Assembly (NCBI RefSeq): GCF_016859285.1
Contig: NC_053422.1
Span: 20,592,001 to 20,656,000 of the forward strand
Direction of reading: 5' to 3'
DNA from: Xiphias gladius
Taxonomy: Eukaryota; Chordata; Actinopteri; Istiophoriformes; Xiphiidae
DNA length: 64,000 nt
The notes beneath the pieces are model-generated. The model saw nothing but the letters and a program-made list of their open reading frames with translations, did not search any database and had not been told where the DNA came from. The position numbers and the translations under genes are program-made. Positions 1-64,000 of the stretch are shown here, in pieces. Position 1 is the stretch's first letter; each line of letters begins with the position of its first letter.

Positions 1-298
1 TATTTTCCCATCTGCTCTCTGATCTAATCTTCATCTTCCAATCGGCCAGTGGTCTCGGTAAAAAAAAAAATCTATCCATCAAAATGTGTGTTTAACTAGT
101 GATGCACTGATGAGGATGTATTGACATGTTTGTCTTCATCAGTGCAGGACAGTAGAATACATTTCTGAACTTGATGCACTGAACTGTATAGTTAACAGCT
201 GACTGCCTCTGTTGATGGAAGACTGCAGGAGGCAGGAGGAAGAAATATGCAGATGCTTCAAGTAAATATACCAATACAACAGTGTAAAGTGCTCTGTT

Positions 299-568
299 AG
301 AAGTAGAAGTACTACGTTCAAAATCCTACTAAAGAAAGTCTATACTGTACATTTTGGGTCAGTTCTGGATAATTTGCTACGTGTTTCTTTTTATTACATA
401 AAATATTAATCTGCAAAGTAACAAGTAACTGCAGTTGTCATATAAATGTAAGCAGGCAATGTAGTAAAATGTATGTCTCTGAAATACAGCAGAGTAGAAG
501 TGTAAAGTAGTATAAAATGGGAAGACTAAAGTACTGGAGTAAATGTACTTAGTTACTTTCCACCACTG
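299..568. repeat. Interspersed teleost repeat ending in TTACTTTCCACCACTG
   Basis: Contains phrases typical of a very common fish non-autonomous repeat: AATCTGCAAAGTAACAAGTA, GTAGAAGTGTAAAGTAG, and the terminus ACTTAGTTACTTTCCACCACTG. The matching CAGTGGTGGA terminus is not visible at the left, so the copy looks truncated. Family membership is recalled, not searched. The rest of 1-1026 shows nothing I can assign. Confidence 0.7.
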
Positions 569-1026
569 CGAGTGACTAAGGTAAGCATCATCCTTTTGAA
601 AACGGCACGTAAGCAAAAAATTCATTTTACATTAACTCTAGACTTTATTGATATTCAATTTGAAACTAAAAAATACTGTCATTAGAGTAAATTATGTCTT
701 CCTAGGAATTAAATGATTTAGTCTTCAACTAAGTTATGAAATATTCAAGTTGTGCTAAGGTTTGTTAAAAATGCCAGATGAAGTTTTATGCTGTTTAATA
801 CAAGATTTAATTTAAATGTACGACAAAATTATGACAAAATATCATTTTTCTTCATTAGGTGATGTGATGCTATAACATATACTCTAAACTTATATGATCA
901 AAGAGAGACATTGTGTGAATCAGCACAGAGTAAGGGCCACGATGTAAAGTGGAACTTATTCCTCGGTGCCAAAATCATATTACATAAAATTACAGGATAT
1001 TAAAAAAAACAAGAGACTGTACTAAC

Positions 1027-1417
1027 CGATGCAGGTTCTAGCTGGCACAGAGGACTGGCTGATCCAGAAAGAGACCCAGGAGAGAACCACTAGCAGAATG
1101 GAGGGAACATAGGTCTCCAGGATAAAGAACAACACATTTCTACGCAGTGCAAAATGCAGCACCAGCTTGGGGTATTGTCCTGTGAAGAGAAAATGGATTA
1201 CATTTGTACTCTTCAAAAAGTTTCCTTTATTTAACTCCACATGTGAGGGGAATTCGGAGAGTTGAAGTGTTGTACCCGTTTCGTACACGGCCTCTGACAC
1301 TGATGTATAGTAGCTCTCTATGCTGTACTGAGCCAGCCGCAGTGTGTCAAGACCCCTCACTGAATCATTCCCTCTGGTCCAGTAGAACACCACATCCTGC
1401 AGGTTGTAGCCCCCTGA

Positions 1418-1469
<52 letters not shown>

Positions 1470-3322
1470 GGAGAGAGAGTTATCCTCACACGGGTACACT
1501 AATTAAGTTTTAATAAATCTGACCTGCTAAGCATCGCATTGTCTCTTCAGTTTGATACTCACTGCACTGATGATGATGATGAAAATGGTGATGGTTATGG
1601 TGAGATGAGGATGATTTATGTCCATCTACACTCTTGATGGAGGGTGTCAGGTATTACTCACAGCTCTCCAGCTGCAGAGTGCACACCTGTCTGTCCATGG
1701 GGTACTTGGTCAGGTCCATGTTGCAGGCGATCGTAGCCGTGATGCTGTTGTGTATTCATAGCAAGAGCATTAGAAAACTTCAAAAACTCCCCCAAAAAAG
1801 ACTTTTGCTATTTTGATGAGAGACAGGGCAATGTAATAATAGTAACAATTAGTGAGCACAAAGAACTCTCTACCCCTGAGCAACAATCTAGAGGACAAAG
1901 TCTAATATCTGAAGTGTCAATGTTAGATATTTCTGTATATGATGCATTCATTATGTAATAGTGGCTGAGTCTCCAAGCATTTGAATTGAAATTCTTCTGT
2001 TGATGTATTATTTCTAAAAATGCTAGAAATGTTGCAAAGGGCAACATAGTGTCCTAATGAATTGTTATTGCAAAAAAACGGTAATTTCACGAGGAATGGG
2101 GCAGACTCCACCATCACCACCATAAAATCAGACACCGTTAAGTCAGGAAACAAAACTGTGTTCCTGCACTTCGGACTAATGATGAATGACCCAAGTACAC
2201 TGCAAAAAACTGCCCTTTCTGTCCTCAATAAAGCTGTCAAGGCATAATAAAGTTCTCTATCAGTGAGACATGACAGATACGATGTAAGGACACATTTTGA
2301 CTGTGGCCAAAGGGGACTCTGCAAATATTCCCTAACACAATCTGAACTGTTTGAAGGGAACAAAAAAATACAGGAATTCAGTGGCATTCCCTTAAGTAAT
2401 ATGACTGAAAGATGATACATAAGTGCTTCTTTTTTGTTGTTGTTGCTTTTTTCAGTAAAACCCAAGGCCAATTCAAGGTTGATTACAACCATGAAAACAA
2501 CATGAGACTGAAAAATTTGGAAAAATGTCCTCCTCCTTTTAGCACCCCTTCATTTTCTATTCTTCCAGGTCATTTTCCTCCTACAAGCTCAGAAGAATCT
2601 GAAAAGCTTATTCGGTGGCACTTACAGGAGAATCAAATGCCAGTAAATGTCAAATCAATACACCTAAACCTTTAGAGAAAAAGAAAGTACCGGAGGGCAT
2701 AGAGAACAGTTCCGTTGCTGAAGATGCGTATGAGGCGGTTTTCCACCGTGACATCGTGCAGGAAGGAGCGCTTGGAGTCGGGGATGAAGGTGTCGGGGAT
2801 CCAGAGCAGTGACACCAGGCGTCCGTCCAGACTGACGCTCTCGTTTCCCGGGAACAGCAGCCTGGAATCCCGCCAGCGCTGACGGAGGAAGATAGTGGCA
2901 GTGTAGTCCTGAAAAGATGATGTGAACCTTCATTCATTTATCCAGTCATTCATGTTTTTCAGTCGCACACTTAGTCACGTGCTCCCACATTCACCCACTG
3001 GCACAAAAATAGTAGGAAGAGCTCTATACCATATTGATTTCAGAGATGGCATCAATACTGGCGATATCGAGGCTCATTCCAATTTCCACAGGACCCTCTA
3101 TCAAAGACAAAGGGACTGGTGTTAAGTCCAGTTTTTTGCTTTAACTGACACTCAAGTTCCGCTCAAAACTGTTTTAAATGAAACAATCACTTTTCAAGCT
3201 CCTTCCTACCATTGAAATTAGGTCTGAGGTAGCGGTTGTATCCTTTCATCAGCTTCTGAATTGTTGGCTGAAGCTGAGAGTCGTTCCATTCACCCCAGTG
3301 ATGGTTAGGGAACATACAGGCA
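1027..3322 (-). CDS. gabrp: GABA-A receptor pi subunit, partial (six exons; 3' end beyond left edge)
   Basis: Encodes part of a Cys-loop ligand-gated chloride channel subunit of the plasma membrane. Exons in transcript order are 3322-3210, 3097-3030, 2908-2691, 1744-1662, 1413-1276 and 1179-1027. All have GT..AG borders and join in phase. The lengths 68, 83, 138 and 153 nt are the classic GABA-A receptor exon sizes. Visible motifs are [34 protein letters not shown], a Cys-loop pair ([11 protein letters not shown] to C), RGNDSVRGL and the start of the first membrane segment ([22 protein letters not shown]). Agreement with pi is closest by memory ([24 protein letters not shown]). Transmembrane segments 2-4 and the intracellular loop are not in the window. 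The signal-peptide exon upstream of 3322 was not identified; an in-frame Met at 3378 exists, but a pyrimidine-rich acceptor at 3323-3324 argues that the exon starts at 3322. Confidence 0.9.
1419..1466. repeat. (CA)24 microsatellite next to a gabrp splice acceptor
   Basis: An uninterrupted CA run, read as (TG)24 on the coding minus strand. It ends about 5 nt before the acceptor of the 138-nt gabrp exon, where a pyrimidine tract would normally be. Confidence 0.95.
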
Positions 3323-3871
3323 CTGATACAAAAGAGAGAGATCAAAGAGAAAAGAGGCTGGAGGTTGAAAATGGACAATAAATGTCTGTGCAGAGCATAA
3401 GCTGAGGAAATGCATCTCCAGTCACCGTAAAGATCAACATCAGCATGCGTTTTTGACCCTGTACGAGTGTTTTCGACCCGAGGTCTCTCACCCGTGCGTG
3501 AAGGTCAGGCAGAGGATCGGTAGCATGTGCAGCTGGACAGACATTGCAGATCAGCCGGCAGAGGTCAGCAACTACGATCGGGGAAATGCGACACAGGCCA
3601 GAACATGAACCGCTGTCCACAAATCATTCTCCTGCACATTTACATTTACAACGACATTTCACCATAGGGCGGCGGCACCTCACCAAATGTGATCACAGAC
3701 TTCAGGGGAAATATGCAGCACAGCAGTCATTCTCAACCTTTGATGTGATAAAACGGTGCCTTCTCCCTGCCCTCATTGTTGTAAAATACACTGGAAACTT
3801 GTATTGATCTCCATCTCCCTGCATTCATGAATACATTAGTAGCTGCTCCATTTGGCTCTCACACCCGTGCG

Positions 3872-5641
3872 CGCACACACACATGCGCGCGCTCGAACAC
3901 TTATGGACACAAAGAGATAAAGGCAGTGTGTAGACAAGGCCACCTGTGTGCACCCACATATTGACATGCTTGTTTTTGAGTGTTTCCTGCACGTAAAGTA
4001 TGTCACATAGTCTGTCACCTGCTGATTTATTGGGCCATTAGCTTACGGTTTATTCGCAAAGCCTCCCTGACAACTAATCCCGTCACTAACTCATCGAGGA
4101 TTCCTTGTTGTCTAGCTGTCACTTACCGCCACTTCCCTCCCATCTCCTCTTTTAGATAGATCTCACTGTCAGCATTAGACTCGAGCCCTCCTTACCTCTG
4201 ACTTTCGTCCAAATACTTTGAATCTATCATGCCGTGTTTGTGTTTCCAGCTATTCCCAAAGCAATCTCTGCAAACATTACACTGACATGTTGCCAGAACC
4301 TGAGCAAAGGATTTCCATTAAATATTCCATGTATTATTTACACAGCATTGCCATTATAAAGTATCATGCATATGAAGACCAATGATTTCCTTTCCTAGTG
4401 GCCAAAATGAAAGTTAAAGAGCCACAGAATATTACTGTAATTTTTTTCTCTACACATGCCAGTTTTGATTATTTCATGAATTTACTCGTGCACTGCTTTG
4501 TAGCTTAGGCTAAAGTCTCAGTTGATTTTTTGAGCTGGTTTGTGTTTCATTCTCTCATTCCTCTTTTAGTCCACACTTCATCAGTCACTTGTTTCCCTGG
4601 AGCCATGTATTGACAAACTAGAGAACAGCATATTAATCTGTAGTATCTCTCTTCTTTACCTTTGCTCAGAATTGTCTGTGCATGCACGTATCTAGAAACA
4701 CATATCTTTACATTCCACCTTTTCTTACTCTAAAAAACTCTCTATCTTTAAATGTTTTACACACACACACACATGCGCGCGCTCGAACACTTATGGACAC
4801 AAAGAGATAAAGGCAGTGTGTAGACAAGGCCACCTGTGTGCACCCACATATTGACATGCTTGTTTTTGAGTGTTTCCTGCACGTAAAGTATGTCACATAG
4901 TCTGTCACCTGCTGATTTATTGGGCCATTAGCTTACGGTTTATTCGCAAAGCCTCCTGACAACTAATCCCGTCACTAACTCATCGAGGATTCCTTGTTGT
5001 CTAGCTGTCACTTACCGCCACTTCCCTCCCATCTCCTCTTAGATAGATCTCACTGTCAGCATTAGACTCGAGCCCTCCTTACCTCTGACTTTCGTCCAAA
5101 TACTTTGAATCTATCATGCCGTGTTTGTGTTTCCAGCTATTCCCAAAGCAATCTCTGCAAACATTACACTGACATGTTGCCAGAACCTGAGCAAAGGATT
5201 TCCATTAAATATTCCATGTATTATTTACACAGCATTGCCATTATAAAGTATCATGCATATGAAGACCAATGATTTCCTTTCCTAGTGGCCAAAATGAAAG
5301 TTAAAGAGCCACAGAATATTACTGTAATTTTTTTCTCTACACATGCCAGTTTTGATTATTTCATGAATTTACTCGTGCACTGCTTTGTAGCTTAGGCTAA
5401 AGTCTCAGTTGATTTTTTGAGCTGGTTTGTGTTTCATTCTCTCATTCCTCTTTTAGTCCACACTTCATCAGTCACTTGTTTCCCTGGAGCCATGTATTGA
5501 CAAACTAGAGAACTGCATATTAATCTGTAGTATCTCTCTTCTTTACCTTTGCTCAGAATTGTCTGTGCATGCACGTATCTAGAAACACATATCTTTACAT
5601 TCCACCTTTTCTTACTCTAAAAAACTCTCTATCTTTAAATG

Positions 5642-5657
<16 letters not shown>
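3872..5657. repeat. Tandem duplication of an about 890 bp unit (two copies)
   Basis: The stretch from about 3873 to 4762 is repeated from about 4763 to 5650. I saw one substitution (A at 4627, T at 5514) and two small indels (one C near 4064, two T near 4153), so the copies are over 99 percent identical. Both copies begin in a CA-rich tract followed by ATGCGCGCGCTCGAACAC and end in ATGTTTTACACACA. No coding content recognised in the unit. Confidence 0.95.

Positions 5658-5695
<38 letters not shown>
5646..5695. repeat. (CA)n microsatellite
   Basis: About 25 CA units at the right end of the tandem duplication, followed by a TC-rich tract at 5716-5733. Confidence 0.95.
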
Positions 5696-5696
<1 letters not shown>

Positions 5697-6131
5697 AGTT
5701 TTTCATGCTCAGATTTCTCTCTCTCTCTCTCTCCTACCTGTCTCAATCTTCTGGTTTTTCTTTTTCCACCTCAGGTCATTCCTCTTCTGTCTCAGCTCTT
5801 TCCTTTGTTTCCTCTTCCACTCTTCAATTTTTGTCTTGTCCAAATGTTGCCAGTGGCTGAGATTTTTCCCCTTTCTTTATTTGCAATTAAATCCCACTGG
5901 TTCTTCCATCTACCAATAAATCACAGTTGCTTCTGTTCTTTGGTCCTGGTGTGAGGGCTACTGTTGGTTGTTTTACTGTTTGTGCTTCTCCTTCTGACTC
6001 TCTGCAAAGCTGTATTCATCTCCCCCCAGAGCCACTGTGCACCCCCTCCCTCCATCTCTCTCCCTCTCTGTTTATGCCACTCACCATCTCATTTGCACTG
6101 CATCTTTCCCCTCTTTTTTCACCCCCCACCT

Positions 6132-6132
<1 letters not shown>

Positions 6133-6214
<82 letters not shown>
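6133..6214. repeat. (CA)41 microsatellite
   Basis: The longest dinucleotide run in the window, about 41 CA units, in a CT-rich context (6010-6420). Confidence 0.95.
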
Positions 6215-6218
<4 letters not shown>

Positions 6219-8455
6219 TATGCACCCACACACATTCACATCCAGTTTGATTCCCCATATCACTTCTTTTTTTTCTCATTTCCCTCTTCTCATACGTTCT
6301 CTTTTGGCCCTTAATCTCTATTTACCTCCTTCTCCTCCGATTTACACCGACACCGCACCTCCTTCTGGGCTGCAAAGCTCACCTCTCATGCCCTCTCCCT
6401 CCTCACCTCCAACTCTGTTGCCTTGCATCATTGTCATCATCTGGTTTATTTTCCTCTCAGCTCTGTCTTCTATCTCTATCTTCACTTTCATAAAAAGCCC
6501 ATGTGGTACCCATGTGAGATAAAAGGACCATTTTCGACAGCTTTTCTTTTTCTTCTTTTTCTAAACATGGTCTTCTTGCCTCTCCTTTTCTACTGCAGCT
6601 CCCAGTTTATGAATTACAAATCTAACTCTAAATCTAAATCTAACTCTAAGCCACAACATGTACACGTTTATGTCACTGCTCTTGCTTGGGCTGATGGGGA
6701 TTATCGGAAATAACCAGGAGCAGAACTGTGGGATTTATAATGGTGATGATGATGATGATGATAGTGCTGGTGATGACTTATCCACACGCAGCAGTCATCC
6801 TTAGCCCAAAGACCAATACGCTTTGTGCTACGTGGTCAATCCTTCAGTTTTGTGTGATTAATCTCTATTAGCTCTTCGTTATCCTCTGGCTTGGTACAGA
6901 CGCTTCAGCTCTAATTATATAGCCTGACCTCCAGCAGCCCACTGGTAGGAGCTCCAGCATATGTGAGAAAGCCTTGGGGGTAGACTGCCTAATAACACTT
7001 TATGAGATTTCAGTGTAGGCGTTTGACCTGCTGCAGCCTATTGTTTTCCCATTCTGTATTCCCCAGTACTGACTAATGGTCGTAATTGGTCTCCAACAAG
7101 CGGCTTTGTTGCTACCCCAGTTTATGTAGTGCGTCGGTAACACACTGGTGTCATAAAGCTCCCTTATCCTTAATTTCATGCTGTGATGGCTATTTTCTGG
7201 AATAAATCGTCTTTCAGTTTTAATGATGATGGCGAAGAGGGCTTGGAAGGAACATGAGATGATCTGATTTGCATCCACCTTGAGAATTATGTGAATCGGA
7301 GTGTACACACAGCACCTGACAGTGAAAGTGAAAAAAGGAGACGTTTGTGAGGCACCTGAGGGGAGGATGTTAATGTTTGATCTGGGAGCTGGATGGCTAA
7401 TGAATGATCAGAATTAGAGCAGCAGTGTGAGAGAGGCAGACAACTCAGTGTTAGTCAGCATTCAGCTGGATGCCTCTGTCTACCTGCCTCCTCTTTCACA
7501 ACTGCCAAAGAGTGTGTATGTTTTCCTTTTTATTTCTCTTGGCACTTTAATGCACATGAAATCCTTGTTTATCCGTATCTGGCCACTGGTCCATTTCTCT
7601 TACGCATTTATCATTTATCTCGCTGTTCATATCTTCTTGTTAGTTGTTCTGTCCCTGTCTCTTTATGACCTATTTCACATCCTTTGACCATTTATCTGCC
7701 AGTTTTATGGCTGCTTTCCTTGGTCAGTTCAACTTTAACGTCAACACCACAGATACTTCATCTGTTGGAAGTTTGATTGTGGCTGCAGTGAAATCCCAAT
7801 GCCCAGGCTTTAGAAATTGTGCCCAAAGCTGATGAAGCCTAAGGGGTTTACCAAGTAGAGATTTGTGCATCACTAAATTAAAGAACATTATGCACGACAA
7901 AATTGTTACATAGAGAGTAGCTGTTAATGAACATTAGTAATTGCCAGGTGTAACTTTTTTAGTAGCTAACTGAACCAACTGACAAAGCTAATGATAGCTT
8001 GCTAATAAGCTTGCTAATTTGAATAAATGCTGTAATGATGTAAACTAAAAACATTTAAGTCCTGTTAGATGAATATAACACCCGTATACCTCAAACTGCA
8101 AAATGCTAGACTATGAACTACACTGTGAGAGCAGTGAGATTGAGCCAAAACAGTAAATCCCTACAGAAGCTCCATAAAGCTGAGGAGAGCTACACATTCA
8201 GGTGATAATTCTTTGTCTGTCAATATCATAATAGGTAAATATTGGTCATCGCCGCTTTAGGTTTCAATGGGCAACCCTATTTAGTAACACACTAGATTGA
8301 AACTATCTGGTTGTTCCTGTTAACTTAGATGGAACTTCAAACACAAAATGAACAAGTGGTTCAACCCAATCCATATCATTAGAATTCTTTTTTGTTCGGG
8401 ATGCACATGTCATTAACTGGTCCCTGTTGACCCCCCCCTTTGTTCATTTTTTATT

Positions 8456-8700
8456 ACCTCCACCAAGGAGGTTATGTAATCACCAACGTCTGTTTGTTTG
8501 TTTGCTTGTTTGTCAGCAGGATTATGCAAAAAATACTGGACTGTTTTGCACCGAGCTTGGTGGAGGGATGGGGCACGGGCCAGGGAAGAACCCATTGAAT
8601 TGGGGGGCATATCCGGATTTTTCACTACGAATTTGAATTTTTTCCTCTGAAGTCTGGTCTATGTTCTCTGAAACTGGCCTTGGCAGAGGTCTGTGCTCCT
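8456..8700. repeat. MITE-like interspersed repeat with short inverted ends
   Basis: Starts with ACCTCCACCAAGGAGGTTATG and ends with GGCCTTGGCAGAGGTCTGTG. The ends are imperfect inverted repeats (ACCTCCACCAAGG against CCTTGGCAGAGGT). The interior phrases GTTTGTTTG..CAGCAGGATTATGCAAAAA and CTTGGTGGAGGGATGGGGCA belong to a repeat I recall as widespread in marine fishes. No transposase present. Confidence 0.75.
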
Positions 8701-11593
8701 CCTCTATCATAATCTGTGTGGCCAAGAACATTTAATGCTGCACTTTGGTTTCTTTCCCATGAATCACCTGCTGTGTAACCACCTTTCTCTTAATCTCTTT
8801 GCCTCTCACCCTTTAACTCAGTTTATCTTCCTCTTCCTCTCTCACTGTCTCTCTGTCATTGTGAATAAGCGTTTTGAAGACACCGTGTTTCAGGTAATGT
8901 TCATCTCCTCCTCTCCACAGCGGCACCCGAAAATGGAAACGTTAGAGCCCACGCGTTTTCCTGGTGATCTGCTGTCATGTGACAATTGGAAATGTCACAG
9001 GACTGCCCATGAGAGGGACAGAGATAAATCTCTCCTAAATGACAGTGACGGCTGCGATGTCCAGAAGGAACATATATGAACGAATGCAGCGTGGATTCTG
9101 ATCCCTCTGCACTAGCCTCTGCTCTGAGCCAGCTGTCATATCTCTTTGTGACGATTGTGTCTACTTGTGAAGTGGATGAAGTGTTTTCTGCTGTCTTTCC
9201 TCAGATACAGTGGACATGAAATTGTGATGTAACATTTCTCTCAACCCTTTTTTTCCCAAAAGATCTACGCACTCAGCCTTTGTTGGCTCATGCCCAAGGT
9301 TTGATGTGTGGCAAGCTTAAGGCAATTCTTCTTTTGTGACTCTCTTATCTTTGAGCAGACTGGCAGTTTTTGTATGCAGAAAATTACTGTCACTGATCTT
9401 GTTGATCTCAAAACAGTCAACTGCCTTATTATCATTCCCTATATTTCCACATCATTCCTCCTATCATCTCTTAAAGTTTTGCTAAAGTGTTTTCATCCCT
9501 TTTCTACATATTATCACTTATGTGACATTAGCTGCCTGGTCCCTCAAGAGCAATATATCCACAAAAGTATAATTAAAATTCTTTGAAGACAGTGTTCATA
9601 TAGCATGGCACAGCATTCTGTTTGGGACTGGGAGCAGGAACCAGCCCTCAGGAATACTAACCACAACTTGCATTTGGTACATCAGGAAAGTACTTTACTA
9701 AAAGTACAGAGGATTAGAAACCTCTGGCTTAGATAGCCCCGGGCTATTTGATGTGGTCCGTCTAACTCTATGCTAACAGATGAGAATTCAAATTAGCTCT
9801 TATATTAGCATAACTCTGCAGTTGTGCACATCACTTAATACGTGAATAAATACAGGTACGGGTGTAATAACAGTAAGTACACTGACAATGAATCAACATT
9901 GAATTCCCATGTCTCACCATCCCTCCACTTCAACAAAATGACAGAAACATATTTTCTGAGAATGTCAGTAGTTTGCTGATGTTCTCTGGTCTTTTTTGCA
10001 TCAACCGTTCAGTTCCTGTATGATGTGATTTAGGATTGTACCTTACAAAACAATCTGAATGGAAGTTGCTTCCAGCAGCACTGGCAGTGATTCATAAAAT
10101 ATTTAAACCAAACAGTATATTCTTTTTAAAGAATCAGCCTTTATCCATAGCACAAGCAGTACAAAAAAGGACTAGGCTCAACACCTAAGGATTATTTGAC
10201 TCTGTATATTGTGGGTTAAGGTGTGTGTTGAGTGTGAAAATCCTTTTTGGCCCAAAAACGACAAACACCAGAGCTGAGGAAAATTCGGAATGAATAAAAG
10301 AAAGGTCACATCATGTTTTGTCTTTTATGCCCTGTCTATACGATGAATTACTGTATATACTGTATTACTGACAGGACCCACACTAAAGAGTAACCTAGTT
10401 AGTGAAGTAGTGCTTAAGTTGGGAAGATGAGTTAAAAAATGTCCCATTCAAGGTATCTCTTTCAGTGCTCCGAGCCACACCACAACATTTATTAGAAGAG
10501 CAGCTGATTCACTTGTTTTCTTTCCCACGAGGACTCGGGGATTTGGAACGCAGCCAAAACACAGAAGGGGTGAAAATAGAACAATGCAGTGTGAAATAAT
10601 CTGCTTACTCCCTTGATGTTAACGTCTTCTTTTCTGTCTTCAGCTGGCTGCCACTTGAAATGGCTGAGAGGTTACTTAAGCTTCAAACTTTTGTATCCCC
10701 CGAAATGATGCGGCCAATGATGTGAGATAATTTTCTTGAGCAAACAGACACTGTGAGGCGAATAGAAAGTCAGGCATCGACGGGAGTGAGTCAGTCGTTG
10801 AGTCTTTGGGGCAGAGAAAATTTGCATGACGTTAACAGACTGTTACTCCTTGTCTCCAGGTAATAAAAACCACTTACCTATCTACCTCCAATCCTGTCTT
10901 TATCAAACTAACATCAGTCCTTTTATCTACAGGGATAAACTCATATATTCTGTTATAGGCAAAGGTTATGTTGTGTAATAATATGGATTTCGCACGGTAT
11001 TACATGAATCTACATTGCATTGATTTTTGCTGTGTGCACGTTCAGGGGAAGAGGAACCGCAGGAGCCACGCTCTCCTCACCGTAGAGCTCCTGCCTGCTC
11101 TGCCCTCAGGCCCACCCGGGCTGTTATTAGTGCCATCGGCGGCAGAGGAACACTGAAAGCTCCTCTCCCTGGACACAGTCTGTCAAGACCCACCAGGGAG
11201 GAAAGTCGTTTTTTTAATATAAGATATTCAATTTTTACCTTCCCCTAGCATAGCTGTGGGAATTGACTATCCCCTTAGCCATCACGCTAGCCAGTCACTC
11301 GGGAAAGTGAGGCACTTCAGCTCCATTTAGAGTTTGCAATCTTTCATTTAAATCTGACAGTCTCATCTATCAATTCCACACGCAATGAAACGGACCATAA
11401 CGCAAATGTCGAAGACAGGTTGTTTCGTTTGCAGGGGAATGCTTTTAAATGCATGTTTACACGTTAAACTACAAGGCACCAGTGGGGCCAGTTAACTGCA
11501 GGTGGATGTAGGGAGGAGAAAAAGTTAGAAGCTGAGATAGTCTGATAACAAGCTTCTTTCATTTTCTCTTCCAATCTACTGAGACAACACTCT

Positions 11594-11790
11594 TTAAAGG
11601 TTGAAGGAGTAGTCTGACTATTGACCCATTTGGGGAAATAGGCTCATTCGCTTTCTTGCCGAGAGTTAGATGAGAAGACTGACACCACTCTAACTTCTGC
11701 GAGGTAAATGTGAAGCTACCAGCAGTAGTCAGTTAGCTTAGTCATGAGAAATGGGAGTGGTATTGAGCTTCTTGGCAAAAAAGCGAGTAA
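11594..11790. repeat. Interspersed teleost repeat (TTCGCTTTCTTGCCGAGAGTTAG family)
   Basis: The phrases TTTGGGGAAATAGGCTCATT, CTTTCTTGCCGAGAGTTAGA, TGAGAAGACTGACACCACTC and GTTAGCTTAG are diagnostic, by memory, of an abundant fish repeat. Non-coding. Confidence 0.75.
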
Positions 11791-12907
11791 TTGTATATCC
11801 TAAAATGTCAATCCAAAGCTTGAAAGACTACATTACAGTTGCTCCCCAGGTCCCTGCTTACTCTAAACCTCTTTTTTAAACCTTCCTTCCTCACTCCTCT
11901 TTCTCTCAGGAGTCTCCATCTTTCCATCGGGCAGTCCCTCTTTCGCCAATCAAGTAAAATGTTTTGTCCCCTGCTCTGACTTCTCCAGTCTGTTTTTATT
12001 GAGCAACTGAAGTGTGAATCCATCAACCAGGCCTGCGGATCCCACAGGATCTCTTGCGGATTCAGGCCATCTAATCGGCCATAACCCTGGCAACAACCCT
12101 GGAAAAGGACAGATCAAGATTGTAAGCACACGTAAACACTCTCACTTTGTTCTACAAGGCACTGTTGTACCTTGGTGATGATGTTTACTTCTGCTCATTG
12201 TTTTCACTGTGTATCTCAGGTCAAGTGTATTACAATAAGACTCATTTATTCTCCATTCATTCCTTTTGCTTTGGACCTGCATCTCTGTATTCAGAGCATT
12301 AGCTTTAGCACTGACCTCTCTTACCTATGTAAGTTCTTGGCTGTATTCTCATTATCGTGGCGCTTCTTGCCTTTGTCAAATCAGTCTACTGACCCATAGT
12401 CCCTCCTGCCAGAATTACCCCTTTCCCTGGAGCAAGTCCTGTCCCTTTTGCCTTTCCACTTGAATTTCAGATGAGTGGAGTGTCAGGAGTGGTTATTGTC
12501 TGGACCTGGTTGGCATCTCATTTAATTCCACAGATGGGAGGAGAGGTGAACAGTGAAAAAGTTCCCCTGTCACCTTGATCCTGCCAACTCTAATGGGCCA
12601 ATGGTACTGAGAAGAGGGAAATAATGCTTATCAGGGTTCCCGTATTCTGTGTCGTCGTGTGGTGTTTATGTGTGGAAAGTCTATTTCTGTGATTTCATTG
12701 TCTTTTTTTAATTCTTGTTAACTAGCTGAGCTGGTCCTGTTTTTCCGTGAGCCTTGTTTTGCTAATTGATCCTGTTTTAATTATGTCCTTTACATATTAA
12801 AATGAACTAAAAACGAATGTGTGACAAAGTTGTTAAAGGATTTTTTAGTCATTATACTTCAGTTGTGTATACCTTTTTATTTATTTTTTTTTCTTAAGTT
12901 TGACTTT

Positions 12908-12975
12908 ATAGGAATAGTTACAGGAGAAGATTAGCCTAGCTTAGCATAAGCTAACAGACAGGGAACAGGAAGAAT
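12908..12975. repeat. Fragment of the same teleost repeat family as 11594-11790
   Basis: AATAGTTACAGG and TAGCCTAGCTTAGCATAAG..GGGAACAGGAAG match the downstream part of the family. It is followed by AT and GT microsatellites. Confidence 0.55.
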
Positions 12976-12976
12976 C

Positions 12977-12979
<3 letters not shown>

Positions 12980-13024
<45 letters not shown>
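12980..13024. repeat. (AT)n-(GT)n compound microsatellite
   Basis: About 16 AT units pass into about 6 GT units. Confidence 0.9.
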
Positions 13025-13025
<1 letters not shown>

Positions 13026-13113
13026 GTTGTGTATGTCTCTATATGTGTATATATATATATACATATAATTTTTCAATATCCACATTGGGAGGAACATGGT
13101 TTTCACCTCCTTC

Positions 13114-13115
<2 letters not shown>

Positions 13116-13186
<71 letters not shown>
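13116..13186. repeat. (GT)35 microsatellite
   Basis: An uninterrupted GT run of about 71 nt. Confidence 0.95.
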
Positions 13187-13187
<1 letters not shown>

Positions 13188-16100
13188 ACAAGGGGTCTAA
13201 ATAGAACTCCCGTACTGATGTGAGCTGTCAGATGAAGGATTTTAGCTTCAGCAATTATAGGACCCGACTCATCTGCATGATCCAACAGAAACTCCCCCAC
13301 CCACACGTATACACTCACACACAGATGCACACATGCATGCATGTGCACGCATACTGGTCCTCCTTTTGCCGCAGGGATAAAGACACACCAATTACTATGC
13401 ACCAGTTGATTTACTCAGGATTTGAAGAAAAGCCCAGGGGGAAGATGAAGGTTCAGAATGCCAAGGCTGTGCGTCTGGCCCTGGCAGACATTAGAGTTGC
13501 GCTGCAATAAGAATAATTAGGCACACAGTTGTTTCTTGGATGTGTAAAGACCTCTGAGGGAATTTCAGCCAAATAGCCAATTACTGTGTAATGGCCATTA
13601 AACCTCACAGTCACTGCCATGGCTGGATTACTCTTGGTAGCCTCAGTCGCTTTTCTATGATGATGAATGGACGTAGATGAAAATTCATGAACAAATTAAT
13701 TTTCCCATGCTAGTTCCCCCACATCTGTGTGCTGAGCATGTAAATTCAATGACACAGGGATGATGCATCATCCCCGCTATGTAAACAAAATGCTAGCTGT
13801 TGAGGAATTAACCTGGACAACCTTATTTTCTCCATTCATATTTTTTTTCAGAGACCTGCGTAGTTGTTCGGCAAATGGAACTTCTGCTTAAACATTCAAT
13901 TGATTGTTATCAAATGTTTGCATTAGGAAAAACAACTTTCACCCTGGAAATGAGACAACATGTACTCCACACCTATTTCATTTTAGTCCTTTTGTACACT
14001 GTGTCATACCTGTGTCACAGTGTACAACAGTTGGAGAAATATCAAAAAATATAAAATTTTTATTCTCATGTAACTTTTCAAACTTCCAGATACGAAAGGG
14101 GAGATGATTTTGTACAGATTGTCTTAGATTTGACAAAGCCCACATAAATAAACAACATGGTGGTTATGTGCAGCCACTTTCTATGCTGCATATATTTTGA
14201 CTGATATAGGAATTTGTTGTTGTTGTTAGGCTTGGTGAGTAACACTTTTGGTTGTCAGTGTGGTGTGTAAACAGTATATTGGCTAGCGGTCTACTTGTCT
14301 CTTAACGACTGTCATGTAGAAAGTAAATTCATTTATTCCTGGTCTGGGAGCTAATTGTACCCCCTGGTGTTTTCTGAGTGTGGTCACACATCAGTGGCTG
14401 TTTTCAAAACAAATTCTCATCCTTTCCTCCTTGTTTCTCTTTTTCGGTTACCCCCCATTTCGTTTTCTTTAGACCTTATCGGACACCCGTGTATAGTGCT
14501 ATTTCCTCCACCCACCCTTGTTATTCCTCCAGCCTCCTCTTTCTCTCTCCCTCTCTCATGTAATTTCCTTTTTTTTCTTTTGCCTCCAAACCGCTAGGAC
14601 CTAAAACAGCCCACCTATGTTGTACCATTCTCTGTATGTTCTAGTGTGCCTTATTTCTATGGAGATGAGTAAGTATGGAAGTGTGAGGGGGATGATTCGG
14701 CACACAGTATATGTGACTTAGACATGTGTGGTATGTGCATGTGATTCTTACTGAGGCTAGCCATCCAGCCACATGCTCTGGATGATGAAACAATTAACTA
14801 TAACATAAGTCACTCCGCCCGCAAAGTCAGATCGTGCGTCTTCAGTCGACAAAGCTGTGATCAATTATTCAGTCGTGCATGAGGAAATTGCACCATAGCA
14901 CTGAATAAAAGCAGAAAAAACAATAAATCTTTCAGAACAAATGTCACTGTATGGATCATATATTCTTCAGCACCCACAGAGCATAATTAATATCGACACT
15001 CACTACAGTATATACAATGCTTGCATTTGTTTGATATTCCTGCTTCTGATGTGTTTCTTGACCCACTAAGTGGCCATCATAGAAGGAGTCCAGTCTCCCA
15101 GTGGATTTATTATCTATGCCATTCAGTCATGTGGGAAACCCTTGCTTCACTAGGACAAAGCAGGCAATTAACTTGCCATTGATTCTCGCTTTGACCTCCA
15201 GAGATCTGCAAAGTAATGAAAAAGCAGATGGACATGTAAAAAAAAAAAAAAGAAAAAAAAGGTCGGAGGCCTTTGTATCTTCATCAACAGACCTTGGGAT
15301 TGTAGCGGTATCTGTATCAGGTATCTTTCTGACACAGTGCAACATTTTATTAAGTATGTAATGCCAGAGGTCAGCATACATGAAAACACTGACCCAAATG
15401 CACCACTGCGTATGTGTGTGCTACACCAGTCGGCTGCAATAACTTTGAATGTTGTATATGTAAACTTGAGAAGTTCTTTCAGTGACCACTAGATGGACTA
15501 TTTCCGTTTAAGATACCTGTTCCTGCACATGTCACACCTGGTCAGGTTTCTACTTGCTCAAGGCAAGTAGGTGGGATTCGCTGCATCCTTGTTGTCTAAA
15601 AGTGGTAGTGTTTTGTGTCATCCTTTGTTGAACACTTTTATGCCTAAATAAACTCATACAAGCCACTGGAAGTGTTAAACTGTGATCTACTGGCAATCAG
15701 CCGCTGTGTGCATTTCGTAGTAGAACTAGTATGTGTTGTCAGTTAAGGTCAAATTACTGATATCCACCTCCTCAAACTGCACTATCCAATCTTAGAAATC
15801 GGGATCCCAAAGAAGACGTTTTCACAGGGGACTTTACTGGATATACTGAGAACAAAAATGCTCCCGATGGATATTTGGAGTATGAAAAAAACTGAAATTG
15901 GAAACGAAAAACTAAACAAAACAAAAAAATCTACATAGTTTTCTGCAAACTGAGCAGAAGAAAATGTTAAATTTGTCTGTTATTTACTAATCTAAAAGCT
16001 ATGGCAGTTATTGAAAGGTATGCCTAAGACTCATGAGACATTATGTTTAGTCAACCTCAGTTTTGACTGTATTGTCGGCAGGAGGAAATTTGTCATGCGG

Positions 16101-18479
16101 CCAGGTAAAACACAGACGACAGACCTAACTGATCAGCTGACTCAACCTGAGCTTTTGACAGTTTGATGGCGTGAGGGACAAAATCATTTCTCGCCCTATT
16201 AGACCTCATATGGGCTCATAAAGTAATGTTAATTTGCATCTACACAGCAAACTCAAATTAATGATAAAGTGCTGTCCCTCTGCCAGTTGAGCCAAACCGT
16301 GGGCAGATGTCAAACATTTTAACTTCAGCTAGAGAAGTTAGCCAAAAACATTTTCCCAGACATAAAAAATGACTTACTTTATCTCTCATACTTAAAACAA
16401 GACTTGGATCTGGTTCTAGTTTGTGCAGATGTACATATTAAGCAAACTTGTCGTGCAAGAGAGTTTTAAATTATCAAAGACATTTTTACTTAAAATAATC
16501 ATCATATAGGACCGGAAATAGCCACCGGAAAACAGTACCTATCTAACCAGTGGCGTCGGGAACCTTGTTTTTGTCACTGCCGTCAGAGCAGTTTGTCAAA
16601 ACACACAGGTTATGAGGGTTTGGAAGACATGCCCGTCTGACATTTCCAAGCACGCATGACCCGCAGTTTTGTTGGGACATTTCCTGTTATTCATACAGTA
16701 TATGTGACATGTAATCCATCACAGGTACTCTACAGGTTGGGAAAATAACAGAGTGGCTTCAGACTGAGGGCTTTATGATTACGAGGGATGCTTTTTGTGT
16801 TGAGATGTATTGTTTCTCGCACCTACTTAAAAACACAACATGGGTGGGCACCAAATATGCTAAAATGTGGGAAAAGAAGTACCAGTGTATGTATGTGCAT
16901 TTTTGCTCTGTTAAATCCAAATATGTGGCAGTAGATTTGAGTCCACTATTCTAAACTAGAAACTCAAAAAGTAGTGGGACAGCTTCTGGAGCGCTTAGTA
17001 TTTCCCTCTGTTCCAGTACAAAAGGCTATATGAAGCCCCCAGGTGAAAAGAACCTGATGCAAAGCTTGTGTGTAGATGCAGTGGCAGCTTCTCTGCTTGT
17101 TTACAACATAGTGGAGTGTCAGTGGTCTCAAAAAAGATCTGCTGAGCCCACACATCTTTGGTAAGTCCTTGGATTTCTCGCTGTGGCCAAGGCTGCTGCC
17201 CCATTCTGTGCCAATACGTTTAACATGCATGTGTGCAGCATTTACAACAGAGGCAAACTTTTAGAAAAGTTGAAACTGCGTCTCAATTTGAATAAATCTG
17301 CTAATGTTGTTGTAACTCTTAAATTATCCATGTATTGACAAGAAGGCATGATTTCAATAAGCATCAGTATGTCCTGGTTAGTTGTATCGTACGCAGTACT
17401 GGATACTTTGTGCTGTGTCTGAAGGCTTGACTCACTCAGCCATTTTTATGTGCACCTCAATCAACATCATCGTTTACCTAAATACAAAAGAAAAAGAAAC
17501 CAGAGCCACTTTTCAAAATATTAAAAACAGGTTTGGGTTACAGTGCCAACACCACAGCTTTGCATAATCTTCCTTGAGCGATGTGATGTGACATTTTTGA
17601 AAAAAACTGGGTTTTTTTCGAGCTCTGTACCAGATAAGTTACTATTATAATAAGCATGAAAAGGCCATTGTTATGCTTAATCTGCCGGAGGCAAAATTGA
17701 AGGACAGTCCATGTCTGAAGGTTAATGGCCACATTTACAGACTGGAAGCTGAGCCATTCTCGTTTGTTTTTATGTCTTTTTTTTGTCTGGTTTTCTGTTG
17801 CGCAATTTATCATCTAAATGGACACCGTTTGGATATCACTCGTGCTGTCTGGTCCAGTTTCAGACCTGGCTAATGGAAATAAATGTGAGTCTCTGCCACG
17901 CAGAGTGTATCAGTGCAAACACTGCATACTAAACAGATACAGTCCTCCACCCTGCATGCTAAAACACAGCCTCATAAAGTCTGTGTGATTCGGCTGGCAT
18001 CTACAAGACGTGAATGGGATCCGCTGGGCTTTAAACTCATAAAGTAATGTTATTCCTTGTTCCATCCGGGGGGAATTACATGATATTAAAATCTCTGAGA
18101 ACATTAATAATGCCAGATGTTAAATTATAGTGCCACTTTCACTTAACCAGGGTAGCCAGGTATTACTAGAGAGCCACACTGTATCATCAGAGGCAATAAC
18201 TGAAGTACCTATGTATACAACAGGAGAGAATACCCTCTTATTTTCACATCAGCTTTTACTGTATAATAATCCAAGTATTTTCCTTCATGATTATGCTCTA
18301 CGGAAATGTTGTGGTGCATTTAGTCGTTGTTAGTTACATTATTTGGTGCTGAAAAGATGCATTCTACCTGCACACAATTGACAACCAAGGTCGTGTTCTT
18401 GTGGCCCTTTCACTCGATAACAAAAGGGTCCACAGCCATGCAGACACTCTACACTTAACCATAGATGTCAACCTGCTCG

Positions 18480-18668
18480 TGGCACTACCGGGAAAGTCAG
18501 GGGGTCACCAAAGTTCATGGGATTCATCCGCCAGGGATCATGAAGGTCTATACAGAAGTTCATGGTAATAAACAAAACAGTCGTTGAGATATTCAGCCTG
18601 GACCAAAGTGGTGACTGACAGGCCGACGTGCCATCCCTACTGCCGTGGCGCTAGCATGGCTGAAGAAG
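18480..18668. repeat. Interspersed teleost repeat (GTTGAGATATTCAG..GGACCAAAGTGG family)
   Basis: Phrases CCAGGGATCATGAAGGTCTA, AGTCGTTGAGATATTCAGCC, TGGACCAAAGTGGTGACTGA, GCCATCCCTA and GCTAGCATGGCT match a fish repeat I know from many genomes. Non-coding. Confidence 0.7.
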
Positions 18669-21600
18669 ACTAAATGTCTGGACTTGTACTCTTAATTCTA
18701 CATAACTCTCAGTAACATCTTCACTCGGACTGAATAATGCCTCTGACCGAGCTCAGTACTGCATGTCTCCAGTTAACCCATACTATAAGGTAAACTATGG
18801 TTAAGGACAAAGCTCAGTGTGCCATTAGTCAGTAAATGAGAAAATTAAAAAAAGAAAAAGAAAAAAAAAGGAGAGAAGGACTGCATAACAAGAGGCTTCT
18901 GGTTTCTTCGACCCCCCATTCAGCTCAGCAGATGTCCAGTAAGACACTTTAATCCCCCCTTCTTCCTCTTCCTTCTTCTCCCTCCCTCACTGCAAAGCCC
19001 TGTTCATATCGCCATGTTTACGGCATGTTGACATGGAAAATATTTTAGGGTGAAATAGCAATGATTCATATATACACACACTCTCACTGTGCTCTGTGTT
19101 TGTCTTTAAACTTCACTTTTCCCCAAATCGTGTATATAAGCCATGTTTAGGAAGGGGAGATCACTTGCTGCCTTATTCTCTGGACTCTGAGACACTGGAG
19201 CTGCTACATTTTTATACCTTTACGTGGAAAACGGGGACTTTTTTTCTATGGACAAAGATTGCTGGACATTGGTGTTGGGAACTTGGCAAGCGTCTGGGTA
19301 TTTAGGCAATGTAGAGAGCTATTTTCAGAGATATTTTGTTGAGCAGTGTTAATATGACCAGTGGCGTTTGACTGTACAACTGCTAATTCAATAATGGGAA
19401 AATTTTCAAAGTAAGAACATTTCATGTGTGTTAAGGTGCCAGCACTTGGATACAAGCCTTAATCAAAGAAATTATACAGATTCTAGCATTTTCCACTGAC
19501 CATTAAAGAGCACAAAACAAAAAAGAAGGAAAGGTTGTTCAATGACTTCCAGACTAAGGGCATGGTACTTCATCCCTTTCATCACCTCTATGAGTGTGTC
19601 TGGAGTGTGTTGGGGTGTTTACACATAACAGCAAGCTGGTAATGCAGTGCTGGAGCACTGGGCATGATGACATGTCTCCAGGCTTGACGTTCTCTGCTAC
19701 CGTTTACTAAACAGCCTTGATAGGACATGACTGTTTTAGTAAATACAGAGGGCGCGTGTGTGTGTGTCCTTGTGTGTGTTTTGGGTTGGTTTGGTACCAG
19801 GTCAGTTAGCTTTCTGTTCAGGTGGCAGTTATCCAAAGTGAAGGGGTGCATCCCCCTCACTTCGGAGGAATCAACTTAAGCAGATTTACTAGCTGTCAGA
19901 CTTTACAAACTCCTTTGTCCACTACAGAGAGAGGTGTGAAATCTTCTTTACACCGCACTAATCAAGACAGTTCTTACAAACACAAATCCCTCATGCATAG
20001 CAGCTCGCGGTATAATCGTTCTCCGTCTGAGTTTATATTATAAACACCGCACACTTGTATGCCCTGCACTGCAGCAACACGTACGCACACTCACACCCAC
20101 ACACACACAAACGAATCCGTGTGTGTGTGTGTGAGGACACGTTCTGTTAGTTCGGACAGGTGTGTGGAAGACTGCCACGAGCCAGACAGCAGGTGGAGAT
20201 TAGGATTTATAGATTTTAATCATATCGCTCTGTTGGGCAATAATTCTACTGCCTAAGGCAAGGAAGGTCCATACCTACAGTAACATGTGATTGATGGATG
20301 CTGTGCTGAGTGTCCCTCAAACATATGTAAACACTACTGTGCTCCACAACATACGTATGTTAGCTTTCACTACAACACAACACGATTTAATTTTGAGTGC
20401 TCTGAAAAGGAAAGTTAGGAGAAAATCAAGCTGATCTGGTGAGAGTTTTCATACGAATGCAAACTTGCACTTGCACTACCGTATTCTCCACCGGGAAATG
20501 ATTAAAGCGTGTTAGCAGAAATGCCAGGAGGAAAAAAAGTATGAGAATTGGATTTTCTATCATGTTTAACACTGTGTGAAACTGGTGGATGAGGTAGCTG
20601 TCCAAATAAAGAATTTATTTGGTACAAATAACAAGAAACTGACAAACAGACAAGGGAAGTTCCAAAATATCAAACTGTGTATTGCGTTATGAGGGAATTA
20701 CATGAAAAGACAATTGACTTTGGTTTCGGAGAGCCGATAAGGTAAATCCCTCAGGTTTTGCTGTGTCTTATCTGGAAAGCTCCATCTGGAACACTGCTTT
20801 CTCCCCCTGACTTTGTCATCCCCATCTATGGCATGATTAACAGTTACAAATTTGCATCCATTTGAAACTGTCTGAATAAGACAGCAGACGGTGATGTCTG
20901 CTGTTAATGAAGTCTCCGAGGCAAAAACCCCATAATGTTTCTGTTGGCAGATAAACTCAAAAAGACCTCATGCCGGATTGACGAGGCGAAAGGCCACCCT
21001 TACTCTTGATGCTGCATCTCTCACCTGCCAGCGCAAAGTCCGAACAAGATATGGAGAAAAGAAAAAACAAACTAATCGGCTGCACAAACCCTTTATAGTG
21101 CCGAGACAATTTGGGATGGAATTGCAACATGTTGGGATGCCGACATCCCGATATTTTCTGTACTTTCTGTTTTCTTTTATTGTCTCTTTTCAGATGCTCC
21201 TGATTCACTCTGCAGGTGTATTATCTGCAGGAAAGTGTATTTTAATTGATTATGATTTTGGCACAGGTATGATTCCCTGATAGAGTTCTGAGGTTTATGG
21301 CACAGTATGAGGCCGAACAATTCACACAGTTCAATCAGATGTGCTTGCAAGTCTGACACAGCTAATAAAGCAGGATTTGTGATCTGTCCCACTGCAACCT
21401 AATCACTTCTTTTGAAATCAGTTATGCAAATTTTGACAGATTGACCTCCTAACCTCCAACCACTAATACACTTTTCATTTTGTGCCAGAATCTTAAATTC
21501 CACTTGATCTGGGTCTGAAATGTTTTCTTTCTTTCTTTCTTTCTTTCTGTGTTTAGTGTAAATGGTTGTCATGTTGCCTGTGTTTCAGGGTAAATAAAGG

Positions 21601-22841
21601 CCTAAGGCTCACACGGATCCAAGCGTTTACATTTTTTTCAATAACGTGCGGGATAACTAAAGAACTGAGTAGAAGAAAAACTGGAAAAATGTCGTTAAAT
21701 TGTATAAGTCACAGTTAACAAACTTTGGTAATTAAAGTAAACAATGCAGACCTAAACTGGTTAGTTTGGTTGAGTAAAGCCCACATGTATTGTTTGGTGG
21801 GGGAATCGTGGACTCCTAGTAATGTGTTCCAAGTGTTGGAATATGAAGAAAGTGATTTATGATATTATTTTACTATATGGATTTCAACTGCTGTTTCAGG
21901 AGATATAACAGACCACAGCCTATTATTGATACATCACAATCTACTGTAGACACTCTTGTTATTGCAAGGCACCTGACTTACTGTACAAATTTACGTTACT
22001 GTTCCACATCTGCTTTTACGAATGTATATCATGGTTGCATATCTAACTTTTTTATTTATTTTATCTTTATTTTTTTATATGACTTTTTATACTACAGAAT
22101 ATTTTTTTCTTCTGTGTGTACTGCCTCTTACTTTATATAGATATTTTCCTTTTGAGTACCTTTTTAGGAATGGCAGTCACGGAAGAAAGCAAACTATGAA
22201 TTTCTTCGTACAGTGCAAACCCATTTCTCTGTGCTTATGACAATAAAGCTATTTCCTTTCACTTGATAATCCCTGTTGCTTGTACAGAATGTTCATATTC
22301 GTTCTTCATTTTTGAATCTTCACTGTGGGATAACTATATAGTGGAAAAATGTATCCAGCAGTTATGAATCAAGAGGTTGTGAACTCTATTGAATCACTCC
22401 GTTTATTGGAAGTTAATTGACGCTTCAGCGTCTTTACAACCTTTCTACAGTTGGTCTCTCTGCCCTATTACAGCTGCCTGCATCTCAGTCAGTCAGTCAG
22501 TCAGCAGTATCTGTGTATAGATGGTGTGACAGAGAGGGATTTCAGTGTTTAGTGAAGAGGCACAGCATGGGAATGTGGATTTTCACCGTTTAGGAGAATC
22601 AGTTAACTATCCATCACACAAAGATCAGGTTTCACTGACATGCAGGGTCTACACTGCTGGTCATCGCTTTTCTGACAGGACTGTTTTCTGTTAGTAAGAG
22701 CTTATTGTCTAGCTTTCTCTTGGAGGTGAGGAGTGAGGGGTGTTTGAGAAAAATCATATAGCCAATTGCTCCTGTGTAATAATGATTAATTGATTCTTCA
22801 TAGAATAAAATGAAAAATGCAAATGTAGAACTCTAAAACCT

Positions 22842-22847
22842 TTTATT
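22842..22847 (-). terminator. Polyadenylation signal of foxi1
   Basis: AATAAA on the minus strand, about 690 nt downstream of the foxi1 stop codon. No better signal was seen between. Confidence 0.6.
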
Positions 22848-23535
22848 CATAACAAAAACACAACAGAAACAGCATATTCCATGCATCGAAAAACCATATT
22901 GTACAGTAAGTCGCACCAACAGACCAACGATATAAATGTATGACATTACACAACATATAGACATATTTACAAAGTACAGTTACCACTTGTATATCAAACT
23001 CCAAGACTGTTTGTTCATCAGATATTTTAACTTAGCAGTAAAACCAGTCTACCTTTTACCTTTTGACTATATAAAGCCAGAGACTACACATATGTAGACA
23101 CTGTTGTAATTTAACTACTCCTCTAAATGTGCTGTCTGAGCGTTGTATGTGTGATACCATCAACGAATCACAGATAGCAGTGTGGAATGTCCTGATGTCA
23201 GCAGATCAAATCTATGATCCTTTAATAATGAGTCAGATCTGATAGAGGCTAGCTTTAGATAGAATAAAAGCTGACTGAGGATCTGATACTGAGGCTGAAT
23301 GTGCTTTTAGGGAGTGACAGTTGTAGTCCACTGCGGCTGACTCAGCTGTTCCTGTGGGAATCAAAGCCTTTTTACTCTGCTGTCACACGCTATAGTGATC
23401 TCAGCTGTCTCAGTCAGCGCAAACATGCTCTGTGTGTTTGTGTGTGCGTGTGTGTATTGTCTTTCACGACACAACCTCTCTAAAAACAAAAGTAACCAGA
23501 CAGGTACATTTCAACCCCCCATCCCCCAGGTCTCA

Positions 23536-24923
23536 TTAAACCTCTGTGCCCTCGCGATGATAGATGATCCCTGTCGAGCCCAGTGCAGGGTAGAAATGCC
23601 CACTGGACCCACTGTACTGGCTGAGGATAGGGCTAGTGTACCCTAAGGAAGAGCTGGTGGGTGAAGAGGAGAGCACAGGGGGAGCTGGCACTTGTGGTAC
23701 CCACTCTGGGCCAGCTGAGTTGGGGGAGTAGCTACTAAAGCTTCCAGGCTGTGTGGGTCTATGTGGCCCATCTAAAGGAAGGTTAATCTGCAGTGGCCGG
23801 CTTAACCCATCGCCTCCCACCTCATTAGCTGCTCCAGAGGTCACTCCAGACATCTCAGACAAGAAGCTGCTCAGACACGGTGCGGGGCCCGATGATGAAG
23901 GGGAGGGGATCCTGTCTGGTGTGGGGGAGATGTTAAGGGCAGGGTTTCCAGAGTGTTTGGGGCTTCCCCTCTCGCTGTCACCTGACTCTGGAGCCCCTGA
24001 GCCGCCGTCACCACCAGAGAGGGAATCCGACTTCCTCTTTCTTTTGCGGCGGAAGTTTCCGTTGTCAAACATCTTTTCACAGTTTGGGTCAAGTGTCCAG
24101 TAGTTGCCCTTTCCTGTGTTATCACAGAGTACAGTTGGTCAGACTCAATTTTAGACTTTAAAAAGGAGTAAACAGATTAACAATATGCAGCACACCTAGG
24201 AAACCACGGCACATTCAATAGGCAATATAATCAATCAGTAAATGGAAATAAAGTGAATTAAACGTATAAGTCTTTCTGTTAGTAGGAACAAAAATTTGGA
24301 TATTTTGATTTTAAAATTGTACCTGGATCGTCCTCATCTCTGGGGACTTTTTTGAAGCAATCGTTGAGCGACAGGTTGTGTCTGATGGAATTCTGCCAGC
24401 CCGCTTTACTCTTGTTGTAGAAAGGGAAGTTGTCGGCGACGTACTGGTAAATCTGACTCAGTGTCAGTCTCCTGTCTGGCGCCCCGTGGATAGCCATGGC
24501 AATGAGAGCGGAGTAGGAGTAAGGGGGCCTGACCAGTTTCATCAGGTCTTCTTGTGAGGGCAGAGAGAACCAGCTCAGCTCCCCTCCTGGGCCCCCAGCT
24601 CCAGCTGGACCCAGGTAAGACCTCTGCATGCCGTAGTGCTGAGGGACAAAGGGAGGGCCGGGGTTTCCAGATGGACCGGTGGTAGCCAGGTACGGCGGTG
24701 TGTTGATTCCGGAGCCGTTGAACCAGAGGTAAGGGTTTGGGGAGGAGGTGGTGTAGTCGCTCAGGTCGTAGGAGGTCGGAGTGGTGCGCTGAGGGCTTGG
24801 CAGTGAGGGAGGAGGGTAGTAACAATCACTGTACATGCTGAGCTCAGGGGGCTCCTGGCCGAGGCTGGGGAACTGCGGGCCACATCGAGGAGGAGACTGG
24901 CCCTGGGCCTCAAATGAAGACAT
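23536..24923 (-). CDS. foxi1: Forkhead transcription factor FoxI1
   Basis: Complete two-exon gene. Exon 1 is 24923-24323 and exon 2 is 24113-23536; the intron has CCAG|GTAC and ACACAG|GAA borders. The product is 392 residues, close to other FoxI1 proteins. The N-terminus ([20 protein letters not shown]) and NPYLWFNG are FoxI hallmarks. The forkhead domain spans about residues 131-225: [15 protein letters not shown], the recognition helix around [15 protein letters not shown] (176-190), and wing motifs [14 protein letters not shown] basic nuclear signal RRKRKRK is at 222-228, followed by a Ser/Pro-rich activation region. The intron interrupts the forkhead domain at Gly201. FoxI1 is a nuclear pioneer-type regulator of otic placode, pharyngeal and ionocyte genes (family knowledge). 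Gene borders: 5' leader begins above 24924; 3' UTR runs to about 22842. Confidence 0.95.
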
Positions 24924-25559
24924 TTTCTTCTCACCTCTCAGTGTCTCTTCTGAAACCCTTGGCTTTGGTTGTCCTTCCTTTTGATACCAAACCCTTTTTG
25001 TGAAGATTTTTTCAGCCCCTGAAAGAGCTTTTCTTGTTCAGTCCTTTGCAGGTATTTGAATGTGAGACGATCCAAACGATGGTCTCTAAACTTCCAAGTT
25101 GTAGGCCCCTGTTCTCCACCCCTCTCTTGTCTGTTTGCCCTTGGTTTATGTCAAGATGTCACCTGTAATACCGGCTTTATCTGTTTCCCTTGAAACGCCC
25201 CCTGTCTCTTTTGATTGGTTGTTTTCCCAGGTGAGCAGCCTGATCCTGTTTTCGCTCTCATTTTTTTTCCTGCTGTCAGCTAGTTCAGTTCCTTCACGGA
25301 TTTTGTTCACCCTCAATCATATAATTTTCCACTCACGCTGTTACTCCAACATTAGCTGAGTTCAGTCACAATGTTTTTGATGATTATGAATCCAATTTAA
25401 AGAGACTTAAATGAAGTATATATTTGTGGGGTCTATTCAGATTAGAAATTTGAGTTATTTTTCCCTCCTGCATGTTAGCCCTGCAGTAATTGACAGCTTA
25501 GTCACTATGAAGATGAACAACCTCTCCTACAGTAATTATTTATTTATTTTGGATATATA

Positions 25560-25820
25560 TAGTATGTAACAATTAATGAGCACTACAATGATCATTCAAT
25601 TTGTCGATTAGTCAGTCGATAAAAAAAAATCTGAAACTATTTTGATATTGGATTATTCTTTACCGTCATTTTTCAAGCAAAAATGCCAAACGTTTACTGG
25701 TTCCAGCTTCTAAAATGTTAGGATTTATTACTTGTCTTTGCCTTATGATAGTAAACTTAATGTTTTTGGGGTGTTGGACTACTGGTTGGTCAAAACAAGC
25801 ATTTAGAGGTCATAATTATT
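25560..25820 (-). repeat. hAT-like non-autonomous repeat copy
   Basis: Reverse orientation: TAGTTTCAGATTTTTTT, CGACTGACTAATCGACAAAT and AAGTTTACTATCATAAGG match a fish repeat whose consensus, as I recall, starts GCTGCAACTAACGATTATTTTC. Further copies are at 46105-46377, 51709-51990 and about 62040-62132. Confidence 0.65.
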
Positions 25821-26139
25821 ATTAATAATTATGATAAACAAAGCAACAGTACTATTGTTATGGCATCTTTAAACCAGGTTTAGCCGGAGAAATATTATAA
25901 AAGCAGGAGAATCCAACTGGAATAATAGGCTAAAAACAGCACTGCAGTGGCACAGCCTATGCAGTTTAATTGGGAATAAATTGTATTTTGATATTATTTA
26001 GCCAATTCAAATGTAGTCTCTGTAAATGTAGGGGACTGTTTAACTTATATATATTTACGTAAGCTAATATTTTTCCAGTATTTCCCAGGTTCTCCAATTG
26101 AAAACTGATGGCTTAAATGATAATTTTTGATAATAATCA

Positions 26140-26975
<836 letters not shown>

Positions 26976-27059
26976 ACAATGGGTTTATATAATAAGTACG
27001 TTGTGTGAAAATCATCCTGACAATCATGGGAAGTTCAATCGTCCCTGTTTAAATTGAGA

Positions 27060-27151
27060 ATGCGCTACGCGTGGCGTTTTCCTCCTTAGTTATCGCGAGA
27101 ACTCCCTATTTCAAAAATTTGGCTAACTTTCTGAAGAAAACCCCTCGCACC
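27060..27151 (+). promoter_or_regulatory. Candidate syce3 promoter and non-coding first exon
   Basis: Contains ACGCGT (27067-27072) and TCGCGAGA (27093-27100), a core motif of TATA-less vertebrate promoters. A strong splice donor (CCGTAAGT, GT at 27152) follows and could join the acceptor TTTGTAATTTAG at 27484-27495 just before the syce3 ATG. The exon is inferred, not shown. Confidence 0.5.
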
Positions 27152-27495
27152 GTAAGTCTGGCAAACCTTTAAATAGAGTAATGGCTCTTAACCCCATGAA
27201 CTGCTGATTAAAACTCCAGCTGGTACATGTAGATACGGTTGGCGAATGCTCAATCGGCTAAAATCCTCATTTCAGAAGAGTTTACCATCCTAACCTTCCC
27301 GAGGATGACATTACATAGCTAACGACCACAGAGTCCTGAGCTAACCAAAAACCTAACGGTTGCCTTTGCTGCCGTGACCGGATTGGTTGAGTTGGCTAGC
27401 GGCAGTTTCTTGTTTTTCTTTTTTTTTTTTGACGGAGTAGCCTCTGATCGATGAACTGACAGCTGATAAAAACAATGTGTCGGTTTGTAATTTAG

Positions 27496-27892
27496 ATGGC
27501 CGATTCATCTTCTCCCCCTGAGCGTCCGCAGGACAGCAAGGACGACGTGTTGGAGCTAAACAAAGATTTAGAGAGAATGACCGAAGGTGCTGAAAACATA
27601 TCAGGTATGTAACATTAAATAGGGATTCAGATGCTGCCGCTATGGTGACTATGTCTAACATAACTTCCTCATAGCTGCAATATCATTCTAATATCATTGT
27701 ATCCCCCCGCCGCGTACACCTGTAGTGCAGCTGACCTGGATGGCTTATGACATGGTGTCCCTGCGGACCAATCCTGAGCTGGGGGCCTCTCTGCGGAAAC
27801 TGGAGGACGCCCATCACAGGTGCAGAGTTGCGGTGTATGGAGACCGTGACCAGGGGCCTGAGATTGCTGCCACCACACTCACTCAGATGTGA
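27496..27892 (+). CDS. syce3: Synaptonemal complex central element protein 3
   Basis: Two coding exons, 27496-27604 and 27726-27892, joined in phase 1 (TCAG|GTATGT donor, CACCTGTAG acceptor). The product is 91 residues; mammalian SYCE3 is 88. The helical core is recognisable: LNKDLERM in exon 1, then VQLTWMAYDMVSLRTNPELG and LRKLEDA in exon 2, matching LNKDLEKL..VQATWMAYDMVVMRTNP..RRLEDA in mammals. SYCE3 builds the central element of the synaptonemal complex with SYCE1 and SYCP1 and is needed for meiotic synapsis and crossovers. The last 22 residues after the conserved Cys diverge from the mammalian helical tail; a CAG|GTGCAG sequence at 27817-27825 could be an alternative donor. The ATG lies directly after a probable splice acceptor, so a non-coding first exon is expected upstream. 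Confidence 0.85.
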
Positions 27893-28200
27893 TATTTTCT
27901 TCAGTTTCCAGTTCACAAATACTTTACTGAGTTAAAGAGGATAAAGTTGTTATAGTAGTATTAGATTAATTTGTATTGTGTAAAACTAAATACTGCAATT
28001 GCTGTAGTTCAGTTTTTTGCTATGGGGAAGCAGGTATTTGGACTTGCCTCTCTGTGTCTGACTACATTAAAACAGGATGTTTCATTCAGTAGTGTAGATT
28101 GTAGCAGTTTGACTGTCATCAGTTGATGTTAGCATGGCCTGCAAATACTGTTTGTTTTGTACGTGCTAAATTGATGTTATATATTTACCCTGTAAATGTG

Positions 28201-28206
28201 AATAAA
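28201..28206 (+). terminator. Polyadenylation signal of syce3
   Basis: AATAAATAAA, about 310 nt after the syce3 stop codon. Confidence 0.65.
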
Positions 28207-28431
28207 TAAAAAACATTAAAATGAGAATGTGTTGTGTTGTTTTTTTTTAATAGACATAGACTAACATGTCCGGCAACCTAATTTTTACAGTGCTAATGCC
28301 AGTTTACTGTATGTTTGACTTTTAGTTGGAATGTTACCAGCATTACTTAACTGCATTTCAAGTTTGTTAGATTTTGGTATATCATTATAGTTGACGTAGC
28401 CTGTTTTGTTTTTGTGTAATTATTTTTTCAG

Positions 28432-30708
28432 ATGGAAAACACAGAGGAGAGCAGAGAACAAAGTACTTCCACTCCCTACATTGATTTGGAGAACATACTG
28501 AAAGGGCTGGACTCCTTGTCCAACTGCATGGATCAACTGGCGCGTATGTATGACTGTTATCCCCCACCCACTCTCTTTACACCTCCACATGTCAGTAAGC
28601 ATCATGACTCATGATTGATTTGCAAATATGCAAAACGTTATATGTGACTGTTAATCCTTGATCTGAAATACGGTAGCCAAAAGTTGATTATTGTGCACCA
28701 ACTGCTCCGCAACTTAGCCTTGCTTGTAGATGTCAGCGGTGCAGAGGTAGATGATACTACATGATATCTGTCAGGATGCACTCTGCTGATGGGTAGCAGG
28801 GAGTAGCATGATGTTGCAACTTCATTTTTGCCAGGGGGGAACAGATGTGGGCAAAGGAGCAGTCAGAGTAACCTGCTTATTGTTTTGTGTTACTTAATTA
28901 TAACTGTGTACTCAAAGGCTGGAAACAAATATCATAGGTTGTTCAACTTTGTAAAAGGAAGGATTTGTGATACTGTGACACTCGATGCTGTGTCCCTTCT
29001 TTATAGTATACTATATTCCCAGTTAGTATACAATGAATACTACTACTTTACCAGTTTGTACTGAGACCAAATGATATAAGGTGTTTTCTAAAAGACACCA
29101 GTGTAGCTACTTTTATAAGCCAATTCTTTTTTCAATTTCGGAAACCTAATAAAGAGAAATAAAAATATTTAGCCAAAGATTTAGTGCTTAAATTTAGTTT
29201 TCCGAAGAACCCTGTTTCCCAAAATTGTTTTCATTTTTCCAGTTGTTAGTAGCTTGCTGTGCATTGCATTTAGGACAATAATGACTATAAACACCACGTT
29301 CAAATTTACTGAATTTAGTATGCATACATACACTACCAGTGACGTTTTAGAGCACCCCAAGTTTTCCAGTTTTTATTTCAATTTAAGCAGTTTACGTCCA
29401 GTGAATAACCTCGAATGGTACAAGGGTAAGCTGTAAACTGCCCAGGGTTAAAAAAAAAAAAAAAATTTAGGTTACTAGAAACTTACAAATCATGTACATT
29501 TAACAGAAAACAGGCCTTTTTCAAGGATTAAGCAATCTGTCAACTTACAACTTTCCTGAAGTGTTGTAAGTAAATGAAGCCTTGAAAGTCCATGCAAACA
29601 ACTCCCACAGGTGCCCCAACAAACCCCCTGTCTGTACAAAGGCAGTGTTTGAAAGAACTGTGTCACTACACCCTCTGATGCATTATTAGTACAATACTGT
29701 GCTGCAGGAATTGGTGCTGTATATTGTTATCAGAATGGTGAGAAAAAGGCAAGTAACGAAGGAAGACAGACTGGTTGGTCAGGGGTTCATCCTAAAGCAA
29801 GATAATGACCCAAAAGATTAGAAGAACAGAACTAGACGATGGCTTCACATGATGAAAGACCAGCACAGTGTCCAGACTTAAACTCCATCGGGCTGGTTTG
29901 GGTTGAACTAGACAGAAGGTGAAAGCAAAGCTACCTACAAGTGCAACGCATTTGTGATAACTTCTGCCACAGTGTTGGAACCAACTTTCCAAATAATGTT
30001 TGATTTCCATTGTTGAGAGAATGTCACAAGTGTGTTCAGCTGCTGAATGAGTTAAACATTTAGATTTAATTTAGGATTTAAGATTCCATGATTCCTTTAA
30101 AAAAAAAAAATCTTTATTTTTTCATTCGTTTTATGCTTTAATTTCAGAGTACACCAAGAAATTGTAAATTTCAGTAACAAATGGAAAAATTGAGGTGTTC
30201 CAAAACCTTTGGACCAGTAGTGTATGTCTTTGTGTGGACTTAATATTGTCACTTTTTCTGTGTGAATTAGTTAGTTTGTAGTATGAAATTGGCAGATAAC
30301 TTTTGGATACAGAAACATGATTTATGGTATTAGGGAAATATACCCATGTCACAATGATGTATCTTGTGTCATTCATACAGTGAAATACTAGTAATGCTTT
30401 GAAATAACAGGCGAAATTACAGAGGGACATAGCGTATACTATTACATTTTTCGTTTAGGCTGTTTGCTGTTAAGTACAGTAATAGTTGGTGTTTAGCCTA
30501 ATATATTCTGAAATGTGACTTTTGGAGATCTGTGACCTGAGGCAGTTGTGAATAAAGATATATTTGTTTTCACTGTTCTGCAGTGCAAACCCAGCTGTGG
30601 CAGTGTGATCTGATCGTTTGTGTTGGCTGTCCAGACAAGCTGGTGTGTCTGAAAACCCAAGCCGAACCAAAGCAGCCGCCCCTGTCATTACCTGAAACCG
30701 AGGGATGA
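28432..30708 (+). CDS. Small two-exon gene, possible C5orf58 counterpart
   Basis: Exon 28432-28543 follows TTATTTTTTCAG and ends GGCGC|GTATGT; exon 30584-30708 follows CACTGTTCTGCAG. They join in phase 1 to give 78 residues. The first part, starting MENTEESREQ, contains an amphipathic helix-like segment (IDLENILKGLDSLSNCMDQL); the second is Cys-rich (LWQCDLIVCVGCPDKLVCLK) with a Pro-rich end. No membrane segment or signal peptide is evident. The product is not recognised with certainty. Human C5orf58 lies, by memory, between FOXI1 and LCP2 and pairs tail to tail with LCP2, the same arrangement as here, and has a similar L-L-CDL motif. Function unknown. The ATG sits right after an acceptor, so the promoter and 5' UTR exon lie upstream. 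An intronic Tc1 relic fills part of the 2 kb intron. Confidence 0.5.
29331..30222 (+). mobile_element. Degenerate Tc1/mariner-type element
   Basis: Imperfect terminal inverted repeats (CACTACCAGTGACGTTTTAG.. against ..CCTTTGGACCAGTAGTG) are flanked by TA on both sides (29329-29330 and 30223-30224), as expected for Tc1 insertion. The interior keeps decayed transposase phrases: one frame at about 29800 reads QDNDPK, and near 29870 the sequence resembles the PDLNPIE..W motif. No open transposase frame remains. Lies inside the intron of the small gene 28432-30708. Confidence 0.8.
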
Positions 30709-31083
30709 AGAACAGAGGTAACGCTGTGTGTCTGGAAAACAAAGTTTCATATAATATACGAATGCTCACCCATGTGAAAATCGTTGTTTTCCCTAATGCT
30801 GATTACTTAAAATACAAGTAAAGGTAACCAAAAAAAAAGGAATTACATAACAGGGACCTTTTCGATTCTGAAAACCGACATTTTTTTCACAAGCTCTTAA
30901 AAAGGACAAGCCATGCACATGCATGTGCACAAATTAACACACAGAAACACAAAGACAGACAGACAGAACAGTCTTGGTTTGTGTAAGCCAGGTGTTGGTA
31001 CTGGTTAGATTCCAGCAGAGTGCAGCAGACGACACTAGCATGCGCTTCAGAGTGCTGGTCTGTGGCATCAATTAGCAGCAGTG

Positions 31084-31115
<32 letters not shown>

Positions 31116-31130
31116 GTGAGAGAGAGAGAG
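31084..31130. repeat. (GT)n-(GA)n microsatellite
   Basis: About 13 GT units, then CGTGTGTG and a GA run. Confidence 0.9.
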
Positions 31131-31377
31131 ATGGGTAATCATCTCCTTCACCCCAGGGAATCTGATGTACAGCAGCACACAAAAAAGATGACAAGGACCT
31201 AATGACACAGCGCAGCATCAAACATTCCCAGAGGCGTGCCAAAAGATGTGAACTTTTCAGTTTACTGATTACGCCGACTTTCTCCTCACAATTTGACAGC
31301 ATATTTGTGTATATGTGTATTTTTGTCATTCTGCTTCAGAAGAAGGATATGTGAGACTGTGAGAGGCAGCCCATGAC

Positions 31378-32338
31378 CTTGTTCATCTCTCTGAGAGCAA
31401 CTTCAGCTTGATGTCTGGTAACCTTTCCCCCATACCAGCTGAGATCCAACCCCTAGATGTTCTGTAAAGCATTCATAGTAAGGACTAAATAACCTTTTTC
31501 TGTATATCTGTCTTTTGCAATCAGAGAAATTTGTTTGAAATTATATTTGTAAAAGAAATGTAACACATTTTCAGTTACCCAGCCTAGTGAATAAAATGCA
31601 ATCTTTTGAGTTCTAACAGCAGATGCAAGGCTTCTCTCTGTTCTTTTTACAACATCGCCATCTGCTGTTTCCCTTATGAAAGTGCTCAAGATGTGTAATT
31701 GCACAGAAAAGCTCACCCTTAACACCATGTGTGCTCTCCAGCCACCACCATAGAAACTATGGCTTACTTGTGATTCTGATTTTGATTCTCACCTGTCTTG
31801 GTCCTGGTATTGAAGTAATTACCGTAGCAGGTTATGTTAACAATGGAGCAGGTGGAATAAGTGTACTTGCTCTGGGAGGGAAGAGATGAAATAGAACATT
31901 ATTGAAAAAACTCAAATAATTGCATTACCTAGAATGAAGTGCTTGCTAGACTCATAAATTGTTTACAATGGCCTACGTGTTAGACATGTCTCTGGGTTTG
32001 AGGGGCCTTGCCTGTGGATGAGCCAGGAGCCTTGACAGTGCTGCCCTCTCGTGGACGTTATGGGTAGTTTGAAATAGAAATGTGGTAATATTGAGAGAAG
32101 ATTGCAGCATTTTGCTGTTCAACTGTTAAAACCACCCCAAACACATGTCACATGTCAGTTGTTAAATTACCTTAGCAGGAAAAAGCCCCCCCACAAAACT
32201 TAGCTATCACAAGAGATATAAAAACTAAAAGATAGCTTAACTTCAGTGTGAAGTTACATCTTTGCAACTCACCTTCTTCATGTTGTCAGCGAGATTTTGT
32301 GGATTCCATCCCATCACCTCCACTTTTACAGGGAACAT
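31378..32338 (-). pseudogene. lcp2 (SLP-76)-like exons, probable remnant
   Basis: Exon A, 32338-32273 (22 codons, donor AAG|GTGAG), encodes VEVMGWNPQNLADNMKK, matching the start of the SLP-76 SAM domain (EVLGWDPDSLADYFKK). Exon B, 31871-31793 (79 nt, acceptor CCTCCCAG, donor ACAG|GTGAG), joins in phase and aligns weakly to the next SAM segment (Y, G, F and T at matching places). Exon C, 31438-31378 (61 nt), encodes WYGGKVTRHQAEVALREMNK, matching the SLP-76 SH2 start (WYVSYITRPEAEAALRKINQ), but its donor (AAG|GTCATG) is poor. The acidic/proline-rich middle and the rest of the SH2 domain (FLVRDSS) were not found before the neighbouring gene. SLP-76 is a T-cell adaptor; this copy looks truncated or decaying. 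It could instead be a fast-evolving paralog with missed exons. Confidence 0.5.
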
Positions 32339-32344
32339 TGTTTA

Positions 32345-34660
32345 AACTTGTACGTTCTCTCACAAATATCAAATCCACCAAAAAATGAAGGGTGTACTTG
32401 ACAGCAGGACCTTTTTGCTTTGCAGTGTGATCACAAAACAAAGTTAAGAATGACTTCTGTGCTCTTCAAAAAAGCACACTCGTGGCGTGTCATCGTCTTA
32501 TGCACATATTGGGTTAAAGACTAAAGTAGAAAGTTTCAGTGCTCAAAAAGGTAACGCCTGCCGATTTCCTTTCGCACACATACGGATGCAACCACTGGCA
32601 TGAAGCTATGGTGGTTCTGTTGAATCTGTTCTAACTTACGTGTCCTATTTCTGATTCTCATAGGTGCTTTTTATACTAACTCATAGCATGGTGATGTTGA
32701 AGGCCGGGTCAGATCTTGTATCCGAGTCGCAGCCTGTCCCGTGTCAGGCCTCTTGGCATCTCACACCCAGGTGAGAGAGGAGGGGAGAGGGGAATCAGGG
32801 GTGATCAATCACGCTCAGATCCCCCTAGACCCCCAGGCATGTCTGGGTGAATACATGAGTCCTCCTGGGGGGTCCTTGTGGAAGATCACCCCCCTCCCCC
32901 GTTTTCCTCCTCTGTCGTGACTGAGGAAACATAACCCCCCCCCATGGAAGACATAATTCTGCCACAGCAGAGGAGCCATGGAATACAGTATAATTATAAA
33001 GCAATTAATGGATCAGTTTTAGCCAGGCATTATATCAGTGTAAGATAAAGTTCCAAAAATTTGGTCCAAAGTCTTTGAAAAATGCTTATTTCCCAAAACT
33101 GTAGAAGAACATACACCTGAAAAAAGGACACAAAGGGTTGCATTTCCCTAAAAAAACAAACCAGAATGCACTTTTTAGGGAGAAGAGTTTTTTCTGCAGA
33201 CATGAATGGAAGAACAGCTGTGGTCATCTCACTTGTGGAGCACAACCAACCAGTAGCATCATACGGGGCCAAGATGGAACCAATAATGTACCCAGTGGAG
33301 AGCAGAGATAAGGGGGCGGAGCGGTGAGGACCTCCATTGGGGTGAAACCTTCATTAACACACAGCAGGACAGCATGGGAAATACAGGAGATCCCCAGAAG
33401 CAAACAGACAAATGGGGAAGGATGGTAGGAAGTGTTACGGTCTGTGAGAGCGTTACTTGTTCCTACTACAGTCAGGATTGATTTTTTTTTTTTTTAACTT
33501 GGTGTCTAGAGGTGCTCTCTCAGCTTCTCTGTCCTTTTTAGTGAGACATTTCCAGCAAAAAAAAAACACACCACCCACCCATACGTGTATTTATGTGTGG
33601 GGGAGTGTTACTGGAGTAGTTCTGGTGTTTTCTTTAACCAGCGCTCATGGGCTGATGTCAGATTTTAAACAGTAAGCAGTGTTCACCCCTATGGGACTTC
33701 ATCGACTATAATGTTGCTTCGGTTCGTAGGGGCATGGAGACCCCAGTTGATGTATAATGTCATGATAATTCCTGCTGTAATTTCTCGCTCAGCTGGTTAT
33801 TGACTGCCTCTACAGCTAACTGCTCTGTAAAAGATGGTGAAACGGCCTTGTGTCCAGCCCCCTTTCTGTCAGACCCCCTCTCCCCCCGAGGCATGGACCC
33901 CCTGATGGAGGTAATATCCATGCGATCGCTCATTTAGCTGAGACGGTGACAGATTTATGACACGTCCAGCTGAGAGGAAGATTTTTGGAGATACGGGGGG
34001 TACGGGGAAGAAGGAGGCAAATGAATGGCTCCTTCAGACACAGATAGGCCATGGGCGGGGATAAGGCTCCTCTTAGACCTAATTAGTTGCAAGTTATAAG
34101 ATTAGAAATTAACCTGCAGTCAAGGGGGAATGTGAGTCGGGCTTATTTATAACTGTCTCCTCTCTGGATTCAGGGTGGAATAACTGGACCCCAGTTTGAC
34201 CCATTTTGCGGAGAAACAGCAACTCGGAAGTGCGGTGGAAAATGTGTGTCACAGTTTGCCAGCGTGTTTCCCCCTGGCGCTTTGATGTATTGTGATACAT
34301 ATGCGTTGCCAGTGGGATGTGACAAAGGGTAGGATAGACAGCGGTGTCTCCGGATGATCAAGCCAAAATGACCTTAAAACTTCCCGAGGTGGAGGCTCTT
34401 CTCCAATTTGTCTTTCAAAGCCTCGCTGCTCTTTGAATGAAATCAATACACGTTGACATCAAAGCGATAGTGGATCAGCGCTGGATCAACACCTCGGTTA
34501 GGTGTGAAATGCACCATGTTATCCATGTAATCCTCTGCTACGTGTATTCAGTCCATTCTTATTCTAAGAGGCAGAAGTTGTGTCCAACTGGGATTTATTA
34601 AGTAAAATATGTTTCTGCAGCTTTTGATTGAAACAAGACGTGGCATTAAGGAGTCTCGTA
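32345..34660. other. Non-coding stretch downstream of wnt8a
   Basis: No exon recognised. Contains C-rich tracts (32820-32945, 33860-33890) and short T- and A-runs (33481-33496, 33557-33568). The sequence from 33700 to 34450 is complex and could include regulatory elements, but nothing specific can be named. Confidence 0.5.
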
Positions 34661-34687
34661 TTTTTGAACTTTTTATTTTTTTATTTT

Positions 34688-34693
34688 TTTATT
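34688..34693 (-). terminator. Polyadenylation signal of the distal wnt8a gene
   Basis: AATAAA on the minus strand, about 140 nt after the stop codon, inside a T-rich stretch at 34661-34692. Confidence 0.6.
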
Positions 34694-34831
34694 AAACAAG
34701 CACAGTATTCATAAATAGACACTCGAGTATTTATACAAGCAGAAAAAAAGGAGTGAAAAGTGCAAACAGACATTTAACAAGCCCTTATGTGGGATGTAGA
34801 CGGAAAACGGATCCACGTAAAAATCTTTTTT

Positions 34832-36830
34832 TTATTTGGGTCCACGGTATCTCCGTCGAAAGCCGTGTCCATCCTCCATCCCTTCCCTCCTGGCGCACAC
34901 ATGTTTGACTATGACCTGGGAGCAGTCGTCGCAGTTCACCTTGCAGCACCAGTGGAACTTGCAGTTGCAGCTGCTCACCACCTCCGTGCGCCTCTCCTCC
35001 ACCCTTAGGCCGCATTCGTGGCACAGCCTGCGGCAGCTCCTCCTCTCCCACTGGGTTAGACCCTCTCCGTGCTGCACACACTCCCGGCCCTCGGTGCCGT
35101 ACAGCCCCAGGCTGGTGTTCTTCCTGCAGTAGTCCGGAGAGTCCTCCAGGTAGATGAGCTCTGTCTGGGCGATGCCACCGAACGCGTCCACGATGGCACC
35201 TCGGCTGTCCGCGCTGTTGCCAGCCCTCATGCGCTTTTTGTCGATGTCCAGTTTATGGGCTTGACTGTGCTTGATCTTCAGGTAGTTGCCAATTTCTCTG
35301 AAATCTGACAGCTGTGTCCAGCAGGTTTGGACACTGCAGCTCTCAGACATGCCGTGGCATCTGCAGATGCGCTTCATTGTTGCCTTCACAGCCTGTTGGA
35401 AACCGGGGAAAGTGAATTACTACCAACGAATTAAAACTCTGTCATTTCAGATAAGTGATTGCGGCGTGAACATAACTTACCAGCCGCCCGGCCTCATTGT
35501 TGTGCAGGTTGACAGCAGCCCTGGAGTCCTGACCTGTCTCCTGTGCATCCACGTACTGTTTGGAAATCCTCTCCCCGAAATCCACGTTATCACTGCAGCC
35601 ACCCCACAACCAGCCACGACCACCTGCACACAAAGTTTAACTGGAAATCAGACCACAGACTTTAAACTTATAAAAATTCCATAACTTTAAATGCATATAG
35701 ATCAAAGGCAAGTTTTATGTCTTTAACGGGCCACAGTATCTTGTAAGATATAAAGTAATATTCGGAGTAATATGGGATTTTCGCTGTAATCCTCACCAAA
35801 TTTCCCATTCTTTGAGACATCACAGCCACAGTTGTCGAGGTCCCCCAGACTACAGTTCCTGGTGAGAGTGTACATGACCCCTGCTGCACTGATGGCGTGG
35901 ACGAAAGAAGTCTCTCTAGTGGCTGTAAATGAGCAGAGCAGAAATGAGTAATCGCTTTTTTGTTTATTTTGCCATGTAGGACAAAGACATTTCAAACATT
36001 AATTGAGGAGATCGCCTTCAAAAATGAAAGTGAATAAATGTATAGGAATTACGCGTATTAATGATTCAAACATATTCTGGCCACTACTGAGACAAAATTT
36101 TGATGCAACTGTGCCGTATAATTACACAAAACTCAAATGGGCTTCTGTATAGGCATGACAAGGAAACTTGAAAATGAATGTAACACAGATCTATATATAT
36201 ATATATAATCTGATCCCTATGCCCCTGCCAATTTTTAGTGTTTCCATATGGGTGCATGTGTGCTGTTTTACAGAATGGAAACAATATTCCATTCTTCACA
36301 CAACTAAGACACATTTTACGCGTAAATGTCATTTTTCCTTGAACATTTACGGGCCTGCGTACATAACGCAATAAAGGAATTGTATTTACTTTCTCAACCT
36401 ACCGTGTCTTAGTCCTCTGAGCTGGGTTGCGCTGTCGGGACAGTTCCATCTATCCCACGCAAACTGTTGTTTGCACTCCTCAATCCCACTCTGTGCGCCC
36501 ACCTGCACGCTTCTTGCATAGGTGAGATAGGCCTAGAGGGGAGGCAGTGAGCGTCATTTTCTTTTGGGGCTTGAATCACATGTTGAAATTTTATCCTCAA
36601 CTTTTGAGAATAATCAAAGTAACCGATTTTTCTATTTACCTTAGGTCCCGTCATAAGAAAGTTACTCGCCACCCTGAGAAGAAGATAGCGGATGAGGAAT
36701 TAGATCAATCCATCCTAATTTTACACAGGTATACAAGATACAGGCAAACAGTGCAGACAGTGTCTTACCAGGCATGTCCCGGACACATTTTGTAAAAAAG
36801 AGGCAGGAGCCAAAACAACGAATGCACCAT
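34832..36830 (-). CDS. wnt8a: Wnt8a ligand, second (3') tandem copy
   Basis: Complete gene with six exons: 36830-36769, 36673-36640, 36532-36403, 35922-35797, 35623-35481 and 35392-34832, all GT..AG and in phase; 351 residues. A short hydrophobic signal ([12 protein letters not shown]) leads into SNFLMTGPK, the Wnt8 N-terminal hallmark. Family motifs include [74 protein letters not shown] and the Cys-rich end [11 protein letters not shown]. It keeps the serine that Porcupine acylates, but the following Gly is Glu here (MSES, against VSGS in the upstream copy). Asn-linked glycosylation sites: NCS and NTS. Compared with the upstream copy, exon 3 is nine nt shorter. It is a secreted canonical Wnt of early ventrolateral mesoderm and neural patterning. 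Corresponds by position to zebrafish wnt8a ORF2. Confidence 0.95.
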
Positions 36831-36901
36831 TTCCATCTACACCGTTAGCCCTCAATCTAGAGAGATGTAGTTATTTTTGACCCTGTGTGCTGCAACTTTC
36901 T

Positions 36902-36909
36902 CTTTTATA
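36902..36909 (-). promoter_or_regulatory. TATA box of the 3' wnt8a gene
   Basis: TATAAAAG on the minus strand, about 72 nt above the ATG at 36830. An inverted-CCAAT sequence (GATTGG on the plus strand at 36967-36972) lies about 60 nt further upstream. This suggests that the second gene has its own promoter. Confidence 0.7.
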
Positions 36910-36998
36910 TGAATGGAGAACAAATGGAACTCTTCTTTTTCTTTGTCCCTCCGGTCCGAGGAAGCTGATTGGGTGACGGTTTCAGGAAACGCCTCTAT

Positions 36999-37011
36999 GC
37001 GCACTTCAAAG
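36999..37011. promoter_or_regulatory. Promoter element shared by both wnt8a copies (distal gene)
   Basis: GCGCACTTCAAAG occurs here and again at 39817-39829, each time upstream of a wnt8a TATA box. It contains TTCAAAG, a fit to the TCF/LEF consensus (WWCAAAG). Confidence 0.6.
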
Positions 37012-37138
37012 GGTGGCTTCGGGCGAGGGTTTATTATCTACCCCTAGGCTCTGCGACAGCAGGGCACTAATATACAAATAACCGAATCAGGATTTTGCCA
37101 CTGACAAACCAGACGGAGTCATACGTCTTATAAAAATA

Positions 37139-37144
37139 TTTATT
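37139..37144 (-). terminator. Polyadenylation signal of the proximal wnt8a gene
   Basis: AATAAA on the minus strand, about 335 nt after the stop of the upstream wnt8a copy and before the promoter of the downstream copy. Its use would give a monocistronic message. Confidence 0.6.
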
Positions 37145-37475
37145 AGGTAACATTTTCAATTAGAAATACATTTAAAATATTAGACATTTTTTTTAGAGAT
37201 CACCGAAGACAAACGCAACAAACCCAACCAATTATCCCCTAAACACCAACATAAACTAGTGAGCGTGAGAGTTTGGTCCTCAAAAGACATACCGTATTTG
37301 GATTTATATACAAAATCTAATCAATAAGATAAAGTGCATTAAAAGGCTTCAAGTGATGTGATGGTTGAGAATTACATTCTTATAATACTGTACGATGCTT
37401 ACTGGTGTCCGTAATGCTGAAATAAATGAAGAGTGATGATGATACTGACTCAATGGTCTCTGCAACAAACGGCAT

Positions 37476-39586
37476 TCAGTGCCGGCGCGCATGGTGCCTG
37501 CGCTTCGTCTTGTTATGGGGTTTCCTCCCACTTTCTTTACGCGCACAGTAATATTTGGTAACAACTTGCGTGCATTTGTCACACTTCACCGTGCAGCACC
37601 AGTGAAATTTGCAGTTGCAGCTGCTGACAACCTCAACGCGCTTCTCTACCACTCTGAGGCCGCATTCATAGCACAGCCGGCGGCAGCTCTTTCGCTCCCC
37701 CTGGGACATGTTCTTGTCACCCTTCAGACACTCCCGCCCCTCGGTGCCCTGAAATCCCATACTCTGGTTCTTGACGCAGTAATCCGGAGAATCCTCCAGG
37801 TAAATGAGCTCCGTCCGAGCGATGCTGCGGAAAGCGTGCGCGATGGCTCCCCTGTTGTCCGCGCTGTTCCCAGCCCTGGCGGGCTTCTTGTCCATCTCCA
37901 GTTTCTTTGCCTGCTCGTGCTTCATCTTCAGGTAGTTACCCACCTCTCTGAAGTCGGCCAGCTGCATCCAGCAGGTTTGGATGCTGCAGCTCCCAGACAC
38001 TCCGTGACACTTACAGGCTCTCCTCATGGTAGCTTTGATTGCCTGCCGAGATAGTGAGAGTGTTAGTTGGAAATGTAGGTACTTAACCCACGCAACTTTC
38101 TCTTTCTCCGTGGGTTTAAGCGCATGCGTAAGTTCTGTTGACATGAGACGCGGAGTTGTTTTTGACTCCAAAACATCACTTTTCCTTCTTCGCATTGGGT
38201 TACTAATAAATGTCTGAATTTGAGAACACAGCCCAGAAAAAAATTCCACCGAACTTGAGTGACTCCAATAATAGTGGAATGACATCTTATATCTTACCAG
38301 TCTGCCTGCCTCGTTGTTATGCAGGTTGACTGCTGCGCGCGAATCATGCCCATCTTCCAGCGCGTCCACAAACTGTTTGGAGATCTTCTCTCCAAACGCC
38401 ACATTATCACTGCAACCTCCCCAAATCCATCCTCTGCCACCTGGGGATTGAGAATGCACTGTTATGCAGGCCCAGCTCACGTAAATCAGTCTAACAGTAA
38501 GTAGACCGGGCATGGAATAAAAATGTACCTGTCTGTCCAATTCTGGAGTCATCGCAGCCGCAGTTGTCAAAGTCACCCATACTGCAGTTCTTGGTGAGCG
38601 TGTACATCACTCCGGCCGCGCTGATGGCATGGACAAAAGACGTCTCCCTCGTAGCTGCAATAAATGAAAAAAAAAGCAAACCGCGATGTTACACTTTGCT
38701 GTCAAATTTGGCACCATAAATGCGCAATGCGCCGCTCAAAATACTGTAATGCTGTAAATGGCGCTTAAACCGTGCGTAAAGGCTTTATTGGAGATAGGGT
38801 AACCATTTTGACCATCTTGGCTGTTTTGTCAATGTGGTTCCAGCAAGGAATCTAAAGAAAAAAAAAAGGAATCAAGGAATCTTGGGTTCCTTCTCCATGG
38901 AGGTCAGAGCGCACCAACAGCTACAGTGCCGTCTCCGCACTGAGGGATAAACTACGCAAGAGCGCGACAGCAAAGTTGACAGTTGCCGGAACTGAACTCA
39001 TCACCACATCACTCTGCCGCAGGATGTCACGCATATGATACAAATATGTGGGTACAACTGTCTTACCACTTCGAAGGCCGTTGTGTGTGGATAATTGGAG
39101 CGTGCTCTCTGGGCAGTTCCACCTCTCCCACGCAAACTGGTGTTTACACTCTTGTATTCCACTTTGGGCGCCCACTTGCACACTGCTGGCGTAGGTCAGA
39201 AAAGCCTTGGGAGAGAAAGCAAAGGACGTTGTTATTTGTTAATGCATTTAACTAATAACAAGAGGCATCTATGTTACAAAATCATATTGTATGTTTGTTA
39301 TGTATGTCCCTGACGAGGTTTTACGCACAAAACGTACCCAAACACATATAGACAAAAATGTATTTACCTTAGGTCCAGTCATGAGGAAATTATTCACGGT
39401 CCTATAAAAAGAAAACATGACAGCAACGGTTAATCCCAGGTCACTATGTCACCGACAAACACATATTAAACTGTACTATTTTTCAAATGAATTCATCCAA
39501 AGGTAAGCGACATACCAAGCTAACGCAAACTGAAAGTCACAGCACATGGACAAAACCATGGCTGCAAGGAGATTTAATTGTCCCAT
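37476..39586 (-). CDS. wnt8a: Wnt8a ligand, first (5') tandem copy
   Basis: Complete gene with six exons: 39586-39516, 39401-39368, 39205-39067, 38654-38529, 38440-38298 and 38042-37476, all with consensus borders and matching phases; 359 residues, the usual Wnt8a length. The signal peptide is [85 protein letters not shown] (the Ser in GVS is the Porcupine acylation site) and [11 protein letters not shown] identify Wnt8. The tail KTKRRHHARRH is basic. Sites NCS and NQS can be glycosylated. The protein is exported and signals through Frizzled/LRP6 to beta-catenin. The stop is 645 nt before the ATG of the second copy on the same strand, so a read-through bicistronic transcript, as described for zebrafish, is possible. 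Corresponds by position to zebrafish ORF1. Confidence 0.96.
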
Positions 39587-39688
39587 AGCAACTGTATTCC
39601 AAGTGGAGGCCTGCTTGTTGGTATCCCAGATGCGAGTACCAAGAGAGAAGAAGGCAACTGAGGCTGTAGCCAGACCCCACGCTGATGA

Positions 39689-39696
39689 TATTTATA
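39689..39696 (-). promoter_or_regulatory. TATA box of the 5' wnt8a gene
   Basis: TATAAATA on the minus strand, about 103 nt above the ATG at 39586. A TCF/LEF-like CCTTTGATT (plus strand, 39708-39716) lies right next to it, as would suit autoregulation by Wnt signalling. Confidence 0.65.
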
Positions 39697-39816
39697 TGGT
39701 CTTGCCCCCTTTGATTGACAGATTTTGTCCTGCAGGTAACGTTTCACTGTGAAAATGCGTCAAGGACGACATTGATTGCCGCGTCCTATAGACAAATAGG
39801 AGCCGTCGGTGCATAA

Positions 39817-39829
39817 GCGCACTTCAAAG
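39817..39829. promoter_or_regulatory. Promoter element shared by both wnt8a copies (proximal gene)
   Basis: GCGCACTTCAAAG, identical to 36999-37011, about 120 nt above the TATA box of the first wnt8a copy. Confidence 0.6.
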
Positions 39830-39849
39830 AAATGAGGCAGACAGTTAAA

Positions 39850-42800
39850 CAGCCCCTCATTCATTCACCTGTCGTTCCCAGGCTTTAATCCCTATACGCT
39901 TTTCCCACGAATTGAATCAGATCCAGTGAATTAAATCAGTATATATCTCAAGTAGGACGAATAAAACCATATGATACTGCAATCCTACAACCGTTTCATT
40001 GCAGCTTTATTAAGATACACGTTTATTGATACAAGGAGACAAGTGTGCGAACATCACTGTGTGACTGTAACGCAGGAAAGAGGATTTGAAGAGGGGTTGG
40101 CTGCTGCACAGAGGCCAAAAGATAACATCGCCGACACTGCACAAGGCGGTTTCCCCAAAATAGTAGGGTTCCATACCCTACGGAAATACAGCACTGAATG
40201 CAGTCGGGAGGCCTCATGTGTAGCTGGAAACGTTTGGGAAATGGCACCAGTGTCCCAGGGGGAAAGACGGTGACTACAAAGCCATAAAGTCTTTCAGGGG
40301 CTGACGGTATATAGTCATGTAAATATTGCCTCACACATCGGCGACATTGGCGTGGTCGTGATAATAGGATAATAGATGTTTCCCTGGGAAGCAACTTGGT
40401 GTGAAAACAGTCTGGAATTTACAAGAGTATAAACACATAAGAGCTTTAATGTTTCGGCCATTAAATTGTAAGTTAGTTTATTGGAGTACAGTATAATTTT
40501 GTTATATGATGCTTTTGATTTGTAGACCTCTGACCAAATCTAGAAAAATAGATTAGGTTCATAATGATTACATGCGGTAGAAATCCGGGATTATCCAGAG
40601 TTTAGTTCAATCACATTTCACCCTGCTGATCATCTCCCCTTGATTTAGATCACATCATCAACGGTCATCATGCCAGTTTCTGTCATTTCATACTCATACT
40701 GTGATTCGGCGTGTGAGAAGTTAGTGATTAAGATTACAGTTTTTAAATATAATGCCATGACACTTGTCAAATCCCCTTTAAACCACTCAAAGTCCCCTAA
40801 AACAACAATTCACTCAGCGCGGCGGACAATAGACGGGCGGCAGGGCGAGGTGTAGGTGAGGATAATCCCCACTAATTAGATATCACCCACATTCACTCTG
40901 CGATATGACTGAAACCTCGAGCCCCTCAACACCTGGCTGGGAAATAATACGGAGCGATTAAAAAAAATCACTCCGCGAGGCCTCATAATTTGTTCTGGAG
41001 TTAACGATTTTAATGGGTTAATAACCTGCAAACAACAGCAGTCGATCCGGCTGGGCGTGTTTCTACATGGGTGCTAGAGGTCTGCTAAACATCGAAACTC
41101 TCAAGGACAAATCACGCGGGCTGTTATGTGGCATTTAAAGCAACATATTAATTTTTCAAATTATTATTATTATTATTATGTATTTCAAGAGGCCGAATTA
41201 GAACTTTTGTCCAAGCTATAATTAGATAAACATTTATGTTGTGATCATCATTAATATACTTAACGAAAAAGTTACTAATAGTTATTTTAAAACCCCTTAC
41301 TTCATTATGGATTCGGTTTATATACCACTTGGGGATAATGTGTATTCCAGCTCAGCCTTAACAATGACAAGAGAACATGTCAGGGTCCGGACCTTGGAAT
41401 TACACTGCGCTTAAAATAACGCGAGGCAGAAACGCACCCGTATCAGACATGTCAGACACATTAGGGCCGTCCAGGGCGCGTTGATGCCCTGATTTATGCC
41501 GGTGCCAAGGTGAGAGGAGTGGAGCAATAAAGGCTCAGGAGGTGGCGGGTTTGACAGACAGAGGGAGGGTGGCGGGACTGGTGACGCCAGCCGCGGACAC
41601 CAGTGACCAGTAAGGCGGGGATTTAGGGCGATAGATGAACACTTTACTAGTATGTGGTCGTGGAATTCAGTAATAACCTCTAATAAATAAATAAACAACA
41701 GGATACATAAAGAAGTTATCCTACCATTAATGCCGAAAAACACGATAAATAGCATTGTTATAAAATGTTATCTCGGCATTATGAACAGTTTTATTTAGCC
41801 TAAAGATGCAGTTTTTATTAAAAATATCTCTTTTCAAAAGTCTATCGTTATTTCATAATGGTAGCTATTTTGACAGTGGTACTTTCCTCTAATATTCTTC
41901 TTTTCAGTGACAGTATTGTGGCCACGAAGCCCCGCCCCCTCGCCCTTCAGCCAATCGCTCTCCTCTCAGCAGAGTCCGCGACTGCTAGTTGGCAAGCTAG
42001 CTCCCGTTAGCCGCAGCAAGAGAGGAGAAACCCACAGCACTGTCCGTGTGTCCCACTTCATGCGACGGTGTGTTTTGCACCCGGGCAGCCTTGAAGTCAG
42101 ATGCTGCTTTTGCTGTTAATATTCACTTACTGCAGACCAGGCTACAATAACGACTATTTTCATCATCAGTAAATCTGCATTACTCCGTTAATAGGTAGTT
42201 GATTTATAGGTCTATTCAGTGTCAGAAAATAGGGAAAAATCCACATTGCAGCTTCCCGGAGCCCAAGGTGACATCTCCAAAAAGCGCGATGTGTCCATCT
42301 CAAAACCTAAAGCGATTCTACTTACTCTCTTGTAAGACTAAGAAAAACAGCAAATAATGAATGCTAATCATTTTTGTATCCATGGATCAACCAACCCCCC
42401 GGCTCTAATGGCTACTAAAAAGCCACCAGCGAAGCTAGCTTGAAGCGTTAGCTGGCTAGCTGCCTTGTTGAGCCAGTCAAAAAGAGAAGATGAAACAGCT
42501 TCTCATTTGTTCAGGAGCTGTCTCCACAGTAATACTGTAGAACATTCATTCTACAGTTACGTAGTGAATTTATTAATGTGTTGGTTCATTTCCTGTATAT
42601 ATGCATATGATTATTTGTATATTAGACACTTTGAGTACATTGTTATTATTATTATTAAGGTATAAAAATGTGTGTTGCCAACCCTTATTCTGAAATCATC
42701 CTTTCGGGAAAGTATACTTAAATACGGTCCTTGTTTGTGCTTTAAACTTAGACTGAATCTTCTTAAAAATCTGGTGGAAACTTAAAGTGATGAAGACTCT

Positions 42801-43020
42801 GGCTTTTGAGTATGAAATCATATATGAAGTGTGACTTGCACAGTTGTACACTGGACTAATTTATATACTGTATAGGTCAACTCCCGGCATTTCTAGTGTG
42901 TATTTATTCCATGGATGTGCATGATCAGTCCATGCCTCATGAGTATGTTTATTAGAGTCGGAATTTTGCACATAGACAGAAAGGAGACAGAAAAATGCAC
43001 AGGATTCACCGGTTCCATGT
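39850..43020. other. Non-coding stretch between wnt8a and the thymosin gene
   Basis: No exon recognised. Probably contains wnt8a upstream control sequence near its left end, a GC-box/CCAAT segment at 41920-42100 and ATT repeats at 41161-41178. Confidence 0.5.
41920..42100. promoter_or_regulatory. CpG-rich, promoter-like segment without an assigned gene
   Basis: Holds a GC box (CCCCGCCCCC near 41930), a CCAAT box (AGCCAATCG near 41950) and many CpGs in an otherwise AT-rich area. No coding exon recognised nearby; it could drive a non-coding RNA or a gene whose exons I did not find. Confidence 0.4.
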
Positions 43021-43027
43021 CTTCATA

Positions 43028-43059
43028 TTTATTTCATAAAGAAAAGTAAAAAGTTTATT
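43028..43059 (-). terminator. Polyadenylation signals of the beta-thymosin gene
   Basis: Two AATAAA motifs on the minus strand (43028-43033 and 43054-43059), about 390-410 nt after the stop codon. Confidence 0.65.
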
Positions 43060-43440
43060 AAGAAAACATCCCACATGATTAGACTCCTATTACTCCCATG
43101 TCTGTAGAACCCACCACCCTCCCTCCCACCCGCCTCAGCCTGGATGCCTGCCTCTCTCTCTCTTTCTCTGCTACATCTCTACACCACTCCCCAGTTTGGC
43201 AATATTGGAGACATGTTAGCTACAGGCTAACAGTGCAAGACAGGCACCCAGGCTAAAATTCTTCCACCGGAGTGGTAAGAGAACCCCCATGTGAGGATGC
43301 CATAGAACCTTACAGCACCCCAGGGAGCTCAAGAGCACCCTTTTCTGAAGACAAAATAAGAGATTCAAATACTGTGATAATCAAAAGAAAGTGCTTTTTT
43401 GCTGCGGCATCTCAGCTTCTTTTCTTCATGTGCTCAGAAG

Positions 43441-43860
<420 letters not shown>

Positions 43861-44961
43861 CTAAGCACACAGATTTGACCTTTCCTGTCAGCCCTCATAT
43901 CGACAATGAAGCACAACATCATAGAAGTGCATAAACTGTATTAGATTGATTCAAAGTCTAAGGGGCAATGTTTGAAAGGTCATCATGAGAGCTGTCAAGA
44001 ATCTTGATGGCTCTGACTAATATTTAAAATGATCTTATTAACCGATTGCACATAAAAGGAGTGGCTATGACATGTTCAACTCAGACACGTCCACATGGAT
44101 GCCTGTGAGTGGTGGCTGCCTCCCACACATGCTCTGTCTCGATATTCATCTCTACAAAATGACTATGCAGCTAACATGTGCCTATTTTTACCAAGCTGTT
44201 CATTCCTTTGTCTCTGCTTTTCCCTCTCTGAGGCTAAGGTCTTTGTTCTCTCCCTCCGCATCCTCTCTCTCTCCTTCCCTCTCTCTCTGCATCCACCCCT
44301 GCAGCCTCCTGGATCGAGGCAGTGCTCCAAAGGCTCCACTGCAGTCATAATCCTGACCTAGCCTCAGGTCTGACTAATCTGCCTTGTACAGTCTGGCCCA
44401 GTCATGTCTGTTGGAACCACTGCTCTATAAGAGGCTGCTTTGGAAATGTGACAAGCCCTCTAGCCTGCAGCCAGTCATTTGCAAACCCAGCTACTGTAAA
44501 ATCATACTCACTAGTTTGAATTTGAAAGGGGCCTAATAGAATCGGTTTGACATAGAAGTAGTCATGCTAGGCTCATGGCCAGAATACTTACATTTTCAGT
44601 TGCTTGAAAAGAGGCACACTGAATCATTTCTCGATTACCCTGAGCCAAGAATGGTGCCTATATCCACCTTTTCTGAGCCTTGACATGAACAACAGCAGTC
44701 ACAATCTCACCTTTTTCAATTCATCAGTAAAACCTTACTATCCAAACATCTGCTCTATTGTTCCTTTATCACTACCATCATCATCATCATCCCCGGCATC
44801 TGTCTTTTGCATCATTTCACTGCTGCCATCAGTAGTAAGATTCTCCTCAGCCAGCCACACCCCAATCCTTTGTCTGACTCCTAGTAAAACAGAATCCAGA
44901 GAGAGAGACACAGACACAGACATATGAAGAAAAGACTGAAGGATAGATGAGTCTTTCTTAC

Positions 44962-45060
44962 CGGTGTTCCACACAGCAGTGGGCTAAAATCCACCAGCGG
45001 AGAGAGTAGGGAGGGATAGAGGCAGAGAGATGGAGAAGGGAGAGCGATACAGGAGCTGAG
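44962..45060 (-). other. Candidate 5' UTR exon of the beta-thymosin gene
   Basis: A good donor (ACCG|GTAAGA, last exon base 44962) is the nearest plausible partner for the acceptor at 43838. The upstream limit and transcription start are guesses. A purine-rich (GA)n tract lies just above at 45115-45147. Confidence 0.35.
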
Positions 45061-45114
45061 TGAATCTGCCGGTGTGTGCACGCCTGCCTGCATCCAGGGT
45101 GTGGATATAAGAGG

Positions 45115-45147
<33 letters not shown>
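45115..45147. repeat. (GA)n microsatellite
   Basis: About 14 GA units following GGGAGGGA. Confidence 0.9.
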
Positions 45148-45149
<2 letters not shown>

Positions 45150-45390
45150 TGAGAGCTTTGTCAGCCTTCCTCCCTGTCATCAATATTAATTTTCTCCAGG
45201 GAAAAGACTAGAGGAAAGCAACCCTGGATAGGAAACAGCTGTGCTGTGTAGATCATCTGAGACTGATTTTGATAAATTATTCAGGTAATGCATTGTTATT
45301 ATTGTTATGCAGTGTTTTTGCTGAGTAGGTCCAGAGACACACTACATGAGATGGTGGAAAGAGGATTTTGCCTACTTCTAATCATAGTGA

Positions 45391-46070
45391 TCTATAAGAG
45401 AATTCATGTCTACTTTGAATTGTACTTCTCTACCTTCATAATCCTCATTACATCCTGATGTGTCAAAATGTGAAGTATTGTGAGTTTTTATAGAATTGCA
45501 CAAAGATAGCACTGCAGAAATCCCTATTTGCAGTATGCATTTAATGTTTATTTTTATCAGGTCAAGTACATGGCGTGGACCCGTGCCACATACCACAGCT
45601 TTTATAGCCTAAGCTAGTTTGCAGTGCCCGTCCTTAGAAGGGCCTTTATAAACTCAACAAGAAAATACGCACAAAACAGCACACAAACGATGATACAAGA
45701 AAATGACCATAAAACTCAATGTGGCAAATCATAATTTTTCTATAAGAATTTATGTGTAGTGTGTGCTGTTCTTCTGTACATCTGTAACAGTCATTACACG
45801 CTGAAATTGTGTCAAACTTATGAGTATTTATAGTATTAAAGGGAGTATGGCATTTCATTCTTGCACTGAGTTACAGCACTGCAGAAAACCCTATTTATAT
45901 TCTTTATGTTTCCTTTTTTTCAATATGGACAAGTATATAGCATGGACCAGTGCCAGATACCACAGCATTTAAAGCCCAAGCTAGTTTGCAGCACTTGTCC
46001 TTAGAGGGGCCTTTGTACAAATGCGCAAAACTCAACATGAAAATATACACAAAAGAGCACAAAACTCAAA
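45391..46070. repeat. Diverged tandem duplication (about 0.35 kb units)
   Basis: Segments of 45391-45680 recur in the same order in 45737-46070: TATAAGAGAATTCATGT.., GCACTGCAGAAATCCCTATT.., ACATACCACAGC.., AAGCTAGTTTGCAG.., AAAACTCAACATGAAAATA. Identity is roughly 70-80 percent by eye. No coding content. Confidence 0.75.
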
Positions 46071-46104
46071 CACCGATACACTTAATTTACCAAGTAATTT
46101 ACTT

Positions 46105-46377
46105 AAGCAAAAGTACCAAAGATTAACTTCTTCCAGTCTCTCAAATGTGAGTAGTTGCTGGTTTTCCGAGTCCCCTATGATAGTAAACTGTGTATCTTTG
46201 AATTTTGGACTGTTGGTCAGACAAAGCAATTAATTTGAAGACATCACCTTGAGCTTTAGGAATCTGTGATGTGGCAATTTTTTTTACTCTTCTGACACTT
46301 CTTAAACAGACAATTAATCAGTTAATCGAGAAAAAAATAGATCATTCGTTGAAAATAATCGTTACTTGCAGCCCTTT
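46105..46377 (-). repeat. hAT-like non-autonomous repeat copy
   Basis: Reverse orientation; on the minus strand the end reads GGGCTGCAAGTAACGATTAT followed by CTCGATTAACTGATTAATTG. Same family as 25560-25820. Confidence 0.75.
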
Positions 46378-47936
46378 CCATCATCATACACTGTAATTCT
46401 TATATACACTTAACATTTAACAACATTTTTAGCTGGTTATGTGCATCAGGGTTGTAATTAACATATTGGTATGCATGGTTTTAACATTACTTTGTCACAT
46501 CCTTTATTTTGCAACTGATGAAGCAGCTCTTGATTACATCAGGCTCTAATAAAGCTGTGATGTGTAGAGCTCGTGGTCCTTTGCTGACATCATGAAACCT
46601 GCTGGTGTTCACTCTTTAATCTTCCCAGAGGTACAGTTACAACCTGCTGATGCCATCCGGTCTCAGAGCAGACGGCTCATCTCAGAATAAAAAAAGTAAC
46701 GATGAGTCAACATGACCTTATCCCTTGAAATGATACAGGGAGCCGAGCAAGTTGGTGCACATTAGGTTCTGGTAAGCACTGTGTTAAAGTGCGAATTCAT
46801 GTTCCTGGATGACTTGGGGTTTTTACTGGACTACATCCACGTCATGAGGAGGTCATTAATACTTCCGAGTGCTCTGCAAGAAGGCTGCAACACCACCTGC
46901 TGGCTGAAGACTGGGAGGGCTGCGTTTAGCAGTAGCCATTGTTCGCGTGGGCCTCACAAACAGAATGAAAAACATGCAGCCATGTTACACTTTCACATGA
47001 CACGGGGCTCGCTGAATGCTACACACAATACCTAATCACGCAGACTAACCTACGTGATGGCCCTATTGAGCTAATTATATTCCATTGCTCACCAAATTAC
47101 TAACTGATTCAGCCTTTCAGACGTGTTTTCTCCATTGAACTGTTTGTTTCTTTGTGATGTTGTGGGGGGAGGGAAAAAGATCTTTGACCTTTTCTAAATT
47201 AGCCCGAGCCCTCTTACTGACCTTTCTGTTTGAAATGTTACCATATTTGAAGCTTGGAGACAAGATGCACACTGACAAAGGTTAGACCTAGCAGCCAAAT
47301 GACCTGTCGGAAAAATCTGACAACGTGCTGCTTGTTGGTGGATAGTAACGGACCAGTAAACCTTTTCTGGGAGCAAGGATCTCTCTGTGCTAGTGTTGGT
47401 GATGAACACACTTTGGGGTCATGTCCAGGAACAGCCACAGGTTGGCAGCATGTTTCTGAGGATAGATAGATAGATACATACATACACAGTTATTTATGGC
47501 TTTCATTACATCTTATTCTACTTAATTTAACAATATTAAAAACATATATGAAGGCTTTGTTAGTGCACGGTAAACAGTTATGCTCGAATATGGTGTAAAC
47601 ACAGGATGGCAGCACAGGACTATTTTAAATTTTCAGGTTGAGAGCTGCATTGAGGCAGACAGTCCATAAGGGGCCACCAGAGTGCACTCGTCCCCCAGCA
47701 CTAACAAACATAACAGCTTGTACGAGCTTGAATCCTTTTTATCACTAATGAAGATAATAAAACAATCCTCACACTTTTCTAAATACATTTTCTTCCATTC
47801 TTGTGTGTTAATTCCAAGTAAGGTTTCGAGCAAATCAGTGTTTTTAGCAAAACAGCAATTCACATACTGGAAAAGGAGATCCAGATATTATTGTTCAGCA
47901 GTGTTTCAAGTAAAGCATTATTCATTGTCAATATTA

Positions 47937-48096
47937 TGAAAAATAAGCGAACAGTGTGCAACATGCACTGCAGTTCTGTGATTGATTTGTTGGCATGTTT
48001 TCTTTAAAGCAGCCTTTTAAATTCAAGTTGAAGGTTATTAGTTGTAAGACAGATAGAATTATTTTTTAGTCATCATAAAAGATAGTAAATAGGTTT
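47937..48096 (+). repeat. Inverted repeat, left arm
   Basis: The reverse complement of this segment recurs at 52011-52175 with about 97 percent identity over some 145 nt (for example GGCATGTTTTCTTTAAAGCA here, TGCTTTAAAGAAAACATGCC there). Arms are separated by about 3.9 kb that includes a Tc1 element. Not coding. Confidence 0.9.
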
Positions 48097-48240
48097 ACAC
48101 CATGTTTTGTATTCAGGGACAGGCCTCCATGTGATCTGTGTTTAATGTACAGAGCCAGTGTGGACATACTGCTCGGTATGTCTATAGATATTCCCTGCAC
48201 AGAGGGACCTGTCTCTGTATGAGACTATCACTATCATGTA

Positions 48241-49186
48241 TAGACAGGTGACAAATTAACCCAAAACCTGAATAAATGAGTGGAGAAACATAATGAATGT
48301 AGATGCTTCCACACCGGTGCACTGCATGGTACAATTACGCAGTTAACATCCAATCATGCTCTGTGGCATGAATAAAAATGCTGAGCAGTTGATTCTGATT
48401 TCTTATGAAGATGGCAAAAGCAAAAGATCTAAGTGACTTTGTAAGAGGGTTCGTTGTTTGGCCCCGGTTGAATTACAAAGATGAATGCACATTTGAGGGT
48501 TCAGTGGTTCAAAAACCGTAGGCACCGGTCTACAGAGGTTTGGAAAAAAGGTATCTGGTCAGATGAGTCATCCTTCACCATATTCTTGACAAGTGGGCGA
48601 GTGCATGAGTGGCGGACACCAAGAGAAGGGTACAGGCCTGAATGCTTGACCCCTACAGTGAGGGGCTCCCGTTGCTCTGTTATGCTGTAGGGGGCCTTTG
48701 CTGGCATGGTTTGGGTCAACTTATTCCCATAGAGGAAAGGGTCACTGCAAATCAATACAAAGTTGTTCTGAGTGATCACCTTTATCCTGTAATGAAACAT
48801 TTCTATCCTGATGGGAGTGGTCTCTTCCAGGATGACAATGACCCCATCCATAGGGCACGAGGGGTCACTGAATGGTTTGATGAGTATGAAAATGATGTGA
48901 ATCATATGCTGTGGCCTTTGCAGTCACCAGATCCCAACCCAGTTGAACGCCCCTGGGAGATTTTCCGACTGATGTGTTAGACAGCGCTCTCCAGCACCAT
49001 CATCAAAACACCAAATGAGGGAATATCTTTTGGAAGAACGGTGCTCATTCCTCCAGTAGAGTTCAGAAGCTTGTAGAATCAATGCCAAGGAGCATTGAAG
49101 CTTTTTTGTTGGCTCATGGTGGCCCAACACCTTACTGAGACATTTTATGTTGGTTTTTCCTATAAGTTTTTCACCCGTCTGTATGT
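48241..49186 (+). mobile_element. Tc1-like transposon with broken transposase
   Basis: Ends TAGACAGGTGACAAATTA and (inverted) CAGACGGGTGAAAAACTTA are imperfect terminal repeats. The interior encodes the C-terminal half of a DDE transposase in two frames: 48481-48690 (WSDESSF, carrying the first catalytic Asp; ends in a stop), then from about 48642 to 48980 (DGSGLFQDDNDPIH with the second Asp; WPLQSPDPNPVERPWE with the final Glu). The N-terminal DNA-binding part is missing or unrecognisable and the frame is shifted, so the element cannot move by itself. Confidence 0.85.
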
Positions 49187-51708
49187 ACTCATTTGCAAAC
49201 ACATATAAATCACGTAAACTGGCTTGGTCCACCATGTCTGAAAATTTCGAAAAGCCCATATAGATATATTAAGAGCGCGAAAAACATCTTGGATGATTTG
49301 GTTCGTCTGGAACGTGCCAAGGAATAGAGTGCAGGGATGACGTATTTTTGTAGGCCAACCCAGAATTTAGCATCACCATGGTTCCCTCAATAAAAAGCCA
49401 ATGGGATTTTTCCATTGGCTTTTCGATAATTGCAGAAAATATTTCACTATTTCAGTGTCACCACCACTAAGCTTCCAACTTGTAATGTGAATCAGCACGG
49501 TTAACTCTTTTACAAAAGCCATTCAAAAAAACCCATTGACTTCAGGACGAGGGAAGTGGAAGTGCAAAAATGCTAACTTATTTCCGGGTTTTAGGACTCA
49601 GACCTGCCGCACTCCATAGACCAATTGTGTATTGTTTTGATTTCTTCTTCTTTTAATTCCTGGCAGACTAGGCATAGGACATTTCTTGTTGGTCTATTAA
49701 AAATGCTTATTAAAAACAACAACACATTTGGTCTTGCAAATGGAATTGATGCACGTGTTTATGTGCATATAGAGCAGGGAAGTGAGATCCAATCAGCGCT
49801 TGGATCTCACTTGCCAGGTGACGTTCTTAGAGCTGTCCACTTGTGATCAGATCGCCCAAGACTCATGTTAATGTCAGCTATGAACAGGGCTACAGACACA
49901 TCTACGCACACATATGCACACAAGTTATTTTCCACCATCCAAGTTGACGGATATGAGTTTAAGTGTTGGCAAAAGAGTGGGCTATATTCACCCCCGAACA
50001 AAAAAGAGGAAACATTTTTATTCAACAAGTCAAACTGTGTCTGAGATTTAATTACTAACCGCAATCAGACAAGTTAAATCCTGCCCGGCACTTTTTATCA
50101 GTCTTAACCCAACAGAATGGAAGAAGTCAAGCTCAGATATTGAGTAGCCTCTTTTTATTTTGTCAGTCATTGTGAAAGTGCTGAGTTATGTCTCAAACGA
50201 ATCTGATTATTCCACATTCAAAGACAAATTAGCTGTTGAACAAAATGGAGCTATTGTATAGACAAACCAGAATGGACTGTGGTCTGAGGAGAGTTTTGGG
50301 ATGTGTTAAATGGCTTAGCACTGTGCAGTAAGACCAGATAAGTACACTTCCTCAGTTCATGATCTCAACGACTAATGATGCAGTGTTTGATTGGTGCTCG
50401 TGTTCCATCACCCAATGAGCTGAGAGTATCTTGGTGTGGAGGAGTTATCTCACCTCGCCAGCCGGAGGACAGTGACAGAGATGAAAAGAGAGGGAGGAAA
50501 ACAGTGGAGATGGAGACAGAGATGAGGGATGAGGAACCAAGAGAGAGAAAGAGATAGACGGAAGATTAGAGCGCTGCTATATACACAAAACATGTTTGTA
50601 ATGCACCTTATCAGGTATCAGAGAGTAATGGAAACTTTTGAATTTGATGGCCATAATAGTCTGTGTTTGCTCATGGTGTTGTATGTGTGTCTATGACATC
50701 ACTCTGCCTGAAATATCTATACTTTACGGCAAGCTTAATCTTTCTTTGCAAAGCTTAGCACATCAAACATCCTCCATGCATCTTCTCTCTTTCAACTTCC
50801 CTTCCTCATCTCTTCCTCTAGTGTTTCCTCTACTTTCTCCCAGGGATAAATTGTTGGCGGATTAAGCAAATGATCAATCCTTTAAATCCATGCGTCCAGA
50901 CATTAAATGAACAAATGAGTGACAAGACAAACAAATTTACTCTTCTGTTCATACTAAAAGCAGGAAGGCAATTGAAAGAGCCATCTCTTGCCTTAAGGAA
51001 TACAAAACTGAGAGTGTTGCGAAGTTTTTCATCACTGGCAATTAAATAACATTAGTGATTAATGCATTACTGCATTGTTGCTTTATCACCCATGTATCCT
51101 AGGGATTTTTTTTACCTTTATGTCAGCAAATCCGCAAAGTCTCAACAGAGTCTAGAAAATGGATGGAAAAGTATATCAATATTTTATTAATTGAAAAGAA
51201 AAGATTTTACCGGTACCACAAGTGTGCAGTGTTCCTGAAGTCAAGATCCACCTTCACTGGGTGCTTGAAAGTTATGCTGTTGTCTGTTGTGACAGGTACT
51301 GTGGTACAGAGACTCTACTCTGTATCCGCTTAAAATCCAGATGTGCTGTGCTTGCAGTGATTCTTACTGAATCCTTTAAAAGAATGTAGTCAATGCAGAG
51401 GTTCTATTATTCTTGCAATTATAGAGGGAATTCTGAATATGTATTTGAAAGAATGAAAAGAAAAAATTACAATCCTGCTAAGCAAGAATGGCATTAAGGA
51501 AGATAAGACACAAAATTAAAACCAAATTAGTATCGATAAAGATTGGAAGACCAGCTTGAAAGACTATTATTAATCACATTCAGTGAGTTCTTAATATCTG
51601 TTCTTCAGTTTATAATGGGGAGTTGCATTTTGTAGTGCAGCAAAATATGATACAAGTCCAGCTCAAATTATTATCCTACGTTATATCAGAGGTTTTAAAA
51701 TTTTCTGC

Positions 51709-51990
51709 TAGGTCTGCAACTAATGATAATTTTCATTATTAGTTACTCTGCAAGTTATTTTCTTGATTTGTCATTTTTATACTAAATCTTGGAAAATTGT
51801 GAAAAATGCAGATCACCATTTCCTAAAGCACGAGGTGTAGTCTTCAAATGACTTGTTTTGTCCAATCAACAGTACAAAACCGAAAGATATTCGGAGAACA
51901 AAGGAATGTTTTCCCTATTGCATTTTTGCTTAAAAATGACATTTGCTCCATCATTTTTGGTTCTGTTTTCTACTCTGTATTTGATGCATT
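51709..51990 (+). repeat. hAT-like non-autonomous repeat copy
   Basis: Starts GGTCTGCAACTAATGATAAT and continues TTTTCTTGATT..TCTTCAAATGACTTGTTTTGTCC, the forward orientation of the family at 25560 and 46105. Abuts the right arm of the inverted repeat. Confidence 0.75.
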
Positions 51991-52010
51991 TTGTGTCTCT
52001 GTTTCAGTCT

Positions 52011-52175
52011 CACCTATTTACTCACTTTTATGATGACTAAAAAATAATTCTATCTGTCTTATAACTAATAACTTTCAACATGAATTTAAAAGGCTGCTTT
52101 AAAGAAAACATGCCAACAAATCAATCACAGAACTGCAGTGCATGTTGCACACTGTTTGCTTATTTTCTTCTTCAG
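52011..52175 (-). repeat. Inverted repeat, right arm
   Basis: Reverse complement of 47937-48096; see that entry. Confidence 0.9.
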
Positions 52176-55100
52176 AGTTCTTGGATTTATGTGTCTGTCT
52201 CTAAATGGCCACACTGTGGTTGCTCAGTGTGTTTCCTCAGGATCTGTCTCTACTTTTGATCTCATACACTGAAAAGATATTCTGTCAGTTTTTTTACTCA
52301 CTTCAGAGCCAGATAACAGGTACGTTTGCATTTAATCTGTCTTTGATTTGTGCAGTTTTCCAGAAAAAGTTCTTTCGTTTGTTGATTGATTTTATTTATC
52401 CTGAGTGTTGCTGTAGTAGTACTAGTAGAAGATTTGCATTATAAAGCTCATGACCAGTTGACAGGAGTGATGGTTAGGGTGGTTAGATCTTGGGTTTGTA
52501 GTGTGATATGTTTTAATACATATTGTTTGAATGTCAGTAGAATGTAGAATGTTGGCATAATTTCCCTATCTTGGTTAATGCTTTTTATGTGTATTCCTAT
52601 AGAGCTTTATAAATTGCCTCTATAGGACGCATGTCCCATATGTTGTAGTCATGTTGGCGGAGTGGATAGTGTACATCCAGTGCTCTGGCATCTACAGTCC
52701 TGTCACATGCATAACGACTGCATAGTAAATACAAAAGCACAAGGACATGCAACTGAACAGAAGAGGGAGCTGAAATGACACCAATTCAACACCAACTAAT
52801 AACACAAAACCACAGAGAATAGAAAAGGAATGATGTACTGTACAAGCACTGGCCAACTGCATTACATTGTTTTAAACAAGTTAATGGAAAACAGGAAAGA
52901 AGACACGCTGGAAAGAAAATAGATATCTACAAATAGTAAGATCCACTAGGAGACAAGAGCTAGATGCAATAGACCAGCATTGATTGTGGGATCGCAAAAC
53001 ATGACTGCAATGCAAGCATAGATAATAGATTACTCTAATCTTGAGCGGTTTGGGTGTTAGTCGAGCACATTTTGAAAGGATACATTAATAGTGCTGGGAT
53101 ATACTGTACACATGTCAAACACCCCTCCAGCAGCTTCTAATTATGAAGGACTGAGTCTCCAGCTGTCAGCCAACTAGTCCACTTAAGACCTCTTTACAAT
53201 TCTTAATTTGTCTCCCTATTTCCCCTCTTTGGGCGAGGTTAGACGTTAAGTGGTATGTTTGCTAGTAGCCATAGTTGTTCATTCATGTGCGTTCAGTGTT
53301 GAGAGTGTGACGGAGTCCACTGCTTTCTTATTAAATGGTTGCAAAAAGGTCAAAATATATACAGTGTAGTGGATGAAATGCAAAGAAATAATCAAAGAAT
53401 CAAAATCAGTTTTTAGCATTTGGAAACAAGGATGTGACTTTGGGGATAGTGGGATAGTGTCGCAGACTAAACTTGACAAGAGTACTGGCTAACAAAATTT
53501 CCTTATAATTTACCAACAAAATGTTGTGCACAGTTTCTGCCTAATTCACTTGGGGTCTTACAGACCCTTCACCACATGAATGTTTAATACTATGTAATTT
53601 TTGTCTCACTATGTTTTTGTTTTTTCTTTAAACTTTTGGCTGTAGCCAAGGTGCATAATTTTTAAAAATCTGCCAAAATGCTCAATAATTAAACAAAATT
53701 GACACAAGCCAGCTTTTCAAATGAATGTGAGTTTTCAGTCCTTTTTATCAATGTTTCTTAGCACTATCCTGCCCAGGTTCTGCTACAATTCAGGCTTATA
53801 AATGCTCAAATAGGACTGCTGTTATTAGGGCTTTGTTGGAGCACAACTTTAGAGGATGACATTTTCTAACGGCCACTGAAAAAATTCGACTTGAATAAAT
53901 CACCATTTAGCATTATTTCCTGGGAAAATATTGTTGATTGGATAATGTTCAGCTGCTGATCAGAGTCGCACGTAACACATCACTGTCATCTTAAAGGGTC
54001 AATTCTCAAGTCTCTGAGGACAAGTGAGAGTCGAGTCTAACAATCTCTGAGTGCAACTGGTATCGACTGGTCTTTTAACTCAATCAGATTCCTTGTTATT
54101 TTTGAGACTGGCAGTTGTGATGACACGGACACCAGCTCAGCCTGCGCTTTGAAGTCAGTCGTTCAGCTCAAAGTTCTGAATTTGAAACTAACAAGGAACT
54201 CATCTTCTTCAAGATTCAGGCCAGAAACGTACAAGACACATTACAGAGCAAAATGGATATAGCAAAGGTGTTCCTAAAGCAACACTGCATTGCATATTTA
54301 CAGATATATTTGTGGATTATATCTTGGGAATATCCTTTTATAGTTTTCTAATGAACCCCCCATTACTCTTTGTTATAACAGTGCTAAAAGCATTTTATTT
54401 TCACTTTGTCCAAATTCAAATTGAAGAAGTATTTTGTGCTCTCTGCCGTACCACTGAGCCTTCCTCTGTCAATAGCCAAAGATGATGTAGTCCTTTATGA
54501 CCTTATACAGTAAGAGGGCTATTAGTGGTTTACTGTAACATTATAATAAATGCTGTGTGGGCTGAGTGACTCATAGTGGCTTTTCAAAGTGAGGATTATT
54601 TGCTAAAGGAGCATCGAGTTATTTATAACTTGCTGTCCAAATGTCTATTGGTGACAGAGAAACTGCAACATCTCCACGTCTCAGTCTCTGGCACAGCTTG
54701 TGGTGGCCTTTAGTGGACAGAAATAAAACAAGTAAGCAGACTAATTGGAGACCAAACATTATCATCTAGTGTAGAGGAAATATTTTAGGATGCAACAGTT
54801 CTACATACTGTACTGCGGCAATGGCTGGCCCGCCCTTTATCTCTTTGCTTCTCTCCTACTGTTTATGCTCACACATACAGTAATTTAATACAGCTGAATT
54901 CCCAATAAAGCTGTTATGAAATAATGACTGAAATGACTGAGAAGTACCTCTCTAATGGCCTATTAAAGAGGCACTGCACACTTAAACATATTTTTGAGCT
55001 GTAAAATAAATGAAATGACTGCACTCATGAAACACATCAATGCTGGTGTTGATATTGACATTTCTTCACAAAGTTATAAAAATCAGCATATAATGGGTTG

Positions 55101-57101
55101 AAAGTGGCTCAACATGCCATCTACTGTTTTAAATAATCCTTAACCTTGCAAGGCTAATGCGGACATAGACTCAACCATTTGGGACTTGTTTTCATCGTGA
55201 AATTTATATATAAAGAAAAAGAAAATTAACGCCATCTAATCTGAGGTGGGTGGCCAACCTTCCACAGCACCTGTCCTTGAGTGGGAGTCTGTGAACTGTC
55301 TGTACATTTGCACTTGGCATTTTTCAGAGAAGGCTATTCTAGCTATATGCTCGGCTCTGAGAGCTCTGGCTTTTGACCACCACGGTCCTCCACCACACTG
55401 AAGTCCACTTCAGGGGATTCTCGAGGGGAAAAGACCTCCACCTCCAAAAAGCCCTCTAGCATAGGTACCTTGCTGTCACTGAGCAACTCCTGCCTCACAC
55501 ATCCACGCCTCCCACCTCCCTCTCATCCCCTTGCCCACTTTTTAGCATTTTTCAAAATTGGTTGGAGTTAGGCTCAGAGCGAGGGGTGAAGTTTAAGTTT
55601 AAGACTACACTTTAACCAGCAGTCACTTCCAATTCATTTCCAAGCTACTTCTCTGCACTGCTAAAATCCTGGTTTTATAACCATGACGTCGTCTGACAAA
55701 ATCAAAATACACTTAAGTGAAAGACAATGGCTGTGCCGTGATCTCGGATATATTTACTTGTAAAATGATCACGCAGAGAGAAAGTTAGAAGCTCATTCAC
55801 ATCTACGCAGCTGCAGTGGACACAGAGAGAACTTGCGAGGCAATACTGAAGACTCTCTTCTATGGAAATTAGCTTTGTCCAGAACTTGCTAGATTTGTCG
55901 CTAATTGCTTTTGTGAAAAACAGGTGGTAAAAGGGTGTGAAAAGTTGGTAAATCTAGCAACAAAGGCGCTAAGTTGGTAACACGGTCTGTAAACACCCCC
56001 CATAAGATGCAATAAAAGTGTTTGTGCCAATTAATTTTAAAAGAGCCATGGCCAATGGGGAAACTCAGCACTCAGTCACGCGGCATTCAGCTGACCAGTG
56101 GTTCAATTTTATCAGTGACTCAGTCACGGACATTCCCGTTTATAGGACTGGCCCCGCTGTTGTGGTCCTGCCAAAAGAAAAATCTTATTAAAAGCACCTT
56201 TAACGAGTGTTTTAAATCGTTCCAGCATAGCCTGAAGTCTATTTGATTCAGATATGTAAGACACAAGGATACCCACGCACACGCACTTTTAGCTGAATGA
56301 CAAACACACATATACTCCGTGCTTCTGTTTTGTTCTGATCTTCTATTCAGAGGAACTGTGGGTCACTAAGATGACAGTCAGGTTCTTGTTACCTTGACAA
56401 TGGGGAGTCGAATGAAGGGTGTGTGTGTGTGTATGTTTTTGTGTGTGGTCGCATGTGCTTCAGTTTTGAAATAAAACAAATCCAAAAAACACACACTGCA
56501 TACGCACAGTTCCACCTTTCCTGCTCCCCCGTCCTCTTCAAAAGAAGTATTCATCTTTTTATCAGGCACATCCAGTCTACTCATGTGACCTTAGGATTCC
56601 TCTAAATTGGTGAAATTGAGCCATCATAATAAACAGGAAGTATGTTTGGGAGAATACAGGGGGCAGGGGATAGGGAACAGAAAGATGGAGCCTTTTATTA
56701 TGCACCTTTCTGCAGCAATGGCAACAAAACAAAACCAGCTTTGTTTTGTTGCAGCTCCACACTGGGTGGATATGAGGTGACATCTGTTGAGGAATCCCTG
56801 CTCATACACCTGAAAGGCTTTGCTGCTTTCTCTTCTGAAATAGAAAGATTAATAAATGTCCCTGTGACTGCTTTAGGATTTAAAAAAACATACACAACAC
56901 TGGATGTGTGTGCGCGCGTGCATGTGCGGGCGCATCACTGTCGGCACAATATGCTGTACGTTATCTCCACACAGCCACCTGTTTATATGAAGGGAGTCAA
57001 CAAACATCATATGAATTCCAATAAGGCTCACCCTCAGAGTACACACACATCATCATGAAGCTAGCGCTGTTCACTGTAATCTAAATCTCTTATTTGAAAG
57101 C

Positions 57102-57103
<2 letters not shown>

Positions 57104-57143
<40 letters not shown>
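57104..57143. repeat. (GT)n microsatellite
   Basis: About 20 GT units. Confidence 0.95.
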
Positions 57144-57144
<1 letters not shown>

Positions 57145-58401
57145 ATGCGTGTGACAGGAGGACGGTGGCAAGGAGGGAGATTAAAATTTACAGTTTTCAG
57201 TCTTAGGGTTATTGTGCAGAGTGGGGTGAAGAAAATGAGTCTTTTAGTATCAGCAAGGGATTGATCACAGGATTAATTAGCGAGATTATGCTCATCATGA
57301 AACTGACCAGTGAACCAGAGATTTCAAGGTACATGCTGAAAATGCACAGAGAGGATTTTCTGATTTGTGTCATGCTTTTTCTCCAGGAAAACTCCTCTTT
57401 TTTCTCATTTCTCATGTTGTGACCCTATAATTTGTTATTATGGCTATAGACCCAATTTACAAAATAAAACAAGGAGGAACACTCCGCTGCGACATTCGAA
57501 ATAGTTGACTATTCACCACACATACTGCTGCCATTTTCAGCGAGGAAATAAGACTTTTTAAACTGGAAACGTGTTGAGAATTAAAGCTGCTAATCCAGAG
57601 GATTAATACAATTGAGTTTGCTGGATTTTGGTAATGCCCTGTTTCCTAAGCTTTGCCCATTAGGCACCTGCTGCTGTCACACTCCGATGGCTTCACAGGA
57701 AATTGCCTGGTTTTAGGAGGGTGAGAGTGTGCCAGGGCATTTGAACTGAAACACAGAAAACCACATGCACACATAAAACACACACTCACACAAAGACAGG
57801 AAGTGAGATTTTGTGGTTTGTGTCCTTTGGCTTCATGAGCCCAATTACCAGCTTCAGCGTGTGTTTGCGAATGCGTCGGTGCTTGTCTGCAGGCAGGTGC
57901 GTCAGCAGACCATGACAGTCAGATTTCATGCACCATAGGCTGTGCCACTATCAGACATACTCTTTCTTGGAGTAGAAGACATGATTGGCCAATGGCTCCT
58001 CCAGGAAGCCTTCACAAACCTGACGATTTTGAGGATCCAATTGTGAGTGAGCCACTGGCCACTGATTACCATTCCTCCTCACCTCACCTCTAAGAAGAAA
58101 CTTGAAACAAAGCAACAGAGGTTTAATTGCTTGTCAGTTTACATCCTGTAAGTAGATTGAGAGGGAATCAACTCACCAAATATGACAGATGGTGTGTCAG
58201 ATTAATGCGTTCAGCATTTAAACAATATTTGGATATAAAACCTTGCTTTTTCTGGCCACAATTCTGCATTTTTGCTATTGCTTGAATTAATGAGCTTTAA
58301 CAAGTGCATTATAATAATGAATTCAAGTCAATTTGAACACAACCCACATAACCTTACAATAACTGTAGTTCACATTTTGAATAAAAAGTAAAAGCCTTGC
58401 A

Positions 58402-58425
58402 ATAGGTTTGCATATGCAAACCTAT
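58402..58425. promoter_or_regulatory. Perfect 24-nt palindrome with POU-type core
   Basis: A perfect inverted repeat centred between 58413 and 58414, with core TTTGCATATGCAAA. Two half octamers (TTTGCAT, ATGCAAA) face each other, resembling palindromic Oct/POU dimer sites. Function inferred only. Confidence 0.4.
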
Positions 58426-60582
58426 ATTTTGCTTTACTGCTCTATTGCTGCAAACTTTGGTTGTAAAGGGTTCAAACAGTCATAGATACAGTTGTATCAG
58501 TTCTTTCCTTTTAAATCTACCTAAACAAGGGTCGTGGATGTGTATATATGCTTGTGCATATACGCTTGTTTGTATGTGTATTAAAGTGCAGTTATTTGTG
58601 TAGTTATGCGCTAGTACTAGAAACCTATGCAAGACCGCCGCTATTTATGTTGAATGAGTTTCAGATAACATAACAGTTTCTAGCTGTCAAATGAACAAGT
58701 AGAGGGAAGGGTAAAGGGTCGGATGAGTGTTACAGTGTAACAGGGGCCACACAGTGTCATTGATGCAGAGCACAAAGTCCAGCCAATATCATCTGAAGTT
58801 TCTGACCCGCAGTTCTATGCCACCAAGTGGCACGAAAAGTAATAGCAACAGCAGTCTGGAATGACAAATGTACACATGTTGATGTGTGCCATGTGTAAGC
58901 AAGGAAAGAAAGTCTTACAAATCCCTCAGAACCTAATATTTTGTGTGTTTCACAGGCACAAACTGAACTGCATTTCTGTTTGTTTATATCACATTCATTT
59001 GAGGATAGTGTGACACAGTTATTTTATTGACAGGTGGTATAAGGTAATGTAAAATATGTTAAATATCAGACACGCACACACACACACAATGAAAAAACAG
59101 CAGGTGTAACGTCCTCACCTGTAGGTGGTGACATTGACAGGCCTCTTCACTAGTTGGATTTATGGTCGCTGCAAGGGGCAAACGGGGGTACTCTAGGTTT
59201 TGAGCGATAGTTCAGCGTTGGATTTCTCCTGTCAATAGCACCACCACAACACTAGAAGGATGTATTGTATTGTACAATAATCAGGCCTTATCATGCTTTA
59301 ATTACAGTATATTCCGCACAGGAACCATATTTGAATTCTTTCAATCACTTTGAGGTAAGTGCGACGGTGGGGAGGTCTGCACTAATTCATTGTTTCCATA
59401 TGAGTCAATTTTGTGCAGTCGTTGCATTTACCTTGTTTAATTCACTCTAATAGAGAGCTGTAATTACTGTCAGCAGAAGTTTTGCAGTAGAGACGACTTT
59501 GCCAGCTATGTCGTAGAGAGAAGGAGAAGATACTGAGCTTTTCTCCAACTTGCTTCATGTAGTGTTCACTTTGATCAATGTCTACGGGCATTAGAAACTT
59601 GCAGGAGAAATCACAGGATGCCTAGGCTGACCAGTTGCAGGTCTCGCTGTCACCACACGGTATCTCTGTAGCCGCTGTAGCCCTGACATGTAGTTACAAT
59701 TTTGAGGGGAAACACCTAGCCTATAACCCCTTAAGTAAAAGCTATAAATGTGCCTTATAGCTGCAGGTCCAAACGTCTGCTGCTGTTCATTTCCTTTCCC
59801 GACAGTTTCATAGGTTGGCTGACACTGTTTGCAGAGCTTGTCTGAAAATGACTAAACACCTCCCCCTTGTGAAAATCTGCAGGCTGCTAAATGGGAATGT
59901 GTGAGCAAGTTAACTTCTGCGGTAAATAAGCCTGATGTTTGTGTGACTCAGAAAGAGCTGAATAAATACAACTGACCTTTGCCTTTTTTGGTCAACCTGG
60001 AAACTCATCTACGTTATTAGCATGAGGCATGAATCAAACCCTTCTGAACCTATTCACCCATTTGGATTCCTGTTTTAATCTATCTATAAATCACACACTA
60101 GGCGTCTGGTATATTGTGCACCAGCGAGAGGAATGCATCACCCAACCACACATACAAACGTATCATTGCAGCGCCAGGGCTGATGAATAACAACAGATGA
60201 AATACTCTATGCCTTCCATGGTAAACAAGCACACTTGCACTTTGCTCATTCCTTCACACTTAAACCCATACGCTGCATATAAGTAGGCCAGTACAAGTCG
60301 TTATCTCCCCTTTTGTTTCCTCCATGGTTCCCTCCCATGTTGCTCAGCCAAGGGAAATTTACCAGTCACTTCATTATATCTATATTGATGCCTCTACTGA
60401 CCCAATTCTCATTTCTCCAGCCCTCCTCTCCCCACTTACTCAACACCATCTCCATGTACAGCGCCCTCAGGGAGGAAAAGTAGTAATTAGTATGCTGATA
60501 CATGAGTCAGTGGTGTTGCCATAAGTAGTTAAACAGCTATTTCCACCTCTCACTGCGTAGTGAAGCACTGAAGAAGCCTCTG

Positions 60583-60618
60583 ATGTGTGTGTGTGTGTGT
60601 GTGTTTGTGTGTGTGTGT
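60583..60618. repeat. (GT)n microsatellite
   Basis: About 17 GT units with one T interruption. Confidence 0.9.
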
Positions 60619-61025
60619 ATGCCGGAGTGTGTCTTATAATGAGGCTGAAGTAACACAGCGGTACATAATGTTCTTGTCACAGTGAAAGGTATAACGTTGA
60701 TGACAGATGTTCTCACTATGTGGTCTAGCACTGACTCACTCCCTTCTACCTGTCTGTCTTTCTGTCTGTCTCTTTATATGTGCGTGGGGGTGTGTGTTGT
60801 TACATAAGAATCCACACAGATTCCTGGGAAATGCGCTCTGTTCGTTTGTGCGGGCAAAGGAGCGAGGGAGTGTTACCATGACGATGGCATTAGAAAACCC
60901 ACCTTATATCAAACCATGTGTGCATATTTGTGCCTTCCTGTTGTGTTTGTGCGAGTGCGCTTCTGCACCTGCTTCCATTAGAGCCAAACTGGAGAACTAT
61001 GGGCCTCTTGGTGCAGTGAAAGAGC

Positions 61026-61027
61026 AG

Positions 61028-61057
<30 letters not shown>
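61026..61057. repeat. (GAA)n microsatellite
   Basis: About ten AAG units in a purine-rich context. Confidence 0.95.
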
Positions 61058-61058
<1 letters not shown>

Positions 61059-61335
61059 GGGGAGGAGGATGGTGAGGTGATTTAGAGCGGAGGAGAGATT
61101 TGCTGTGTGAAAAAGACGGGATGGAAAGGACAGGATGGAGAGGAAAAATTAGGATGCAGGGGAAGTTAATTGGAGGGAGGGAGATCTTGATTGTGGACCC
61201 AGATGTTTCCAAATGATCCGTTGATACCCCCCCCTCCGTCTCTCCCTCTCTTTCGTGCCTTCGCATATGTAGTGTTTCCAATGCTGTGAGCAGCCTCTGC
61301 ACCTTTGCCAAAGATATGAGTAAGCTGTGCGTGGG

Positions 61336-61340
<5 letters not shown>

Positions 61341-61401
<61 letters not shown>
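61341..61401. repeat. (GT)30 microsatellite
   Basis: An uninterrupted GT run of about 61 nt. Confidence 0.95.
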
Positions 61402-61402
<1 letters not shown>

Positions 61403-62039
61403 ATATATTTGACCTGACCTACTCTAATCAGATTAGTAATGTTTTCTCTCTTCTTACAGGGTGTGAGCCCATGCTTGACCAACGGCATGGGTCGCCTCTC
61501 CTTCCCCTCTGGTCTCCTAAATCCTCTTTTTTTCTCCTTTGCCACAGTGGCTCAGTCACAGGATCATAAGTATTGGAATAAGGTTTTCTATTTAATTTAC
61601 TTTTATTTATTTATTTATTTTTCATAGAAGGACCACGTGGAGTCTGCTTATTTACTTCAATGAGATCACTGCTTTTGCACAATAAGGTCCTCAGACAGAG
61701 GGCTCAGGACTTTTTTGCAGAAAAGGTTGCACCTTGCTTCAGTTAAACATTGCAATTAAATATCATCCTGCAACACATGTCCAATTCAATGGTCAGTCAA
61801 ATGCATGCCAACATGCCTTCCTGGAAGATAACTTGGCAACATGAATGCCGTTACAAGCTACAATGCCAACTATTCTCTGATTCCAACCTCTCAAATGAGG
61901 TGATTTCCTGCTTTTCTTTGCCACACATCATCTTAAACTGTTATTGTAAAATGTTTTGGGGTATTTGGACTTTTCAAATGTCTTGTTTAGTTTGACCAAG
62001 ACATCACGTTTGACTCTGCAAAGTTGGGATGGGATTTTT

Positions 62040-62132
62040 TGGACTTTTTTGACATTTCATGGACTAAGTGATTGATCAAAAAATAATCGCCAGATCGGAT
62101 GAATCAACGGGGTCATTAGTTACAGCCCTAGC
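62040..62132 (-). repeat. Terminal fragment of the hAT-like repeat
   Basis: On the minus strand the end reads CTAGGGCTGTAACTAATGAC; only the terminal part is recognisable. Confidence 0.55.
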
Positions 62133-64000
62133 CAGAACCATATTAAGTACAGTTCCTTTGTCAATGTCGTTATAAATTTCAGTGCTTCCACTATAAGTTA
62201 CATTCCTTCACTCACAGCAGGCTGCAGGCGCTATCATCTCCTCATTGGTAGCTTTAGCGACTCATCAACATCATCACAGCCCCTTGCATCCTTGCCTTTT
62301 TTTAAAAATTTTTTTAGCAGTGCTATTTTCAATTTGTCATGGTGACGGGTGTTTCCCCTACTTAAAAGGCAAACGTTGTACATTCCAGATGCAGGAATAG
62401 TTGTGTCACGCAATAAGGCATACTGTATATATATTATTGATATCAAGTAGTAAGACTCATTCACAAGGCCTCAGCAGTTGTATTTCACTGCTGGGTGATC
62501 ATAGGAACTTTGCGGATGATTTGCTGGTCAGTGTCCCATGAGAGTTATTGAGCTCACATGGGAGTCATGTAACAGAGTCATCAGAGTCACATGAATGGAG
62601 GTGCGAATTGTTGTGAAACCACTCGGGTAAAGATGTCAGAAGAGCATTGTCATGTCCTTTTACAACTGCAGTGATAACACTCGTTTTAGCTATGGTGTGG
62701 TGTTTGCATTTGTGTGTCTGCTTAATCACAGCGGACGGAGTACAGTGTGTGGATCATGTGGTCATGCAAGTGACCGGAGAGAAGGAAAAAACAAAAGGTA
62801 TTGCCGGTAGTTTTGTCATTCTGCTGTCACACAGGTGTCGCTCTTGTTTGGAGATTTGTTTGACCCCTTTGTGGATCCGTCCTGGTCTCTGTTTGTTTCT
62901 GTTACCTACATCTGAGAGCCAAATGTTTATTTTCGAACTCGGACTACTAGTGGTGTTAAAAGGGACATTTGCTGTTGACCCTGCTGAAATGCATCATGGG
63001 TGTAATTCAACAAAATATAGCCTTGCTTGTATGTGCAATGACGTACCTCCTATCACTTACATTTCCTTCGCTGTCATCCAGGATTTTCCGTACAGAAGGT
63101 AATGTAAAGGGGATTATATTATGTTGAATGGCATAGGACATATAAGATATACAGCCAAACATGAAATTGGCTGGTTCACCTGTGTCTAATATTGCAGATG
63201 GCAACAAAACTTTAAAATAATATAATATGTGAAAGGGAACAATGTCAAAAATCATGACAATATGCTGTACAATACAACTATGACCCATTTTGTAAAGTGT
63301 TTACATTACTTGATGTAATCCTGCATAATGATCACTATAATTCAATTACAACTGCATGATTTTAAATTCACCTAGAGGCGCAGGTCCTTTTAACCCACTC
63401 AATTTAAACTTTCAACTGATAACACATTGAAGACCTGGCTATCTCTTTTCTGCTATTACCCAGCTATCTCTCACTGTAGTCAGTCGTGTGTTTTCTTAGC
63501 TCTGAGCACTGCTCCATCCTATTTCACTGCACCCCTCAGAGACCCAGGGACAATCTCACATCCTTGCCGTCCTGTGAAAAAACTGTTTAACAGTTTTAAG
63601 AAAACTTTGAAGCTCCTATCAGCATTCATGTTTTTAGATTGTGCAGGACATTCAAATGATTTACATGTGAGTGAAAATACCAGCTGTTAGTAATGAATAT
63701 GGCAAAAACCTACATATCTGCTTTGACATAATGTGCTTCTGTTGCATTAAAAGAATCAAGAGTGACCCAGCTGAGCCCAGAGAGAGAGAAAAGAGGGTTG
63801 TCGATAGATAAAGAGAGAGAAAGAGTGAAAAAAGAGAGGCAAAAAGAGTGAGAAAGGGAGACTATGTATGTGTATGTGGTCCTAAAGTGCTCAACCTGTC
63901 ATTCAAGCTTTGGGGGTTTATCTTTGGGAGCAAGGGAACCGGGCTTAGCAAGCTTTGCTGTGGGGACGGCAGATATCTGTGTGCACATTCGCTGAAGATG

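Follow-up and report, generated by a model that had tools for sequence, protein, structure and literature searches.

A tandem wnt8a gene pair whose second member has glutamate beside the predicted acylated serine

Two wnt8a genes lying head to tail raise the question of whether they are read from one promoter or from two, and whether the two proteins would act as equal ligands. We have analyzed such a pair in a 64-kb stretch of DNA (C23:20592001-20656000, hereafter the window; positions below are those of the window) and in the genome from which it comes, which comprises 690.8 Mb in 1298 contigs. The tandem arrangement itself is already known, and in this respect the locus is ordinary: one more fish with a well-described wnt8a arrangement. 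According to PMC3896364, tandem Wnt8a paralogues, two per genome, are present in every teleost that its authors analyzed.

The same paper, which cites Lekven et al. 2001 for the zebrafish locus, reports bicistronic wnt8a mRNA from zebrafish and Fugu, and for zebrafish a further transcript that covers the second gene. The preliminary description of the window had named zebrafish wnt8a as a two-ORF, partly bicistronic locus. Zebrafish wnt8a (ORF1/ORF2, Wnt8.1/Wnt8.2) shares with the present locus two tandem Wnt8 ORFs, but both zebrafish genes fall within the Wnt8a1 branch, next to each other, in the published tree (PMC3896364). Both are maternally expressed by in situ hybridization (PMC7402524). 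Medaka also has a tandem pair, Wnt8a1/Wnt8a2; it differs in that the authors of PMC3896364 speculate that the bicistronic RNA may be absent there, and they found no maternal Wnt8a2 in this species. The Fugu bicistronic mRNA AY628150, with ORFs at 1-1092 and 1552-2604 by the coordinates in PMC3896364, resembles the present locus in having ORF1 followed by ORF2 after a gap of a few hundred nucleotides and in its protein lengths (363/350 aa in Fugu, 359/353 aa here), whereas the gap is 459 nt in Fugu and 639-645 nt here, and a bicistronic RNA is reported for Fugu.

Exon-by-exon rebuilding gave two intact six-exon Wnt8 genes on the minus strand at 34832-39586, arranged head to tail. Gene A (wnt8a1-like, 37476-39586) has coding exons at 39586-39516, 39401-39368, 39205-39067, 38654-38529, 38440-38298 and 38042-37476, and its coding sequence of 1080 nt with the stop codon encodes 359 aa. 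Gene B (wnt8a2-like, 34832-36836) has coding exons at 36836-36769, 36673-36640, 36532-36403, 35922-35797, 35623-35481 and 35392-34832, and its coding sequence of 1062 nt with the stop codon encodes 353 aa (351 aa from the ATG at 36830). Neither has an internal stop; each of the ten introns begins with GT and ends with AG, and exons 1-5 are followed by introns of phase 2, 0, 1, 1 and 0 in A and B alike.

The preliminary description had given six exons per copy, with exons 2, 4 and 5 of 34, 126 and 143 nt in A and B alike, and the rebuilding reproduced these figures; exons 1, 3 and 6 are unequal (71/68, 139/130 and 567/561 nt in A/B). Its gene ends proved exact to the base, and its claim of two complete wnt8a genes in tandem stands, with open frames, splice sites and Wnt8 matches in agreement: the two lie head to tail, close together and on one strand, as in a teleost wnt8a pair. 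Its spacing of 645 nt is correct from the stop of A to the ATG at 36830, but an in-frame ATG of B at 36836, two codons ahead, had been overlooked, from which the spacing is 639 nt. The Kozak context is better at 36830 (GAAATGG) than at 36836 (TAGATGG).

Both proteins match the Pfam wnt profile (PF00110) far above its curated cut-off of 20.3 bits, A with 315.7 bits (E 5e-94) and B with 301.3 bits (E 1.2e-89). In a search of solved structures, Xenopus Wnt8 (4f0a) was matched with E 1e-179 by A and 2.7e-169 by B, the top three chains for both were Wnt-8 or Wnt-8a (E 1e-179 to 1.3e-152), and the next chain was Wnt-5a for A (1.7e-70) and Wnt-3 for B (8.7e-69); the nearest relatives of both are thus Wnt8 proteins. 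Protein identity is 68.6% between A and B, 77.2% between A and Xenopus Wnt8 and 74.4% between B and Xenopus Wnt8. In a tree of only five proteins, the other three being a Wnt8 protein encoded on contig C11, Xenopus Wnt8 and human WNT8A, A and B group together with moderate support (86/86), with branch lengths of 0.39 for B and 0.20 for A.

When protein A was compared with its own genome, at least 63 matches were found, chiefly exons of other Wnt genes. Among the best candidates, the last exon exceeds 50% identity to A only in A itself (99%), B (67%) and the C11 gene (62%), and the next has 46%. We take the C11 gene to be wnt8b, given its distance from the pair. Matches on C21 and C22, with similar exon borders in the family scan, were considered as extra Wnt8 genes, but were rejected since the proteins encoded there are remote from both A and B; they contain GFQWSGCSDN, which we take to be Wnt4-like.

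For assigning the two genes, ten published primers were compared, of which just two, both internal to medaka Wnt8a1, separate A from B. These match A at 17 of 20 positions each and B at 12 and 13 of 20, and their sites in A, from 38019 to 37490, span 530 nt; the product in medaka is 530 bp (PMC3896364). The outer medaka Wnt8a1 pair matches A at 14 and 12 and B at 13 and 13 of 20 positions, and the medaka Wnt8a2 pair, of 26 and 24 nt, matches A at 15 and 15 and B at 15 and 14. Of the zebrafish primers, all of 20 nt, those for ORF1 match A at 13 and 13 and B at 15 and 13, so that one fits B better, and those for ORF2 match A at 14 and 16 and B at 16 and 15. Because of the internal medaka primers and the product length, A can be called Wnt8a1 (ORF1/Wnt8.1) with fair confidence. 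Since the Wnt8a2 and zebrafish primers fail to discriminate, B would be Wnt8a2 (ORF2/Wnt8.2) by its position.

Promoter-like sequence precedes each gene, as had been proposed, and the TATA boxes claimed for the two copies were confirmed to the base, both on the minus strand: that of A at 39689-39696, 110 nt before its ATG, and that of B at 36902-36909, at a distance of 73 nt from the ATG at 36836, with a CCAAT at 36972-36968, 63 nt above the TATA box. When the 150 nt upstream of each ATG were shuffled 2000 times with dinucleotide composition preserved, a TATAWAWR match arose by chance in 1.1% (A) and 1.4% (B) of the shuffles; a further match in the spacer, at 37310, is far from any start. The AATAAA after A that the preliminary description had placed before the second promoter is exact (37139-37144, minus strand), with a GU-rich stretch (GTCTGGTTTGTC) about 25 nt past it, but a second AATAAA between the genes (37030-37035, minus strand) had been missed. 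After B, three AATAAA (34693, 34685 and 34677, minus strand) lie within 34672-34693, and a fourth starts at 34599. Since at least one AATAAA was found in 40% and at least two in 8% of spacer shuffles, the poly(A) signals of the spacer are by themselves weak evidence.

Independent transcription of A and B is plausible and is the reading that we favor. Each gene would be transcribed mainly from its own TATA promoter, with A transcripts ending at one of the two AATAAA signals in the spacer, and some transcripts would read through to give a bicistronic RNA like those of zebrafish and Fugu; separate and read-through transcripts probably both exist. The spacer from the stop of A to the first ATG of B (36837-37475, minus strand, 639 nt) contains nine ATGs, an ordinary number, for an equal-length stretch upstream of A holds ten. 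If transcription starts are assumed 30 nt below each TATA box, the resulting leaders, of 80 nt in A and 44 nt in B, are free of ATG. Because nine ATGs would precede B in a bicistronic RNA, protein B would be made from its own short-leader transcript rather than from the bicistronic one. A separate B transcript as an alternative is not new, as it has already been reported in zebrafish (PMC3896364).

A lone promoter upstream of A could instead give only a bicistronic RNA, from which B would be translated by reinitiation or internal entry, leaving the TATA and AATAAA of the spacer unused. Such RNA is reported in zebrafish and Fugu (PMC3896364), and the spacer of 639-645 nt is of the same order as the Fugu gap of 459 nt; however, the TATA box of B, expected in only 1.4% of shuffles, the nine ATGs between the stop of A and the start of B, and the second-gene-only transcript that zebrafish has as well (PMC3896364) make one-promoter transcription quite improbable. 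We consider it very likely that this is the conserved teleost wnt8a1/wnt8a2 locus, read mainly from separate promoters with some read-through.

Both genes would encode secreted Wnt8 ligands. Wnts are fatty-acylated at a serine of the hairpin CKCHGxSGSC, and this serine, the predicted site of acylation by Porcupine, is present in A and B. Beside it, gene B has GAG (Glu184; 35342-35344, minus strand) where A has GGG (Gly), a change overlooked in the preliminary description. B reads CHGMS-E-SC, and the other 23 of the 24 Wnt genes read in the genome have S-G-S-C: Gly follows the acyl serine in A and 22 further Wnt genes and is missing in B. These 24, a lower bound, are the genes with a family-profile match over the hairpin. 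The neighboring K-to-R change of B is common to one other gene among the 24, on C2. B has in addition CCKVNC instead of CCTVKC in the second finger; at the place of its K, another residue is found in the 20 other genes that fit the pattern, and three of the 24 do not fit it. Beside the lipid-bearing serine, the second Wnt8a departs from a stretch that is among the most conserved in the Wnt family.

The same Glu was noted in medaka and zebrafish "Wnt8-like" by PMC4068752 (2014), which makes an assembly error at this codon unlikely. That paper gives the name with a citation to Yokoi 2003, and Wnt8-like is the former name of medaka Wnt8a1 (PMC3896364), which would be the orthologue of A; here, A has Gly and it is B that has Glu. 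A functional follow-up of the remark was not found in searches of open-licence papers and may exist elsewhere. For the same place in Wnt3a, PMC4068752 reports that G210R (Arg having been assayed, where B has Glu) lost more than 90% of secretion and its Frizzled-8 binding, with dramatically reduced reporter activity, and resembled a poorly lipidated protein; it still affected 24.8% of injected zebrafish embryos, and G210A was like wild type (data not shown in that paper).

With Glu beside the acyl serine, B would be weaker than A as a ligand, or be handled differently. On the basis of this residue and the altered second finger (CCKVNC), we tentatively suggest, while holding it rather unlikely, a Wnt8 source of two strengths, in which A would be a normal lipidated ligand and B a poorly acylated or weakly Frizzled-bound modulator whose own promoter would let the embryo set the ratio. 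The description of the zebrafish genes as semi-redundant (PMC3896364) may count against a weak B ligand. A Wnt8a2 that is naturally altered, possibly weakly acylated, beside a normal partner is the reading most worth testing, and a conserved, naturally altered Wnt hairpin would directly test the amount of acylation that a Wnt requires in embryos. Less likely still is that A-to-I RNA editing restores Gly in B, which is conceivable because the codon is GAG in B and GGG in A; as the local RNA at this GAG is no more stably folded than its shuffled versions (z 0.09; 103 of 200 as good), editing is kept as a side idea only.

A and B are old copies: their synonymous sites are saturated, and amino-acid replacements are few for the number of silent changes (dN 0.23, dS 1.96, ratio about 0.12; NG86, 350 codons). 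This ratio, together with the intact state of B, speaks for a function of B. That B is instead a decaying copy, its altered acylation hairpin marking a loss of function, might be read from its longer branch (0.39 versus 0.20), from raw counts at columns where five Wnt8 proteins otherwise agree (14 changes are peculiar to B, G184E and K178R next to the acyl serine among them, and 8 to A), and from the loss in B of a glycosylation site (N-x-S/T, 278-280). This reading is very improbable, because frame, splice sites and length are all intact, the dN/dS of the pair is low, a relative-rate test of A against B reached significance for one outgroup and not for the other two (p 0.22, 0.013 and 0.41), and the Glu, being also reported in medaka and zebrafish Wnt8-like (PMC4068752), seems to be an old change and not a sign of decay. 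Recent gene conversion between A and B was also considered and is unsupported, with dS about 2 and identity at 41 of 94 comparable fourfold sites; no exon is an outlier (0/2, 2/4, 5/14, 7/17, 6/18 and 21/39 for exons 1-6).

Rfam and tRNA scans of the 64-kb window gave nothing, and an open frame at 1926-2549 had no match among solved structures. Regulatory motifs and GCACTT were counted at the locus, and we draw no inference from the counts. The motif scan found no FoxH1-type site, and a full T-box site was found neither in the 1 kb before A nor in the spacer; one shorter T-box-type TCACACC lies at 40404, against a mean of 0.12 in shuffles. Of TCF-type sites, there are three in the 1 kb upstream of A, against a shuffle mean of 0.77, and one in the spacer, against 0.6. 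GCATTT and AGCACTT are absent from both predicted 3′UTRs. GCACTT, which we take to be a miR-430 seed match, occurs once in each predicted 3′UTR of A and B (6% and 2% of shuffles, respectively).

In the protein comparison, an N-x-S glycosylation site encoded by exon 6 of the wnt8a2-like gene has been lost at residues 278-280, where GLT replaces NMS/NLS, and the corresponding site is kept in its wnt8a1-like tandem partner and in Xenopus Wnt8. The predicted 3'UTR of each of the two genes carries one match on the (-) strand to the hexamer GCACTT, presumably a miR-430 seed match, at 34763 and 37337, which occurred by chance in 2% and 6% of shuffled sequences, respectively.

A forkhead gene, which we take to be of foxi type, was found at 23539-25037 (-), with a Forkhead domain in 24282-25037 (E 1e-31). 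An additional copy, partial and scrambled, is located at a distance of 1.9-3 kb (26259-26905), and consists of six blocks with 86-93% identity to the gene.

An open frame at 1025-1498 (-) has a neurotransmitter-gated ion-channel match at its end (Pfam Neur_chan_memb, E 8e-8). The transposase fragment at 48642-48977 (+), apparently of Tc1 type, matches Pfam DDE_3 slightly under the cut-off (28.5 versus 28.6 bits).
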